Below, piece by piece: positions 1 to 64,000 of a stretch of DNA of 64,000 nucleotides. Numbering within the stretch: the first letter of the stretch is position 1; every line of letters begins with the position of its first letter. The notes under the pieces were generated by a model. It was given only the letters and a program-made list of their open reading frames with translations. It was not told the origin of the DNA and did not search any database. The translations under genes were made by a program, and so were the position numbers. The DNA comes from Synechococcus sp. CCY 9618 (GTDB taxonomy: Bacteria > Cyanobacteriota > Cyanobacteriia > PCC-6307 > Cyanobiaceae), in NCBI RefSeq assembly GCF_019038415.1, contig NZ_JAFKRG010000040.1:1-64000 (forward strand), written 5' to 3'.

Positions 1-523
1 CCAGAGCAGCCGCCTCCAGGGGCTGGAGCCCCTGGCGGCGGCGCTTCTCCTGCAGCGCCAGCACCTGCTGGTGCAGGTCCCAGAGGGGACGGGGAATGCG
101 CACCATCGGCTGGCGGTCCCGCCGTTCCCGCCGCATGGCGCCCTGGATGTACGGCACCGCAAAACTGCTGAGACTGACGTTGCGGGCGGTGTCGAAGGCC
201 TCCACGGCCCGGATCAGTCCAAGGCTGCCCACCTGGGCCAGATCCTCGAAGCCCAGGCCGGCCTCGCGGCTCTGGCGGCCGGCGATGGCGAAGACCAGCG
301 GCAGGTTGTCCTCCACCAGGAGATTGCGCCAGCGCAGCCGGGTCTCGGGATCGGGGGCATCGGCATAGGCCCGCAGCCGGCGCCGGTTGCGCAGGCGCCG
401 ATCGACCACCGCCTCCGGATTCGTTTCGCAGTCCTGGCAACGTTCCGGCAGAGCAGGGCTCCGGTGGGTCACCAGGGGCGGGGGTGCGGGGGGAGGGGGC
501 GGAGGGCGATCCACGGCATCCAT
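1..523 (-). CDS. RNA polymerase sigma-70 family factor (3' end cut by window edge)
   Basis: Sigma factor that would direct core RNA polymerase to a promoter subset. From the ATG at 521-523 the reading frame runs off the window start. After a proline-rich leader, it shows sigma region 1.2/2: an NLPLVFAIA helix, FEDLAQVGSLGLIRAVEAFD and SFAVPYIQGAMRRE, the core-binding and -10 recognition part of sigma-70 proteins. Regions 3 and 4 lie outside the window. The short N-terminus, with no long region 1.1, suggests an alternative (group 2/3) factor rather than the principal one. A short Cys pair (CQDC) precedes region 2. Subgroup cannot be fixed from the fragment. Confidence 0.85.
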   Translation of the reverse strand, partial: MDAVDRPPPPPPAPPPLVTHRSPALPERCQDCETNPEAVVDRRLRNRRRLRAYADAPDPETRLRWRNLLVEDNLPLVFAIAGRQSREAGLGFEDLAQVGSLGLIRAVEAFDTARNVSLSSFAVPYIQGAMRRERRDRQPMVRIPRPLWDLHQQVLALQEKRRRQGLQPLEAAAL

Positions 524-644
524 TCCTGTGGGGTGCGTTCTTTCAGGCTCGACCCATCCAGCCCCAGGGGGATCACTCCTTCGAAGGAGAGAGCTTCACC
601 CCATCGGGTGATCCGATCGACGCTCTGACGTGGCAGCGACCGCT

Positions 645-1316
645 TCAGGGGGCCAGGGATACGGCGGCATGGGGCTCGAGTTCAGCCCAGTGGAGCAGCG
701 CCGGCCACTGGCGCAGGCGCCCATAAACCTGGCCGTGGCCGTCGCCGTTGAGATGCAGGCCATCGCTGCAGAGCCAGTGCAGCCAGTGGGTGTCGGCCAG
801 CAGATCATCGAGCAGCGGCAGAAAGGGCAGATCGGCCTCCATGCAGGCCTCCTCCAGCAGGCCCTCGTAGCGGCGCACGGTGGCCAGGTCGTACCAGAGC
901 ATGTCGGCGAAGGGCATCACGGCCTCATCCACCGGCGTGAGGCCCAGCACCAGCACCGGGGCGATGGCCTGAAGCCGTGGCAGCAGCTGCTGCAGACCGA
1001 ACAGGAAGGCCTCAGGGGCCAGCTGGTGGCGTCCGTCGGGGCGACCCACCCGGGCTGTGTCGTTGAGACCGATCGACAGGAGAATCCCCTGGGGTCTGGC
1101 GCGGCGCAGTTCCCCGCGGCAGACCACTTCCGCTTCGCAGCGGGCCGCCAGCCGCTCCAGGCCGTCGCCCCGCACCCCGAGGCCATAGAGCACAGGCCCC
1201 TGGGGCAGGGCCATCCAGTGGCGTCGCAGCCGCTCGCACCAGCCCCCCTGGTCCGGATCTCCCGAGCCGTAGACCCCGCTGTCGCCCAGCACGACCAGCT
1301 TCTTGGCAACCTGCAT
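645..1316 (-). CDS. SGNH/GDSL-family hydrolase
   Basis: Predicted serine esterase/lipase of the SGNH fold, about 223 residues. Block I is LVVLGDSGVYGSG with the nucleophile Ser in GDSG (GDSL variant). Block II Gly is in YGLGVRGDG. Block III is SIGLNDT. Block V is DGLHLNGDGH, carrying the catalytic Asp and His. An upstream in-frame start at 1349 would add 11 residues; the ATG at 1316 (MQVAKKLVVLG) sits right before the first strand and is preferred. No signal peptide is seen, so it is probably cytoplasmic. The substrate is unknown. The next gene upstream on this strand is an aminotransferase ending at 1379; no functional link is evident. Confidence 0.85.
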   Translation of the reverse strand: MQVAKKLVVLGDSGVYGSGDPDQGGWCERLRRHWMALPQGPVLYGLGVRGDGLERLAARCEAEVVCRGELRRARPQGILLSIGLNDTARVGRPDGRHQLAPEAFLFGLQQLLPRLQAIAPVLVLGLTPVDEAVMPFADMLWYDLATVRRYEGLLEEACMEADLPFLPLLDDLLADTHWLHWLCSDGLHLNGDGHGQVYGRLRQWPALLHWAELEPHAAVSLAP

Positions 1317-1378
1317 GGGCGGGATCGGGATGCAGCGATCTTCCCCCACCGGCCGAATGTGGCACCAGGGCCGGGGAA

Positions 1379-2557
1379 TCAGAGGCTCTGGCCGAAACGC
1401 CGCAGCCGAGCCAGCCCGTCATCGATCGTGGCAGGGGAAGCGGCACAGGAGAGGCGGATGCAGCGGTCGTCACCGAAGGCGACCCCGGGCACCACCGCCA
1501 GACCCACCTCCTCCAGCAGGCGGTGGCAGAGGGTCATCGAATCCAGTCCCCAGGCACTCACGTCCGGGAAGGCGTAGAAAGCCCCCTCCGGAGCCAGCAG
1601 TTCGAGCCCGGGAACGGCCATCAACCCGTCGGTGAGACGCGCACGGCGGCGGCTGAACTCCGCCGCCATCTCCCGCACGCAGTCCCGCGGGCCGCTGACG
1701 GCCGCCAGGGCGCCGTACTGGGCGAAGCTGCAGACATTGCTGGTGCTCTGGCTCTGCAGGGCGCTGGCGGCGGCCACCACGTGCCGGGCCCCCGCCAGCC
1801 AGCCGATGCGCCAACCCGTCATCGCCCAGCCCTTGGCGAACCCATTGACGATAAAGATCCTCTCCGCCAGGTCCGGCGCCACCGCCGCCAGGCTGTGGTG
1901 GACATGGCCCGGGGAGAGCAGCATCTCGTAGATCTCGTCGCACACCACCGACAGGTCGGGATGGCGGCGCAGCACGGTGGCGATCGCCTCCAGCTCGGTG
2001 CGGCTGAGCACCATGCCGGTGGGATTGGAGGGGCTGTTGAGCACCAGCAGTCGGCTGGCCGGCGTGATCGCCGCCTCCAGCTGCTCAGGGCTGAAGCGGA
2101 AGCCACCGCTGGCGTCGGTGGGGAGACGGCGCACAACCGCACCGGCCAGATGGGCCATTTCCGGATAGCTCAGCCAGTAGGGCGCCGGCAGCAGCACCTC
2201 ATCACCCGGATCGAGCAGAACCTGAAACAGGTTGTAGAGAGCCTGCTTGCCGCCGTTGGTGACCAGCACCTGATCGGCCCTGGTGGCGACGCCGTTCTCC
2301 TGGCCCAGCTTGGCGGCGATCGCCTCACGCAGCTCCGGTTCACCGGCCACCGGCCCGTAGCGGGTGTGGCCCTCCTCCAGGGCCCGGGTGGCCGCCTCCC
2401 GGATGAAGGCCGGCGTATCGAAATCGGGCTCTCCGGCGCTCAGGCTGCAGATGTCCCTGCCCTGGCGGCGCAGCTCGCGGGCCTGGGCGGTGATGGCGAG
2501 CGTGAGCGATGGCTGCAGCGCCTGCGCCCGGGCGGAGAGCGTCAACAGGGCCGGCAT
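1379..2557 (-). CDS. class I/II PLP-dependent aminotransferase (aspartate/prephenate type)
   Basis: Fold-type I aminotransferase of about 392 residues, similar to the Ib aspartate/prephenate aminotransferases of cyanobacteria. Seen: SAGEPDFDTP substrate loop near the N-terminus, NGGKQALYN (PLP phosphate region), NSPSNPTG (cofactor Asn), VCDEIYE (pyridine-N Asp), FAKGWAMTGWRIGW with the Schiff-base Lys, and a C-terminal RLSCA containing the substrate carboxylate Arg. Full family length. A GTG 15 bp upstream is possible, but the ATG at 2557 is preferred. Likely role: transfer of amino groups between aspartate/glutamate and 2-oxo acids or prephenate in the cytoplasm; exact specificity cannot be read from the sequence. 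Confidence 0.9.
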   Translation of the reverse strand: MPALLTLSARAQALQPSLTLAITAQARELRRQGRDICSLSAGEPDFDTPAFIREAATRALEEGHTRYGPVAGEPELREAIAAKLGQENGVATRADQVLVTNGGKQALYNLFQVLLDPGDEVLLPAPYWLSYPEMAHLAGAVVRRLPTDASGGFRFSPEQLEAAITPASRLLVLNSPSNPTGMVLSRTELEAIATVLRRHPDLSVVCDEIYEMLLSPGHVHHSLAAVAPDLAERIFIVNGFAKGWAMTGWRIGWLAGARHVVAAASALQSQSTSNVCSFAQYGALAAVSGPRDCVREMAAEFSRRRARLTDGLMAVPGLELLAPEGAFYAFPDVSAWGLDSMTLCHRLLEEVGLAVVPGVAFGDDRCIRLSCAASPATIDDGLARLRRFGQSL

Positions 2558-2688
2558 GGGGGGGGCGGGCACCAGCGGGAGGGGCCTTGGGCAATTCCGA
2601 CATCTTGCCCCATGCCCCTGCAGCTTCGGTGCACCCGGGGGCCATCGGCACCGGTTGATGCACTGCTGTCGGCGGAGCCGCCATCCGC

Positions 2689-3351
2689 ATGGCCGAGGAT
2701 GGGGGGATGGCCGGTGATTCCCCGCAAGCGTCCCTGTTCGCCACGCCGGAGCCGACCGCCGACCTGGTCGGCCTGCGGCAGCAGTGCGAGGCCTGTCGCC
2801 GCTGCGGTCTGGCGGCCGCTCGCCAGCAGGTGGTGATCAGCCGCGGCGACCCGAAGGCCCGCCTGATGGTGATCGGCGAAGGGCCCGGCGCCCAGGAGGA
2901 CGCCACGGGCCTGCCCTTCGTGGGCCGGGCCGGCCAGCTGCTCGACCAGATGCTCGCCAGCGTGGGGCTGGACAGCAATGCCGATGCCTACATCTGCAAT
3001 GTGGTGAAGTGCCGGCCGCCGGACAACCGCAAGCCGACGGCCCAGGAGATGCAGGCCTGCGCACCCTGGCTGGCCACCCAGATCGCGGCGGTGAATCCCG
3101 CCGTCGTGCTGCTGGCGGGGGCGACGGCCCTGGAGGGGGTGCTGGGCATCCGGGGCGGCATCTCCAGGCTGCGGGGCCAGTGGCATCCCTGGGAGGGCCG
3201 CTGGATGATGCCGGTGTTCCATCCCTCTTACCTGCTGCGCAATCCCTCCCGGCAGCAGGGAAGCCCCAAATGGCTCACCTGGCAGGACCTCCAGGAGGTG
3301 CACCGCAGACTCGAGGCCATCGCCACGGGGGCGGAAGCGCTGCCCGGCTGA
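2689..3351 (+). CDS. family 4 uracil-DNA glycosylase (4Fe-4S)
   Basis: Removes uracil from DNA as the first step of base-excision repair. The 220-residue protein has motif [10 protein letters not shown] (residues 64-71) and motif B HPSYLLR. Cysteines at about 36 and 39 (CRRC) and at about 108 and 124 (KCRPP and ACAPW, 16 apart) match the spacing of the four iron-sulfur ligands in thermophilic family-4 enzymes. Length is normal for the family. Transcribed divergently from the aminotransferase. The ATG at 2689 is used; ATG codon 7 is an alternative. Confidence 0.92.
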
Positions 3352-3416
3352 GCGGGCGTCCGGCGGCCCGGAGGGCGGGTGTGCCAAGGTTTGGCCAGAT
3401 CAGCAGTGCCGCCGCG

Positions 3417-4673
3417 ATGACCGCCGCCCAGGCCCCCAGTGCCCCTTTGGCCCCCGGCGCCGGCCAGGTTCTCCCCCCGGACTGGGCCAGCGATCCCCGC
3501 TTCGACACGGTGATCCGACGCCGCCCGACCCGCAGCGTCCGCGTCGGCGAAGTGTGGGTGGGCAGCGAGCACCCGGTGGTGGTGCAGTCCATGATCAACG
3601 AGGACACCCTCGACGTGGAGGGGGCCACCGCCGGCATCCGCCGCCTGCATGAGGCGGGCTGCGAGATCGTGCGGCTCACGGTGCCGAGCCTGGCCCACGC
3701 CAAGGCGGTCAAGGAGATCCGCCAGCGGCTGGAGGACAGCTACCGGCCGGTGCCCCTGGTGGCCGACGTGCACCACAACGGCATGAAGATCGCCCTGGAG
3801 GTGGCCCAGCACGTCGACAAGGTGCGGATCAACCCCGGCCTCTATGTCTTCGACAAGCCGGACCCGAACCGCACCGGCTTCAGCGAGGAGGAGGTGGCGG
3901 CGATCGGCGAGCGCATCCAGGCCACCCTCGAACCGCTGGTGAGCCTGTTGCGGGAGCAGGACAAGGGGCTGCGTATCGGCGTCAACCACGGCTCCCTGGC
4001 GGAGCGGATGCTGTTCACCTACGGCGACACCCCCCTGGGGATGGTGGAGTCGGCGATGGAATTCATCCGCATCTGCGACCGTCTCGACTTCCACAACATC
4101 GTCGTGTCGATGAAGGCCTCGCGGGCCCCGGTGATGCTGGCGGCCTACCGGATGATGGCTTTCCGGATGGATGCCGAGGGCTTCCCCTACCCCCTGCACC
4201 TGGGGGTGACCGAAGCGGGCGACGGCGACTACGGCCGCATCAAGAGCACCGCCGGCATCGCCACCCTGCTGGCCGAAGGACTGGGTGACACGATCCGGGT
4301 GTCGCTCACCGAGGCGCCGGAGAAGGAGATCCCGGTCTGCTACTCGATCCTGCAGGCCATGGGGCTGCGCAAGACGATGGTGGAGTACGTGGCCTGCCCG
4401 AGCTGCGGCCGCACCCTGTTCAACCTGGAGGAGGTGCTGCACACGGTGCGCGACGCCACCGCCCACCTCACCGGCCTGGACATCGCCGTGATGGGCTGCA
4501 TCGTCAACGGCCCCGGCGAGATGGCCGACGCCGACTACGGCTACGTGGGCAAGACCCCGGGCACCATCTCCCTCTACCGGGGCCGGGAGGAGATCCGTCG
4601 GGTGCCTGAGGCCGAAGGGGTGGAGGCGCTGATCGCCCTGATCAAGGAGGACGGTCGCTGGGTCGACCCCTGA
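3417..4673 (+). CDS. ispG: 4-hydroxy-3-methylbut-2-enyl diphosphate synthase (ferredoxin-dependent)
   Basis: Penultimate enzyme of the MEP isoprenoid pathway: converts MEcPP to HMBPP using electrons from ferredoxin. 418 residues. N-terminal TIM-barrel part: [34 protein letters not shown] and VRINPG. C-terminal iron-sulfur part: VACPSCGRT and GCIVNGPGE, which supply the three Cys and one Glu cluster ligands. The reading frame stays open far upstream, but the ATG at 3417 gives the family's normal N-terminus and avoids overlap with the glycosylase gene. It follows that gene by 65 bp on the same strand. Confidence 0.95.
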
Positions 4674-4707
4674 ACGGGGAACCGAACCGATCCATGGGCG
4701 CTACGTT

Positions 4708-4720
4708 GGAACGACGTTCC
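4708..4720. promoter_or_regulatory. short perfect dyad upstream of the Ctp protease gene
   Basis: GGAACG-A-CGTTCC, a perfect 6-bp inverted repeat with a 1-bp centre, lies about 25 bp before the protease start codon, in the 70-bp gap after ispG. It could be an operator. No binding protein is known for it here, and a chance palindrome is possible. Confidence 0.25.
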
Positions 4721-4743
4721 TGACTCCTCGAGGATCCCCGTCC

Positions 4744-6075
4744 ATGGGAAGAGGTCGCGCCACCATCGTGGTGCTTGTTGGTCTTGGTGCCTGTGCCGCC
4801 ACGGCGGTCATGGCCCGGGAAATGGCGCTGTCCCCCACCGGAAGCGTGACGATCAGCGACAGCCCCAAGGAGGTGATGGACCAGGCCTGGCAGATCGTCT
4901 TCCGGGACTATCTGGACACCACCGGCAAGTACACCCCGGACCAGTGGCGCAAGCTGCGACGCAGCGTGCTGGCCAAGAGCTACTCCACCCCCAAGGATGC
5001 CTACGAGGGCATCCGGGGCATGCTGGGCACCCTCGACGACCCCTACACCCGCTTCCTGGATCCGCGGGAATTCAAGGAGATGCAGATCGACACCTCCGGG
5101 GAGCTCTCCGGGGTGGGCATCCAGCTGAGCGTCGACAAGGAGACCAAGGAGCTGGTGGTCGTCTCGCCGATCGAAGGCTCACCCGCCTCCCGGGCCGGGG
5201 TGCAGCCGAAGGACGTGATCCTTTCGATCGACGGCAAGAGCACCAAGGGGATGAGCACGGAGGATGCGGTCAAGCTGATCCGCGGCAAGGCCGGCACCAC
5301 CGTGACCCTGGTGCTGCGACGCAAGGACCAGAACATCGACACCCCCCTCACCCGGGAGCTGATCGAGATCCACGCGGTCAACCATCAGGTCAACACCGCC
5401 CCCGACGGAACCAAGGTCGGCTATATCCGCCTCAAGCAGTTCAGCGCCACCGCCACCAAGGACATGCGGGCCGCGGTGAAGGATCTGGAGGCCCAGGGGG
5501 TCAAGGGCTACGTGCTCGACCTGCGCAGCAATCCCGGTGGATTGCTGGTGGCGAGCGTGGAGATTGCCCGTCAGTGGATCAACGAGGGGATCATCGTCTC
5601 CACCAAGACCCGCGACGGCATCCAGGACGTGAAGCGGGCCACGGGCCAGGCCCTCACCACCAAGCCCATGGTGGTGCTGGTCAATGAAGGTTCGGCGAGC
5701 GCCAGCGAGATTCTTTCCGGTGCCCTTCAGGACAACAACCGGGCTGTGCTGGTGGGCCAGAAGACCTTCGGCAAGGGGCTGGTGCAGTCCGTGCGCGGCC
5801 TGTCCGACGGGTCCGGCATGACGGTCACCATTGCCAAGTACCTCACTCCCCGCAACCGGGACATCCACAAGCACGGCATCGATCCGGACGTGCCGGTGAA
5901 GATGACCGAGCTGGAGGTTCAGCGGCTCAAGCTCGAGGACATCGGCACCAACCGGGACAGCCAGTACCGGGTGGCCGAATCCACCCTGCGCAAGCAGCTC
6001 CAGGCTGCGGCCGTTGTGCAGAAAGCCTTCCAACCCGCCACCACCAACCTGCCGGCAGCCCTTGCCAAGCCCTGA
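4744..6075 (+). CDS. carboxyl-terminal processing protease (peptidase S41)
   Basis: Periplasmic/lumenal tail-specific protease of 443 residues. Residues 1-24 form a short hydrophobic export signal or membrane anchor. Next come a C-terminal-protease N domain (DPYTRFLDP), a PDZ domain (SGVGIQLS to LVLRRK) and the S41 catalytic core with LDLRSNPGG, the nucleophile Ser in SASASEIL and the general-base Lys in FGKGLVQ. In cyanobacteria, CtpA matures the D1 protein of photosystem II while CtpB/CtpZ paralogs have other substrates; which paralog this is cannot be decided by eye. A DUF6737 gene overlaps its 3' end. Confidence 0.93.
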   Translation: MGRGRATIVVLVGLGACAATAVMAREMALSPTGSVTISDSPKEVMDQAWQIVFRDYLDTTGKYTPDQWRKLRRSVLAKSYSTPKDAYEGIRGMLGTLDDPYTRFLDPREFKEMQIDTSGELSGVGIQLSVDKETKELVVVSPIEGSPASRAGVQPKDVILSIDGKSTKGMSTEDAVKLIRGKAGTTVTLVLRRKDQNIDTPLTRELIEIHAVNHQVNTAPDGTKVGYIRLKQFSATATKDMRAAVKDLEAQGVKGYVLDLRSNPGGLLVASVEIARQWINEGIIVSTKTRDGIQDVKRATGQALTTKPMVVLVNEGSASASEILSGALQDNNRAVLVGQKTFGKGLVQSVRGLSDGSGMTVTIAKYLTPRNRDIHKHGIDPDVPVKMTELEVQRLKLEDIGTNRDSQYRVAESTLRKQLQAAAVVQKAFQPATTNLPAALAKP

Positions 6076-6325
6076 AGCCAGCGGAGAGGATGCCGGCGCT
6101 CCGGGAACGGGTTCAGTCTGGAATCAGAAGCCCTGGTGGTGCCAGCCATGGAGCATCCTGCTCACCGGTCTGGGCGTCATCGGAACAAGTTGGTGGATGT
6201 TCCACCTCTGGTGGATCAGCGCTGGTGTCACCGTGGTGATCACCGCCTGGTGGCTGCTGTTCCTGGTGCTGATGCCGGCGGCCTGGCAGGCCCAGCAAGC
6301 TGCTGATCAAAGGGCACTGCACTGA
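6062..6325 (+). CDS. DUF6737-like small membrane protein
   Basis: Small integral membrane protein of unknown function, typical of cyanobacteria. The core NQKPWWCQPWSILLTG is followed by two hydrophobic helices rich in Trp (GVIGTSWWMFHLWWIS and VVITAWWLLFLVLMPAAW). No ATG or GTG lies in frame before the conserved part; TTG at 6062 gives 87 residues and a 14-bp overlap with the protease stop, and TTG at 6014 would add 16 residues. Probably co-transcribed with the protease. Start uncertain; the coding call is good. Confidence 0.75.
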   Translation: MPSPEASGEDAGAPGTGSVWNQKPWWCQPWSILLTGLGVIGTSWWMFHLWWISAGVTVVITAWWLLFLVLMPAAWQAQQAADQRALH

Positions 6326-6344
6326 CTGGACCGGAGGCGTCGCT

Positions 6345-6512
6345 TCAGGCCACCGGTTGCATCAGCCCACCGCCGGGAGAGGAGTCGTCATCGTCGTTGT
6401 TGCCTGCATCCCCCTGAAGCAGGGCGAAGCAGCCGATGCCGAGGACGCTGAGCAGGGCTGGGAGCAGCATGGGGTTCTGTACGGCACCCGACACCTCGAT
6501 CAGCTCACCCAT
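6345..6512 (-). CDS. 55-residue single-pass membrane protein
   Basis: Small ORF from an ATG (6510-6512) to TGA (6345-6347). The product begins MGELIEVSGAVQNP, has one hydrophobic stretch (MLLPALLSVLGIGCFALLQ, residues 15-33), then an acidic, low-complexity tail (GDAGNNDDDDSSPGGG). The layout, short lumenal N-terminus plus one helix plus acidic tail, resembles small thylakoid or regulatory membrane peptides, but no family is recognised. It lies 80 bp downstream of the stop end of the neighbouring minus-strand gene cluster and converges with the DUF6737 gene. Function unknown. Confidence 0.6.
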   Translation of the reverse strand: MGELIEVSGAVQNPMLLPALLSVLGIGCFALLQGDAGNNDDDDSSPGGGLMQPVA

Positions 6513-6592
6513 GGCGTCTCGTTACGAAAGATGTAGCTACCTTAACGAAAATTCTCATGGTTGGGGCCCGGTCCCATGAAGGGCGCTCCGAC

Positions 6593-7858
6593 TCAGTCAA
6601 AAACGTGGCCGTGCTCGTAGCGCTCCTCAAGGCCCGCAGCTTCGGTGAGGGCGGCCACGTTCTGTCGCGTGAAGAAGCCGTCGTAGCCCATGCAGCGCTC
6701 CACGTATTCGGTGATCAGCAGGGAGTAAGGAGAACTCTTCGAGAAGATCTGACGCAGGTTCGGCTGGTCACCGCACTCCCCCACGATGTCCGCCAGGAAG
6801 GAAACCCCCAGCTGACGGAGCGTCTTCACCACCACATCCACATTCTTTTCGCCGTTCACGTCACCGTCGGCCACCTCGTAGGCGATGTGATGCATGCGCC
6901 GCCCGAAGTTGCGCACGAAGTCTTCGGTGGGCATGGGCAGATTGAAGAGGGAATTCAGGTAGGACGGGGTGTTGTTGGCAGTGAACACCCGGGCCGGTGA
7001 GAGCTTGTCATCGCTCACCGTGGGATGGCGGGTGACGTTGGTCGAGGAATTCATCTCGACAATGTCGTAGGAGCCCCAGTAGTAGTAAGGAACCATCGTC
7101 AGATACTCGAGAATCGCGTCCTCCCGCTCCCCGGCCAGCACACGGGTGGCCAGATGGTCGATGCCGAGGATCCTGCCCTCCAGCCCGTGGTCGCGGTAGC
7201 GCTGGGCAGCGTCGTGAAGGGGCTGGAGGGCCTCCTCATCCAGGAGAATCCGGTCGCCCAGGTCGAGCGTCGCCAGGCCGTCCAGCGGCCGCTCGACATA
7301 TCCGACCCGGTTGTAGGTGTAGTCGGAGAGGAAGGTGAAGCAGAGGTGCTCCGAGGCATAGAAAGGATTGACGGTTTCGCCCGGGTAGGCGAAGCGGATG
7401 TTCTGGGGTTCGAGGATCGCCCGCAGATCGGCACAGGAGCTCACCTGGTAAACCTCACCGATGTAACGGGCATTGGGCTTGTCGATGGAGAGGGGATACA
7501 TCGCGTTCCAGCGGGTGATCTCATCCTCGAAATCGAGCGAGAGCGGTTCCAGCACGATCAGCCGCGGGAAGGCCTCGGCACCCTTGAGCAGATAGATCCG
7601 ATGGGTGGCGTTGAGCCAGCACTCCTGGTAGCGGTAGGGGGTGGTGAGGCAGAGCTCGGCCAGGTAGGGCAGGGCGTTGCCGTGGTCCACCTGGATCACG
7701 ATGGCCGCCATCGGACCCACCACCTGCTCGAGCCCCGAGCGGACCCGCCGTTCGTAGATGCGAGGCAGGAACTCCTCGAAGAAGGCGCTGTTGCGCTTGT
7801 CGCCCTTCGGCCGGTAGCTGGAGAGATCGACGGCCATGGGAGGAAGGGGTGAAACCAT
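6593..7858 (-). CDS. HPPD-fold (VOC superfamily) metal-dependent dioxygenase-like protein
   Basis: 421-residue protein whose C-terminal half resembles the catalytic domain of 4-hydroxyphenylpyruvate dioxygenase. GIDHLATRV (His235) opens a VOC module, MHHIAYEV (His323/324) opens the next, and LITEYVER (Glu384) gives a His-His-Glu facial triad for Fe(II). LRQLGVSFL and LRQIFSK also match HPPD. The N-terminal half (about 1-225) is not recognisable by eye. The aromatic-rich MVPYYYWGSYD insert differs from true HPPD, so the substrate may not be 4-hydroxyphenylpyruvate. Alternative start at codon 8 (MAVDLSSYRP). It follows mfd's stop by only 22 bp on the same strand. Confidence 0.65.
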   Translation of the reverse strand: MVSPLPPMAVDLSSYRPKGDKRNSAFFEEFLPRIYERRVRSGLEQVVGPMAAIVIQVDHGNALPYLAELCLTTPYRYQECWLNATHRIYLLKGAEAFPRLIVLEPLSLDFEDEITRWNAMYPLSIDKPNARYIGEVYQVSSCADLRAILEPQNIRFAYPGETVNPFYASEHLCFTFLSDYTYNRVGYVERPLDGLATLDLGDRILLDEEALQPLHDAAQRYRDHGLEGRILGIDHLATRVLAGEREDAILEYLTMVPYYYWGSYDIVEMNSSTNVTRHPTVSDDKLSPARVFTANNTPSYLNSLFNLPMPTEDFVRNFGRRMHHIAYEVADGDVNGEKNVDVVVKTLRQLGVSFLADIVGECGDQPNLRQIFSKSSPYSLLITEYVERCMGYDGFFTRQNVAALTEAAGLEERYEHGHVFD

Positions 7859-7880
7859 CTCCTAGCAGGATCCGGACAGC

Positions 7881-10800
7881 TCAGACCGCGAGCACGGCGG
7901 CGTCGCGGTTCCGCTGCTCAGCCTCCCGTTCGCCGGCGCTCCGCCCGTCGGCCTCCGGCAGCTGGGCGGCCATGGCCGTCAGCCATTCGCTCAGCTGCTC
8001 CACCTGCTGGGCAGGGCTGAGGGCCCCCAGCCCCCGTGCCAGCACCTTCGCCGTGCTGCCTGAGCCGCCCTGATACACCAGCCTGCCGTGCAGGTGCTGG
8101 GGCAGGCCCTGGCGCAGGCGCCGGAAGGCGGGCTCCTCCATGGGCGTCTCCAGGGCGATGTTGGGCTTCTCCGGCTTGATGCGCGAGAAGCCGCAGCGGC
8201 GCGCCAGCAGCTTCAGTTCCATCAGCTGCAGCAGACTCTGCACCGGGGCGGGGATGGGGCCGTAGCGATCGGTCCAACCGGCGGCCAGCTCCACCAGGGC
8301 ACCCTTGCCGTCGCAGTCGGCGGCGGCCCGGTAGGCGGCCATCTTCTCGTCGGCCTCGGTGATCCAGTCGGCAGGAATGAAGGCCGTGACCGGCAGATCG
8401 ATCTGGGTCTCGTCCACCGCCGGGATGTCCTGGCCCTGGATCTCCGCCAGGCACTCCTGCAGCATCTCCATGTAGAGGTCGAAGCCGATGGCCTCCATCT
8501 GGCCGCTCTGCTCCACCCCCAGCAGGTTGCCCACACCGCGGATCTCCATGTCGCGCATGGCCAGCTGGTAGCCGGAGCCCAGCTGGGCGAACTCCTGGAT
8601 CGCCCGCAGCCGCTGGCGGGCCGCCTCGCTCAGGGAGGCATCGCCGGGATAGAAGAGCCAGGCGTGGGCCTGGATGCCGCTGCGGCCCACCCGACCCCGC
8701 AGCTGGTAGAGCTGGGCCAGGCCGAAGCGGTGGGCATCCTCCACCAGGATCGTGTTCACCCGTGGGATGTCGAGGCCCGATTCGATGATGGTGGTGCAGA
8801 GCATCACGTCGGCCTCACCGGCGTTGAAGGCCACCATGGCGCTCTCCAGCTCCCCCTCCGGCATCTGGCCGTGGGCCACCTGCAGCTTCAGCCCCGGCAG
8901 CATGGCCCGCAGCTGGCCCGCCACTTCCTCGATCCCCTCCACCCGCGGCACCACGTAGAACACCTGGCCGCCGCGGTCGAGCTCCTGGCGGATGGCGCTG
9001 CGCACCGCCTCCTCATCGAGGCTGGCCAGGTGGGTCTTGATCGGCCGCCGCAGCGGCGGCGGTGTGGTGATCAGGCTCATCTCCCGCACCCCCGAGAGGC
9101 TCATGTACAGGGTGCGGGGGATGGGCGTTGCCGAGAGGGTCAGGACGTCCACATCCTTCCTGAGCGCCTTGATCTTCTCCTTCTGATTCACCCCGAAACG
9201 CTGTTCCTCGTCCACCACCAGCAGCCCAAGGTCGCGGAAGCCGGTGCCCTTGCCCAGCAGCTGGTGGGTGCCCACCACCACGTCGGTGGCACCGCTGGCC
9301 AGCCCCTCAAGGATCGCCCTGCGCTCACTGGCGGTGCGGAAGCGGTTGAGCAGGGCCACCTTGAGCGGATAGGGGGCGAAGCGCTCGCTGAGGGTGCGCC
9401 AGTGCTGCTGGGCCAGCACGGTGGTGGGGGCCAGCAGGGCACATTGGCGGCCGGCCGTGACGGCCTTGAAGATGGCCCGGATCGCCACCTCGGTCTTGCC
9501 GAAGCCCACGTCGCCGCAGACCAGCCGGTCCATGGGCTGGGACCGCTCCATATCACGCTTCACCTCCACGATCGCCTTGAGCTGGTCGGGGGTGGGGTCG
9601 TAGGGGAAGGAATCCTCCAGTTCGCTCTGCCAGGGGCCATCTGGGGGAAAGGCAAAGCCCGGGGCCTGGTGGCGCTCGGCGTAGAGCTTGACCAGATCGG
9701 TGGCTACCTTCGCCACCGCCTTGCGGGCCCGCTCCTTGGCCTTGGTCCAGGCCGTGCCGCCCATGCGGTTGAGCTCCGGCGGGCTGTCGCTGCTGGCCCG
9801 GTAACGGCCCAGGCTGCCCAGCTGGTCGGCGGCCACCCGCAGCAGGCCATCGGCGTACTGCACCACCAGGTAATCGCGGGACTCACCGCCGAGGGCCAGC
9901 TTCTCCAGTTTCAGGAAGCGGCCGATGCCGTGGTTGCGGTGCACCACGAAATCACCGGGCAGCATCTTGCCCGGATCCACCGTGCGGCTGGCCGCCTTGC
10001 GGCGACGGCGGACGTAGCCGCTGGACGCCAGGCTGTGCTGACCGAAGATCTCCCGGTCGGTGAACAGCACCAGCTTCCAGGCCGGCAGCTGGAACCCCTC
10101 CAGCTCGGCGGTGCCGCGCAACTTCAGGGCCACCGGGGTGGCCTGCTCCACCAGCCGCTCAATGGCCGGAAAATCGCGGGCATTGGGCACGAAACGGGTG
10201 ACGCAGTCGTGCTCCTCCAGCAACGCCACCGCCCGCGAGGGCTGGGCGGACACGATCCAGAGCTTGGCCTTCTCGCGCAGATGCCCCTTGATCTGATCGG
10301 CCAGGCGGCCGAACTGGTTGGGATGGGCCGGCACCGGCCGGCTGGCCAGGTCGAGGGCGTTGGGATGGCTGTCGCTCTCGTGCAGCTCCTCCAGATCGAA
10401 GCCGGTGAAGGCTTCCACCTCCGCCAGGGCCTTGGCGATGGGCCGGTGCAGCAGCCCCGGCAGGGGAAGAGGCGCAGCAGCGCCCTCGGCAGGGGCATTC
10501 ACCACGTCGCGGTGATGCTCAGCCGCATGGTCGAACCACTGCTGGCCATGGGCGAGGCACTGGCGCCGCCCGTCGACCGCCACCAGGGTGCCGCCGGGCA
10601 GGTAATCGAGCAGGGAGGCCGGCCGTTCCCAGGCCAGGCCCATCAGCCGCCGCATGCCCTCGGGGGTGCCGCCCTCCAGCAGGAGGTCAAGGGCGTCAGG
10701 CTCCAGCAGCCGCTCCAGCCCATCGGGTATCCGCTGCCGCAGGGCCTCGGCCACCAGCGGCCCATAGCTGGTGGGGGTGAGGCGCACCTTCTCCACCACG

Positions 10801-11474
10801 TCGAGGGAGCGCTGGCTGGCGGGATCGAACTCCCGCAGCTTCTCCAGATCCTCGCCGAACAGCTCCAGCCGCACCGGCAGTTCGGCGCTGACCGGGAAGA
10901 CATCGACGATGTCGCCCCGGCGACTCCAGGTGCCCTCCTGCTCGATCGTCGGCACCCGCTCGTAGCCCAGTCCCGCCAGGGTGAGGGCCAGATCCTCGAG
11001 GTCGATCCGATCCCCCTTGCGGAGGGTGAGGCAGCGTTCGGCCAGCACAGGGGGCGGTGGCAGGTGGGGCTGCAGGGCCCGTTCGGTGGCCACCACGGCG
11101 AAGCGGCCAGGGGATCCAATCGCGCCATCTCCGGCTCCCTCCACCAGCTCAGCGAGCACCTGAAGCTGGCCCCAGGTGATCTCCGTGGTGGGGTCGAAGG
11201 GCTCGTAGGGGGAGCCCTCGCTGGTGGGGTAGAGCTGGCAGAGGGGCCAGCCCATCAGCTCCAGCAGGGAAGCCCAGCGTCCCGCTTCCTCCAGGCTGGG
11301 CACGATCACCAGCAGAGGGGCCTCGTCGACGCCCGCCAGGGCACTGGCCACCAGTGCCCTGGCGGGCCGCCCCGCTCCGCTCAGCCGCAGACGCTCGGGC
11401 CGCAAGCAGCGCGCCCTCACCTCTGCGGTGAGGGTGGCGGCCTGCAGCTGGCGCACCAGGGCGTGGAGGGGCAT
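7881..11474 (-). CDS. mfd: transcription-repair coupling factor
   Basis: Large ATP-dependent translocase (1197 residues) that dislodges RNA polymerase stalled at DNA damage and recruits UvrA. N-terminal UvrB-homology part ([10 protein letters not shown]), an RNA-polymerase-interaction Tudor-like domain ([12 protein letters not shown]), the helicase core with [12 protein letters not shown] (Walker A), [22 protein letters not shown] (DEEQ box), [11 protein letters not shown] and QLRGRVGRS, then the C-terminal D7 domain. The frame extends upstream to 11594, but the ATG at 11474 ([11 protein letters not shown]) is the natural start. The long antisense frame opposite it is spurious. Upstream neighbour is divergent. 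Confidence 0.96.
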
Positions 11475-11617
11475 CGGGACGCAGGAATGAACGGGAAGCG
11501 ATCCTCGCAACCGCCGGAGCCGGTTGCGGATCCGCCGACGATTCGAGCCGCCTGCGGGACCCCCGGCTGTCCATCGGCCGACGGAAGCCTTCATGCTGGG
11601 GTCAGGTTCGTTCGTCG

Positions 11618-12499
11618 ATGGCCCGCTTCCGCTGCACCACCTGCCGAGGTCTGCCCCTGCGGCTGCACCAGCCCTTCACGGGTCTGCCCCGCTGCGGGCG
11701 CTGCGGGGGCCTGCTGGACAGCGAGCGCCGCCGGCGCACCCCCTGGGGCCTGGCCGCCGGCGTTTCCGCCCTGGTGCTGGGCCTGGCGGCCTTCCCGGGG
11801 CTGCTGGATCGGGCAGGTTCCCTGCCCCGCCAGGCGCCGCTGGTCACCAGCCGGATCCTGGATCACTTCGAAGCGCCACCCGATCCCCGGCTGCGGCCGA
11901 TGGCCCTGCTGGAGGGGGGGCTGATCGAGAGCCTCCAGGAGGCCGACCGTCAGTGGATTCCCACCACTGAACCTCTGCCGGGAGGCGGCATCCGTTTTCT
12001 CTATCGGCGCCGGGCCGGGGATCCCGAGCTCACGGTGCCCCAGCTGCAGGCCCTGATCCAGAACCCGCCGGATCACGACAGGGAGCGTCGGGCCATCAGC
12101 GACCTGCTGCGCACCTTGGAGCAGGCCGGGGTCCAGGTTCAGATGGTGGAACCCAGAAAAACCGGCGCGGCCGGGGAATGGGACCACGGAGCCCGCACCC
12201 TGCGGATCAAGCCGGCGGTGGTGGCGAAGGGCTCGGTGGACTTCGCCCAGGTGCTCAACCATGAGGCGATTCACGTGGCCCAGAGCTGCGCGGCCGGTGG
12301 CCTGCGCGCCGTTCCCAGAGAGCTGGGGCTGAGCCAGGCGGTGGCCCCCGAGCTGCGGATGCACCTGGATGACCCCCTCTACGCCGGAGCCTCCGCGACG
12401 GAGAAGACGCTGGAACGGGAGGCCTATGCCAACCAGCAGCAGCTCGAGATCGGCGCTTCCCTGGTGCGGGCCCACTGCCGGCTGCGCAGCCAGGGCTGA
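11618..12499 (+). CDS. zinc-ribbon, membrane-anchored putative metallopeptidase (HExxH)
   Basis: 293-residue protein of unknown name. Residues 6-29 hold two CxxC pairs (CTTC and CGRC), a zinc ribbon. Residues 43-62 form one transmembrane helix. A long outer or periplasmic domain contains [11 protein letters not shown] (HExxH at 215-219, a zincin active-site motif), and EREAY (Glu268) is a candidate third metal ligand. No known peptidase family was recognised. It is divergent from mfd and converges with gap. The N-terminal ribbon plus single-helix layout implies a cytoplasmic zinc domain and an extracytoplasmic catalytic domain, but orientation is inferred. Confidence 0.7.
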
Positions 12500-12533
12500 A
12501 TCAGCGGCGACCCGGGGACGTGGGCGGCGCGGC

Positions 12534-14722
<2,189 letters not shown>

Positions 14723-15299
14723 CCCCCGGAGCTGCGACTCACAGTGCTTGTAAACACCTGAATCAACCCCTGAGCATGAGCACGGAAAGGATACTGACCC
14801 TTTTCAGCAGCAGTGCAGACAGCAGGCAAGAAGATGCAATGTCAGGGAGTTTCAAGGCAGGCGTATCAACCATACTTCTCTCTCACTTCAGCCTGGCAAC
14901 GGCCAGAACAGCAAAGTAGCCAGGCACACTTAACTCAGTGGGAAACAAGGCTTCCGGCGGTCGTTAGTTGTGTAGTGCCACCAGGTTGCCGATAGATCGA
15001 ATATGTTTCCACTGTTCACCGAAAAGTTTTTAAGACCAGTCTGCGGTTGTCTACAAGAGGGTTGGATCAACCTTCTAAAGGACACCTTGAGCCAGCACTG
15101 ATCAGGCCCGTCAAAGGCCTATTGCCTGGGCGAGACCCTTTCGGTCGAGGCACGGGCGGGAATCGTCCCAACCGTTGTGATGCAAGGACACCACCGCACC
15201 CTCCGTGCGGCTGAGGGTGCAGGCCCTCGGTTAGATCGGGGCTGCGGCTGGGGGAGTCATGGTTTTACTGGAATCGGGGAGGGCCTCAAGGCCCATCGC
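14723..15299. other. non-coding stretch between pseudogenes
   Basis: No credible gene, RNA or repeat was seen. The sequence is less GC-rich than its surroundings and lies between the gap remnant and decayed secreted-protein copy A. It may hold further unrecognisable debris of the duplicated gap gene. Confidence 0.5.
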
Positions 15300-15529
15300 C
15301 ACCAATTGTGTGTCGTCACCTCAAAGGCCGGAAGCACCACCTTGCCTGCGCACTGTCACCTCACGGTCGCGACACCATAGGTGGATTCGCGGCGAAGCCA
15401 GGTAGCGAGGCAAGCGCCATTGATGAGATCGCTGTTGCCCACCACTTCAATAAGCTCGCTCCCATAGGAGATGCACAGGACCGAGAGGCCGACGGGGCAG
15501 AGGCCCTAGATGCCAATCCCGGTGGCCAC
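15300..15529 (-). pseudogene. remnant of a second gap gene
   Basis: Reading from a GTG at 15527-15529, the frame gives VATGIGI, a stop, then GLCPVGLSVLCISYGSELIE and VVGNSDLINGACLATWLRR. This aligns residue for residue, without gaps, with the N-terminus of the intact gap gene ([20 protein letters not shown], then [19 protein letters not shown]). After a deletion of about 60 residues it resumes as CAGKVVLPAFEVTTHN, matching [15 protein letters not shown]. The glycine-rich nucleotide-binding loop and the catalytic Cys are destroyed or missing. The ribosome-binding region before the GTG is also recognisably similar to that of the intact gap. It follows the intact secreted-protein gene. Confidence 0.85.
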
Positions 15530-15726
15530 CGCCACCACTCCTTGGGCGAAAGTGGCCACCAAACCGTTGTGTTCACCTGAAATGAACTGGTAGTGAATCA
15601 GTAGACAAGGCTGCTGAAATCAAACCGAAAAATAGAAATGATGCGATAGACTAAAAAAATAAAAAAGACAGTCCAGGGAAATAAAACTATAACGTTAGAT
15701 CAGGAAGGGGTTTCTATTCGCATGTG

Positions 15727-16803
15727 TCAAGCAAGAAGCGATTGCTTCGACTGCTTCAAGCGTCTGCGCAGTCGCCGGCTCCATCCAAAAGCGGCCGCTC
15801 CACCAAGTAAGGGAACAGGGCCAGGAACCGGAACTCTGCGAAGGAGTGTGGGATTGAGGGGCTTGCCATTGATAACAGCATTAACTTGATTTTTACCGTT
15901 GCTGCTTCCAAAAGTAATGGCAGACCCGTTGTTGATAACGATCAGCGACCCCGTGATTCTGGAAGGATTATCATTCGCGCTTCGATTAAGTGTTGCCGTA
16001 CCCCCACCCGTCAAGAGAAAAGTACCAAAAACATCAGATCCGGACAGGGCGAGATTTGACCCTGGTTGGGCGAAATTGAAAATGATCTTGGATGGATCCA
16101 CATCTCCTTGTATACTCCAGTCCGTATTAGAAAGGTTCAGAGTCGAGGGCATGTTAAAGACATAATATTCTCTTGCTGAACCTTGAAAGTTAAGATCAAC
16201 ATTATTGCTTACACTGGAAACATTGTAAAAATTGATTCCACCAGTTAGCGGTAGGGCTCCACCAATATTAAGCGCGCCAGTCAGATTGATAGTTTTGTAA
16301 CTGCAAGAAGTAAGAGCAGTACAATTGGTCGCATTAATTCCTGATATATAGCTAGCTACGCTTAAGGCATCGGCTTGAGCTTTGGTCGTCCAAGCATTGT
16401 CGATCTGGGTCGTTCCAGGTCCATTCGTGACAGTTGCTGAATCAGACCTGTAGATCTGGTTCGCCGTGACAGAACCAGCGTTAATGTTTGAACTTCCCCC
16501 GACAAGAACATTTCCATTCCCCGGCTGGGCAACCGTAGGAGTGCTCACACTGCAGCTTTGTGGAACGGAAGCCGTACTCCCGCCATTGATCTGGTTTGGT
16601 GAATTTGGGCTGGTGCCCAAGCTGGATACAACGGATGAGGATGTGATGTTCACCAATCCAAATCCCGCGGCGCAGCCCAGATTCAATCCATTGGCTTGCG
16701 CTTCATTCGCCCTTGCCGGGAGGGTCGTGGCCAGTGCCATCATCAAGGAACCACCAAGGCCGCAAGCAAGAGCGAAAGAAGTGCTCCAGCGATCAGACGA
16801 CAA
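15727..16803 (-). CDS. secreted protein with PEP-CTERM-like C-terminal sorting signal
   Basis: About 358 residues from a TTG at 16803, giving a clear signal peptide (basic start, LACGLGGSLMMALATTL, cleavage after PARA); an upstream GTG at 16890 is possible. The mature part is rich in Asn, Ser, Thr and Gly with Cys pairs, and beta-solenoid-like segments (GNGNVLVGGSSNINAG, KIIFNFAQPGSNLALSG, GSLIVINNGSAITFG) recall choice-of-anchor-A or ice-binding-like extracellular domains. It ends VPGPVPLLGGAAAFGWSRR plus LRRRLK: a proline motif, a hydrophobic helix and an Arg-rich tail, the plan of exosortase substrates. Lower GC than neighbours. Two decayed copies flank it. Probably an extracellular adhesion or matrix protein; function not known. 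Confidence 0.75.
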   Translation of the reverse strand: MSSDRWSTSFALACGLGGSLMMALATTLPARANEAQANGLNLGCAAGFGLVNITSSSVVSSLGTSPNSPNQINGGSTASVPQSCSVSTPTVAQPGNGNVLVGGSSNINAGSVTANQIYRSDSATVTNGPGTTQIDNAWTTKAQADALSVASYISGINATNCTALTSCSYKTINLTGALNIGGALPLTGGINFYNVSSVSNNVDLNFQGSAREYYVFNMPSTLNLSNTDWSIQGDVDPSKIIFNFAQPGSNLALSGSDVFGTFLLTGGGTATLNRSANDNPSRITGSLIVINNGSAITFGSSNGKNQVNAVINGKPLNPTLLRRVPVPGPVPLLGGAAAFGWSRRLRRRLKQSKQSLLA

Positions 16804-17239
16804 GCTGGGCCTGATGTCATGGGACCTGCCACAGGCCTGACCTTCTTGAGAGGTCGGAACCTGGATTGCGCTCGACCCTGCGCTCACCACAAAAACTCAC
16901 TCATTTCCCAGAATCTTACCAGCCTCGACGGCTGTTGTCCCTCCACCCTTCAGCCACCTCCCCGGTCCGTCCCAGAAAGTCCCTGCAGCGGAGGGGTTCT
17001 GGGGCCTGGCAGGAGCAGAATTGCTGCAGAAAGACAAGTTCGCCAGGTTGTCAGCAGACGCTCATGGTTCCTTCCCCGGAGCCCCCGGCGGGGTTCCTGC
17101 ATTCCTTTGACGGCTGATGGCCAACTCCGGAATGGCCTGAAGCCACCCTCACCCCGGGCAATCAGATGGCAAAAGCCGCCGGAGACCATTGCGCTGTTGC
17201 CGCGGGCAGCGGCCCCGGACCTTCCTGAGCAAGGAGAGG
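16804..17239. other. upstream region of the secreted-protein gene
   Basis: No protein gene recognised. It contains the alternative GTG start (16890) and presumably the promoter of the minus-strand secreted-protein gene, plus the far end of decayed copy C. No gap remnant was found here, in contrast to the segments downstream of the other two copies. Confidence 0.4.
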
Positions 17240-18110
17240 TTCAACGGGGCCCCGGCAGTCCTGGATCCTTGAACGGACTGGAGAGGTTTGCCGTTCTCAA
17301 TCACGATCAGGGGGCCGGGGTTGTCAAGGTTGCTCAGGCCGCGGCCGCGCCATGGGTGACGAGAACCCTGCCGTAGGTGCAGGAACCTCCGAAGGCCTCA
17401 AACACATTGCCGATGCCGGCAGTCGCGCTGTTAGTGAAGAGGATGTGGGAAGGATGCACGTTCGCCTAACGGGTCCAGGATTGGTTCCTCGAGCGACCAC
17501 TGGTCAGGTTGACGACGAGGTCGTCATAGGCGCTGCCATTGATGGTCATGGCAAGATTGTTCTGAACAACTGCGACCTGAAAGACATTCAGCCCTCCCTG
17601 GCCCGTGATCCTCTGGCTTCTCAGGGTGCCGATGGTGTTGCAGCAGCGGCTTTTGGACGCATTGCAGTTGTTGGCGGCGGTGCCGGCACTGCCATGGATC
17701 GACTTGTTTAGCTGGCAAGTCTGATGGCCTCCAGGCGGCCTGGGTGGTCCATTGATTATTGATGACAGCCAAAATCGGCGCACTGTTGCTGATGGCTTGC
17801 TGAACGCTTAGATCCCTATGGAACACAGGGTTGCCAGCCCCTGTTGCCCACATCCAAGGCGAACGAGACATTTCCCCACCACCAGCACACCTCCGTTGCC
17901 AGGCAGAGCCGCCACCGGATTGCTGACGCTGGAGTTGGCCAGCACGGCGGCGGCCAGTGGAGATCCAGTACAGAGTGAGGTTCGCGGACTGATCTGCCCT
18001 GAGGGCCCGGGCGCCGGCAAGCCTCAGTGCGGACGCGCCCCAGGGACAAGGGCTTCCAAGGCCCGGGGAAGGACAGAGGGCAGGAGAGAGCTCCGACGAC
18101 TTCTCTGCTT
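17240..18110 (-). pseudogene. decayed copy C of the PEP-CTERM-like secreted protein
   Basis: Fragments in several minus-strand frames match the intact neighbour in order: NPVAALPGNGGVLVVGK (about 17900) against PTVAQPGNGNVLVGG; INNQWTTQAAW (17740) against IDNAWTTKAQA; TIGTLRSQRITGQGGLNVFQ (17600) against TINLTGALNI to INFYN; LAMTINGSAYDDLVVNL (17530) against LNFQGSAREYYVFNM; VFEAFGGSCTYGRVLVTHGA (17380) against DVFGTFLLTGGG; and PLIVIENGKPLQ (17300). Frameshifts and stops break it. No signal peptide or sorting tail is clearly left, and identity is lower than for copy A, so this copy may have diverged before it decayed. Confidence 0.75.
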
Positions 18111-18295
18111 CATCAGCGCAGTTCATGCAGGCATTAAGCTGCATTCAGCTTTTTTTCAACTTTCTCCCCAGCTCCTTTCAGGTCATCCAGCCGGATCCTG
18201 GCCGGAGCACGGATCGCCTGCTTGCTCAAGCGGCCCCTGCCCCACGGCAACAGACTGACCCAGCGAAGGTCGTCCCTCCCTGCCAAGCCTCCCCT

Positions 18296-19261
18296 ATGAA
18301 CCTGCATGAGCCGGAGCCCGGCCTGCGCCGGGTCAACACCGCCGATTTCCTCTCCCTGATCGCCCTGGCCCTGTTCGTCACCTATGGGGTGACGGTGCTG
18401 AACACGATCCTGCCGCTGGCGATCCTGCAGCCGGCCTGGCTGGTCACCCTGATCAGCGCCCTCCTCGACAGTTCTCCTCTGGCCCTGCTGGGCCTTGGAC
18501 TGGTCCATCTGGTGGCCTATCTGGAGCCGGACGACGTCCAGGTTCAGGAGCGCCGTGATGCCGTGGCCCGCTGGGCCATCGCGGCCGTGGTCGGTTTTGT
18601 GCTGCTGCTGCCCCTGCAGACCGCTTCCGCCGTCCAGGGCTTCGATCTGGTGGCCCGCAGCCAGAGCAGCGCCCTGAAGGTGGCCACCGAACGGGCCGAG
18701 GAGTTCCGCCGGGCCATCGACGGTGCCAGCTCCGTGGCAGACCTTCAGGAAAGGATCGCCAGCCTGCAGGGCCCGGGACTCCGGCTGACGGAAAGCACCT
18801 CGCAGTCGCTGCCCGAGCTCAAGAAGGTGCTGGTCGAGCGCCTGGATGAGTCGGTGAGGAGCTCCACGGCGATCATCACCTCCCCCTGGAATCCCAACCT
18901 CTGGGCCATCGTCCAGCGCACCCTTCGCATCTTCATCCTCACGGTGATCTACGGCCTGGCCTTCGCCGCCGGCAGCCAGCGCCGGAACTCCGATCTCTCC
19001 CTGTTGAGGGAAAATCAGATGCGCTGGGACGTCCACTGGGCCCAGCGAGGCGAACGCCGCCGGGAGCGGCTCGAGAGCAGGCGGCGGCACCGGGAGCTTC
19101 AGGAGCAGGAGGAGATGGAGGCCCGCGCCCAGGCGATGCGGCAGGACAGCGCGGAGGCGGAGGAGGGCCCCGGTCTCAGGGTGCCTCCCCCGCGGGGTCT
19201 TCCCGCAGACATCGACTATTTCCACCAGCTGAGCGTGGAAGAAGAAGAGCGAAAGGATTGA
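18296..19261 (+). CDS. HpsJ-like membrane protein
   Basis: 321 residues from the ATG at 18296. Two N-terminal hydrophobic helices (FLSLIALALFVTYGVTVL and SSPLALLGLGLVHLVAYL), a third (AIAAVVGFVLLLPLQTA), an extracytoplasmic helical segment (about residues 115-205) and a fourth helix (IFILTVIYGLAFAAGSQ). The C-terminal tail is highly charged and coiled-coil-like (RRERLESRRRHRELQEQEEM). The layout resembles the HpsJ family, known from hormogonium polysaccharide secretion and from cyanoexosortase-associated loci. The neighbouring exosortase-like substrates fit that link. Family assignment is by overall pattern and is moderately certain. Confidence 0.6.
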   Translation: MNLHEPEPGLRRVNTADFLSLIALALFVTYGVTVLNTILPLAILQPAWLVTLISALLDSSPLALLGLGLVHLVAYLEPDDVQVQERRDAVARWAIAAVVGFVLLLPLQTASAVQGFDLVARSQSSALKVATERAEEFRRAIDGASSVADLQERIASLQGPGLRLTESTSQSLPELKKVLVERLDESVRSSTAIITSPWNPNLWAIVQRTLRIFILTVIYGLAFAAGSQRRNSDLSLLRENQMRWDVHWAQRGERRRERLESRRRHRELQEQEEMEARAQAMRQDSAEAEEGPGLRVPPPRGLPADIDYFHQLSVEEEERKD

Positions 19262-19282
19262 TCCGGACCCCCTTGGTCGGCT

Positions 19283-20020
19283 TCAGGTCTCTGCCCCGCC
19301 GGGCGACACCTGCAGGGTTTCCTCCTCCAGCAGCATGTTGAAGCGCAGCAGGTCCGTATCCCTGAGCTGCTGTCTGCTGCTCACTCCCAGATGCTGCTCC
19401 AGGAAGCGGCGCCCACGGCTGCCATCCCAGCCCAGCTGCTGGAGCAGCAGATCGCACTGGCGCAGCAGGTCGCTGCGGCGCAGGGGCACCGGTGCGGTGG
19501 CGGGATCGCATCCCGCCTCGAATCCCTCGAGCAACTGGAGATAGGCCATCAGATCCCCGTAGGCGGTGATGCGGTCACGGCTGGGGTGGCCGAAGCAGCG
19601 CTGCAGATAGAGGGCCTCCCGTTCCCGGTCCCAGCCGAGCCGACGGACCTGCAGATCGAGCCGGGTCAGTTCCGCACTCCAGTCCTGGGGTTCCTCCTCC
19701 GGCGGCGGTGAGGTGGCTGGGGCCGGAACAGGAGCAGGAGCAGGGGCAGGAGCCTGCGAAGGTGCCTGAAGCGCACCAGGAGACTGAGGCGCTGAAGGTG
19801 CCGGCGGCGGCGGCAATGGGGCTGGTGGCTGCGTTCCCACAGGGACTGGAACCGCCGGGCCCAGACGGGCCAGAAGACGGGCCCTGGCACGGTCCTCCGC
19901 CTCCTCGGCGTTGTCCGCTTCCCCCAGGGCACTGCCCAGGAAGCGCTCCCCCTCCCGGGCCGTGACCAGCACCACCCGGCGGCCACCATCGCAGTCGAGG
20001 AGACGGACCTGAAGTTGCAT
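19283..20020 (-). CDS. cyanobacterial conserved protein with Pro/Ala-rich linker
   Basis: 245 residues, function unknown. Residues 1-55 look like a small alpha/beta domain (MQLQVRLLDCDGGRRVVLVT). Residues 56-110 are an extended Pro/Ala linker with repeated PAPAP. The C-terminal 130 residues are a helical domain with two similar units (LQVRRLGWDREREALYLQRC and LLQQLGWDGSRGRRFLEQH), each with the pattern LGWDxxR plus a basic/helical continuation. This looks like an internal duplication, possibly a binding module. No membrane helix or catalytic motif. It converges with the HpsJ-like gene 22 bp away. Confidence 0.65.
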   Translation of the reverse strand: MQLQVRLLDCDGGRRVVLVTAREGERFLGSALGEADNAEEAEDRARARLLARLGPAVPVPVGTQPPAPLPPPPAPSAPQSPGALQAPSQAPAPAPAPVPAPATSPPPEEEPQDWSAELTRLDLQVRRLGWDREREALYLQRCFGHPSRDRITAYGDLMAYLQLLEGFEAGCDPATAPVPLRRSDLLRQCDLLLQQLGWDGSRGRRFLEQHLGVSSRQQLRDTDLLRFNMLLEEETLQVSPGGAET

Positions 20021-20094
20021 GGGAAAAGCTGGACGGGCAGGCGCTCTTCCTAGAGTGGCCCTTTGGCAGCACCACTGCCGGGCGAATCCAAGGG

Positions 20095-20898
20095 ATGGAA
20101 GTGGAATCGGTGCAGAGCCTCACGCCCCTGCTGCAGCAGGCGGACCAGTGGGGGGAGGTGGTGCTGCTGTTGCCCCTTTTGGTGGGGCTGGAGGCGGTGC
20201 TGTCGGCGGACAACGCCATCGCCCTGGCGGCGATCTCCCGCCGCCTGCACGATCCGGTGCGCCAGCGCCAGGCCCTCAACCTCGGCCTGGTGCTGGCCCT
20301 GATCTTCCGGCTCTGCCTGATCGCCCTGGCCAGCTGGGTGCTCAATTTCTGGCCCCTGCAGCTGCTGGCCTCGGCCTATCTGCTGTGGCTCTGCGGCCGG
20401 CACCTGCTGGGTCAGGACGAGGCCGACGACGCAGAGGAAGCCAGCGAGGCGAAGGGCCTGGGGACCGGGGCCCAGGGTCAGTCGCCGGGGTCCCACGGCC
20501 ACCATGACGATCACAACCAGGGCGCCTCGCTGGCGTCGATCGTGGCCACCCTGGCCCTCACCGACCTGGCCTTCTCCCTCGACAGTGTCTCGGCGGCCGT
20601 GGCGGTCACCGACCGATTGCCGCTGGTGATGGCAGGCGGCGTGATCGGCATCATCGCCCTGCGCCTCACGGCCGAGCTGTTCCTTCGCTGGCTGGAGATG
20701 TTCTCCCATCTGGAAACCGCCGGCTATCTGGCCGTGGGTCTGGTGGGCCTGAGGCTGCTGCTGCGGCTGGTGCTGCCGGCCCTGGATGTTCCCGAATGGG
20801 GACTGCTGCTGGTGGTGGCCGCCCTGTTCGCCTGGGGGTTCTCCCTGCGGGCCCAACCCGCCGCCCTGGGCGATCAGGGCAGCGGCGGTGAAGCCTGA
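20095..20898 (+). CDS. TerC family integral membrane protein
   Basis: 267 residues with about seven hydrophobic helices. Two inverted-repeat acidic motifs, LSADNAIAL (near residue 40) and FSLDSVSAAVAVT (near 160), are the conserved intramembrane Asp sites of TerC proteins, thought to handle metal ions (Mn, Ca or tellurite) at the membrane. The central cytoplasmic loop is acidic and His-rich (DEADDAEEASE, HGHHDDHNQG), consistent with metal binding. Family members aid metalation or efflux of manganese in other bacteria; here a role in metal homeostasis is inferred. Divergent from the preceding gene. Confidence 0.88.
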   Translation: MEVESVQSLTPLLQQADQWGEVVLLLPLLVGLEAVLSADNAIALAAISRRLHDPVRQRQALNLGLVLALIFRLCLIALASWVLNFWPLQLLASAYLLWLCGRHLLGQDEADDAEEASEAKGLGTGAQGQSPGSHGHHDDHNQGASLASIVATLALTDLAFSLDSVSAAVAVTDRLPLVMAGGVIGIIALRLTAELFLRWLEMFSHLETAGYLAVGLVGLRLLLRLVLPALDVPEWGLLLVVAALFAWGFSLRAQPAALGDQGSGGEA

Positions 20899-20911
20899 GG
20901 CGGCCCGGGCG

Positions 20912-21259
20912 ATGCGGATCGAACTGCGCCAGATCGACTCCGACCGGCTGATCACCACGATCGCCATCGAAGAACCCGGCGATGTTCCCCATCCCGGCCG
21001 CTGGCTCACCCTGGGAGAGCACAGCTACCTGGTGCTGCAGCGGCGCCATCGCTATCAGCTCCGGCAGGGACGCTACGAACTGGTGACCGTGGCGCTGCAG
21101 GTGAAACCGCAGCGGCAGCCTGCCGATGCCCTCTGGTGGGAGGGAGGCTGGGTGATCGGCGACCCCCAGTGCCGCTTCAACGCCCGCAGTCCCCTGCTGC
21201 GCTGCGCCGTGCTGCCGGAAGGCCCCTGCGACCGCTGCAGCCATCGCCATCCACGCTGA
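20912..21259 (+). CDS. DUF6464-like protein
   Basis: 115 residues from the ATG at 20912, 13 bp after the TerC gene, likely in one operon. Compact beta-rich protein ([36 protein letters not shown]) with a Trp-rich segment ([13 protein letters not shown]) and a Cys cluster near the C-terminus ([19 protein letters not shown]) that could bind a metal. Conserved in cyanobacteria with unknown function. No membrane or export signals. Confidence 0.75.
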
Positions 21260-21423
21260 GGCCGGCCCTAGGTTGGGTCCAACTGAGCTCGCGCCCGATC
21301 GCCGTTCCTTCCTCCAGGCCTCCGGCCACCCCGAGCCGACGCCGAACCAGCGGCAACGGCACCGCCGTTCCTGACAGTGCGCAGCTCACCCCCAGCCGCA
21401 GCGCCACGGGCCTGAACCCTCCG

Positions 21424-22677
21424 GTGGCCGGGCTGGCCACGGATTTTGCCCTTCTGGGCCTGTCGGAGCCGATCCTCAAGGCCGTGGCCGCCAAGGGGTA
21501 CAGCTCGCCTTCCCCGATTCAGCGGCAATGCATTCCAGCGGTGCTGGAGGGCCACGACGTGATGGCGGCCGCCCAGACAGGCACCGGCAAGACGGCGGGC
21601 TTCACCCTGCCGATGCTCGAACGGCTGCGCCACGGCCCCCATGCCCGCGCGGGGGTGGTGCGAGCCCTGGTGCTCACCCCCACCAGGGAATTGGCCGCCC
21701 AAGTGGCCGAAAGCGTCACCGCCTACGGCCGCTACCTTGACCTGCGCTCCGACGTGGTGTTCGGCGGCGTCAGCGCCAACCCCCAGATGCAGCGCCTGCG
21801 ACGGGGCACCGACATCCTGGTGGCCACCCCCGGACGGCTGATGGACCTGCATCAGCAGAACGCCCTGCGCCTCGACCGGGTGGAGATCCTGGTGCTCGAC
21901 GAGGCCGACCGGATGTTGGACATGGGCTTCATCCGCGACATCCGCCGGATCCTCACCCTGCTGCCGCCGAAGCGCCAGAACCTGCTGTTCTCGGCCACCT
22001 TCTCCACCGAGATCCGCCGCCTGGCCACCGGCCTGCTGCACCAGCCGGTGCAGCTGCAGGCCAGCCCGGAGAACCAGGCCGCTCCGCTGGTGGAGCAGGT
22101 GATCCATCCCTGCGACATGGACCGCAAGGGGGACCTGCTCAGTCACCTGATCCGCAGCAACGACTGGCGCCAGGTGCTGGTGTTCTCCCGCACCAAGCAC
22201 GGAGCCAACCGCCTGGCGGAGCGTCTGCACAGGGAAGGTCTGGGAGCCGCCGCGATTCATGGCAACAAGAGCCAGGGGGCCCGCACCCGGGCGCTGGCGG
22301 AGTTCAAGAGCGGCGAGGTGCGGGTGCTGGTGGCCACCGACATCGCCGCCCGGGGCATCGACATCCACCAGTTGCCCCACGTGGTCAACCTGGATCTGCC
22401 CAACGTGGCCGAGGACTACGTGCACCGCATCGGCCGCACCGGGCGGGCGGGGCAGAACGGCCATGCCATCTCCCTGGTGGCCGCCGAGGAACACGAACTG
22501 CTGCGGGCGATCGAGCGGGTGATCGGCTCGCCCCTGCCCCGCCAGGAGGTGCCGGGCTTCGAACCCACCGTGCTCTCCGCTCCTCCCCTGGACCTGAGCG
22601 GCGGCAGGGGCCGCCGCAGCCAGGGCCCCCGCCAGGGCCAGGGGCACGAGCGGGGCCGGCGACGGGGAGGACGCTGA
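21424..22677 (+). CDS. rhlE: DEAD-box RNA helicase, RhlE type
   Basis: ATP-dependent RNA helicase acting in RNA decay, ribosome assembly or cold adaptation. About 417 residues from the GTG at 21424 ([17 protein letters not shown]). Motifs in order: Q motif (PSPIQRQ), [10 protein letters not shown], Ia PTRELAAQ, Ib [56 protein letters not shown]. The C-terminal tail is RG/RGQ-rich, typical of RNA-binding tails. The open frame extends upstream into the preceding gene without an obvious better start. The gap after the DUF6464 gene is short. Confidence 0.93.
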
Positions 22678-22772
22678 ACCCGGCAAGCCGGGGTGGCGCG
22701 GGGTGAACAGCAGTGGTTGTGACAGCCTCCTGCGCCGCCCTACGGTGAACTGAGGATCAGCTTCCTTCCGTC

Positions 22773-22982
22773 ATGCCCTACGAACCCGGATCCACCCAGT
22801 GCCGCGTGCTGATCGACTGCAAAGCCCAGATCGAGGGCATGCTCCTGTCCCTGGAGCGCATTGAGAACAGCCGCCACATCCGTGATCAGCTGGTGGCGGT
22901 GCACAACCAGCTCGAGGGGCTGCACGAGCTCCACCGGAGCCATCCCGAAGGCCTCACCTCCGGCAGCGGTGCCACAGGCTGA
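22773..22982 (+). CDS. small conserved-type helical protein
   Basis: 69 residues, ATG start, 95 bp after the helicase. The product is soluble and mostly helical (VLIDCKAQIEGMLLSLERIE, HIRDQLVAVHNQLEGLHELH) with a heptad-like hydrophobic pattern. No known domain. Codon use and the regular helix pattern suggest a real gene rather than a chance frame. Confidence 0.6.
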   Translation: MPYEPGSTQCRVLIDCKAQIEGMLLSLERIENSRHIRDQLVAVHNQLEGLHELHRSHPEGLTSGSGATG

Positions 22983-23016
22983 GCCGGCATCCGCCCCGGG
23001 GTTCAGGCGCTGGGAT

Positions 23017-23214
23017 TCATTTGATGCCCGTTGCGGCGCTGCCCTGGGCACGCTGCTCCCACCCGTGGCAGGCCGCGTAGGCGCCGGCCAGGGTGGGAGT
23101 CATGGCCCGCTGCCCAGGGGACCGTTGATGGCTCACCACATAACAGCCGGACGTGTCCCGGAAGATCTCACAACCGGACCCCGTGCTGTTGACAAAGGAA
23201 AGATCGCTCCCCAT
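23017..23214 (-). CDS. possible small protein, 65 residues
   Basis: Frame from the ATG at 23214 (MGSDLSFVNSTGSGCEIFRD, then a stretch with YVVSHQRSPGQRAMTPTLAGAY). The alternation of beta-like and helical segments and the ordinary composition look protein-like. There is no clear ribosome-binding site, and a longer frame starting at 23289 exists. It lies in an otherwise empty 340-bp gap upstream of nothing else on its strand. Treat as a candidate. Confidence 0.4.
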   Translation of the reverse strand: MGSDLSFVNSTGSGCEIFRDTSGCYVVSHQRSPGQRAMTPTLAGAYAACHGWEQRAQGSAATGIK

Positions 23215-23321
23215 GACATTCGCCCCGATCACTGGATGCTGTCTAATACCTGGACCAGACATCCAGGCCTGAGATTGGAGCAATAACACAAAACGTTAAG
23301 TCCTCTTGTCGGGGGCGGCAC

Positions 23322-24365
23322 TCAGGAGGTATTAAGGCTGATCTGATCGCCCGGGGTCAGGCCCAGCTGCTGAATCAGGGCCTGGCCCTCGCTCCCACGC
23401 CGACCCGGCAACTGGGCCTGGCGCAGCAGCACCGGGCACCCCCCTGTGGCGATCACCAGGCCCACCCCCTCCAGCACCTCGAGCACCGTGCCGGGCTCCT
23501 CCCGGGGCCGTTCAGCCTCCTGGGTGCCTGCCCAGCGGGCAGCCAGGGCGGCACCCGCCGGCGTGAGCTGCCCGGCCAGGCGGTGCACCAGGGGTTCGGT
23601 GGCCAGTAATTTGAGCCGCTCCCCCCGCCAATCGCAGGCGGCCGCCGGGTGGAGACCCATCACCCGGCGATGGATGGCAAGGGCAGGGGCGTCCCAGGTC
23701 ACCTGGGTATCCGCCTTGGTGAGCAGACGGGCATAGGTGGCGCCGGCCTCCGGCTGGGGCCGCACCCCGAGGCGGGTCAACCGTTCCGGCTCCGGGCCGG
23801 GGCCCGCCGCCGCGATCCTCGGCATGGCCTCCACCAGCAGTTCGCCGGTGAGTCGGGCCAGCCGTTCGCCCAGCTGGACGGCGTTCTGCAGCAGGGGGAT
23901 GGGGAGCGCTCGCTCCAGCAGCACAGGCCCGGTATCCAGTCCCTCCTCCATCGCCATGATGCCCACCCCGGTCTCCGTGTCCCCTTCCAGCAGAGCCCAC
24001 TGAATCGGCGCCGCTCCGCGCCAGCGGGGCAGCAGGGAGCCATGGCCGTTCCAGCAGCCCAGGGGGGGCTGGGCAAGCACCTCCGGCGGCAGGATCTGGC
24101 CGAAGGCCACCACTGCATACAGCTCTGCCCCCAGGGCGGCCAGGACCTGCTGACAGGCCGGGTCCCGTCGGATGCGTTCGGGGGTGAACACCGGCAGGCC
24201 CAGCTCCAGGGCCCGCTGTTTCACCGCCGAGGGCACCAGGGCCTTACCCCGGCCCCGGCGCCGGTCCGGCTGGCTGACCACCCCCACCAGCTCATGACCC
24301 GCCTCCACCAGGGCATCCAGGCTGGCCACCGCGTAGGTGGGGGTTCCCCAGAAGAGGATCCTCAA
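23322..24365 (-). CDS. fmt: methionyl-tRNA formyltransferase
   Basis: Formylates initiator Met-tRNA using 10-formyl-tetrahydrofolate. 347 residues from a TTG start (LRILFWGTPTYAV) whose last bases overlap the TGA of pmbA, a translational-coupling overlap. Catalytic Asn-His-Asp region: GCWNGHGSLLPRWRGAAPIQ, where Asn and His are the conserved pair, and EEGLDTGPVLL with the Asp region. The C-terminal Fmt domain follows (GATYARLLTKADTQVTWD). Normal length. Last gene of the acsF-tldD-pmbA-fmt run. Confidence 0.94.
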   Translation of the reverse strand: MRILFWGTPTYAVASLDALVEAGHELVGVVSQPDRRRGRGKALVPSAVKQRALELGLPVFTPERIRRDPACQQVLAALGAELYAVVAFGQILPPEVLAQPPLGCWNGHGSLLPRWRGAAPIQWALLEGDTETGVGIMAMEEGLDTGPVLLERALPIPLLQNAVQLGERLARLTGELLVEAMPRIAAAGPGPEPERLTRLGVRPQPEAGATYARLLTKADTQVTWDAPALAIHRRVMGLHPAAACDWRGERLKLLATEPLVHRLAGQLTPAGAALAARWAGTQEAERPREEPGTVLEVLEGVGLVIATGGCPVLLRQAQLPGRRGSEGQALIQQLGLTPGDQISLNTS

Positions 24366-25777
24366 GCGTCGCCGGTGATCGAGAGGCCCTCCACCCACAC
24401 GTGGGGGCAGAGCCCGTCGGGGGTGACCTTGGCCGGACCCTCGAAGCCGACGATGCCCTTGAGGACGGTGCGGATGTCGCCCGCCACCGTGGCCGCCTCG
24501 ATGGAGCGGGGGCTGCCGTCCTCCACCAGCCAGCCGTCAAAGGGCAGGGAGAAGGAGCCCTGGCTCGCCTTGACGCCGGCGTGGAGGGCCGAAAGGGAAT
24601 CGATCACCACCAGGCCGCGATCCTCACCCCGGGTTCCGCTGCCGAAGCGGTCGAGCCCGGTGGCGCCAGCATCGCTGCCGGGGGTGGGCCCGATTTCAAA
24701 CCAGTCCGGACCCACCGACACCTTGGCCCCCATGCCCGCATGGCCGGTGGGGGGGACGCCGAAGGCCCGGGCGGTGGCCTCCGAATGCAGGAAGTGGCGC
24801 AGCACGCCACCCTCCAGCAGGCTGAGCCGGCGGGTGGGTGTACCTTCGCCGTCGAAGGCCGAGGCCCCCACATTGGCGGGATGGAGACCGTTGTCCGCAA
24901 GGGAGAGAAAAGGAACCGCCAGCTGTTCGCCCAGGGAGTCACGGCGGCTGAGGCTGACCCCATCGAGAACGGCCCGGGCGTTGAACATGCTGCTGAAGGC
25001 GCCGATCAGGTCGAGGAAGGCCTCGGGACTGAAGACGCAGGTGTAGCGGCCCGTGACGATGGGGGCGTAGTCGAGGTGGGAGATGGTGCGCTCGGCCGCC
25101 TCCTGCACGCAGCCGGCCACATCCAGGCCGGCGGCGCCGTAGGCCAGGCGCACGGCGCCGGCGCTGCGAGGCTTGCGGCCCGCCTCCTCGGCCCGGGCGT
25201 AGAGGTAGAGGGAAGCGGTGCTGAGGCGTTGCTGGCGGCAGGCCCCGTTGCTGTTGATGTAAAGCCGGTCGCTGCTGCGCTGGGCCAGGCCGTTGTAGGG
25301 GACCGTGCCGATGGCGGGATGGCGGCCCAGCAGATCGCGCTCAGCCTGCTTGAGGGTGTCGAGCAGGGTGAGGATGCTGAGTGGGGCGCTCAGGGGCTGG
25401 TCCAGCTGCGGCAGAGGGGCGGTGGCCAGGGGCGAGAAATCGGGAACCTCATCGACGTTGCCGTAGGCGCTGGCATCCCGGGCGCCGGCCAGGGCCCGGG
25501 CCAGGCCGTCATCGGAGAGATCGGAGGTGCTGGTGATGCCCACCAGGCCGTCCTCGTTCCAGACCCGCAGGGTGATGGCGCTGCGCTGGGCGCCTTTCAT
25601 CTGCTTCGCTTCACCCCGGTCCACCTGGACGGAGGTGTCGGTGCTGCAGGAGGCGCCCAGATCCCAGCGGCGCACGCCTTCGCTGGCGGCGAGGGCCTCC
25701 AGGCGGCCGCGAAGGACCTCTGCGTCGAGCACGGCTTCGCCAGTGGAGGGGGCCGCGGCGGTGGTTGTGGTGTCCAT
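24362..25777 (-). CDS. pmbA: TldE/PmbA-family protein
   Basis: Non-catalytic partner of the TldD/TldE heterodimeric metalloprotease, which degrades unfolded or flexible peptides and matures some RiPPs. 471 residues from the ATG at 25777, two bases after the tldD stop. Shows the family N-terminal domain (QVDRGEAKQMKGAQRSAITL) and C-terminal barrel (GLHPANVGASAFDGEG, LLEGGVLRHFLHSEATARAFG), but lacks an HExxxH metal site, as expected for TldE. Translationally coupled to fmt downstream. Confidence 0.92.
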   Translation of the reverse strand: MDTTTTAAAPSTGEAVLDAEVLRGRLEALAASEGVRRWDLGASCSTDTSVQVDRGEAKQMKGAQRSAITLRVWNEDGLVGITSTSDLSDDGLARALAGARDASAYGNVDEVPDFSPLATAPLPQLDQPLSAPLSILTLLDTLKQAERDLLGRHPAIGTVPYNGLAQRSSDRLYINSNGACRQQRLSTASLYLYARAEEAGRKPRSAGAVRLAYGAAGLDVAGCVQEAAERTISHLDYAPIVTGRYTCVFSPEAFLDLIGAFSSMFNARAVLDGVSLSRRDSLGEQLAVPFLSLADNGLHPANVGASAFDGEGTPTRRLSLLEGGVLRHFLHSEATARAFGVPPTGHAGMGAKVSVGPDWFEIGPTPGSDAGATGLDRFGSGTRGEDRGLVVIDSLSALHAGVKASQGSFSLPFDGWLVEDGSPRSIEAATVAGDIRTVLKGIVGFEGPAKVTPDGLCPHVWVEGLSITGDA

Positions 25778-25779
25778 GC

Positions 25780-27243
25780 TCAACGGCCCCCCACGGTGAT
25801 GCTGTCGACCTTGATGTGGGGCTGGCCCACCGTCACGAAGATGCTGCCGCTGACGGAGCCGCAGAAGCCCGCCGCCAGCTCCAGGTCGTTGGCGCACATG
25901 GAGATGCGGGGCATCACTTCCTTGGCATCGCCGATCAGGGTGGCGCCCTTGACGGGCCTGGTGAGGGCTCCGTTCTCGATCAGATAGCCCTCTTCGACGG
26001 CGAAATTGAACTGGCCGGTGGGTCCGACGCTGCCGCCGCCCATCGATTTGCAGTAGAGGCCCTTGTCGACCGAGGCGATCAAGTCCTCGGGGCTGTGGGG
26101 GCCGGCGGCGATGTAGGTGTTGCGCATGCGGCTGGCGGCAGCGAAGGCGTGGCTCTGGCGCCGGCCGCTGCCGGTGCGGGCATGGCCGGTGCGGCGCTCG
26201 CCGGCCCGGTCGCTGAGGAAGCGCTGCAGGATGCCGTTCTCGATCAGCACCGTGCGCTGGGGCTCCATGCCCTCGTCATCCATGGAGAGGGAGCCGAAGG
26301 CCCCGTCGGTGAGGCCCTCATCGACGGCGGTGAGCGCCTCATGGGCAATGGGCTCGCCCACCATCGCGGCGAAGGGGGTGGTGCCCCGCTCCACCTGGGT
26401 GGTTTCCAGCAGGTGGCCGCAGGCTTCATGGAAGATCACGCCGCCGAAGCGGTTGGCCAGCACCACCGGCAACTGGCCCGCTTCCACGTAGTCGGCGTAC
26501 AGCATCGTGGCCGCACTGGCGCAGACGTCGGCGGCGGAGGCCTCCGCATCCCAGCGACGCAGGTCGTCGGGGCTGTCGGAGGTGCCGTAGCGCCGGCCGA
26601 GGCTGGCCCGGTGGTCACCGTCGGCCGCCAGGACGTTGAGGCCCACCGACTGGTGCAACCGCACGTCGCGGGCGAAGGTGCCATCGCTGGCAGCCACCAG
26701 CACCTCCTGCCAGTCGCGGGCATAGCTGCCGCGGCGCACCTGCAGATGCTGGCCGTGGCGCTGCAGCCGGTCGGTGCCTTCCAGCAGCCGGCCGGTGGCC
26801 TCTCCGAGGGATGGACAGGCCCGGAGCCAGCCATCCTTGGCGGCAGCGAAATCGCGCAGGTTCGGCAGACCATCAAAGCCGCCGGCCCGCGCCGGCAGCA
26901 GCAGCCCGAGCATGCCGAGGGCCTGCTCCAGGGCCAGGCGCAACCCGGAAGGGCTCAGATCGTTGGTGGAGACGAAACCATCCCGCTCTCCCAGGAACAC
27001 CCGGATGCCGGCCCCGGCCCCGAAGGAGGGGCTGACGCTGGTGATGGCGTCCTGCTCGGCCAGGAGACCGAGGTGGTCGGAGCGTTCCAGGAACACCTCC
27101 ACAAGATCGGCCCCGGCCGAGCGGCCACCGGCCAGCAGGGGTTCGAGAACGGAACGCCAGGCCGGATCCCCCAGGGCGGCGGGGGAGGCGGACTTTGTCA
27201 CGGCATCCGCGGCGCCGGAGGCGGCGGGAGGGGAGACGACCAA
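25780..27243 (-). CDS. tldD: TldD-family metalloprotease subunit
   Basis: Catalytic subunit of the TldD/TldE protease. About 487 residues from a TTG at 27243; a GTG at 27201 is an alternative start. [12 protein letters not shown] carries the HExxxH zinc ligands, with [27 protein letters not shown] and a C-terminal Cys ([16 protein letters not shown]) as in the family. Followed two bases later by pmbA, so the two subunits are co-translated. Sits downstream of acsF. Substrate in cyanobacteria unknown. Confidence 0.92.
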
Positions 27244-27283
27244 GTGGTGAACGGGAGAACTGACAGGATTCTGACGGTTCCGC

Positions 27284-28375
27284 TCAGCGCACGGCGGGCT
27301 GGAAGCGCTCGCTGCGGATGGGTGCCATCAGGAAGAGACGGGCCATCTGGACACCGTTGCCGATCCAGTGGGGCAGCTTGCGCAGGGCCCGCACCGGTGC
27401 CGGAGCGCCGGAGCGCTCGGCCCGATCCAGGGCGGCGTTGTTCCGCACCAGCTTCTCCAGCCGCTCGTAGAACTCGGGATGATCGACGTTGAGCACGACC
27501 GGGAAGACCCGGGCCGAGGTTTCGTTGGTCTTGGCGATCACGTACTTGTCGTACTCGCGGGCATCGAGGCCGAGGGCCTCGTAGAACTCCTTGCGGGCCA
27601 CATCTCGCACGTACATGGTGGCGAACACGGCCAGCAGGAAGAAACGGCACCAGAGACGCGCCGTGAAGCCGCGCACCGTGTCCGGCTGGGCCTTCATGAG
27701 GGCATCAAAGAAATCGCCGTGGCGGTTTTCGTCCTGGCACCAGTTCTCGAAGAAGTTGAAGATCGGGAAGATCTTGCTCTCGGGGTGCTTCTGCAGATGG
27801 CGATAAATGGCGATGTAGCGCCAGTAGCCGATCTTCTCGGAGAGGTAGGTGGCGTAGAAGATGAATTTGGGCTGGAAGTGGGTATAGGCCTTGGTGGCGG
27901 TCAGGAAGCCCAGGTCCAGCTGCAGCCCGAAATCGGCCATGGACTTGTTGAGGAAACCGGCATGGCGGGCCTCGTCGCGGGCCATGTGGGCAAAGCACTC
28001 GGCCAGCAGGGGGTTGCGCTGCTTGATGCGGCGGCTGAGCTCCTTGTAGAGCAGGAAACCGGAGAATTCCGACGTGCAGCTCTGCTCCAGGAACTCCACG
28101 AACACCCGGCGGGTCTCGGGATCAAGCTTGTCGGCGGCACCCTCGAACTGGGCATCGCGGACGAAGTGGTGGCGGTTGTAGTCCTTGCGGAACTCCTCGC
28201 AGATCGCCTCCAGCTCCGCCTCGTTGGGCCGCAGATCCATCGCCGCCATGGCGTCGAAATCCGTGGTGTAGAAGCGCGGCGTCAGGATCGTGTCCCTGAC
28301 CGGATCCTTGGTGACGGGGGCATCGGGGGTGCCCACCCGGGGGGCGGTGGGGACTTGGGTGGCGGGAGGCACCAT
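27284..28375 (-). CDS. acsF: Mg-protoporphyrin IX monomethyl ester (oxidative) cyclase
   Basis: Diiron monooxygenase that closes the isocyclic E ring of chlorophyll using oxygen (AcsF/CycI/Sycf). 363 residues, normal length. Ferritin-like helices carry the carboxylate-histidine motifs: [24 protein letters not shown] and [17 protein letters not shown]. Thylakoid-associated with no signal peptide. It is upstream of tldD by 40 bp. Strong marker of an aerobic phototroph. The usual low-oxygen paralog is not in this window. Confidence 0.97.
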
Positions 28376-28484
28376 CGCGCGGGCGTTCAGAGAACTCGGC
28401 AGTCATCGTAGGCACCGATCCGAACGCCGGGCCGGGATGTGAAGCCAGCGAAGGGTTTGAACAGCAGGAGCCGGCCCGTCTGGG

Positions 28485-28919
28485 TCAGTTGGGGCCCAGC
28501 CACTTCTGGCCGTTCAGCCGCTGCACCACCCGTGACACCAGCAGGGGCAGCGTCGTCTTCCTCTCGTCGATCATGAACGACTCCAGCAGGCTCGGCGTTC
28601 CTCGCCCTTCAGTGATGGCGATGGTCTTGGCGGAGCTGATGTCGGCCTCGGTGAAGCAGAGCCAGAAGCGCCGCTCACCGGGAAGGCTGCCGCGCACCAT
28701 CCAGCAGTCGGCCCCCACCACGGGCATGGGGCCCTGCTCGAAGGCCAGTTCGGGGGCGGGGCCTCCATAGGTCTCGATCTCCCGGCTGAGAGCCGGCAAC
28801 AGCTCCTCCGGAATGAAGGCCGCGAAAGGCTTGTCCTCCGGGGCCGGAGGCTTCGCCTTGGCGGCGGCAGGTTTGGCGCCGGAGGCAGGGGCGGGAGCGT
28901 TGCTGGGGGTCTCGGTCAC
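28485..28919 (-). CDS. DUF2996 family protein
   Basis: 144 residues from a GTG. A Pro/Ala/Lys-rich N-terminus (about 30 residues) is followed by a compact domain with AFEQGPMPVVGADCWMVRGS, RRFWLCFTEADISSAKTIA and SLLESFMIDERK, matching the cyanobacteria/chloroplast DUF2996 family of unknown function. Last gene of a minus-strand run with ubiX and the RNB gene; separated from acsF by 109 bp. Confidence 0.8.
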   Translation of the reverse strand: MTETPSNAPAPASGAKPAAAKAKPPAPEDKPFAAFIPEELLPALSREIETYGGPAPELAFEQGPMPVVGADCWMVRGSLPGERRFWLCFTEADISSAKTIAITEGRGTPSLLESFMIDERKTTLPLLVSRVVQRLNGQKWLGPN

Positions 28920-28997
28920 CGGTGCGATCCCTGGGGCGCGATGGTGGGGGAACTTTAATCAGGGCCGGTGGAGCGCAGGTGTTCACGGAAACGGCCC

Positions 28998-29519
28998 TCA
29001 CCACTCCTCGCTCTCCGGCTCACCCCAGTCCCCTTCCTCGTGGGCCACGGCCTGTCCCGGCCCGCTGACGGACGCTGGCGGCGGTGGGGGAGAGGAACGG
29101 GACTGGACCGTCTCCTGCGGGGCAGGGCGATGCAGCACCCGGAACGGCACCGACACGGTGGGGGTCGGATCCCCCGGGGCGCGGCTCGGACCCGCCGTGG
29201 CGGGGCTCACGGGGGGGGGGTCCGGTTCGGCGCGAGCGCTCCGGGGGGGCTCCCAGGCCTGCGGGTCCCACACCTCGCTGCGACGGACGGTGCGGCGCCG
29301 CGGCAGCCGGGCCCCCTGGCGCAGGGCGAGGGCAGTGGCAGCACCGCTCAGGGCCGCGCCACCGCCGGCCGCCAACGCCATCCACAGGCCGATCGGCAGC
29401 GGGGAGGTCTGCCAGGTGAGCAGGCGCAGCCTGACGGACGGACGGAGATTGATGGCCGCCACCAGCAGCGTCACCAGCAGCGGCGAGAGCAGGGGGAGCA
29501 GCAGCAGGCGGTGCAGCAC
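28998..29519 (-). CDS. two-helix membrane protein with disordered Pro-rich tail
   Basis: 173 residues from a GTG. Residues 1-24 (LLLLPLLSPLLVTLLVAAINL) and about 42-66 (IGLWMALAAGGGAALSGAATAL) are hydrophobic helices. The remainder is basic, then a Pro/Ser-rich disordered tail. The pattern resembles small cyanobacterial LapA-like or DUF1049-like proteins, but no family is certain. It starts 12 bp after ubiX, so probably co-transcribed. Function unknown. Confidence 0.6.
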   Translation of the reverse strand: MLHRLLLLPLLSPLLVTLLVAAINLRPSVRLRLLTWQTSPLPIGLWMALAAGGGAALSGAATALALRQGARLPRRRTVRRSEVWDPQAWEPPRSARAEPDPPPVSPATAGPSRAPGDPTPTVSVPFRVLHRPAPQETVQSRSSPPPPPASVSGPGQAVAHEEGDWGEPESEEW

Positions 29520-29530
29520 GGTCCGGGAGG

Positions 29531-30181
29531 TCAGGGGATGGCGGCCCCGTCCGAAGCGGACCGGGCCGGGGGACCCTGCCAGCGGTTGAGGGACCCCAGC
29601 TGGAGCCCGAGGGTGTCGAAGACGCGGATCACCAGGAAGTCCACCATCTCACCGATCGTGCTGGGCTGGTGGTACCAGGCGGGCACCGGCGGCGCGATGC
29701 GGGCCCCCGCTTCGGCCAGACGGGTGAGATTGCGCAGGTGCACCAGATTCCAGGGCAGTTCCCGAGGGGCGATGACCAAGGGCCGGCCCTCCTTGAGATG
29801 CACGTCCGCGGCCCGTTCGATCAGATCGAGGGCCACGCCGGAGGCGATACGACCGACCGTGCCCATGCTCGCCGGCAGGATGACCATGCCGCGGGTGAGA
29901 TGGCTGCCGCTGGCGATCGCGGCGGCCTGATCGTTCCAGCGGTGACAGATCAGCCGGCCGGAAGCGCAGCCGGTGCGCTGGCGCCAGAAGCTCGCCTGGG
30001 CCTCGGGATCGGAGGGCACCCGCAGCCCCATCTCCGCCTGCCAGACACCGATGGCTCCCCGGCTGGTGACCATCTCCACCGGCAGATCGGCCTCCAGGAG
30101 CAGCTGCAGGGCCCGTTCCGCCAGGGGCTGGGCGGAGGCACCGGACACCGCCAGGACCACGGGAAGCGACGGTGACGGCAT
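29531..30181 (-). CDS. ubiX: flavin prenyltransferase
   Basis: Makes prenylated FMN, the cofactor of UbiD decarboxylases, here probably for plastoquinone or other quinone biosynthesis. 216 residues with the N-terminal FMN-binding AVSGASAQPLAERALQLL, SGSHLTRGMVILPASMGTVG and the conserved GVALDLIERAADVHLKEGRPLV region containing RPLVIAPRE. Length is normal. It follows the RNB gene by 8 bp. Its UbiD partner is not in this window. Confidence 0.92.
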   Translation of the reverse strand: MPSPSLPVVLAVSGASAQPLAERALQLLLEADLPVEMVTSRGAIGVWQAEMGLRVPSDPEAQASFWRQRTGCASGRLICHRWNDQAAAIASGSHLTRGMVILPASMGTVGRIASGVALDLIERAADVHLKEGRPLVIAPRELPWNLVHLRNLTRLAEAGARIAPPVPAWYHQPSTIGEMVDFLVIRVFDTLGLQLGSLNRWQGPPARSASDGAAIP

Positions 30182-30189
30182 CCTTTCGC

Positions 30190-32499
30190 TCAGCCCTCGG
30201 CCGCCGACAGGGCCGGGCTTTCACTGCTGTCTGGAGCATCGTCGCCGGAGCCGTCATCCTCGCCGGCCTGGTCAAAATTCTCTGGCTGGAGCACCACCAG
30301 GTCGATCTGGTGACGCAGGGCATCCACCTTCTGGATCTCCACGTCGACCCTGTCCCCCACCATGTAGGTGCGACGGAACTTGCGTCCCACCAGCCGGTTC
30401 TGCCTCGAGCGGTACTCGTACCAGTCGTCCTTGAGCGAACTGACGTGCACCAGACCCTCCACCTGGGAGGGGGGAACCTCGACGAAGAAACCGTAGCTCT
30501 GCACGCCGCTGATCACCCCGGGCAGGGTGCGGCCCACCAGGGGCTCGGTGTGCCGGGCCTGGGCCAGGGCCAGGGCGTCGGCCTTGAACTCCTGCAGGAA
30601 ACGGCTGCGGCCATTGAGGCGCTGGGCCAGACCGTGCTCCAGGGCCTGCTGGTAGGGCGCCAGCTGACCCGGTGTCAGCAGGGGCCAGTCGGTGGTGCCG
30701 TGGCAGGTGTCGCTGGCCAGGTCGGCGCCGATCTTGTGGCGCACGCTGGGACGGTCCTTGCCATCGACCAGCAGGCTCACCAGCAGGTGCTGGTTCCAGA
30801 GGTCGGCGTAGTGGAGGCCGGGACAGCACCAAGGGGCGACGGCGGTCGGCTCACCCGCCACGGCATTGGATCCGGCGGTCGCGGTGAGCTGGACCGGGCA
30901 CAGGGCCTCCCGCAGCTGCTGCTGGAGGGGCCGGCCCCTGTCGGTGGCGGCGAAGGCGGCGGCCAGTTCGGCGGCGCTGGCATTGCCGTCGGCACTGAGC
31001 TCCATGGGAATCTCCAGCGCCAGTGCGGCCTTGGCCACATCGTTGATCTCACTCGCCTCGGGCGCCGGATTCACGGCGTAGAGGGCCGGCAGTTCCAGGG
31101 CCAGCAGATGGCGTCCCAGGGCCCGCTGGGCCACCAGCACGGCCTCCCGCAGGATCGCCACCGGATCGCCTGTGGGCCGTTCCACCAGCCAGCCCTGGTG
31201 GGCGGCATCCGGCGAGGGAATCCGCAGGTCGCCCAGGCTGTCGATGGCGGGCATCGGCAGGTCGAGATCGATGGACCCTGCCGCCAGCCGTTGCTGGCGC
31301 AACAGACCGCTCAGCTGGACCAGCTGCTCCACCAGGGGCAGGTGCGCCTTGAGCGGTTTGAGGGCCGCAGGAACGGTGCGGGCCTTGGGCTTGCGTTCGG
31401 CCAGGGCCGCCATCGCCGCCTGGTCCACCCTGGCGTCAGGGGTGATCTGGCTGAGCGTGAAGCGAAAGTGCTCCAGGCTCCCCGCGGCGTCCAGGTCGAG
31501 GCAGACGGACAGGGCGCTCTGGGATTCACCGGCACGCAGACCGCAGGCCTTGGTGAGAGCCGCCGGCAGCAGGGGCAGCCAGCGACGACCCAGACAGATC
31601 GCCTCCCCCTGCTCCCGCAGCCAGGTGTCCAGGCTGTTGCCCATGCCGATGCGCTCCGCCACTGCGGGGCTGTGCACCCACAGCCGCCAGCCCCCCTCCC
31701 GCTCCTCCAGGGACAGGGCCGGCAGCACCGGGGCTTCGGCGGTCTCCCAGATGTCGAAGATCAGGGTCGGCAGGGCCGTCAGATCCGCACGGCCCTTGGC
31801 GACCGGCTGTTTCAGGGTGGCCCGGGGGGAGGCGGGGCGTTCATGCAACCGATGCTTGGCCTGGAGCAGGTCGGTGTCGGCGGTCTCACCGCCGTGCACC
31901 GGCAGACTGCGGACCACATGGCCGGTCGGACCGAACTGGGCGACGGGGAAGCGGTCGATCGTCACCTCCACCACCGCCTCTTCCGACGGCTCCAGGTGGG
32001 TCGCATCCGATTCGGGCAGGGCCACGGTGGTCAGCAGCCGGTCATCGAGGGGAACGGCCACGAGCTGTCCGTCCTGGCGTTCCACCTGGGCCAGCAGGCT
32101 GGGGGTGTGGCGCTCCAGGATGCACTGGACACCACCCTCAGGTGACCGGCGACGGCCCCCTTCCCGGGTGATCTTGACCAGGACCCGGTCGCCGTTCCAG
32201 GCGTGATTGAGCTGGTGGTCACGGATGTAGATGTCCTCGCCGCCGTCTTCCCGCAGAGCGAAGCAGAAGCCCTTGCTGGAGCACCGCAGCCGGGCGGCGA
32301 TCCGGTCGGAGGAGTCCAGCGAGCGGAGACCCTCGCCTTCTTCCTCCACCAACCCGAGCCTCGCGAGGGCGTCGAGGCCGATGCGCAGTTGCTGCTTGCA
32401 GGCCTTGGTGGTGAGCCCCAGGGACTTCTCCAGCTTGGCGAGGGCCACCGTGTCGGTCGTGGAGAGGTGATCGAGCAGATCGGCGACCGTGAACTTCAT
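30190..32499 (-). CDS. RNB-domain (RNase II/R-like) protein with degenerate active site, Zam-like
   Basis: 769 residues: N-terminal winged-helix/cold-shock domains (SKGFCFALREDG, DIYIRDHQLNHAWNGDRV), central RNB domain and C-terminal S1 domain (VISGVQSYGFFVEV). In active RNase II the RNB has four Asp (201, 207, 209, 210). Here the aligned stretch FDIWETAEAPV keeps only the first (Asp249), and the others are Glu255, Pro257 and Val258. The SPIRRYADL-type segment reads CPGLHYADL, losing the catalytic Arg. Probably not a nuclease but an RNA-binding protein, like the cyanobacterial Zam group. First gene of the run with ubiX. Confidence 0.8.
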   Translation of the reverse strand: MKFTVADLLDHLSTTDTVALAKLEKSLGLTTKACKQQLRIGLDALARLGLVEEEGEGLRSLDSSDRIAARLRCSSKGFCFALREDGGEDIYIRDHQLNHAWNGDRVLVKITREGGRRRSPEGGVQCILERHTPSLLAQVERQDGQLVAVPLDDRLLTTVALPESDATHLEPSEEAVVEVTIDRFPVAQFGPTGHVVRSLPVHGGETADTDLLQAKHRLHERPASPRATLKQPVAKGRADLTALPTLIFDIWETAEAPVLPALSLEEREGGWRLWVHSPAVAERIGMGNSLDTWLREQGEAICLGRRWLPLLPAALTKACGLRAGESQSALSVCLDLDAAGSLEHFRFTLSQITPDARVDQAAMAALAERKPKARTVPAALKPLKAHLPLVEQLVQLSGLLRQQRLAAGSIDLDLPMPAIDSLGDLRIPSPDAAHQGWLVERPTGDPVAILREAVLVAQRALGRHLLALELPALYAVNPAPEASEINDVAKAALALEIPMELSADGNASAAELAAAFAATDRGRPLQQQLREALCPVQLTATAGSNAVAGEPTAVAPWCCPGLHYADLWNQHLLVSLLVDGKDRPSVRHKIGADLASDTCHGTTDWPLLTPGQLAPYQQALEHGLAQRLNGRSRFLQEFKADALALAQARHTEPLVGRTLPGVISGVQSYGFFVEVPPSQVEGLVHVSSLKDDWYEYRSRQNRLVGRKFRRTYMVGDRVDVEIQKVDALRHQIDLVVLQPENFDQAGEDDGSGDDAPDSSESPALSAAEG

Positions 32500-32591
32500 C
32501 AGGTGGGGGTGGCGCAGAGGATGGCGCTGGACGGGCAGCGCGGTGGCGGGGGTGGGGCGGACACCGTCGCGACGGACGGAACCCGGCGACT

Positions 32592-32945
32592 CTAAGGAGC
32601 GGTGGTCTCGCCGGCCTCCCCGGCAACGGTGGGGGAACCGCCCGATGCCCCTGCCTCGGCCACCGCCGGCTCCTGCCGGGAGCGCAGGATCAGACGGGTG
32701 CCGATGATCAGAAAGCCGCCGGCGGCGGCCAGCTGGAGGGCGTCGGTGGGAACCACGCTCGAAAGCGATCCCCCCGCTGCCGCTCCCACCAGGCTGGCCA
32801 GCACCAGGGCGAAGGCACTGCCGGCGAACACTGCCCCGGGGCGGCTGGTGGTGCCGCTGATGCTGACGATGGCCAGCTGGGTCTTGTCGCCCAGTTCCGC
32901 CAGGAAGACGGTGGCGAAGGTGGAGGCGAGCAGGGCGAGCTGCAT
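32592..32945 (-). CDS. half-size TMEM165/GDT1 family transporter, subunit 2
   Basis: About 117 residues from the ATG at 32945 ([23 protein letters not shown]). One GDT1 repeat: three helices and the cation motif ELGDKTQ. Full-length GDT1 proteins have two such repeats; this gene carries one and the gene 5 bp upstream carries the other, so the pair probably forms a heteromeric Mn2+ (or Ca2+) exporter protecting against manganese overload, as for hemi-manganese exporters described in cyanobacteria. The C-terminal tail is a Gly/Ala-rich extension. Confidence 0.85.
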   Translation of the reverse strand: MQLALLASTFATVFLAELGDKTQLAIVSISGTTSRPGAVFAGSAFALVLASLVGAAAGGSLSSVVPTDALQLAAAGGFLIIGTRLILRSRQEPAVAEAGASGGSPTVAGEAGETTAP

Positions 32946-32950
32946 GGAGG

Positions 32951-33310
32951 TCAGGGGTTGGGCAGGGAGAGGGGCGCCAGATGCAGCACGGCCTGGCGAC
33001 CGAGCCACAGGCCCAGGGCGACCATCAGCAGGCCAGCCGCCCGCTCCAGCTGATGGGCGGGCATGACGGTGGAGAGCCAGCGGCCCAGCAGCACGCCCAC
33101 CAGGCTGGAGCAGATCAGGGCGAGGGACGCCCCGAGGAACACGGTCACGGGTTGACCGGACTGGGCCGAGAGCAGCAGGGCGGCCAGCTGGGTCTTGTCC
33201 CCCAGTTCGGCCAGGAAGACGGTGGTGGCCGTGGTGAGAAAGACGCTGACCCAGCCGCTGGGGGCCGGCTGGGGGGGCGACGGTTCCAGGGCCTCAGGCG
33301 CACTGCTCAT
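32951..33310 (-). CDS. half-size TMEM165/GDT1 family transporter, subunit 1
   Basis: 119 residues, one GDT1 repeat. A Pro-rich N-terminal tail, then [23 protein letters not shown] with the acidic cation motif ELGDKTQ, a helix IGSL-like segment ([18 protein letters not shown]) and a third helix ([15 protein letters not shown]). Partner of the gene that starts 5 bp downstream. Its ATG overlaps the TGA of the YkgJ-type gene (ATGA), which suggests translational coupling. Function: manganese efflux, inferred from family. Confidence 0.85.
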
Positions 33311-33690
33311 GGCTGAAGACGGATCGTGCGCAGGAAACGGTGCATCACCTTGTCACGACCGCCCAGCTCGGCACGGATCTGCTGCTTGCAGGAGGCGATC
33401 GCCAGCACATCGGGATCGTCGCCGGGATGGCCGAACAGGTTCACCAGCTGGTCGACCCGGCAGAAGTCGGGCCGGTCGTCATAAACGCGGCAACGGCGGG
33501 AGCCCGTGTCGAAGTGGATGCACCAGCCGTCAGCTCCCACCATGGCGAGGTAGCGCTGCCGCTGGTCGGCATCGAGAGCCTCGATCGCGTCGCCGCGCAG
33601 GGCCGGATCGAGGCGGCAGCACGAACCGCAGCCGCTGATGCACTGCCAGTGCTCGGAACGGGGCAAGGGGGGGACGGCGTTCCTCTCCAT
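33307..33690 (-). CDS. YkgJ-family cysteine-cluster protein
   Basis: 127 residues with the conserved Cys pattern [10 protein letters not shown], then [23 protein letters not shown], expected to bind an iron-sulfur cluster or zinc. Family function is unsettled. Leads a coupled run with two half-size GDT1 transporters (ATGA overlap), so it may serve metal homeostasis, which is inferred from position only. Confidence 0.85.
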
Positions 33691-33753
33691 TCACTCACAC
33701 CCCCCGCCATCACAACCGATCACAGGAGCTGGGCCGACCCCCCCACAGCGGAC

Positions 33754-35187
33754 CTACACTCCATCCCGATCGTCCCTTTCCCCGGCAGCCGCATCATGGG
33801 TATCGACTTCCATCTCATCTCCAACTTCGGCGCCCTGGCCCTGATCACCCTGGCCGGACCGGCGGTGATCTTCATCCTCTTCTACCGCCGCGGCGCCCTC
33901 TGACTGATCCGCCGCCAGGAGGTCGGCCAGGGCGTGGTACACGGGCCGCTGCTGCACCTTCTGGCCCACATAGGTGGCGATCGCCGCTGTCGCCACCAGC
34001 CCCGCCATCATCTGCTGGTCCCCGGCCATGCGGACGGCGAAGGCGATCGTCATCACCGGGAGCTGGGTTGCCCCGGCCAGACCGGCGGCCATTCCCAGGG
34101 TCAGACCCAGGTGGGGATCGCCCGCCAAGGCCCGGACCACACCGGCCCCGAAGACCCCGCCAAGGGCGAAGGACGGATCGATCAACCCCCCGGGCACCCC
34201 GGCCGACAGGGCGAGCACCGGCCCGATCAGCCTTGAGCCCACCACGCCGAGCCAGGTCCAGTTGATCGCTGTGTCTGCGTCCTGCCTGAGGATCATTTCC
34301 ATCAGCCGCTCCCCGTCCCCGCCGCTGGCGCCGCCGGTGATCAGGGCCAGCAGGGACAGCCCGAGGCCTGCCGCCAGCCCCACCTGCAGGGGCCGGAGGC
34401 GGGCCAGAGGGGTCAGCCAGCGGGTGGCCAGCACCAGCAGCCGGGCGAAGCTGGCTCCCAGCAGACCGCCGCCCAGGCCGATCGGGATGGCCCAGAGGAG
34501 CTGTTCGGTCTCCGACACGGGGCTGATGTTGATCCCCAGGGCAAACATCGGCTGGCCACCCAGGTTGCTCACCAGGGCGGCACCGCTGGCCATCAGCAGG
34601 GCGGGCCACACCAGCCGTTCCTGGAAGCTGCGGGTGAGTTCCTCCACCACGAACAGCATGCCCATCAATGGCGTGTTGAAGCCACCGGCCAGGCCGGCCC
34701 CGGCCGCCCCCGCCAGCAGGTGACGATGGCTGGTGTGGCGCAGCACGGCGGGCCAGCGACGCAGCACGGCCTGACCGACCGCCGCCCCCAGCTCGACCAC
34801 CGGACCCTCCCGGCCCAGGGGCAGGAGGGCCAGACTCGCCGCCCCCCAGAGACCCACCCGCTCCAGGGTGGGCGGGGCGGTGAGCAGTCTGGAGGCCCGA
34901 TGCGGGTTCTCCAGGCAGAGCATCACCTGGGGGATGCCCGAGCCGACGCCGCGGCGCAGGGGGCCGTGCTGAAACCAGAGCAGCAACGGCATGAACAGGG
35001 TCGGCGCCAGGATCAGCACCAGGCCGGCGCCCGTCCAGGATCCGCCGTGGAACGCGGGAAGCAGCGACAGCAGCCGGTCCTGCAGCAGGTCGATGCGGTT
35101 GAGGGGCCAGCAGGCGGCGCCCACCAGGCCCCCCAGCAGGACCAGCAGGATCAGGGAGCGGCGCGAGCCGGTGAGATGGAGACTCAT
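33754..35187 (-). CDS. ClC-family chloride channel/antiporter
   Basis: 477 residues with about 12 helices. Selectivity motifs: [14 protein letters not shown] (gating Glu), [12 protein letters not shown] and a Tyr in RPVYHAL. The proton-pathway Glu (LFVVEEL) is present, so a Cl-/H+ antiporter is more likely than a passive channel. No CBS domains. The last about 50 codons run antisense through psb30 and give a low-complexity acidic tail; the functional protein probably ends near residue 420. TGA of this gene lies beyond psb30. Its ATG overlaps the recJ stop. Confidence 0.85.
33796..33903 (+). CDS. psb30: photosystem II protein Psb30 (Ycf12)
   Basis: 35-residue single-pass thylakoid protein of photosystem II that helps stabilise the complex. 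[20 protein letters not shown] then [15 protein letters not shown] is essentially the family consensus, with one hydrophobic helix and a basic C-terminus. Divergent from the YkgJ-type gene 105 bp away. The whole gene lies antisense to the 3' end of the ClC reading frame. Confidence 0.95.
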
Positions 35188-37115
35188 CGGCCCTCCATGC
35201 CCAGGGCCATGGCGGCATCCCGCAGCAGGGACTGGACGTAGGGATGGGACGCCCCAGGATCAACGCCATCCCCATCCACCCCATCGGGATCCCCCCGGGA
35301 GCCGGAGATGACGGAACGCAGCTCCTCGCCGGCGGCGTTGCGGATCACCAGGGTGTCGCCCTGACGACGGCACCAGTAGGTGCGATCCCGCCGCTGCAGC
35401 ACCACCCCATCGCCGCCGCTGCTGCGGATCGCCTCCAGTTCCAGCTGGAGACGCTCCACCCCCTGCCATTCGTCGCGGCGCAGCCGGTAGGCCACATCCA
35501 CCTCACCGATCCAGTGGCTGGGCCCCTGCCAGCGCCAGGCGATCGCCCGCAGCCGGGCCTCCCCCTGGGCAAGCAGCAGCTGCAGGTGGCCGCCCCGCAG
35601 CAGTTTCTGCTCCACCACCCGGCAGCGGCTGCTCCAGAACAGGGGCGTGGGATGGCCGATGCCGAAGGGCGCCAGCCGCTGCAGCTGCTGCCAGAAGGCC
35701 CGGTCGATGCGCTCCAGCCGCAGCAGGGCCTCGGGCTCCACCGCCAGGCCGTCGCCCGTCCCCTCCAGCCAGCCGCGGGCCCGGGCGTCGAGCCGCTCCT
35801 GCAGGGCGCTGACGTTCTCGGCCCGGACGGTGAAGCCGCCGGCGGCTGGGTGGCCGCCGTGGCGCTCCAGCAGATCGGCACAGGCCGTCAGGGCTTCGTC
35901 CACAGCAAACCCCTTCGGAGCCCGCACCGAGGCCCGCAGCCGGCCGCCGCCTTCACCAGCCAGCAGGGCCACGGGACGACCGAAACGCTCCACAAGCCGG
36001 GAGGCGACAATGCCGATCACCCCGTGGTGCCAGTGGCCCTGGGCCAGCAACAGAAAGGCGGGCCGCTGGGGACCGTCGGCCTCCAGCAGGGCCAGGGCCT
36101 CCGCTTCGATGGCACTGCACAGTTCGCGGCGCTGGCGGTTGAGCGCTTCGCAGGAGCGGGCCAGCTCCAGGGCCCGCTCAGGATCCTCGGTGGTGAGCAG
36201 ATCCACCACCAGCTGGGGATCCCCCAGACGGCCCACGGCATTGATCCGGGGGGCCAGCTGGAACCCCACAGCCTCGGCGTCCACCCGCTGCTTCTCCAGT
36301 CCGGCCAGCTGCTGCAGAGCCTGCAGACCGGGCAAGGGGCTGTGGCCCAGCAGGGGCAGGCCATCGAGCAGCCAGCGCCGGTTCACCCCCGCAAGGGGCG
36401 CCATGTCGGCGATGGTGCCGATGCAGAACAGGTTCAGGGCAATCTCCAGCCCGTGGCGGTGCCGAAGCCGCCGGCAGAGGGCCGTGGCCAGCACGTGGGC
36501 CAGCCCCACCCCGGCCAGGCCGCGGTAGGGAGAGCCCTCGGGGGTGACCGAAGGGTGCAGCAGGGCCAGGTGCGCCGGCAGCCGGGGCGGCAGGGTGTGG
36601 TGGTCGGTGAGGATCACCTCCACGGCGAGGGCCTCCGCCCGCTCCAGCGCCTCGATGGCGGCCACACCGTTGTCCACGGTGATCAGCAGGCGGACCCCAT
36701 CGCCTGCCAGCCGCTCCACCATGGCGGCGTTGAGGCCGTAGCCGTCCTCCATGCGGCTCGGAATGGCGGCCCTGGGCCGGGCGCCGAGGCGCTGCAGCAC
36801 ACCCACCAGCAGGGCGGTGCTGGTCATGCCGTCGGCGTCGTAGTCGCCGCAGATGGCGACCGTCTCCTGGCCCTCGCAGGCCTGCACCAGCCGCTCGACC
36901 GCGGCGCTCAGGTCGGGGAAATGGGGCCCCGGATCCGGGGCGGCGGGTGGGTCGAGCAGCTCACGGATGGCATCGGGCGTCCCCTGGCCGCGGCGGTGCA
37001 GCAGCGCCAGCAGTTCCTCCGGCAGGTCAACGCCGGGAGCCTCTGAAGGGGCGGGGGATTCCGTGCCCAGAGGGGAGGGCAGCAGCCAGCGTCGCTCGTC
37101 GTGGGCAGGGAGCAA
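35184..37115 (-). CDS. recJ: single-stranded-DNA-specific exonuclease RecJ
   Basis: 5'-3' ssDNA exonuclease of recombination and repair. About 643 residues if translation begins at TTG 37115; the start is uncertain because no ATG fits before the conserved part. DHH motifs: ICGDYDADGMTSTALL, LLITVDNGVAA, LTDHHTLP, and LFCIGTIADMAPL. DHHA1 part: GVIGIVASRLVERFGRPV and GGHPAAGGFTV. C-terminal OB-type domain present. Stop overlaps the ClC start (TGA/ATG), so the two may be co-expressed. Confidence 0.92.
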   Translation of the reverse strand: MLPAHDERRWLLPSPLGTESPAPSEAPGVDLPEELLALLHRRGQGTPDAIRELLDPPAAPDPGPHFPDLSAAVERLVQACEGQETVAICGDYDADGMTSTALLVGVLQRLGARPRAAIPSRMEDGYGLNAAMVERLAGDGVRLLITVDNGVAAIEALERAEALAVEVILTDHHTLPPRLPAHLALLHPSVTPEGSPYRGLAGVGLAHVLATALCRRLRHRHGLEIALNLFCIGTIADMAPLAGVNRRWLLDGLPLLGHSPLPGLQALQQLAGLEKQRVDAEAVGFQLAPRINAVGRLGDPQLVVDLLTTEDPERALELARSCEALNRQRRELCSAIEAEALALLEADGPQRPAFLLLAQGHWHHGVIGIVASRLVERFGRPVALLAGEGGGRLRASVRAPKGFAVDEALTACADLLERHGGHPAAGGFTVRAENVSALQERLDARARGWLEGTGDGLAVEPEALLRLERIDRAFWQQLQRLAPFGIGHPTPLFWSSRCRVVEQKLLRGGHLQLLLAQGEARLRAIAWRWQGPSHWIGEVDVAYRLRRDEWQGVERLQLELEAIRSSGGDGVVLQRRDRTYWCRRQGDTLVIRNAAGEELRSVISGSRGDPDGVDGDGVDPGASHPYVQSLLRDAAMALGMEGR

Positions 37116-37203
37116 CGGGTGGTCGGCAGGGCCCTCGCATTGTGGGGGGCGGGACTGCGGCGTGCACCCCTCTAGCCTGCGCCCGGGAGCGAGGAGATGA
37201 CCG

Positions 37204-37965
37204 ATGGCCGTGGCCCTGTCGGCCCTGCTCTGGGATGTGGACGGCACCCTGGCCGAAACGGAGTTCGAAGGGCACCGGGTGGCCTTCAACCGCTGCTTCG
37301 CGGCTGCCGGTCTGCCCTGGCGATGGGACCGCTCCACCTATGGCCGCCTGCTGGCCGTGAGCGGCGGGCGGGAACGGATCACCGCCTTCCTGCGCCGCAT
37401 GGAAGGCCGGGAGCCTGATCCTCGGCGGGTGGAGGAACTGCAGGAGCACAAGCAGGCGATCTATGGGGAGCTGGTGCGGCAGGGCGGCCTGGCCCTGCGG
37501 CCGGGGGTGGAGCGGCTGGTGAGGGAGGCGGCGGCGGCGGGCCTGCGCCAGGGGATCGTCACCACCAGCGGCCGCAGTGCGGTGGAGGCCCTGCTGGAGG
37601 GTGCGCCGCAGTCGGTGACCCGGGCCTTCGGCTTCCGGATCTGCGGCGACGACGTGAAGCGCAAGAAACCCAACCCCGAGGCCTACCGACTGGCGCTGCA
37701 GCAGCTGGACCTCGCTCCCCGGACCGTGCTGGTGCTGGAGGATTCCCGGGCCGGCCTGGCGGCCGCCAGCGGGGCCTCGCTGCCCTGCCTTGTCTGCCTC
37801 AGCGACGCCACCCGCAGCGATCCGGCTGCCGCCTTCGCTGCCGCCCGGGCCGTGATCGACAACCTGGAGGAGCGGCGGGGCGAGATCGTCGTTCACCGGG
37901 GACCACCTTGCCCCGGCCCCCAGGTGACGCTGTCGTGGCTGGAGCGCCTGCTGGACTCACCATGA
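37204..37965 (+). CDS. cbbY: CbbY-like HAD hydrolase
   Basis: 253-residue HAD subfamily IA phosphatase. Motif I LLWDVDGTLAETE (nucleophile Asp and acid/base Asp), motif II GIVTTSG, motif III/Lys DVKRKKPNPEAY and motif IV VLEDSRAGL. Resembles CbbY, which hydrolyses xylulose-1,5-bisphosphate, an inhibitor of RuBisCO. Substrate inferred. Its stop overlaps the next gene's start (ATGA). Begins an operon with ycf20 and glycerate kinase, which would place carbon-fixation housekeeping functions together. Confidence 0.88.
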   Translation: MAVALSALLWDVDGTLAETEFEGHRVAFNRCFAAAGLPWRWDRSTYGRLLAVSGGRERITAFLRRMEGREPDPRRVEELQEHKQAIYGELVRQGGLALRPGVERLVREAAAAGLRQGIVTTSGRSAVEALLEGAPQSVTRAFGFRICGDDVKRKKPNPEAYRLALQQLDLAPRTVLVLEDSRAGLAAASGASLPCLVCLSDATRSDPAAAFAAARAVIDNLEERRGEIVVHRGPPCPGPQVTLSWLERLLDSP

Positions 37966-38309
37966 CCCGCCTTCCCGTGCAGCGCACCCGCTTCCAGGGC
38001 CTGCTGAACCGGCTGGGCTCCGCCCTGGCGGGCCAGGTGCGGCGCAGCTGGCGGGCCGGCAGCCTGTCGGTCCTGGCCCTGCTGATCGGATTCTTCGCCG
38101 GCCAGAACCTCACCAGCCTGCTGCTGTTCACCGCACCGGGCGGCCGGCCGGCCGTGGTGCTGGCCTTCCTGCTTCTGGTGGAGGTGATGGTGCGGCTGCG
38201 CAGCCGGCTGGTGGTCGGCGACCCCTCCCTGGCCTGGGTGATCCTCGACAACCTGCGCATCGGCGCGACCTACTCCGTCGTGCTGGAGGCCTTCAAGCTT
38301 GGGACCTGA
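37962..38309 (+). CDS. ycf20: Ycf20 family (DUF565) membrane protein
   Basis: 115 residues from an ATG overlapping the upstream stop. Two hydrophobic helices: LSVLALLIGFFAGQNLTSLLL and AVVLAFLLLVEVMVRL. DUF565/Ycf20 proteins are found in cyanobacteria and chloroplasts; in algae they are linked to non-photochemical quenching, but the molecular role is not known. Overlaps the start of the glycerate kinase gene by 11 bp. Confidence 0.85.
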   Translation: MTRLPVQRTRFQGLLNRLGSALAGQVRRSWRAGSLSVLALLIGFFAGQNLTSLLLFTAPGGRPAVVLAFLLLVEVMVRLRSRLVVGDPSLAWVILDNLRIGATYSVVLEAFKLGT

Positions 38310-39234
38310 ACCGGCGGGGGATCTCTGGGAACAGCGGCTGGCGCATGCCACGGACCTTCCCCCGCTCCATCCCAGCCTGCTGCAGACGGTGGCGTTGCCG
38401 ATGCTGCGACGCCTGGAGCGAGCCCTGCGGGACCCTGCAACCCCGAGGCCTCCCCTGCTGGCCCTGAACGGGCCGGTCGGAGCCGGCAAGACCAGCCTGG
38501 GCCGTGTCCTGGAGAGGCTGGCCGCCCTGGGGGGCCTGAGGATAACGGTGGCCTCGATCGACGATGTCTATCTGCCGGCCGCCCAGCGGCACGCGGTCCT
38601 GGCCGGCAATCCCTTCGGGGTCAGCCGGGTGCCGCCCGGCAGCCACGACCTGCCCCTGCTGCTGACGGCACTGGAGGACTGGCGGGCCGGGGGGCCGCTG
38701 CGACTGCCCCATTTCGACAAGACCCTGGCCGGGGGGGAGGGGGACCGGACCGGCTGGAGCGAGGCCCCCGCGGACGCCTTGGTGCTGGAAGGTTGGCTGA
38801 TGGGCTGCCGGTCCCTGGGTCCGTTGGCCCTGCAGGAGCGGCTGCGCAGCGGCGTTGGGCTGGAGGAGCTCACGCCCCTGGAGCTGGAGTGGCTGCCTCG
38901 CTGGGACCGGAACCTGCAGGCCTACGAGGCGGTCTGGGGCGCCTGCGACGGCCTGTGGCTGCTGCGGCCGGAACGCTGGAGCCTGCCCAGGCGCTGGCGC
39001 TTTCAGGCCGAAGCCCGGCAACGCCGCCGTGGAGGGGGCTGGCTGGGAGCGAAGCAACTGGAGGCCCTGGTGCGCTCCAGCCTCCACTCCCTACCGCCCG
39101 CTCTCTACCAGGACCCACTGATGGAGCGGCAAGAGCAACTGGAGGGTGGGGGAATTCTGGACGGACAGCGACGCTGCCACCCCCTGCCGGTTCAGGTCTC
39201 GGCGTCGGCCTCGGCCTCCTCGGCGATCGGGTAG
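38299..39234 (+). CDS. glyK: D-glycerate 3-kinase (plant/cyanobacterial type)
   Basis: Last step of photorespiration: returns glycerate to the Calvin cycle as 3-phosphoglycerate. 311 residues from a TTG that overlaps ycf20. P-loop [37 protein letters not shown] and [10 protein letters not shown] match the P-loop kinase-type glycerate kinase of plants and cyanobacteria, not the bacterial GlxK type. The C-terminal about 13 codons overlap the convergent rpmF gene. Confidence 0.88.
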
Positions 39235-39374
39235 ACGAAGCCCTGGGCTCGCCCGCTCAGCACCGCCTTTCCAAGCGACATCGCCTTGCGGGCCGCGTCC
39301 CCGGCCTTGGCCTTCCAGTGGGCGTGGCGCTGGTTGCGCTTGCCTTTGGAGGTCTTCTTCTTGGGAACAGCCAT
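39192..39374 (-). CDS. rpmF: 50S ribosomal protein bL32
   Basis: 60 residues: [20 protein letters not shown] at the start is the family signature. It lacks the CxxC zinc pairs found in other bacteria (C-minus form, usual in cyanobacteria). Convergent with the glycerate kinase gene, overlapping by 43 bp; divergent from ftsH. Confidence 0.96.
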
Positions 39375-39461
39375 CCCGCTATCTCACTGCCAAACCACGA
39401 TCCTCCGCCGCCGACTCGACTTTCGTCAAATCGCTACAGTCTTTTTCTGCAAGGGACGCCT

Positions 39462-41372
39462 GTGAGCAGCAGTTCTCCTCCGGACCCGGCCGCCACGACC
39501 GCTCCCGGTGCCGGCAACACCGGCCCATCCTCCAGCGCTCCGGCGCCGGAGGTGCGCCCGGCCTTCAGTTTGGGAGGCCAACAGGGCACGCCCTCCTACA
39601 GCCAGTTGCTGCAGGACATCAAGACCGGCCGCGTCGAGAGTCTGGAGCTGTCTCCCGGCCAACGGCTGGTCACCGCCACCTTCAAGGACGGCAAGACCCG
39701 CCAGGTGCCGATCTTCAGCGACAACCAGCAGTTGCTGCGCACGGCGGAGCAGGCCAAGGTGCCCCTGTCGGTGCGCGACGAGCGTCGCGACGATGCCATG
39801 GCCGGCCTGGTCACCAATGGTCTGCTGGTGATCCTGCTGATCGCAGGCCTGACCCTGCTGGTGCGTCGTTCCGCCCAGGTGGCGAACAAGGCTCTGGGCT
39901 TCGGCCGCAGCCAGCCCCGGCTGCAGGAGGAGGGGGCGATCGCCGTGCGCTTCGAGGATGTGGCCGGCATCACGGAAGCCAAGGAGGAGCTCCAGGAGGT
40001 GGTGACCTTCCTCAGGACCCCCGAACGCTTCACCTCCATCGGCGCCAGGATCCCCAAGGGGGTGCTGCTGGTGGGCCCCCCGGGCACCGGCAAGACCCTG
40101 CTGGCCCGGGCGATCGCCGGCGAGGCCGGCGTTCCTTTCTTCTCGATGGCGGCCACGGAGTTCGTGGAGATGTTCGTGGGGGTGGGCGCCAGCCGGGTGC
40201 GGGATCTGTTCCGCAAGGCGAAGGCCAAGGCCCCCTGCATCATCTTCATCGACGAGATCGATGCCGTGGGACGCCAGCGGGGCGCCGGCATCGGCGGCGG
40301 CAACGACGAACGGGAGCAGACCCTCAACCAGCTGCTCACTGAAATGGACGGCTTCGAGGACAACTCGGGGGTGATCCTGCTGGCGGCCACCAACCGACTG
40401 GACGTGCTCGACACGGCCCTGCTGCGGCCGGGCCGGTTCGACCGCCGCATCAGCGTCGACCTGCCCGATCGCGCCGGTCGGGAGGAAATCCTCTCGGTCC
40501 ACGCCCGCACCCGGCCCCTGGCGGCGGAGGTCTCCCTCGCTGACTGGGCCCGCCGCACCCCCGGCTTTTCCGGCGCCGATCTGGCCAACCTGCTCAACGA
40601 GGCGGCCATCCTCACCGCCCGGCGTCAGAAGAGCCAGGTTGACGACCAGGCGATCGGCGACGCTCTCGAGCGCATCACCATGGGGCTGGCCGCAGCGCCG
40701 CTGCAGGACAGCGCCAAGAAACGGCTGATCGCGTACCACGAGATCGGCCACGCCCTGCTCACCACCCTGGTGCCCCATGCCGACAAGCTCGACAAGGTGA
40801 CCCTGCTGCCCCGGGCCGGGGGGGTGGGCGGCTTCGCCCGCACCATGCCCGACGAGGACATCCTCGATTCCGGCCTGATCAGCAAGGCCTACCTGCGGGC
40901 TCGGCTGGTGGTGGCCCTGGGGGGGCGCGCCGCCGAAATCGTGGTGTTCGGCCCCAGTGAGGTGACCCAGGGAGCCAGCAGCGACCTGCAGCTGGTGCGT
41001 CGCATCTGCCGCGACATGGTGCTGCGCTACGGCTTCTCCAGCCTCGGACCCCTTGCCCTGGAGGAGGAAGGGGAGGAGGTGTTCCTGGGCCGCGACTGGA
41101 TCCGCTCCAGTCCCCACACCTCGGTGCGCACCGGAAACCGCATCGACGAACAGGTGCGCAAGCTGGCCGTCGAGGCTCTGGAGAAAGCCGTGGCCGTGCT
41201 CACCCCCCGCCGCGAACTGATCGACGAACTGGTCAATCGGCTGATCGAGCTGGAAACCATCGATGGCGACAGTTTCCGCTCCCTGGTCGAGACCTACGAA
41301 GAGCGTGGTTCAGCTGTCGCCGCCCAGACCGGAGGCAAAGCGGATGTCGAGGCTGCGCAGGTAGGTGTGTAG
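39462..41372 (+). CDS. ftsH: ATP-dependent zinc metalloprotease FtsH
   Basis: Membrane AAA protease that degrades damaged membrane proteins, in cyanobacteria chiefly photosystem II D1. 636 residues from a GTG preceded by AAGGGA. Seen: an N-terminal Ser/Pro-rich segment, a periplasmic-type domain ([19 protein letters not shown]), one membrane helix ([20 protein letters not shown]), Walker A GPPGTGKT, Walker [12 protein letters not shown] region [19 protein letters not shown], and zinc site YHEIGHALL. Most FtsH have an additional first helix before the periplasmic domain, which is absent here. Confidence 0.93.
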
Positions 41373-42332
41373 GCCGGCGTCCTGAATCGGCAGCAGCCGG
41401 GCCGGGTGGCCGCTTTCGTTGACGTGGGAATGCCAGTGGCCCGGGGGTGTCACGAAGGCGGCGCCGGGCTCCCACTCCATCCGCACGGGGTTGCGGATCG
41501 TGCCGTCCGGGTTGAGGTCGGGCCCCGAAAGGGTGGCGCACCCCGGTTGGCAGTCGATCACCAGATCGAGCGCCACCGACTGATGGCGATGGGGCGGCTG
41601 GACAGCCCCGGCCGGCACCAGCCCGTACATGGCCCAGAGGGTGTGGGTCACGGTGCGGCTCGCCGGCAGCTCCCTGTTGGCCAGCAGCAGGCTGAGCCGG
41701 TTGCTGCGGGCGCTGGTGGGATCCGACGCCAGGGCGGCGAGCTCCCCATCCAGCCAGGCCGCCGGGTAGTGGCTCGGGGCGAAACGGGCGGTTTCGGCCC
41801 GCACCCCGAGAAAGGTGAGCAGGGGGCCGTCATGGACCCAGTAGAGAACGCTTTCCGCCGAAGCTTCGAGCCGTGGGGCGAGGCCGGCCGGCAGAACAAA
41901 CAGATCGCCCGCGCTCCAGTTCAGAGGAAGGGGCTCACCCCCAGGGCTGGCCGGGCAGAAACAGCGGCCGTCCCCCCGAAGCACGTAGAACAGCGAGCTG
42001 GTGGCGTTGGCGGCCACCCCGATGGAGTCCCCCTCGAGAATCCGTACGAAATTGGCAGAGAGGGCGGGGCTGGTGGCCGGTGACGCACAGCCGAGCCGGG
42101 CACTGAGGTCGAGCGGCAGGATCGCCGTCGGGCCGGTGGCGTGCAGAGCGGGGCCCCAGCGACCTTCCGGAATCGGCTCGGTGAGGCCTGGACGGATCGG
42201 ATTGGCGGCCTGGCGGTAATCGAAGAGCTGGGTGGCCGCCCGCCAGTCGTGGGATAGGCCAGCCCCGGCAGGTGCCGGGTGTGCATCGACGCCGGCGGGA
42301 ACCGGGGGGCGGACGGCCTGGATCGGTTCCAT
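41310..42332 (-). CDS. gentisate-1,2-dioxygenase-like bicupin
   Basis: 340 residues, two cupin domains. The N-terminal cupin (LPLDLSARLG to VLYWVHD) lacks an evident metal site. The C-terminal cupin has PPHRHQSVALDLVID and PGHWHSHVNESG, which resemble the iron-binding His motifs of gentisate dioxygenase (HRHTQS, HDHG). Total length matches that family. Substrate cannot be inferred; a cyanobacterial metabolic or redox role is possible. Its 3' end overlaps the end of ftsH by 63 bp in convergent orientation. Confidence 0.65.
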   Translation of the reverse strand: MEPIQAVRPPVPAGVDAHPAPAGAGLSHDWRAATQLFDYRQAANPIRPGLTEPIPEGRWGPALHATGPTAILPLDLSARLGCASPATSPALSANFVRILEGDSIGVAANATSSLFYVLRGDGRCFCPASPGGEPLPLNWSAGDLFVLPAGLAPRLEASAESVLYWVHDGPLLTFLGVRAETARFAPSHYPAAWLDGELAALASDPTSARSNRLSLLLANRELPASRTVTHTLWAMYGLVPAGAVQPPHRHQSVALDLVIDCQPGCATLSGPDLNPDGTIRNPVRMEWEPGAAFVTPPGHWHSHVNESGHPARLLPIQDAGLHTYLRSLDIRFASGLGGDS

Positions 42333-42418
42333 GGAGATAAGGGTAGGGGTGGAGAGCCTATGGAATCCGCAGCACCGGCAGCGTGTGCGTGGCGACGGAC
42401 CGCAGCTGCCCGAGGGGC

Positions 42419-42694
42419 TCAGCCGCCTGCCACCGCCGGCACGATGCTCACCTCGTCGCCGTCGCTGAGGGCGGTGGACTGGTTGTCGAGGAAACGGATG
42501 TCCTCGCTGTTCACATAGAGATTCAGGAATCGGCGCAGCTTGCCGTTCTCATCGCAGAGGCGGGCCTGGATACCCGGGAAACGGCCTTCCAGGGCCTGCA
42601 GCAGGCTGTCGATGCTGGTGGCCTCGAGGCTGACGCTGGCCTCGTCGTTGGTGAACTTCTGCAGGGGGGTGGGGATCAGAACCTGGATGGCCAT
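42419..42694 (-). CDS. MoaD/ThiS-like sulfur carrier protein
   Basis: 91-residue beta-grasp protein ending in Ala-Gly-Gly, the di-glycine that accepts sulfur as a thiocarboxylate after adenylation. Core [25 protein letters not shown] and [20 protein letters not shown] matches MoaD/ThiS. 44 bp downstream of thrC. A paired threonine synthase and sulfur carrier recalls the CysM-CysO pair of actinobacteria, but the acceptor here is unknown. Confidence 0.85.
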
Positions 42695-42738
42695 GGAGAC
42701 GAACGGTGGGACGGCGAAAAGGCAGAAGGGGGAAGGGT

Positions 42739-44019
42739 TCAGGCCGGGACGGCGGCAGCGCCGTGGGCGGCCTGGGCCTGCTGCCAGGCGGCATTGAAGC
42801 TGGCCAGCTGGGGCTCGATGGTGAGCGGTGCGCCGATGGAGGAGGCGATGGCCTCGGTGGTCTTGAGGCCGTTGCCGGTGATGTAGGCGACAGTGGTTTC
42901 GGAGGGATCGATCTTGCCCTGCTCCACCAGCTTCTTGAGCACGGCGATGGTGGTCCCGCCGGCGGTTTCGGTGAACACCCCCTCCATTTCGGCGAGCAGC
43001 TTGATGCCCTCGATGATCTCCTCGTCGGTGACGGAGGCGATGCTGCCACCGGTGCGGTTGGCGATGTCGATGGCGTAGGGGCCGTCGGCCGGGTTGCCGA
43101 TGGCGATCGACTTGGCGATGGTGTTCGGCTTCACCGGCGTGATGAAGTCGCGGCCGGCGGCGAAGGCCTGGGCGATGGGGGAGCAGCCCTCGGCCTGGGC
43201 GCCGCTGAAGCGCACGGGCTTCTCCTCCACCAGACCCACCTTGATGAACTCGTCGAAGCCCTTGCGGATCTTGGTGAACAGGGAGCCGGAGGCCAGGGGC
43301 GCCACAATGTGGTCGGGCAGCTGCCAGCCGAGCTGCTCGATCACCTCGTAGCCCAGGGTCTTGGAACCTTCGGAGTAGTAGGGGCGCAGGTTGATGTTGA
43401 CGAAGCCCCAGCCGTAGGTGTTGGCCACCTCTGAGCAGAGCCGGTTGACCTGGTCGTAGTTGCCCTTCACCGCCATCAGGGTGGGGTTGTAGACGAGGGT
43501 GCCCAGCACCTTGCCCAGCTCCAGGTCGCTGGGGATGAAGACACAGCACTCCAGGCCGGCGTGGGCGGCGATGGCGGCGGTGGAGTTGGCCAGGTTGCCG
43601 GTGGAGGCACAGCTGACGGTGGTGAAGCCGAGCTCCCGGGCGCGGGTGAGGGCCACCGACACCACCCGGTCCTTGAAGGACAGGGTGGGCATGTTGACCC
43701 CGTCGTTCTTGATGTACAGGGAGGACAGCCCCAGGCGCTTGGCCAGGCGGTCGGCTCTGAGCAGGGGCGTGAAGCCGGTGCCCACATCGATCGGATCCCC
43801 CTCGATAGGCAGGAATTCGCGGTAGCGCCAGATGGAGGTGGGACCGGCCTCGATGGTGGCGCGGCTGACCCGACTGCGGATGGCGTCGTAGTCATAGACG
43901 ACCTCGAGGGGGCCGAAGCAGACGTCCTCACAGACGTGACGGGCTCCGGCTTCGTAGGGGTGACCGCATTCCTTGCAACGCAGGCCCGTGAAGGTGGAGC
44001 GGGAAAGGGTGGCGGTCAA
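42739..44019 (-). CDS. thrC: threonine synthase
   Basis: Converts O-phosphohomoserine to threonine. 426 residues from a TTG start. N-terminal zinc-ribbon-like segment ([20 protein letters not shown]) and the PLP site LSFKDRVVS with the Schiff-base Lys, [14 protein letters not shown] phosphate loop, and [18 protein letters not shown]. Cys near the N-terminus is conserved in the cyanobacterial/plant-type enzymes. Paired with a MoaD-like gene downstream. Confidence 0.94.
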
Positions 44020-44223
44020 GAAGGTCCCGGTCGCTGGGTCGTCAAGCTAACAGCGGCGACTGGAGCCTGCCCTGAATGCCGATCTCGCAGGTCGGGTATT
44101 GCACCATCCAATGGCGGCCCCGGTCGCGGCGCCCGGCCCGCCCACCGACGCCCCCCTTGTCGCCGGCAGGGATCTGCCTACGCTCCTGTCGTGCCCCTCC
44201 CCTTCCCTCCGCCGTCCCGTCGG

Positions 44224-47064
44224 ATGCCGCGCCTGGCCATCGGCCTGGCGATCGCCACCGGAGTGCTGCTGGCGCTGTGGGCGGCGGCCCGGCTCTCGAT
44301 CGAGTGGCTCTGGTTCGCCCAGTTCGACTTCCAGGGCGTCCTGTTGCGTCGCTGGATGCTGCAGATCGTCGCCTTCGCCCTGGTCTTCGGGCTGGGTTCG
44401 GCGCTGCAGCTGGCCCAGCTGCAGCGCTGCTGGCGGCTGCGGGAGCAGGGCGCCGAGGCTCCCCGGCCCAAGGAACCCCTGCTGCGGATGGGCAACGCCG
44501 CCCTGGTGGCGGTGCTGATCGGACTGGTGCTGGTGCTGGTGGGAGGGCTCAGCTACCTGATGGTGCAGGCCCGGGGGCTGATCGAGAACCCCTTCAGCGG
44601 CGATGTGATCACCGGCTTCTCCGTGCTGAGGGATCTGCCGCCCCTGCTGGTGGCGGCGCTGGCGGGGAGCCTGCTGCTGCCCCTGCTGCTGTGGCCCCTG
44701 ACCAGCCTGCGCTTCACCCTGGCAGCGGCCCTGGCGGGATCGGCCACGGCGGTGGCAAGGGGGTGGAGCCTGTGGCTGCCGGCCCTGCTCGCCACCCCCT
44801 TTGGTGAAGGGGACCCGCTCACCGGCATTGATCTGTCCTTCACGGTGCTGCGCCTGCCGGCCCTGAGGCTGCTGCTGAGCGTGCTTTTCGCCCAGGGGGT
44901 GGTGGGACTGGCGGCCTGTCTGCTGCTCACCATCGGCAAGGGCCGCAGTCTCTCCGATCTGCGTTTCGACGGCCTCAGCCGGGCCCAGCAGCGGGTGCTG
45001 CAGCCCCAGGTGGCCGCCCTGGCGGTGGTGATGGCCCTCAGCAACGCCCTGGCTCCCTTTGATCTGATGGTGCAGGGCAGCGGTGTGGCAGCGGGGGCGG
45101 GCTTCGTGGATCTGCACGTGCGCCTGCCGTTGCGGCTGCTGTTCGCCGTGCTGCTGCTGCTCACCGCCCTGGCGCTGCTGGTGCCCCTGCCCCGGGGCTG
45201 GCTGCGCCGCGGCGCCCTGCTGCCCCTGGCCGGCACGGCCCTGCTGGTGCCGATCAGCGAGTGGGTGTTTTCGCCCCTGGCCCAGCGCTTCTGGGTGCAG
45301 CCGCGGGAGCTGGTGGTGGAAACCCCCTACCTGGCCCGCAGCATCCGGGCCACCCGTCGCGCCTTCGGCCTCGAGCGGGTGCGCACCCTCACCCTGGAGC
45401 CACGCCAGCGGATCACGACCGCGGATCTGGCCAAGGCCCCCGGCACCCTGGACAACATCCGTCTCTGGGACAGCCAGCCCCTGCTCGCCGCCAACCGCCA
45501 GCTGCAGCAGCTGCGCCTTTACTACACCTTTCCCTCGGCGGCGGTGGATCGCTACCCCCTGCAGGGCAAGACCAGCCGCGACGGCTCCCAGCAGGTGCTG
45601 ATCGCGGCCCGGGAACTGGACACCGGCGCCCTGCCGCCTGGCTCACGCACCTGGCTGAACCGGCATCTGGTGTTCACCAACGGCCACGGTTTCACGGTTT
45701 CGCCGGTGAACGCCTTCGGTGCCGACGGACTGCCCCTGTTCTTTGTGAAGGACCTGGGCCGCAGCGGTCGCGTGCAGGGCATCCCCCAGCTGAGCATCAG
45801 CGACCGGGAGGCCCGCGAGGCCCTGCCGGTGGGCAGCCCGAGTCTCTACTTCGGCTCCGGCCCTTCCCCCTACGCCATCGCCCCCACCAAGGTCCAGGAG
45901 TTCTCGTATCCGGAGGGAGAGCTCAACGTCTACACCCACTACAACGGCACCCGGGGCATCTCCCTGGCCAGCGCCTGGCAGCGCCTGGGCGCGGCGATCT
46001 ACCTGAAGGAGCCGCGGGTCCTGTTCACCGGCTCCCTCACCGACCAGTCACTGCTGCTGCTGCGGCGCCAGGTGAACCAGCGGCTGGCGGCCCTGGCCCC
46101 GTTCCTGCGCTTCGAGAGCCAGCCCTACCTGGTCACCGCGGAGGTGGCCGGCACGCCCGGATACCGGGCGGAGCAATACCAGTACTGGCTTCTGGATGGG
46201 TTCACCACCAGCCGCTCCTATCCCTACAGCGATCCCAACCCGGCAGGTCTGCGTTATTTCCGCAACCCCGTCAAGGCGGTGGTGGATGCCCACGACGGCC
46301 GGCTCTGGCTCTACGTCAACGATGCGAGCGATCCGGTGCTGCGCACCTGGATCCGGGCCTTCCCCGAACTGTTCCGGCCCCTCTCGGCCATGCCCCGCTC
46401 CCTGCTCAGCCACATCAGGGTGCCGAAGAGCCAGTTCGACATCCAGTCAGAACGGCTGCTGCGCTATCACGTCACCGACGTGCGCACCTTCTACAACGGC
46501 GACGACGTCTGGTCGGTGCCACTGGAGACCTACGGCGACAAGAGCGTGCCGGTGTCGCCGTACCACCTCACCCTGCAACTGCCCGGCGAGCAGCGCTCCG
46601 AGTTCGTGCTGCTGCTGCCGTTCACGCCCCTGCGGCGCTCGAACCTGGTGGGCTGGTTGGCGGCCCGCAACGATCCCCCCCATTACGGGGAGCTGCTGCT
46701 GGTGCGCTTCCCCCAGCAGCGGCTGCTGCTGGGCCCCCAGCAGATCACCGCCCTGATCGACCAGGACCCGACGATCAGCTTCCAGTTCGGTCTGTGGAAC
46801 CGACTGGGTTCGCGCCTGTTCCGCGGCAACCTGCTGGTGCTGCCGGTGGGCGAGGGGCTGCTCTATGTGGAACCGATCTACCTGCAGTCGAAGAGCAACG
46901 ACCTGCCCACCCTGGTGCGGGTGGTGGTGACCGACGGCAGGCGATTCGCGATGGAGAGGGACCTGCGGCAGGCCCTGCAGCGACTGGTGGAAGCCACTCC
47001 CACAGGCAGCTCCGGGGCTCCACCCCTGCCCCTGCCGGCCACTGCCCCGGCGGTCGTCCCCTGA
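44224..47064 (+). CDS. UPF0182 family large membrane protein
   Basis: 946 residues from the ATG at 44224 (a GTG at 44191 is an alternative). Seven or so N-terminal helices in about the first 340 residues, then a large extracytoplasmic domain of about 600 residues. FAQFDFQGVLLRRW, TRRAFGLERVRTLTLEP, NRHLVFTNGHGFTVSPVN, FYNGDDVWSVPLE match the UPF0182 family. Function is unknown in all members. Convergent with fba, whose terminator lies between. Divergent from thrC. Confidence 0.9.
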   Translation: MPRLAIGLAIATGVLLALWAAARLSIEWLWFAQFDFQGVLLRRWMLQIVAFALVFGLGSALQLAQLQRCWRLREQGAEAPRPKEPLLRMGNAALVAVLIGLVLVLVGGLSYLMVQARGLIENPFSGDVITGFSVLRDLPPLLVAALAGSLLLPLLLWPLTSLRFTLAAALAGSATAVARGWSLWLPALLATPFGEGDPLTGIDLSFTVLRLPALRLLLSVLFAQGVVGLAACLLLTIGKGRSLSDLRFDGLSRAQQRVLQPQVAALAVVMALSNALAPFDLMVQGSGVAAGAGFVDLHVRLPLRLLFAVLLLLTALALLVPLPRGWLRRGALLPLAGTALLVPISEWVFSPLAQRFWVQPRELVVETPYLARSIRATRRAFGLERVRTLTLEPRQRITTADLAKAPGTLDNIRLWDSQPLLAANRQLQQLRLYYTFPSAAVDRYPLQGKTSRDGSQQVLIAARELDTGALPPGSRTWLNRHLVFTNGHGFTVSPVNAFGADGLPLFFVKDLGRSGRVQGIPQLSISDREAREALPVGSPSLYFGSGPSPYAIAPTKVQEFSYPEGELNVYTHYNGTRGISLASAWQRLGAAIYLKEPRVLFTGSLTDQSLLLLRRQVNQRLAALAPFLRFESQPYLVTAEVAGTPGYRAEQYQYWLLDGFTTSRSYPYSDPNPAGLRYFRNPVKAVVDAHDGRLWLYVNDASDPVLRTWIRAFPELFRPLSAMPRSLLSHIRVPKSQFDIQSERLLRYHVTDVRTFYNGDDVWSVPLETYGDKSVPVSPYHLTLQLPGEQRSEFVLLLPFTPLRRSNLVGWLAARNDPPHYGELLLVRFPQQRLLLGPQQITALIDQDPTISFQFGLWNRLGSRLFRGNLLVLPVGEGLLYVEPIYLQSKSNDLPTLVRVVVTDGRRFAMERDLRQALQRLVEATPTGSSGAPPLPLPATAPAVVP

Positions 47065-47089
47065 ACGGCCTCTGACCCTGGGGTCCATG

Positions 47090-47110
47090 AAAAAGGGCCC
47101 CGTGGGGCCC
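47090..47110 (-). terminator. rho-independent terminator of fba
   Basis: On the minus strand the sequence is GGGCCCC-AC-GGGGCCC followed by TTTTT: a perfect GC-rich stem, a 2-nt apex that in practice gives a tetraloop, and a short U-tract, 36 bp after the fba stop. Confidence 0.85.
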
Positions 47111-47145
47111 TGAGGGATGGAAGCCGAAGCGGCTCTCCGGGCCGA

Positions 47146-48219
47146 TCAGGCGGCCACGGCGGTCTTGGGATCAAGGGCGCCCTTGGCGTAGAGGGTGGCG
47201 TAGTAGTTGATGTCGCGCTGCTTGATCTTGCTGGCGTTGCCGGCGGCCCAGAACTGCTGGTAGCGGTCGAGGCAGACCTTCTTCATGTAGGCCCTGGCGG
47301 GCTTGTTGAAGTGGCGGGGATCGAAGTTGGCGGGATCCTTGGCGGCGGCTTCCCGCACGGCGGCGGTGAAGGCCAGGCGGTTGTCGGTGTCGATGTTCAC
47401 CTTGCGCACGCCGTTGCGGATGCCTTCCTGAATCTCCTCGACGGGGACGCCGTAGGTCTCGGGGATGGCACCGCCGTACTTGTTGATCATGTCCAGCCAT
47501 TCCTGAGGAACGGAGCTGGAGCCGTGCATCACCAGGTGAGTGTTGGGGATGGCCTTGTGGATCTCGGCGATCCGGGAGATGGCCAGCACCTCACCGGTGG
47601 GCTTGCGGGTGAACTTGTAGGCGCCGTGGCTGGTGCCGATGGCAATGGCCAGGGCGTCGACCTTGGTCTTGGCGACGAAGTCAGCCGCCTCGGCGGGGTC
47701 GGTGAGCAGTTGGGAGTGGTCGAGGGCGCCCTCGAAACCGTGGCCGTCCTCCGCCTCCCCCTTGCCGGTCTCCAGGGAGCCCAGGCAGCCCAGTTCCCCT
47801 TCCACACTCACGCCGATGGCATGGGCCACGTCAACCACTTCCTTGGTGACCGCCACGTTGTAGTCGTAGCTGGCGGGGGTCTTGGCGTCGGCCTCCAGGG
47901 AGCCGTCCATCATCACGGAGGTGAAGCCGTTGGCCGCGGCGCCGTAGCAGGTGGCGGGGCTGTTGCCGTGGTCCTGGTGCATGACCACCGGGATATCGGG
48001 ATAGGTCTCGACCGCGGCCAGGATCAGGTGGCGCAGGAAGCTTTCGCCGGCGTACTGGCGGGCCCCACGGGAGGCCTGCAGGATCACCGGGCTGTCGGTC
48101 TCGTAGGCAGCCTCCATGATCGACTGCACCTGCTCCAGGTTGTTGACGTTGAAGGCAGGGATGCCATAGCCGTTCTCAGCGGCATGGTCGAGCAGCAGCC
48201 GAAGCGGTACGAGCGCCAT
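47146..48219 (-). CDS. fba: class II fructose-bisphosphate aldolase
   Basis: Zinc aldolase serving both Calvin cycle and glycolysis. 357 residues. Zn and catalytic sites: MHQDHGNS (Asp-His), VEGELGCLG (Glu), GTSHGAYKF (His), MHGSSSVP (His) and [13 protein letters not shown]-terminus [13 protein letters not shown] is the typical cyanobacterial class IIB-like form. Followed by a good terminator, preceded by an oxidoreductase gene about 90 bp upstream. Confidence 0.96.
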
Positions 48220-48312
48220 GGGAAATCTCGCGGTATGGGGGTGGAGACGGTTGCGGTGAACCGTGTTCGAGGGACGGCGGACGGGGTCGTCCCGCCGGGT
48301 CTGGGGGGGAGT

Positions 48313-49407
48313 CTAGGGGATGCCCCCCAGGGTTCCTGCTCCGGAGAGGGCCCAGTCGCAGCAACGCTGGCTGGTGACCGCCTCGGCCAGGCCGGGCACC
48401 ATCGGACGACGCTGCCGCACCGCCTCCGACCACCAGCCCAGCAGCCGGCGCACCGGCGCGATGCGGCCGTCTTCCCAGGTGCGAGCGAAGGCCAGGGCGG
48501 GATCGGCCGGCAGGGGGCGAAGGGCTTCGCCGGGGCGGGCCATCCACAGCTGCATGCCGTGGACGTAATCAGCCTGGTTGCTGGAGCCCAGCACCAGGGT
48601 GGCGTCGCTGCCGTAGAGCTCGATCCAGTAGCCCCGGCCCCCGCGGGCCACCGAAGAGAGGGTGAGCTGGGCGGGCACGGGCCGGCCGCCTCGGTCCTCC
48701 AGCTCCAGCTGGACCAGAGCGCTGTCCGGCGCGTCCACCGGCGCGGTGGCTGTGGAGCCGGGAAGGGGCCTCTCGCTGATGGCGGTGCTGAGCCTGGCGC
48801 TGAGGCTTTGGCTGGGACCGATCAGCCAGTGCAGGGTGTCAAAGGCATGGGTGCCGAAGGCGCCGAGAACGCCGCCTCCGGCGGCGGCCTGGGAATACCA
48901 GCTCCAGGGCCGGCTGGGATCGGCGCGGCTGCCCATCAGCCAGTCGAACGTCACCAGCCAGGGATCCCCCAGCACCCCCGCCTCCAGCAGAGCGGCCAGC
49001 TGCTGGAGGTGGGGCACGGCCCGGTATTCGAAATCCACCGCCACGGTCAGGTCCCGGTGGAGGGCCAGGCGCTGCAGGTCCTCCACCTGGCCGGCGTTGA
49101 GCGCCACGGGCTTTTCCAGCAACAGGTGCTTGCCCGCCTCCAGGGCGGCCCGGGCCAGGCCGAAGCGGGGCTCGGGGGGCGTGGCGATCACCACGGCCTC
49201 CACGGCGGGGTCGGCCAGCAGGGCGTCGAACTCGTGGTGGCTGGGGAGCTCCGCTGATCGGCCGGCCTGCTCGGCGCGCTCCGGCCGGGGGTGCCAGAGG
49301 GCCACCGGTTCGGTGGCAGGGCAATCCCGCAGGGCGGGCAGGATCACCTTCTCGCCGAAACCGAGGCCCGCGACAGCCACCCGCAGGGGAGGGTCAGCCC
49401 GTTGCAT
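48313..49407 (-). CDS. Gfo/Idh/MocA-family oxidoreductase
   Basis: About 364 residues. N-terminal Rossmann fold AVAGLGFGEKVILPAL, active-site EKPVAL (Lys of the EKP motif), and a C-terminal alpha/beta domain (ADYVHGMQLWMARPG). NAD(P)-dependent sugar or cyclitol dehydrogenase or reductase; substrate unknown. ATG at 49419 or 49407 are both possible, and the 5' end overlaps the preceding gene's stop. Confidence 0.87.
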   Translation of the reverse strand: MQRADPPLRVAVAGLGFGEKVILPALRDCPATEPVALWHPRPERAEQAGRSAELPSHHEFDALLADPAVEAVVIATPPEPRFGLARAALEAGKHLLLEKPVALNAGQVEDLQRLALHRDLTVAVDFEYRAVPHLQQLAALLEAGVLGDPWLVTFDWLMGSRADPSRPWSWYSQAAAGGGVLGAFGTHAFDTLHWLIGPSQSLSARLSTAISERPLPGSTATAPVDAPDSALVQLELEDRGGRPVPAQLTLSSVARGGRGYWIELYGSDATLVLGSSNQADYVHGMQLWMARPGEALRPLPADPALAFARTWEDGRIAPVRRLLGWWSEAVRQRRPMVPGLAEAVTSQRCCDWALSGAGTLGGIP

Positions 49408-49828
49408 CGGTGGCCCCATCGGGATTCGCTTCGGAACGGGCGGCGGCGCAGGCGGCCTGCAGCACCCGGGTGGTGAGATCGTCTGCGGCGGCCGCCTGCC
49501 AGCTCGCGCCCCAGCGGGGCAGGCCGTTGACGGCGGTGTCGCGGTAGAGCGCCTCGTCGCAGTCCAGCTGCATCACGTAGAGCTGGCCCACCGGCGGCCG
49601 TTCGTCGTCGGCGGCATCGGCGGCCGGCTGGAAGCGGCTCAGCACCGAAAGCCGGCCCTCCCGATCGAAGCGCAGGCTGCCCGAGTCCCACCACTGGCGG
49701 CCGTCGGCGCTCGCCTCCACCTCCTGCCAGTCGACCGGGCCGGCCCAGACGGCGGCAGGGCCGGTCAGCCAGAGGACGAGGCTCAGCAGGGCCGCGAGCA
49801 GAGGGAGAGAAAAGCGCCGGGATCCCAT
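49394..49828 (-). CDS. exported protein of unknown function
   Basis: 144 residues from the ATG at 49828. Signal peptide: LPLLAALLSLVLWLTGPAAVWAG with cleavage after AWA. The mature part (DWQEVEASADGRQWWDSGSL, VLSRFQPAADA, QLDCDEALYRDTAVNG) has one Cys pair and looks like a small periplasmic or lumenal beta protein of a kind conserved in cyanobacteria. It starts only 6 bp from the accD stop. Function unknown. Confidence 0.7.
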   Translation of the reverse strand: MGSRRFSLPLLAALLSLVLWLTGPAAVWAGPVDWQEVEASADGRQWWDSGSLRFDREGRLSVLSRFQPAADAADDERPPVGQLYVMQLDCDEALYRDTAVNGLPRWGASWQAAAADDLTTRVLQAACAAARSEANPDGATDATG

Positions 49829-49833
49829 GGCCC

Positions 49834-50724
49834 TCACGAGGATGCGGCGGCCGCAGCGCGCACGGTGCCGTGCAGCCGCAGCAGGGTGGCCAGGGTGCTG
49901 CGCAGCTGGGGCCGGGGCACGATCGTGTCGACGAAACCGTGGTCCTGCAGGTATTCGGCGGTCTGGAAGCCTTCAGGCAGCTTCTCGCCCAGGGTCTGCT
50001 CGATCACTCTCCGGCCGGCGAAGCCGATCAGGGCCTTCGGTTCGGCCAGGATGAGATCCCCCAGCATGGCGAAGCTGGCGGTGACGCCGCCGGTGGTGGG
50101 ATGGGTGAGCAGGGGCAGGTAGAGCAGTTCGGCGCTGCGGTGGCGTTCCAGGGCGCCGGACACCTTGGCCATCTGCATCAGGCTGAGCATCCCCTCCTGC
50201 ATGCGGGCCCCACCCGAGGCGCAGACGATCAGCAGCGGGTAGCGGCGGGCGGTGGCCAGTTCCACCAGACGGGTGAGCTTCTCGCCCACCACCGAGCCCA
50301 TGGAGCCTCCCATGAACCGGAAGTCCATCACCCCCAGGGCCAGGGGCATGCCCTCCAGGCGGCAGAGGCCGGTGACCACCGCATCCCGCAGGCCCGTGGC
50401 CCGCTGGCTGTCCCGCAGGCGGTCGGCGTAGCTGCGCCGGTCCTTGAAAGCGAGGGGATCGGTGGGGGCGAGATCAACATCGATGGGCTCGAAGCTGCCC
50501 TCGTCGGCGATCAGGCGGATGCGCTCGGCGCTGTCGATGCGGTGGTGATGGCCACAGCCCTTGCAGACGCTGGCGTTGGCCACCAGATCCTTGCGGTACA
50601 CCACCAGGCCGCATTCGGCGCACTTGCTCCAGAGCCCGTCGCCCTCATCGGCCTCCGGACCTTTGCTGGCCTTCACGGCCGGAGCGTTCTTGCGGCGATC
50701 GGCGAACCAGTCGAACAGGGACAT
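49834..50724 (-). CDS. accD: acetyl-CoA carboxylase carboxyltransferase subunit beta
   Basis: Carboxyltransferase beta subunit of acetyl-CoA carboxylase, first committed step of fatty acid synthesis. 296 residues. N-terminal zinc ribbon [18 protein letters not shown]; crotonase fold with [25 protein letters not shown] and [10 protein letters not shown]. Normal length. The downstream exported-protein gene begins about 6 bp later. Confidence 0.96.
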
Positions 50725-50763
50725 GGGGCGTCGGAAGCAAGGGGGGGCGCAGGCCTGAGGCCA

Positions 50764-51615
50764 TTAAAGACCCAGGCCCCACAGGGCCAGCCAGGGCCGG
50801 TGGCCGCCGATCCACACCGCCAGGGCACCGGCGGCGAGGAAGGGACCGAAGGGGAAGGGCTGCTGGCGGCCCAGGCGGCCGGTGAGGCGACCGATCCCCC
50901 CCACCACGGCGCCGCCGAGCACGGCCAGGCTCACCGCCAGCCCCAGACCCAGGGGCCCCAGCCAGGCCCCCATCAGGGCGGCCAGCTTGGCGTCGCCGAG
51001 CCCCAGGGCCGGCCGGCCCATCGCCTTCTGGGCCAGGGCGCTGAGGGCCTCGAAGCCCAGCAGCCCGGCGGCCACGGCGAGCAGGTGGGAGAACAGCAGC
51101 TCCCGGCCCACCGCCGCCCCCTGGGGGAAGCCCAGGGTGGCGGTGACCGCCAGCCCCAGCAGCACCCCCCAGCGGCAGAGGGGTTCGGGCAGCCAGAGGC
51201 TGTCGAGATCGATCAGGGCCAGGGGCAGCAGCCAGCTGGCCAGCAGCCAGCCGGCAGCGAGCAGCAGCCAGGGGCTGGGATCGGGGCCCATGGCCTGCGG
51301 GCGGGCGAAGAGCATGGCCACCCAGAGCCCGGCGCAGAGGAGCTCCACCAGGGGGTAGCGCACGGGGATGGGGGCGTGGCAGTGGCGACAGCGGCCCCGC
51401 AGCAGCAGCCAGCTCAGCAGCGGCAGGTTCTCGAACCAGGCCAGGGAGGCCCCGCAGCGGGGGCAGTGACTGCCTGGGAAGACGAGCGACTCCTCCCGGG
51501 GAAACCGCCAGACGACGACATTGAGGAAGCTGCCGATACAGGCCCCGACCAGGGCCACCAGGGGCGCCAGCAGGTCGGGCGGGAGCACCATGGTGAAAAT
51601 GAGGTCGGTGCTCAT
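50764..51615 (-). CDS. pilD: prepilin peptidase (A24 family)
   Basis: Cleaves and N-methylates type IV pilins. 283 residues with about eight helices. Catalytic Asp residues in ALIDLDSLWLP and GLGDAKLAALMG. CPRCG and CRHCH near the N-terminus form the zinc motif of full-length PilD. Its ATG overlaps the TGA of the upstream small gene. Implies a type IV pilus or competence system elsewhere in the genome. Confidence 0.93.
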   Translation of the reverse strand: MSTDLIFTMVLPPDLLAPLVALVGACIGSFLNVVVWRFPREESLVFPGSHCPRCGASLAWFENLPLLSWLLLRGRCRHCHAPIPVRYPLVELLCAGLWVAMLFARPQAMGPDPSPWLLLAAGWLLASWLLPLALIDLDSLWLPEPLCRWGVLLGLAVTATLGFPQGAAVGRELLFSHLLAVAAGLLGFEALSALAQKAMGRPALGLGDAKLAALMGAWLGPLGLGLAVSLAVLGGAVVGGIGRLTGRLGRQQPFPFGPFLAAGALAVWIGGHRPWLALWGLGL

Positions 51616-52016
51616 GGCAGGGGGCGGCTGGCCGGCACCCGATTGCCCCGGTTCCGGGCCGGACGGGGGCGCAGCAGCTCCATCGGCACGAAGTGTTCTT
51701 CAGGCAGCAGGATCGGGGCCTCGAACACCACCCGCCCCTGGGGGCCATCACCCAGCACAACGCCCATCGGGTCGGGAGCGGTGGGACAGGATTCGAGGAA
51801 GCGGAAATAGATGCGCCTTGAGCGTCGCAGCAGGTCGGCGCTGTTGATCCGGTCGAGGCGCAGAGATGCCGACGGATGGGCTCCCTGCTGGAGTGCCGAG
51901 GAGGACTCTCCACCCCGGATCCGGAACGAAGGACCGCTGGATGCCGGTGAATTGGCGTCTGTGGGTTGGACGCCGGGCGGATGGACGTTGGGGGGTTGGG
52001 CGGTGATGGGATTCAC
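51612..52016 (-). CDS. conserved-type protein upstream of pilD
   Basis: 134 residues. The first half is Pro/Ser/Gly-rich and probably disordered; the second (LDRINSADLLRRSRRIYFRF, VLGDGPQGRVVFEAPILLPE) looks folded. No domain recognised. Stop overlaps the pilD start (ATGA), so the two are probably translationally coupled; a pilus-related role is only positional inference. Confidence 0.6.
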   Translation of the reverse strand: MNPITAQPPNVHPPGVQPTDANSPASSGPSFRIRGGESSSALQQGAHPSASLRLDRINSADLLRRSRRIYFRFLESCPTAPDPMGVVLGDGPQGRVVFEAPILLPEEHFVPMELLRPRPARNRGNRVPASRPLP

Positions 52017-52068
52017 CGATTCCGTTCGTCCGATCTTAGGGCCGAACGGAAGATCAAGAGGTCGATCT

Positions 52069-52971
52069 TCAGCTGAGTTTCTTCTGTTCCTGGATCAACC
52101 TGTGGATGATCGGCGTGAGGATGATCTCCATCGCGAAGCCCATCTTGCCGCCGTTCACCACGATGCTGGTGGGGCTCGACATGAAGGAATCGTGGATCAT
52201 GCGAAGCAGGTAGGAGAAGTCGATCCCCCACTTCTCGCGAGCCCCTTTGCGGAAGTGAATGATGACGAAGCTCTCGTCGGGGCTGGGGATGTTGCGGCAG
52301 ATGAAGGGGTTGGAGGTGTCCACCGTCGGCACCCGCTGGAAGTTGATGTCGGTGCGGCTGAACTGGGGGCAGATATGGTTGATGTAGTCGGGCATGCGGC
52401 GCAGGATCGTGTCCACGATCGCTTCGGCCGAATAGCCCCGCTCGGCGTTGTCGCGTGAGATCTTCTGGATCCACTCCAGGTTGGCGATCGGCACCACACC
52501 GATCAGCAGGTCCACCAGGGCGGCCACGTTGTAGCCCTCGCCCTTCACGCCGCCGTGCAGCCCCTCATAGAAGAGGAGGTGGGTGTCCTCGGGAATCGGC
52601 TCCCATGGGGTGAACTGGCCCGGTTCCAGGCTGGTGCCGAGGCGGGCGTTGTGTTCGGCCGCCTCTTCCACCGAGTGGAGGTAGTAGCGCCGGTCGCCGC
52701 CGCCGGTTGCGCTGTAGGTGCGGAACAGTTCCTCGAGCTTGTCGAAGATGTTGGCTTCGGGGCCGAAGTGGGAGAAGTTATCGCCGCGGGCCTGGGCCTC
52801 GGCCATGGCCTGCTTCATCGGGCCCCGCTCGAAGCGGTGGAAGCTGTCGCCCTCCACCACCGCCGGGATGATGCCCTCCCGGGAGAAGATGTGCTCGAAG
52901 GCCCGCTTCACGGTGCTGGTTCCCGCTCCCGAGGAACCGGTGACAGCCACGACCGGGTGACGCTTCGACAT
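52069..52971 (-). CDS. prk: phosphoribulokinase, proteobacterial (class I) type
   Basis: Makes RuBP from Ru5P in the Calvin cycle. About 300 residues from the ATG at 52971 (the frame opens earlier). Walker A is VAVTGSSGAGTSTVK; also VEGDSFHRFERG, FSHFGPEANIFDKLEELFR, LLFYEGLHG, and INHICPQFSRTDINFQRVP. These match the octameric class I enzyme of proteobacteria (about 290 residues). The class II form of plants and Synechocystis has a GCGKST P-loop with redox Cys, which are absent here, so no thioredoxin/CP12-type Cys switch is evident in this region. Confidence 0.9.
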   Translation of the reverse strand: MSKRHPVVAVTGSSGAGTSTVKRAFEHIFSREGIIPAVVEGDSFHRFERGPMKQAMAEAQARGDNFSHFGPEANIFDKLEELFRTYSATGGGDRRYYLHSVEEAAEHNARLGTSLEPGQFTPWEPIPEDTHLLFYEGLHGGVKGEGYNVAALVDLLIGVVPIANLEWIQKISRDNAERGYSAEAIVDTILRRMPDYINHICPQFSRTDINFQRVPTVDTSNPFICRNIPSPDESFVIIHFRKGAREKWGIDFSYLLRMIHDSFMSSPTSIVVNGGKMGFAMEIILTPIIHRLIQEQKKLS

Positions 52972-53064
52972 CGACGCAGGGGGGTTGGGAGGGTGTGAGT
53001 TTGGCAGGTCGCCGGTCCGCACCCACCTGGAGCGTTACCCGTGGAAGCAGTCTGGAGCCTGCCC

Positions 53065-54147
<1,083 letters not shown>

Positions 54148-54176
54148 CGCTGGGTGGGGCCGGGCAGCAGGCGAGG

Positions 54177-55205
54177 CTACTTCTGCAGCTGTCGCAGGGT
54201 GCGGGCCATCTCGGGCAGCTTGTTGAACACCGCCGAGCAGCGCAGCCAGAGCCGGTTGGGAATGGCCGGATAGCCGCTGACCACCTCACCGGCCGCCACT
54301 TCGCCGTGGATGCCGGACTTGGAGGAGGCGATGGCCCGATCACCGATCACGGCCCGGTTGGCCACCCCCACCTGGCCCGCCAGGATGACGCCATTGCCGA
54401 GCACGGCGCCGCCGGCGATGCCCACCTGGGCGGCAAGGGCGCAGCCTTTCCCTGTGACCACCCCATGGCCCACGTGCACCAGGTTGTCGATCTTGGTGCC
54501 GGCGCCGATGCGGGTCTCACCCACCGAGGGCCGATCGATGGTGGAGCCGCAGCCCACCTCCACCCCGTCCTCCAGCACCACCCGGCCGGTCTGGGGCATC
54601 TTCACCCAACCGGTGGCGGTGGGCACGAAGCCGAAGCCCTCGGCGCCGATCACCGCGTTCGACTGGACCACGCAGCCCGCCCCGAGGCGGCTGCCGGGGT
54701 GGAGCACGGCGTTGGCGTGGATCTCGCAGCCCTCGCCCAGGTGCACGTCGTCGTAGAGCACCACACCGGGATGGAGGGTGCAGCCCCGGGGCACGACGCA
54801 GGCGGCGCCGATCACGCTGTGGGCGCCGACATGCGCCTCAGCCGCCACCGCAGCGCTGGCATCCACCACGGCGCTGGGATGGATCCCCGGGGGCCTGGGC
54901 GTGGGGGGGTGGAGCGCCGCCAGGGCCTCGGCGAAGCCCAGGCGGGGATTCTTCACGGCCACCCAGGCCAGTCCGCGCTCGCTGGCCAGCTGCTGCAGCT
55001 CTTCGTCGAGGGGCAGCAGCAGGGCGGCGGCGCCGCTGGCGGCCAGGGCGGCGGCCAGGGCGTTGCCGGCTTCCAGAAAGGCCAGCTGGCCGGCACCGGC
55101 GCGGTCGAGGGCTTCGGCGCCGCTGATCTCCGGGTCGGCTCCGAGGTGGCGGGGGCTGTCCACCTGCACGGCGCTGATCCGATCGAGCAGGCTGCTGAAG
55201 CGCAT
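54177..55205 (-). CDS. lpxD: UDP-3-O-(3-hydroxymyristoyl)glucosamine N-acyltransferase
   Basis: Lipid A pathway acyltransferase. 342 residues from the ATG at 55205. N-terminal uridine-binding domain, then a left-handed beta-helix of hexapeptide repeats ([30 protein letters not shown]) with the catalytic-His motif [16 protein letters not shown]-terminal helical extension. Shows an outer membrane with lipopolysaccharide. Upstream of leuB on the same strand. Confidence 0.94.
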
Positions 55206-55280
55206 TCCCCAGGGGGCGGACGGCCCGGATCGTAGGTCGTGCCGGCCATGGTGGGAGCGTTCCTGCGGCGGCCCCAGGCG

Positions 55281-55495
55281 ATGCCCCTTCCCCCGCAACC
55301 GATCGTGATCCTGGGCGGCTTCCTGATCGGCCCGGAGGCCCATGCCCCCATGGCGGCCCGGCTGGGGAAGCAGACCGGGCAGCCGGTGCGGCTGGTGCCG
55401 GTGGGCAAGCCCGGGTGGCTGCCGCGGTGGCCGAGCTGGCGCGGGACTAGCCCACCGGGAAGGTGACGCTGGTGGGCACAGGCTCAGGCGCCGGG
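55281..55495 (+). pseudogene. truncated alpha/beta hydrolase
   Basis: From an ATG at 55281, [20 protein letters not shown] and [19 protein letters not shown] match the N-terminus of a cyanobacterial lipase-like hydrolase. The frame is then broken: an internal deletion, a frame change ([10 protein letters not shown]) and a TAG near 55448, then [13 protein letters not shown] in place of the GHSSGG nucleophile elbow. The rest of the gene is missing and the fragment runs into the convergent deacetylase gene. Confidence 0.7.
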
Positions 55496-56203
55496 ATCGA
55501 GCAGCTCGGCCAGCGGCACGAAGCGGTAACCACGACGGCGCAGGTCGGGAACGATGCGGCGCAGGATCCGGTCGGTGCGGCCGCTGAGAGCGGGGGTGTC
55601 GTGCAGCACCAGGATGCCCCCGGGGTGGGCGTTGAGTCGCACGAACAGGGTCACGAACCACAGGGGCGGCCGCAGGGTGTCCCAGGGAAAGATGGAGCCC
55701 AGCACCAGGCGGTAGGGGCCGCCGGCGAGCCAGGCCAGCATGGGCCGGTGGAACCAGCCGCCACCGGGCCGGAACCAGCGCCAGGCCACCGCCTGCGGGG
55801 CAGCCGACGCCTCGATCGCTCGGGCGGTTCCTCCCAGCTGCTCCACGAACTCCGAACGGCAGAGGGCGGCGGCGGGCTCATCGCGCCAGAGGTGGTTGCC
55901 CAGGGTGTGGCCCTGCTGCAGGGCCCGGCGGGCGAAGCGGTGATCCAGCCCCAGGTGGGAGCCGATCAGGAAGAAGGTGGCCGGCACCTCCAGCTGCCGC
56001 AGCAGGGTGAGCAGGGCTTCGGAGCCGGGGCCGCTGGGGCCGTCGTCGATGGTGAGAGCCAGCCGCTTCTCTCCGCCCGGTACACAGAAGATCACTCCGG
56101 GGTTGAGGGGGGCGAGCAGGCCGCGGACCAGCAGGGAGGGCAGCAGCACCACAAGCGCTGGTGGCACCAGGATGAACGCCCCTAGGGCCAGCGGCAGGCT
56201 CAT
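55484..56203 (-). CDS. polysaccharide deacetylase (NodB-like)
   Basis: 239 residues. N-terminal helix [21 protein letters not shown] (membrane anchor or signal). NodB domain: [20 protein letters not shown] with the metal Asp pair, [21 protein letters not shown] with the His ligand, FRPGGGWFH and ILVLHDTP. Likely removes acyl groups from peptidoglycan or an exopolysaccharide. The frame extends far upstream but the ATG at 56203 fits the anchor. Confidence 0.85.
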
Positions 56204-56440
56204 GGCAGGAACCGGCAGGGCCGGTCTGGGCAACAGCCTGTTTCGAGGCCGGATTCGCTGCGCTTCTGCTGCATCTGGACCCAGGGCAGGGCACAGGACA
56301 CCCGGCGCAAGTCGTACGGGGGAAACGTCATGAACAGGCTGAAGAAAGATGTCCCCACCAGAGGGCCGTGGCCCCCATCCTGCCGGGCTGGCTATGGCTG
56401 AAACGGCGCCCGCGGCCATCCACCCCCCGACGGAACCTCC

Positions 56441-58816
56441 ATGACCGCCCCCAAGAAGCCGTCCAGCCGAAGCCGCGCCTCGACGGCCGCCAGGACCGCC
56501 ATGGCCACGGGGATCCCCACCGCCCGGACCGTGATCTACTGCCACGGCATCTCCAACATGCCCCCCGAGGGGGTGCTGCGCTCGGAGTGGGACCGGGCCC
56601 TGTTCGGCGCCGACCAGGGGGAACGCACCCGCATGGCCTACTGGGTCGACCGGGAGCGCTACCCGGAGGCGGCAGGAATCTCCACCCGGGCCATCGGCCA
56701 GGACCGGGCCAGCCTGCAACCGGCGGCGGAGGCCCTGCTGGCGGCGTCGATCCGGGACAGCGACGACCGGGAGGCATCGTCGGCCTTCGTGGCCGCCATG
56801 ACGCAACAGCTGGAAGGGGCCGCCCAGACCGCCGCCCAGCGGGGGGCGGTGATGGGCGGTCCGGCGGCGCAATCGGTGGAGGCCAAGGGGTTGTGGAGCC
56901 CGGTGACGGCCCTGTTCACCAAGGCCTTCATGGCCGATGTGAACGACTTCCTGTTCAACAGGAGCAAGCGGGAGCGGATGGTCCAGACCGTGAAGGACCG
57001 GGTGACCACGGGCGGTGGTCCCTTCGTGGTGATCGGCCACAGCCAGGGGAGCATGGTCACCTATCAGGCGCTGATGGAACTGGGCGACCAGCTGGAGGTG
57101 GATCTGTACGTCACGATCGGCTCCCCCCTGGGCCTGCCCCAGGTGACCGACGTGCTGCGCAAATGGCACGGGAAGAGGCTGCCGATCCCCGCGGGAGTGA
57201 AGCGCTGGGTGAACATCGCCCAGGACGGCGACATCGTCTGCCTGGATCAGACCCTGGCCGATGACTACAGCGCCACCGGCAAGCCGCCGATCCGGGATGA
57301 ACGGGTGGCGGGCGTCGTCTGGCCGCCCAGCAAGGCCCACTCCGCCAGCCGCTACCTCTCGCGCCAGTCCACCCAGGAGACCGTGATGGGGGCCGTGGAC
57401 CGCTCCCGCTTCCAGCCGGTGAGCCCGGTGACGGTGGCCCGCAACCTGGCGGAGTCCCTCGACGAGGATGCGACGGCGCGGGTGCCTGTGCTGATCGAAC
57501 TGATGGACCGCAACCCCGCGGCGCAGCCGGGACTGGCGGGGGATTCCCTCCAGGACGCCAGGGAGAAGGTGCTGGCCTGGATCCAGGACAAGGTGCTGAC
57601 CGCTCCGATCACGGCCGACACGGTCTACCTGGAGGACCAGCTGGACCGCTACGTGGCGGTGAACCTGACCCGGGCCGAGGTGGAAACCCTGGCCAGCGCG
57701 ATGAGCCAGCACTACGGCGCTGCATCCCCGTCGGTGTACCGGATGTTCAGCAACAGCAGGAAGAAGGCCCTGATCAGGGACTCCATCCACGCCGTGCAGG
57801 CCCGCACCGCCCAGCTGGGATACAACGCCTACGGCCAGGGGATCACCTGGGCCGTGCTGGACACGGGCATCGACAGCCGCCATCCCCACTTCCACAACCC
57901 GGCCTTCGCCCCTGGCGGCACGATCGCCGCCGAGTGGGACTGCACCACCCGAGGTCCTGTGCTCGCCGGCAGCGACGACGATGCCAACGGCCACGGCACC
58001 CATGTGGCGGGCGTGATCGCCGGGGGACTGCAGGAGGTGGGAGGCCCGAACGGGCCGGCCATGCTGGCGATGGCTCCGAAAGCGCGGCTGGTGTCGTACA
58101 AGGTGCTGGCTGACAACGGCAGCGGCTACGACGCCTGGATCATCAAGGCGATCGACCACATCTGGCAGCAGAACCAGAACAGCCGCCGCCTGGCCATCCA
58201 GGGGGTGAACCTGAGCCTGGGGGGGCCCTTCGATCCGGCCAGCTTCGGCTGCGGCGATTCGCCCCTGTGCGCCTCCCTGCTGCGGCTGGTGCGCCAGGGC
58301 GTGCTGGTGGTGCTGGCGGCGGGCAACGAAGGCAGCGGCGACATCATCGTCGACGGCTTCACCTCCACCCGCTCCTTTGACCTCTCCATCGGCGACCCCG
58401 CCAACCTGGAGGAGGCCATCGCCGTGGGGTCGGTGCATCCCACCCTGCCCCACCGCTACGGCACCTCCTACTTCTCCTCGCGGGGCCCCACCGCCGACGG
58501 GCGCCTGAAACCCGACCTGGTGGGCCCGGGCGAGCAGATCCGCTCCTGCCGCAGCAGCAGTGACCCCAACCGCAGCCCCGACCGCGACCGAGAGAAAAGC
58601 GTCGAGGAGCTCTACATCGCCCTCTCGGGAACGAGCATGGCGGCGCCCCACATCTCCGGCCTGCTGGCGGCCTTTCTCTCGGTGCGCAGCGAGTTCATCG
58701 GCTATCCCGACCGGGTGAAGCGGATCCTGCTGGCCCACTGCACCGACCTGGAGCGCGACCGCTATCACCAGGGGGCAGGCCTGCCCAATCTCTCGAAGAT
58801 GCTGCTGGAGACCTGA
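56441..58816 (+). CDS. fusion: serine alpha/beta hydrolase + subtilisin-like protease
   Basis: 791 residues, no signal peptide or membrane helix. N-terminal alpha/beta hydrolase (about 28-310): VIYCHGISN (oxyanion loop), nucleophile Ser201 in IGHSQGS, acidic residue in AQDGDIVCL (262/264) and His300 in KAHSASRYL. A linker (about 310-460) with RYVAVNLTRAEVETLA resembles a subtilase prodomain. C-terminal S8 subtilisin: Asp474 in VLDTGIDSRHP, His518 in NGHGTHVAG, Asn629 in LAAGNEG, Ser732 in SGTSMAAPH. Both active sites look complete. I know of no such fusion family; it could be a single processing enzyme or a toxin or effector. Isolated: plus strand, with noncoding DNA downstream. Confidence 0.8.
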   Translation: MTAPKKPSSRSRASTAARTAMATGIPTARTVIYCHGISNMPPEGVLRSEWDRALFGADQGERTRMAYWVDRERYPEAAGISTRAIGQDRASLQPAAEALLAASIRDSDDREASSAFVAAMTQQLEGAAQTAAQRGAVMGGPAAQSVEAKGLWSPVTALFTKAFMADVNDFLFNRSKRERMVQTVKDRVTTGGGPFVVIGHSQGSMVTYQALMELGDQLEVDLYVTIGSPLGLPQVTDVLRKWHGKRLPIPAGVKRWVNIAQDGDIVCLDQTLADDYSATGKPPIRDERVAGVVWPPSKAHSASRYLSRQSTQETVMGAVDRSRFQPVSPVTVARNLAESLDEDATARVPVLIELMDRNPAAQPGLAGDSLQDAREKVLAWIQDKVLTAPITADTVYLEDQLDRYVAVNLTRAEVETLASAMSQHYGAASPSVYRMFSNSRKKALIRDSIHAVQARTAQLGYNAYGQGITWAVLDTGIDSRHPHFHNPAFAPGGTIAAEWDCTTRGPVLAGSDDDANGHGTHVAGVIAGGLQEVGGPNGPAMLAMAPKARLVSYKVLADNGSGYDAWIIKAIDHIWQQNQNSRRLAIQGVNLSLGGPFDPASFGCGDSPLCASLLRLVRQGVLVVLAAGNEGSGDIIVDGFTSTRSFDLSIGDPANLEEAIAVGSVHPTLPHRYGTSYFSSRGPTADGRLKPDLVGPGEQIRSCRSSSDPNRSPDRDREKSVEELYIALSGTSMAAPHISGLLAAFLSVRSEFIGYPDRVKRILLAHCTDLERDRYHQGAGLPNLSKMLLET

Positions 58817-59527
58817 AGCATGCAGCGATGGACCGCCATGGTCCAGGTCTGACCCCTGCGCTTCTGCTCGCCATCAGGCCATGGGGGCTCTGCTACGCCG
58901 GGCGAGGCCGACAGCGGCTGGACCTCGCCGGGCGGAACACGCCGCTGGTGAGCCGGCCCTTGGGTGGCGACCGAGCTGTTGGTTGAATCGGATGAGAAGG
59001 CAGGGCCCCAGCGGATCGGGGTGTCCCAGGCGACCCTGATCCTGCCCATTCCTTCCTGTGACCGAGCGGAACAGGGTTTTGGGCCTCGGATCCCAGCGGG
59101 CCACAGGAAAGTCGACGATCAGGACGAGCCGAAACGGATTCGACAACAGCCGCTCATAAGATGTGCTTAACAGTGCATCCAGGATTGCTCAGATCCAGCT
59201 GAAGCCCTGCGTTCTCAACGGTTGAATGTATCAGGACTGCCCGTAGATCTCCGAATCAGGTGCAATCCATCGGCAGGTTCATGATATAGTAAGTTCACTG
59301 GAAACGGGCAACCGCTCTACCTCGAGCATTTCCTCACGCTCGGCTTGCAAGCTGAGTCTGTGGGCTCGGTTCAGTGATGCAGGGAAACAGCACTTCCCTG
59401 CCCTGATGCAGTAGCCAAGCGCGTCCATCCTGACGACCGATATCCGTCGTACAAGGGCTTCGGTCCATCCGGATGTTGTCGCAGGAGGTGGCCCGTTCCA
59501 GATGTCGTTTCATTGGAGATTCACACC
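58817..59527. other. about 700-bp non-coding region
   Basis: No credible gene seen. It holds a TATAGT (59285-59290) that could be a -10 element, but no good -35 is placed at 17 bp, and a hairpin (59379-59401). It may carry the promoter and a long leader of the coiled-coil gene, or an unannotated small RNA. The first half is GC-rich, the second half more AT-rich. Confidence 0.5.
59379..59401. repeat. perfect inverted repeat (hairpin)
   Basis: GCAGGGAA - 7-nt loop - TTCCCTGC, a perfect 8-bp stem in the region before the coiled-coil gene. No U-tract follows on either strand, so it is not a standard terminator. It could be a leader structure. Confidence 0.55.
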
Positions 59528-59875
59528 ATGACCAGCACCCAACAACAGACCAGCACCCGTTCCTCCGGGAATATGGACAATGTCGACGAGCGCCTGCGCC
59601 AGGCCATTCTCGACAAGCGCCAGGCCCAGATCCAGGAATTGTCCGAAAAAATCGATCGGCTGCAGAACCAGGCCCGACAAGTGGCTGACGATGTCCGCAG
59701 CGAAACCCAGAGCAAGATCGACGACCTGAAGGCCGCCCGTGATGCGGCGACCGCCCGGCTGGAGGAGCTGAAGCAAGGTACCCAGGAGACCTGGTCCAGC
59801 CTGCTCGAGCAGACAGACGAGGCGTTCCAGTCGATGTCCGATCGTTTTCACTCCTTCGTCAACAATCAGGCCTGA
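59528..59875 (+). CDS. coiled-coil protein of unknown function
   Basis: 115 residues from the ATG at 59528, with GGAG about 10 bp upstream. A Gln/Thr/Ser-rich start is followed by one long charged helix (LRQAILDKRQAQIQELSEKI, then IDRLQNQARQVADDV) with heptad spacing, and a Ser/Asp-rich end. No domain recognised; similar to apolipoprotein- or LEA-like helical proteins of cyanobacteria. 60 bp before the PfkB-family gene. Possibly envelope- or stress-related, only by composition. Confidence 0.65.
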   Translation: MTSTQQQTSTRSSGNMDNVDERLRQAILDKRQAQIQELSEKIDRLQNQARQVADDVRSETQSKIDDLKAARDAATARLEELKQGTQETWSSLLEQTDEAFQSMSDRFHSFVNNQA

Positions 59876-59934
59876 TCGTCGCTTTCCTCAGTCCTCTCGA
59901 TCTTGCAGCCACCAACCCTTTCCTTCCCCTGCCT

Positions 59935-60993
59935 ATGTCCAACGCCACCACAACCAAACCCATCCCTTCCGACACCCGCAACCAACCCCAGGTGCTCTGC
60001 TTCGGCGAAGCGCTGATGAACCGCATCAACGGACCTGAAGCCGCCAGCGAGGCAGGCAGCATGGATATCCCAGGTGGGGCCCCGGCCAGCGTCGCCTGCG
60101 GCGTGGCCCGCCTCGGCACACCCGCCACGTTCCTGGGCCGCATCGGAGCCGATCCGATCGGTGCCCAGCTGATCGATCTCTTCGAGCAGCGGCAGGTGGC
60201 CACCCCGGCCCTCCAACGGGATCCGGAGCGCCCCACCCGGGTGGCCCGGCTGTCCCGGGAGGACGGCGGTGATCTGAGTTTCGAGGAATTCCTGGGCGAT
60301 CGGGGCCTGGGCTTCGCCGACACAGCAGTGGTGCCCGCCACCCTGGCCGAATCCGTGAAGCCCCTGCTTGAGGAAGCCAAATGGTTGCTCGTCAGCACCA
60401 ACACCCTCACCAGCGGATCCAGTGCCATGGCCCTTGATCTGCTGCTCAAGCGAGCCACGGCCCAGGGGGTCGGCATCGCCCTCGAAATCGACTGGCGCCC
60501 GGGCTTCTGGGGGCTGGCCGCCGATGCCGCTCCTTCGGCGGAGGTGCGACGTCGCTTCCGCCCCCTCGCCGAGGCGGCCACCCTGATTCGCTGCTCCGCC
60601 TCGGAGGCGGAAGGCTTTTTCGGCAGCGCCGATCCGGCGGCCATCCACGCTGGCCTGCCCAAGCGGCCCGCCGTGCTGGTTCTCGATCCCGACGGAACGG
60701 TGAACTGGTGTCTGGGGGGCCGCACAGGCACCCTGGCGGCCGTCGACCAGCATTCCCCCAGCCATCCCCTCGGTGTCGGGGAGGCATTCACTGCAGCCGT
60801 ACTCGACGGGCTCTGCCGCCAGCCGGACCTGCTTGAGGCACCAGCCCCAGGGGGTGAGGGCGTGGCCGGCCCCGGGCCGATCGAAGAATTGCTGCGCTTC
60901 GCCTCCGCCTGTGGTGCCATCGTGGGCCGTGTTGAAGGGGCGATTGAGCCCCAGCCCAGTCGTGAGGCGGTGCAGGAGTTTCTCTCCGCCTGA
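59935..60993 (+). CDS. PfkB-family carbohydrate kinase homolog with substituted active site
   Basis: 352 residues with the ribokinase/PfkB fold (fructokinase-like): VLCFGEALMNRI, DIPGGAPASVACGVARLG, RIGADPIGAQL, GSSAMALDLL and VLVLDPDGTVNW. Key residues differ from consensus: GEALMN where an Asp usually follows (GEALxD), GGAPAS for GGAPAN, and HPLGVGEAF in place of DTxGAGDxF, so the catalytic-base Asp is Glu283. It could be inactive or have altered chemistry. A good terminator follows. Confidence 0.8.
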   Translation: MSNATTTKPIPSDTRNQPQVLCFGEALMNRINGPEAASEAGSMDIPGGAPASVACGVARLGTPATFLGRIGADPIGAQLIDLFEQRQVATPALQRDPERPTRVARLSREDGGDLSFEEFLGDRGLGFADTAVVPATLAESVKPLLEEAKWLLVSTNTLTSGSSAMALDLLLKRATAQGVGIALEIDWRPGFWGLAADAAPSAEVRRRFRPLAEAATLIRCSASEAEGFFGSADPAAIHAGLPKRPAVLVLDPDGTVNWCLGGRTGTLAAVDQHSPSHPLGVGEAFTAAVLDGLCRQPDLLEAPAPGGEGVAGPGPIEELLRFASACGAIVGRVEGAIEPQPSREAVQEFLSA

Positions 60994-61050
60994 AACCAGC
61001 CACGTGGCCCTTCCCGCAGAGCGAGGGCTGGACACCATCGCTCCCCCTCA

Positions 61051-61078
61051 GCCCTCCGGCCCTGGCCGGAGGGCTTTG
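61051..61078 (+). terminator. rho-independent terminator after the PfkB-family gene
   Basis: GCCCTCCGGC - CCTG - GCCGGAGGGC followed by TTTGT: a perfect 10-bp stem with a 4-nt loop and a short T-tract on the plus strand, about 60 bp after the stop codon. Confidence 0.85.
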
Positions 61079-61091
61079 TCATGGGGGCCTC

Positions 61092-62231
61092 TCAGCTCGG
61101 CCGGCAGGTGAGCACCAGCTGATTGCGGTGCACCACCGCATCGCCCACCGTCCCCAGGCGGCGGCGCACCTCCTCGCTGCTCAGCCCCATGATCTGGCGC
61201 AGCTCCTCGCTGCTGAGGGTGCTCAGGCCCCGGCCCAGTTCCCGGCCGTCGCTGGCCAGCACCCGCACCGCATCACGCCTGGAGAAGTGGCCCTCCACCT
61301 GCCGGATGCCCACCGCCAGCAGGGAGGCCCCCTGCTGCAGCAGGGCCCGCTCAGCGCCCGCATCCACCCGCACGCTGCCCTTCACCAGCAGGGCATGGGC
61401 CAGCCAGCTCTTGCGGTCGGCCAGGGGAGTGGTGCTGGGCTGGAACACGGTGCCCACCTTGTCTCCGGCGAACAGGGCATCGAGCACCGCCGGGTCGCGA
61501 CCATCGGCAAGCCGCACCCGGATGCCACTGGACGTGGCGATGCGGGCCGCCGCCAGCTTGGTGGTCATGCCTCCGGTGCCCCACTGGCCGCCGCCCTCGG
61601 CCACGTGGCTGAGGCGCTCCAGTTCGACCAGATCACGCACCTCCTCGATCGGCAGCGCCTGAGCATCGGTGCGGGGATTGCCCGAATAGAGCCGGTCCAC
61701 GTCAGTGAGCAGCACCAGCTCGTCGGCGCCGATGGCCACCGCTACCAGGGCCGAAAGGGTGTCGTTGTCGCCGAAGCGCAGTTCGTCGGTGGCCAGGGTG
61801 TCGTTCTCGTTCACCACCGGCAGCACCCCCCAGGTGAGCAACTGCTCCAGGGTGCGGCAGGCGTTTCGGTAGCGGCGCCGGGACGCCAGATCGCTGCGGG
61901 TGAGCAGCACCTGGGCCACCGCCAGCCCGCGCACGGCGAAGGCGTCCTGGTAGAGCCCCATCAGCCGGCCCTGGCCCACGGCGGCGGCCGCCTGCAGGGC
62001 CACCACCTCGGTGGGGCGCTTCGTGAACCGCAGGGCCTCACAGCCCAGGCCCACGGCACCGCTGGTGACCAGGGCCAGCTGGTCGCCCCTGCGCTGCTGC
62101 CGGCCGAAGCTGGCCGCCAGATCGGCGATCACCGCCGCCGTGGGCCGCTCTGGGGTGCCCCGCAGCAGGCTGGTGCCCACCTTGATCACACGCCGCAGGC
62201 CGGCACCACCGGCCGCAGGAGTAGGCACCAT
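61092..62231 (-). CDS. proB: glutamate 5-kinase
   Basis: First step of proline biosynthesis. 379 residues: amino-acid kinase domain (RVIKVGTSLL, LVTSGAVGLG, NENDTLATDELRFGDNDTLS) and a C-terminal PUA domain (RRDAVRVLASDGRELG). The ATG overlaps the YqeG stop (TGATG). Confidence 0.95.
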   Translation of the reverse strand: MVPTPAAGGAGLRRVIKVGTSLLRGTPERPTAAVIADLAASFGRQQRRGDQLALVTSGAVGLGCEALRFTKRPTEVVALQAAAAVGQGRLMGLYQDAFAVRGLAVAQVLLTRSDLASRRRYRNACRTLEQLLTWGVLPVVNENDTLATDELRFGDNDTLSALVAVAIGADELVLLTDVDRLYSGNPRTDAQALPIEEVRDLVELERLSHVAEGGGQWGTGGMTTKLAAARIATSSGIRVRLADGRDPAVLDALFAGDKVGTVFQPSTTPLADRKSWLAHALLVKGSVRVDAGAERALLQQGASLLAVGIRQVEGHFSRRDAVRVLASDGRELGRGLSTLSSEELRQIMGLSSEEVRRRLGTVGDAVVHRNQLVLTCRPS

Positions 62232-62740
62232 CAGCCCGGAACCGAACCCACCCAGCGGGCCATGCGCAGCTCCAGGTTCTGCAGGCGGTCCTGGCGGCAG
62301 GGTTCGCCATCCGCGTCGATCGGCTTCACCAGCACGGTGAACAGGCCCATGCGGTTGCCCACCAGCACATCGGTGAACAGCCGGTCGCCCACCAGGGCCA
62401 CCCGGGCCGGGGGAAGATCGAGCTCCTGCAGCACCCGCCGCAGGGCCGACCGCCGCGGCTTGCTCGCGGAGGTGGTGTAAGGCAGGCCGAGGCTGTCGGC
62501 CACGGCGCCGATGCGGCGCCGTGAGGGATTGTTGCTCAGCAGATGCAGGGGGAGCCGCTCGCGGGCGTGGCGCAGCCAGAGTTCAGCCTGGGGGGGCAGG
62601 GTGGCCTGGCGACTGGGAAGCAGGGTGCGGTCCACATCCAGCACCAGGGCTCGGATGTCACGGTCGAGCAGATCCTGCAGGGGCAGGTGGGCCAGGGTCG
62701 TCCCCGGGAGCCAGTCGGGGGTGAGCAGATCCCGCAGCAT
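62231..62740 (-). CDS. YqeG-family HAD IIIA phosphatase
   Basis: 169 residues. Motif I LVLDVDRTLLPS, motif II LHLLSNNPSRRR, Lys in SKPRRSAL and motif IV VALVGDRLFTDVLVGNRMG. The YqeG group includes phosphatidylglycerophosphate phosphatases (Gep4/PgpH-like), so a role in membrane lipid synthesis is possible. TGATG overlaps on both sides: with DUF3727 upstream and proB downstream. Confidence 0.88.
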   Translation of the reverse strand: MLRDLLTPDWLPGTTLAHLPLQDLLDRDIRALVLDVDRTLLPSRQATLPPQAELWLRHARERLPLHLLSNNPSRRRIGAVADSLGLPYTTSASKPRRSALRRVLQELDLPPARVALVGDRLFTDVLVGNRMGLFTVLVKPIDADGEPCRQDRLQNLELRMARWVGSVPG

Positions 62741-63288
62741 CAGTCGTCGCTCTCCCGATCGTCGAGCTCCGCCTCGATGCGGGGCTGAACCCGCTCGAAT
62801 TCCTCCCCTTCCACCATCACCGCATCGGCCCCCTCCATGCGGGCCACCACGAAGAAGGGATCCAGGGGGATGTAGAGGCCGTATTCCTCCTCGCCGGCCA
62901 TGAAGCTCACCAGCAGTTCGTAGGTCTCGCTGTCGTCGTCCCCCTCCTCATCCTCCAGCTCATCAGGGTCGGGCTCCTCCAGTTCACCGCTGACGGTGAG
63001 GGTGACGGCGGAACGCACCAGGGTGAGGTCGTGCTCCTGAAGCACCACATCCGCCACCGACAGCACCGGCTCAGTGGCCGCAAGGGTCTCGATCAGTTCC
63101 GGGTCGTCATCCTCCTGCAGCCGGAACAGGCACACCGGGGTATCCACCGGCGTCAGCAGGGCGTAGTCGTGCCCGTCGAGGGGGATCAGCTGTTCCAGGA
63201 AGCACAGCAACTGGCGGCCGCTGCCGTCCCTCACCAGCACGGTGGGCACGTCGCCGGAGCCCGTCATGGCAGGGGGGTCGGAGGGCAT
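62740..63288 (-). CDS. DUF3727 family protein
   Basis: 182 residues from the ATG at 63288 (ATG at 63267 possible). Repeated beta-rich modules with acidic stretches (LQEDDDPELIETL, DPDELEDEEGDDDSETYELL) and VLVRDGSGRQLLCFLEQLI, matching cyanobacterial DUF3727 of unknown function. Its TGA overlaps the YqeG start. Follows ruvX by about 19 bp. Confidence 0.85.
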   Translation of the reverse strand: MPSDPPAMTGSGDVPTVLVRDGSGRQLLCFLEQLIPLDGHDYALLTPVDTPVCLFRLQEDDDPELIETLAATEPVLSVADVVLQEHDLTLVRSAVTLTVSGELEEPDPDELEDEEGDDDSETYELLVSFMAGEEEYGLYIPLDPFFVVARMEGADAVMVEGEEFERVQPRIEAELDDRESDD

Positions 63289-63307
63289 CGGGGAGGTGCG
63301 GGTGTTC

Positions 63308-63826
63308 TCAGAATGGATCAGCGCCTGCCGCTGCGCCCACGCCGATGGCCGCCGGGGCGACCGGATCGCCTGTGATCGCGCCTGGCGCAAGGGGTTCGGG
63401 GCCTTCCCGCAGCCACTGCTCCAGCAGCAGGGCCGCCGCCGCGCTGTCGAGGCGGCCGCTGCGGTCCCCGTGCAGCCCGCAGCGTTCGCCCGCCTCCCAG
63501 CTGCTGGCGTGCTCGTCCACCCAGGCCAGGGGCAGACCGTGACCCATGGCCGCAAGGGCGCGGCTGAGCCTGAGGCCATAGCGGCGGCAGTGAACCGCCT
63601 GGGGAGTGGGCCGCTGGCCGGCATCCAGAGGCAGACCCACCACCAGGGCCTCCACCCGCCGCTGGCGCACCAGGGTCAGCAGACGGGGCAGGTCGGCGGC
63701 GAAATCGCCCCGGGCCAGGGCCGGCAGGGGCGAGACCGTGAGCCCCAGAGGGTCGCAGCCGGCCAGGCCGATGCGACGGCGGCCCACATCCAGGGCGAGC
63801 ACCGAGCGGGGCCGCGGCACTGCCAT
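63308..63826 (-). CDS. ruvX: putative pre-16S rRNA nuclease / Holliday junction resolvase-like YqgF
   Basis: 172 residues with the RNase-H-like fold: VLALDVGRRRIGLAGCD (first Asp), VEALVVGLPLDAGQ and VDEHASSWEAGERCG (Glu/Asp), and a C-terminal Asp in GRLDSAAAALLLE. Removes 5' extra bases of pre-16S rRNA and possibly resolves junctions. The Ala/Gly-rich end is a short extension. Confidence 0.9.
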   Translation of the reverse strand: MAVPRPRSVLALDVGRRRIGLAGCDPLGLTVSPLPALARGDFAADLPRLLTLVRQRRVEALVVGLPLDAGQRPTPQAVHCRRYGLRLSRALAAMGHGLPLAWVDEHASSWEAGERCGLHGDRSGRLDSAAAALLLEQWLREGPEPLAPGAITGDPVAPAAIGVGAAAGADPF

Positions 63827-64000
63827 TCAGCGGGGCGCCAGGGGCAGATTCCCCAGGGGACCGCTGGGGGTGGGCATGGGCCGGCGACGGGGCTGGAGCT
63901 GCTCCAGCACCGCCCCGATGCGACGGGCGGCCCGCTGGGCCGGCTGGCCCTCCTGGCGCCGCCAGACGCTGCGGGCCATGAGCACCTCCTCGCCGTGGGC
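63827..64000 (-). CDS. C-terminal end of an unidentified gene (5' end beyond window)
   Basis: Open frame of about 57 codons entering from the right edge and ending at TGA 63827-63829, directly before the ruvX ATG (TGAATG). It starts AHGEEVLMARSVWRRQEGQP and ends PSGPLGNLPLAPR. A basic helix and a Pro-rich tail; no family recognised. Confidence 0.55.
   Translation of the reverse strand, partial: AHGEEVLMARSVWRRQEGQPAQRAARRIGAVLEQLQPRRRPMPTPSGPLGNLPLAPR

Follow-up and report, generated by a model that had tools for sequence, protein, structure and literature searches.

A Zam protein of Synechococcus sp. CCY 9618 with a degenerate RNB active site that looks re-fixed within its family

The window analysed here, a stretch of 64,000 nucleotides from Synechococcus sp. 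CCY 9618, contains a reverse-strand open reading frame (positions 30190-32499) that translates into 769 amino acids without an internal stop and encodes an RNB-family protein with a degenerate active site, which we identify below as Zam. The gene is followed after 8 nucleotides by a flavoprotein gene on the same strand (29531..30181; Pfam Flavoprotein), which we take to be ubiX, and directly upstream lie two adjacent single-domain genes of the GDT1 family (32592-33310, reverse strand). A small forward-strand open reading frame (33796-33903), presumably coding for the photosystem II protein Psb30/Ycf12, overlaps a frame for a CLC channel on the opposite strand, at the part coding for the C-terminus of the channel. 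Among the 120 loci of the window's family (f1), 64 were examined for a ubiX homologue, which in 54 of them lies directly behind zam in the same orientation (gaps of -11 to 24 nucleotides), these 64 including nine loci from small genomes (g2) in which it was never seen, and in 48 of 86 loci with enough flanking sequence outside the family. In Anabaena, alr1240-alr1241-alr1242 form a transcription unit according to the portion of PMC10287535 consulted, which fits the order of zam, ubiX and a third gene seen in one of the surveyed genomes (L083).

The Pfam cut-offs were passed in the window protein by OB_RNB (residues 70-125), CSD2 (88-130), RNB (237-577; 147.3 bits against a cut-off of 29.3) and S1 (655-734), which bears out the claim of the initial annotation that cold-shock-like and S1 domains are kept. 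The CSD2 match falls on the same first cold-shock region as the OB_RNB match, and a second cold-shock domain, at approximately residues 131-236, is seen from the alignment with RNase R only. With boundaries set in this analysis, the first cold-shock domain, CSD1, which is the best-conserved domain of the protein, covers residues 65-130 (32110..32307, reverse strand) and the S1 domain residues 651-740 (30280..30549, reverse strand), and between them lies the RNB domain (30769..31791, reverse strand). This order of cold-shock/OB, RNB and S1 domains is that of Zam and is common to RNase R and RNase II (E. coli Rnr and Rnb). The best named NCBIfam profile is RNase R (TIGR02063), which the protein matches with 215.5 bits, far below the curated cut-off of 597.85, and it differs from both enzymes in its incomplete set of catalytic Asp, Tyr and Arg residues.

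The genome of the window contains one other RNB match, the active cyanobacterial Rnb (L001; 229.7 bits versus 150.1 for Zam), which shares the RNB domain but, unlike Zam, has an intact active site (DDDD-Y-R). The gene in the window is Zam, the described cyanobacterial relative of RNA-degrading enzymes in which the cutting site has been lost, and it has the same domains, the same degenerate RNB site and the same C73/C79 numbering as the Zams of Synechocystis PCC 6803 (sll1910) and Synechococcus PCC 7002 (A1543), which likewise coexist with an intact Rnb. The loss of the active site is already in print for this family, and Zam proteins were concluded to be probably no nucleases (Thomas et al., 2022, PMC9145284). 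The earlier reading of a dead RNB site thus stands, but it had recognised neither the described family nor its functionally tested cysteines. In a quick LG+G4 tree, for which long-branch warnings were given, 115 Zams were on one side of a branch, apart from Rnb (SH-aLRT 98), and E. coli RNase II did not group with the other Rnbs but was placed next to RNase R.

We aligned the protein to E. coli K-12 RNase II, as the initial annotation had proposed, and found that D201 corresponds to D249, D207 to P257, D209 to L259 and D210 to P260, the Asp loop exceeding that of E. coli by two residues and single columns from 250 to 258 being uncertain. The catalytic R500 corresponds to L562 and the clamp residue Tyr253 to C302. 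The readings FDIWETAEAPV for the former Asp cluster (residues 248-258 with D249, W251 and P257; 31726..31758, reverse strand) and CPGLHYADL (residues 559-567; window 30799-30825) were right, and so was the conclusion that three of the four Asp residues and the catalytic Arg are gone; what had been missed was the additional loss of the clamp Tyr. The former Tyr253 region extends from C302 to W307 (31579..31596, reverse strand) and the former Arg500 loop contains W557, C558, C559, L562 and N569 (30793..30831, reverse strand). Instead of the DxxxxxDxDD acidic cluster, the protein has D/P/L/P.

No Asp was found between residues 250 and 290, D249 and D291 being the only ones within residues 249-320, and no Arg within residues 531-582. 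The acidic cluster is therefore lost and not merely shifted, a shift being what the initial annotation had named as its refutation, and no register restores the motif. The first, third and fourth Asp residues of the RNB domain are thought to coordinate Mg, whereas the second bonds to the 3'OH (PMC8097288, consulted in part). Of the Mg-coordinating set the window protein keeps the first alone, and since only two of the 120 family members have Asp in the column of D249, this residue is not a conserved remnant. We also considered chance or sequencing error, which is ruled out by the occurrence of the loss in the relatives together with a dN/dS of 0.18 in the RNB domain, and a pseudogene, which is ruled out by the dN/dS values and by the single open Zam frames in 120 family genomes.

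The survey of relatives comprised a sample of the window's order with 120 genomes, all of them from the window's family, which we take to be the picocyanobacteria (Synechococcus/Cyanobium/Prochlorococcus) on the grounds of genome sizes of 1.5-4.0 Mb, a GC content between 0.27 and 0.71 in the zam region of five genomes and the photosynthesis genes in the window, and a phylum sample of 244 genomes, for which 105 genomes without a match were unlisted, so that presence counts concern the genomes listed. Zam was found in 120 of 120 genomes in the former, and in the latter 119 genomes gave a match at E<=0.001, of which 24 were from the family, 90 from the same class and five from outside the class, these five being weak (2.5e-9 to 5.7e-6). 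All 90 listed genomes of the same class had Zam, with one gene broken over two frames (L062), and in a further class member, G341, with an assembly of 1150 contigs, none was found, which may reflect missing data. Residues were counted in MAFFT alignments, extended with --add, of 209 Zams, of which 120 came from the order sample and 89 from the 90 genomes of the class, the frame-broken L062 being left out; duplicate loci of a genome were used once, the family counts are those on all 120 members and replace preliminary ones on 44 and 64, and 11 later Zams are outside the 209.

The four acidic residues were present together in none of the 209 Zams, and the published claim that the canonical site is absent from all Zams is thus strictly true in this sample. 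The Mg-binding triad D201, D209 and D210 and the Arg were kept in three of the 209 (L045, L070 and L078) and in one of the 11 later Zams (L415), with the second Asp as the sole missing site residue in all four. By the three-Asp criterion given in the consulted part of PMC8097288, these four carry an active-site signature, which makes them candidates for retained nuclease activity or for an intermediate stage and the place where nuclease activity could be sought. Tentatively, Asp-keeping Zams may be placed near the base of the Zam tree. The catalytic Arg was found in 45 and the clamp Tyr in 58 of the 89 Zams from other families, whereas both are lost in the window's family. The survey shows a graded loss, with a metal triad in a few lineages, E/N-type replacements in most others and a nearly uniform new state in the window's family. 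Outside the class, eight listed genomes of the phylum had an RNB match, and among seven of their proteins that were examined six were of the D-D-D-D-Y-R type and one had Gln at the fourth Asp (L120). All seven scored higher with the active-enzyme profile than with the Zam profile, and no active Zam ancestor was found among them.

Zam carries a redox pair of cysteines in CSD1, located in the window within the motif RCSSKGFC (C73 and C79; 32263..32286, reverse strand). C73 was found in 205 of 209 Zams (117/120 in the family, 88/89 in others) and C79 in 207 (119/120 and 88/89). In PCC 7002 the two are redox-active and required in vivo, and the changes C73S and C79S phenocopy the deletion of zam (PMC9145284), which in another cyanobacterium than ours was shown to give less phycocyanin synthesis and an altered PSI:PSII ratio (PMC9145284). 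To these the window's family, and no other, adds a third fixed cysteine, C126 (32122..32124, reverse strand; 120/120 versus 0/89). Natural variants occur in four of the 120 family members, with C73S in L256, L257 and L267 and C79S in L268, and all of them keep C126. The exception outside the family is L061, and all three genomes seen from its family, f18 (L061, L062 and L425), are without the pair. A two-cysteine switch is thus not universal, and the natural variants can serve as test cases for it. In f18 and in f47 (L422-L424) we also observed a shortened RNB domain, with 265-272 aligned residues in the five intact Zams.

The window's family has not only lost catalytic residues but, compared with known Zams, has also acquired fixed residues of its own, including C126, W251, P257, L259, W307, W557, N569 and a basic motif. 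In the RNB domain these are W251 (119/120 versus 0/89 in other Zams), P257 (116/120 versus 5/89), L259 (117/120 versus 0/89), P260 (112/120 versus 0/89), W274 (119/120 versus 0/89), E282 (120/120 versus 8/89), W307 (120/120 versus 2/89), F347 (120/120 versus 3/89), G505 (120/120 versus 2/89), W557 (118/120 versus 1/89) and N569 (120/120 versus 10/89). The basic motif extends from R369 to K384 (31348..31395, reverse strand) in the pattern R, K/R, three residues, R/K, four to six residues, LK, two residues and K, and it was found in 116 of 120 family members and in none of the 89 others. We also considered that C302, C558 and C559 form a new cysteine cluster in the former pocket, but rejected this because they are not fixed (81/120, 61/120 and 68/120, respectively).

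Identity across the RNB domain in 18 family representatives is 0.39 on average with a minimum of 0.19, and the fixed residues can thus not be attributed to a lack of time. Defining a family-specific fixed position as one present in at least 95% of the family and in at most 12% of the others, we counted 19 such positions among 341 in the RNB domain of Zam and 3 among 286 in that of Rnb, the latter serving as a control with the same 30 family genomes and 28 others. The 28 were the best-scoring Rnbs among 59 genomes, which could lower the Rnb count, yet with eight more Rnbs the number was still 3, and with those eight alone it was 2. Zam gave 13 to 22 positions in 50 draws of matched size, and still 19 when the comparison was made with its 28 closest relatives outside the family. 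The loops around the former Asp, Tyr253 and Arg500 hold 7 fixed positions among 45, as against 12 among 296 elsewhere (Fisher p 0.006, with loops drawn post hoc). From these alignments the old site in this family looks re-fixed into a conserved form, rather than drifting or merely decayed. We found no report of such a rebuild in the literature searched, which was open-access only; for Zam with Prochlorococcus and RNase no open-access publication was found, for cyanobacteria a single relevant one, and the main text of PMC9145284 does not contain the words Prochlorococcus, Cyanobium or picocyanobacteria.

Selection on the different parts of the protein was estimated as median Nei-Gojobori dN/dS over 36 pairs from nine genomes of the same genus, which gave 0.021 for CSD1, 0.051 for S1, 0.155 for CSD2, 0.167 for the HTH, 0.184 for RNB and 0.218 for the linker. 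All parts of Zam are under purifying selection, with CSD1 and S1 the most constrained. An AlphaFold model of the window protein, made with 41 Zams of named Nostocales, reached a mean pLDDT of 57, too weak for side chains. A Foldseek search with this weak model matched RNase R, RNase II and the pseudonuclease Ssd1, with TM scores of 0.32-0.39 by query length for RNB proteins and RNase R on a 30S intermediate at the top.

Taken together, we favor as the probable interpretation that Zam is an RNase R-like protein that does not cut by the family's known mechanism and acts as a redox-gated regulator binding RNA and/or RNase E, with the RNB domain as a scaffold. The missing residues, the lack of a full site in all 209 Zams and the same view in PMC9145284 lend good support to the loss of canonical nuclease activity that had been suggested earlier. 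In this mechanism Zam would no longer cut RNA in the manner of the RNB family, its OB folds would dock RNA and/or RNase E, and the state of the CSD1 cysteines, set by photosynthetic electron flow, would switch the docking. The RNB domain would be the scaffold. In the window's family its former catalytic pocket would be filled by W251, P257, L259, P260, W307 and W557, and it has gained a basic element as well. The idea that RNA binding is retained is plausible given that conservation is highest in CSD1 and S1; against this, purified PCC 7002 Zam had neither nuclease nor RNA-binding activity, although these data were not shown and the protein was prone to aggregation (PMC9145284). On this reading Zam is a bacterial pseudonuclease of the RNB type, with redox cysteines that connect it to photosynthesis.

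A link between Zam and RNase E has been proposed (PMC9145284), and there is a tension here with the reading of a dead site, since the link rests on Alr1240 of Anabaena, which is stated in a portion of a review (PMC10989914) to degrade unstructured RNA and to stimulate RNase E; that the protein studied in this work (Zhou et al. 2020, reference 47 of PMC9145284) is Zam is stated in PMC9145284. On this ground Zam could still degrade RNA via a non-canonical site without the Asp cluster, and the triad and Arg kept in L045, L070, L078 and L415 would point the same way. However, the Zams of family f7, which has Nostoc and Anabaena as its named near relatives, have no Asp at the four columns in 27 of 27 cases, so that the activity of Alr1240 needs either a new site or contamination, and a carry-over of E. 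coli RNase could explain the result. With the inactivity of the purified PCC 7002 protein and the D/P/L/P and Leu of the window protein, we consider such cutting highly improbable. On the contradiction in print about the RNase E partner in Anabaena, an active RNase II or a dead Zam, the sequences of the relatives favour the dead Zam.

The other explanations concern what the domain does now. If it were drifting debris kept as a spacer, with the OB folds alone functional, its conservation, which is lower than that of the other main domains, and its reduction in the five intact f18 and f47 Zams would be accounted for, but the dN/dS of 0.18 and the 19 fixed positions, at pairwise identities down to 0.19 and against 3 in Rnb, make this a poor candidate. 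Somewhat less unlikely is an action on the ribosome, on the 30S subunit or in translation, by a relative of RNase R that kept docking and lost cutting; RNase R is the best named profile and the top match of the weak fold model, and it binds 30S according to the part of PMC12320835 consulted, whereas the RNase R cut-off is far from reached. A compensating hydrophobic plug, by which the core was repacked after the acidic loss with no new ligand or partner, is a serious possibility, though less likely than not. It agrees with Pro, Leu and Pro in the former acidic columns, with the hydrophobic W251 and W307 and with the blocked RNA path in the dead RNB protein Ssd1 of yeast (extracts of PMC8934651), but packing would leave the fixed E282, R283, R369, K370, K381, K384 and N569 unexplained. 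The new residues may be in contact in three dimensions and fill the pocket. Alternatively, and only as a tentative suggestion that we hold to be rather doubtful, the pocket would have been rebuilt as a new binding site by W251, P257, L259, W307, W557, N569 and the R369-K384 motif, with C126 in the redox circuit. If so, Zam in this family would sense or bind something that its relatives do not. In any case, the rebuild names the residues to mutate: C126, W251, W307, W557 and the basic motif.

For the preferred reading of a regulator with a scaffold RNB domain, Ssd1 and the fungal RNase II pseudonucleases, in which the acidic cluster was lost and the cold-shock domains were conserved, show that an RNB protein has lost its activity independently elsewhere (PMC8934651, PMC8097288). 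By analogy, Ssd1 may be taken as a parallel for Zam as a scaffold-type protein: the acidic cluster is lost in both, and the RNB fold of the window protein is seen in the weak model only. In yeast Ssd1 the RNA binding has moved to an outer surface patch, as described in part of PMC8934651. Unlike the cyanobacterial Zam, Ssd1 is fungal and derived from Dis3L2; its channel is blocked by inserts. The active site of Rnb (D-D/E-D-D and Arg) was intact in all 58 genomes examined. In 14 of the 30 family members, which have small genomes (L343-L356), we observed that this active Rnb is reduced to 398-441 amino acids, approximately the RNB domain alone.
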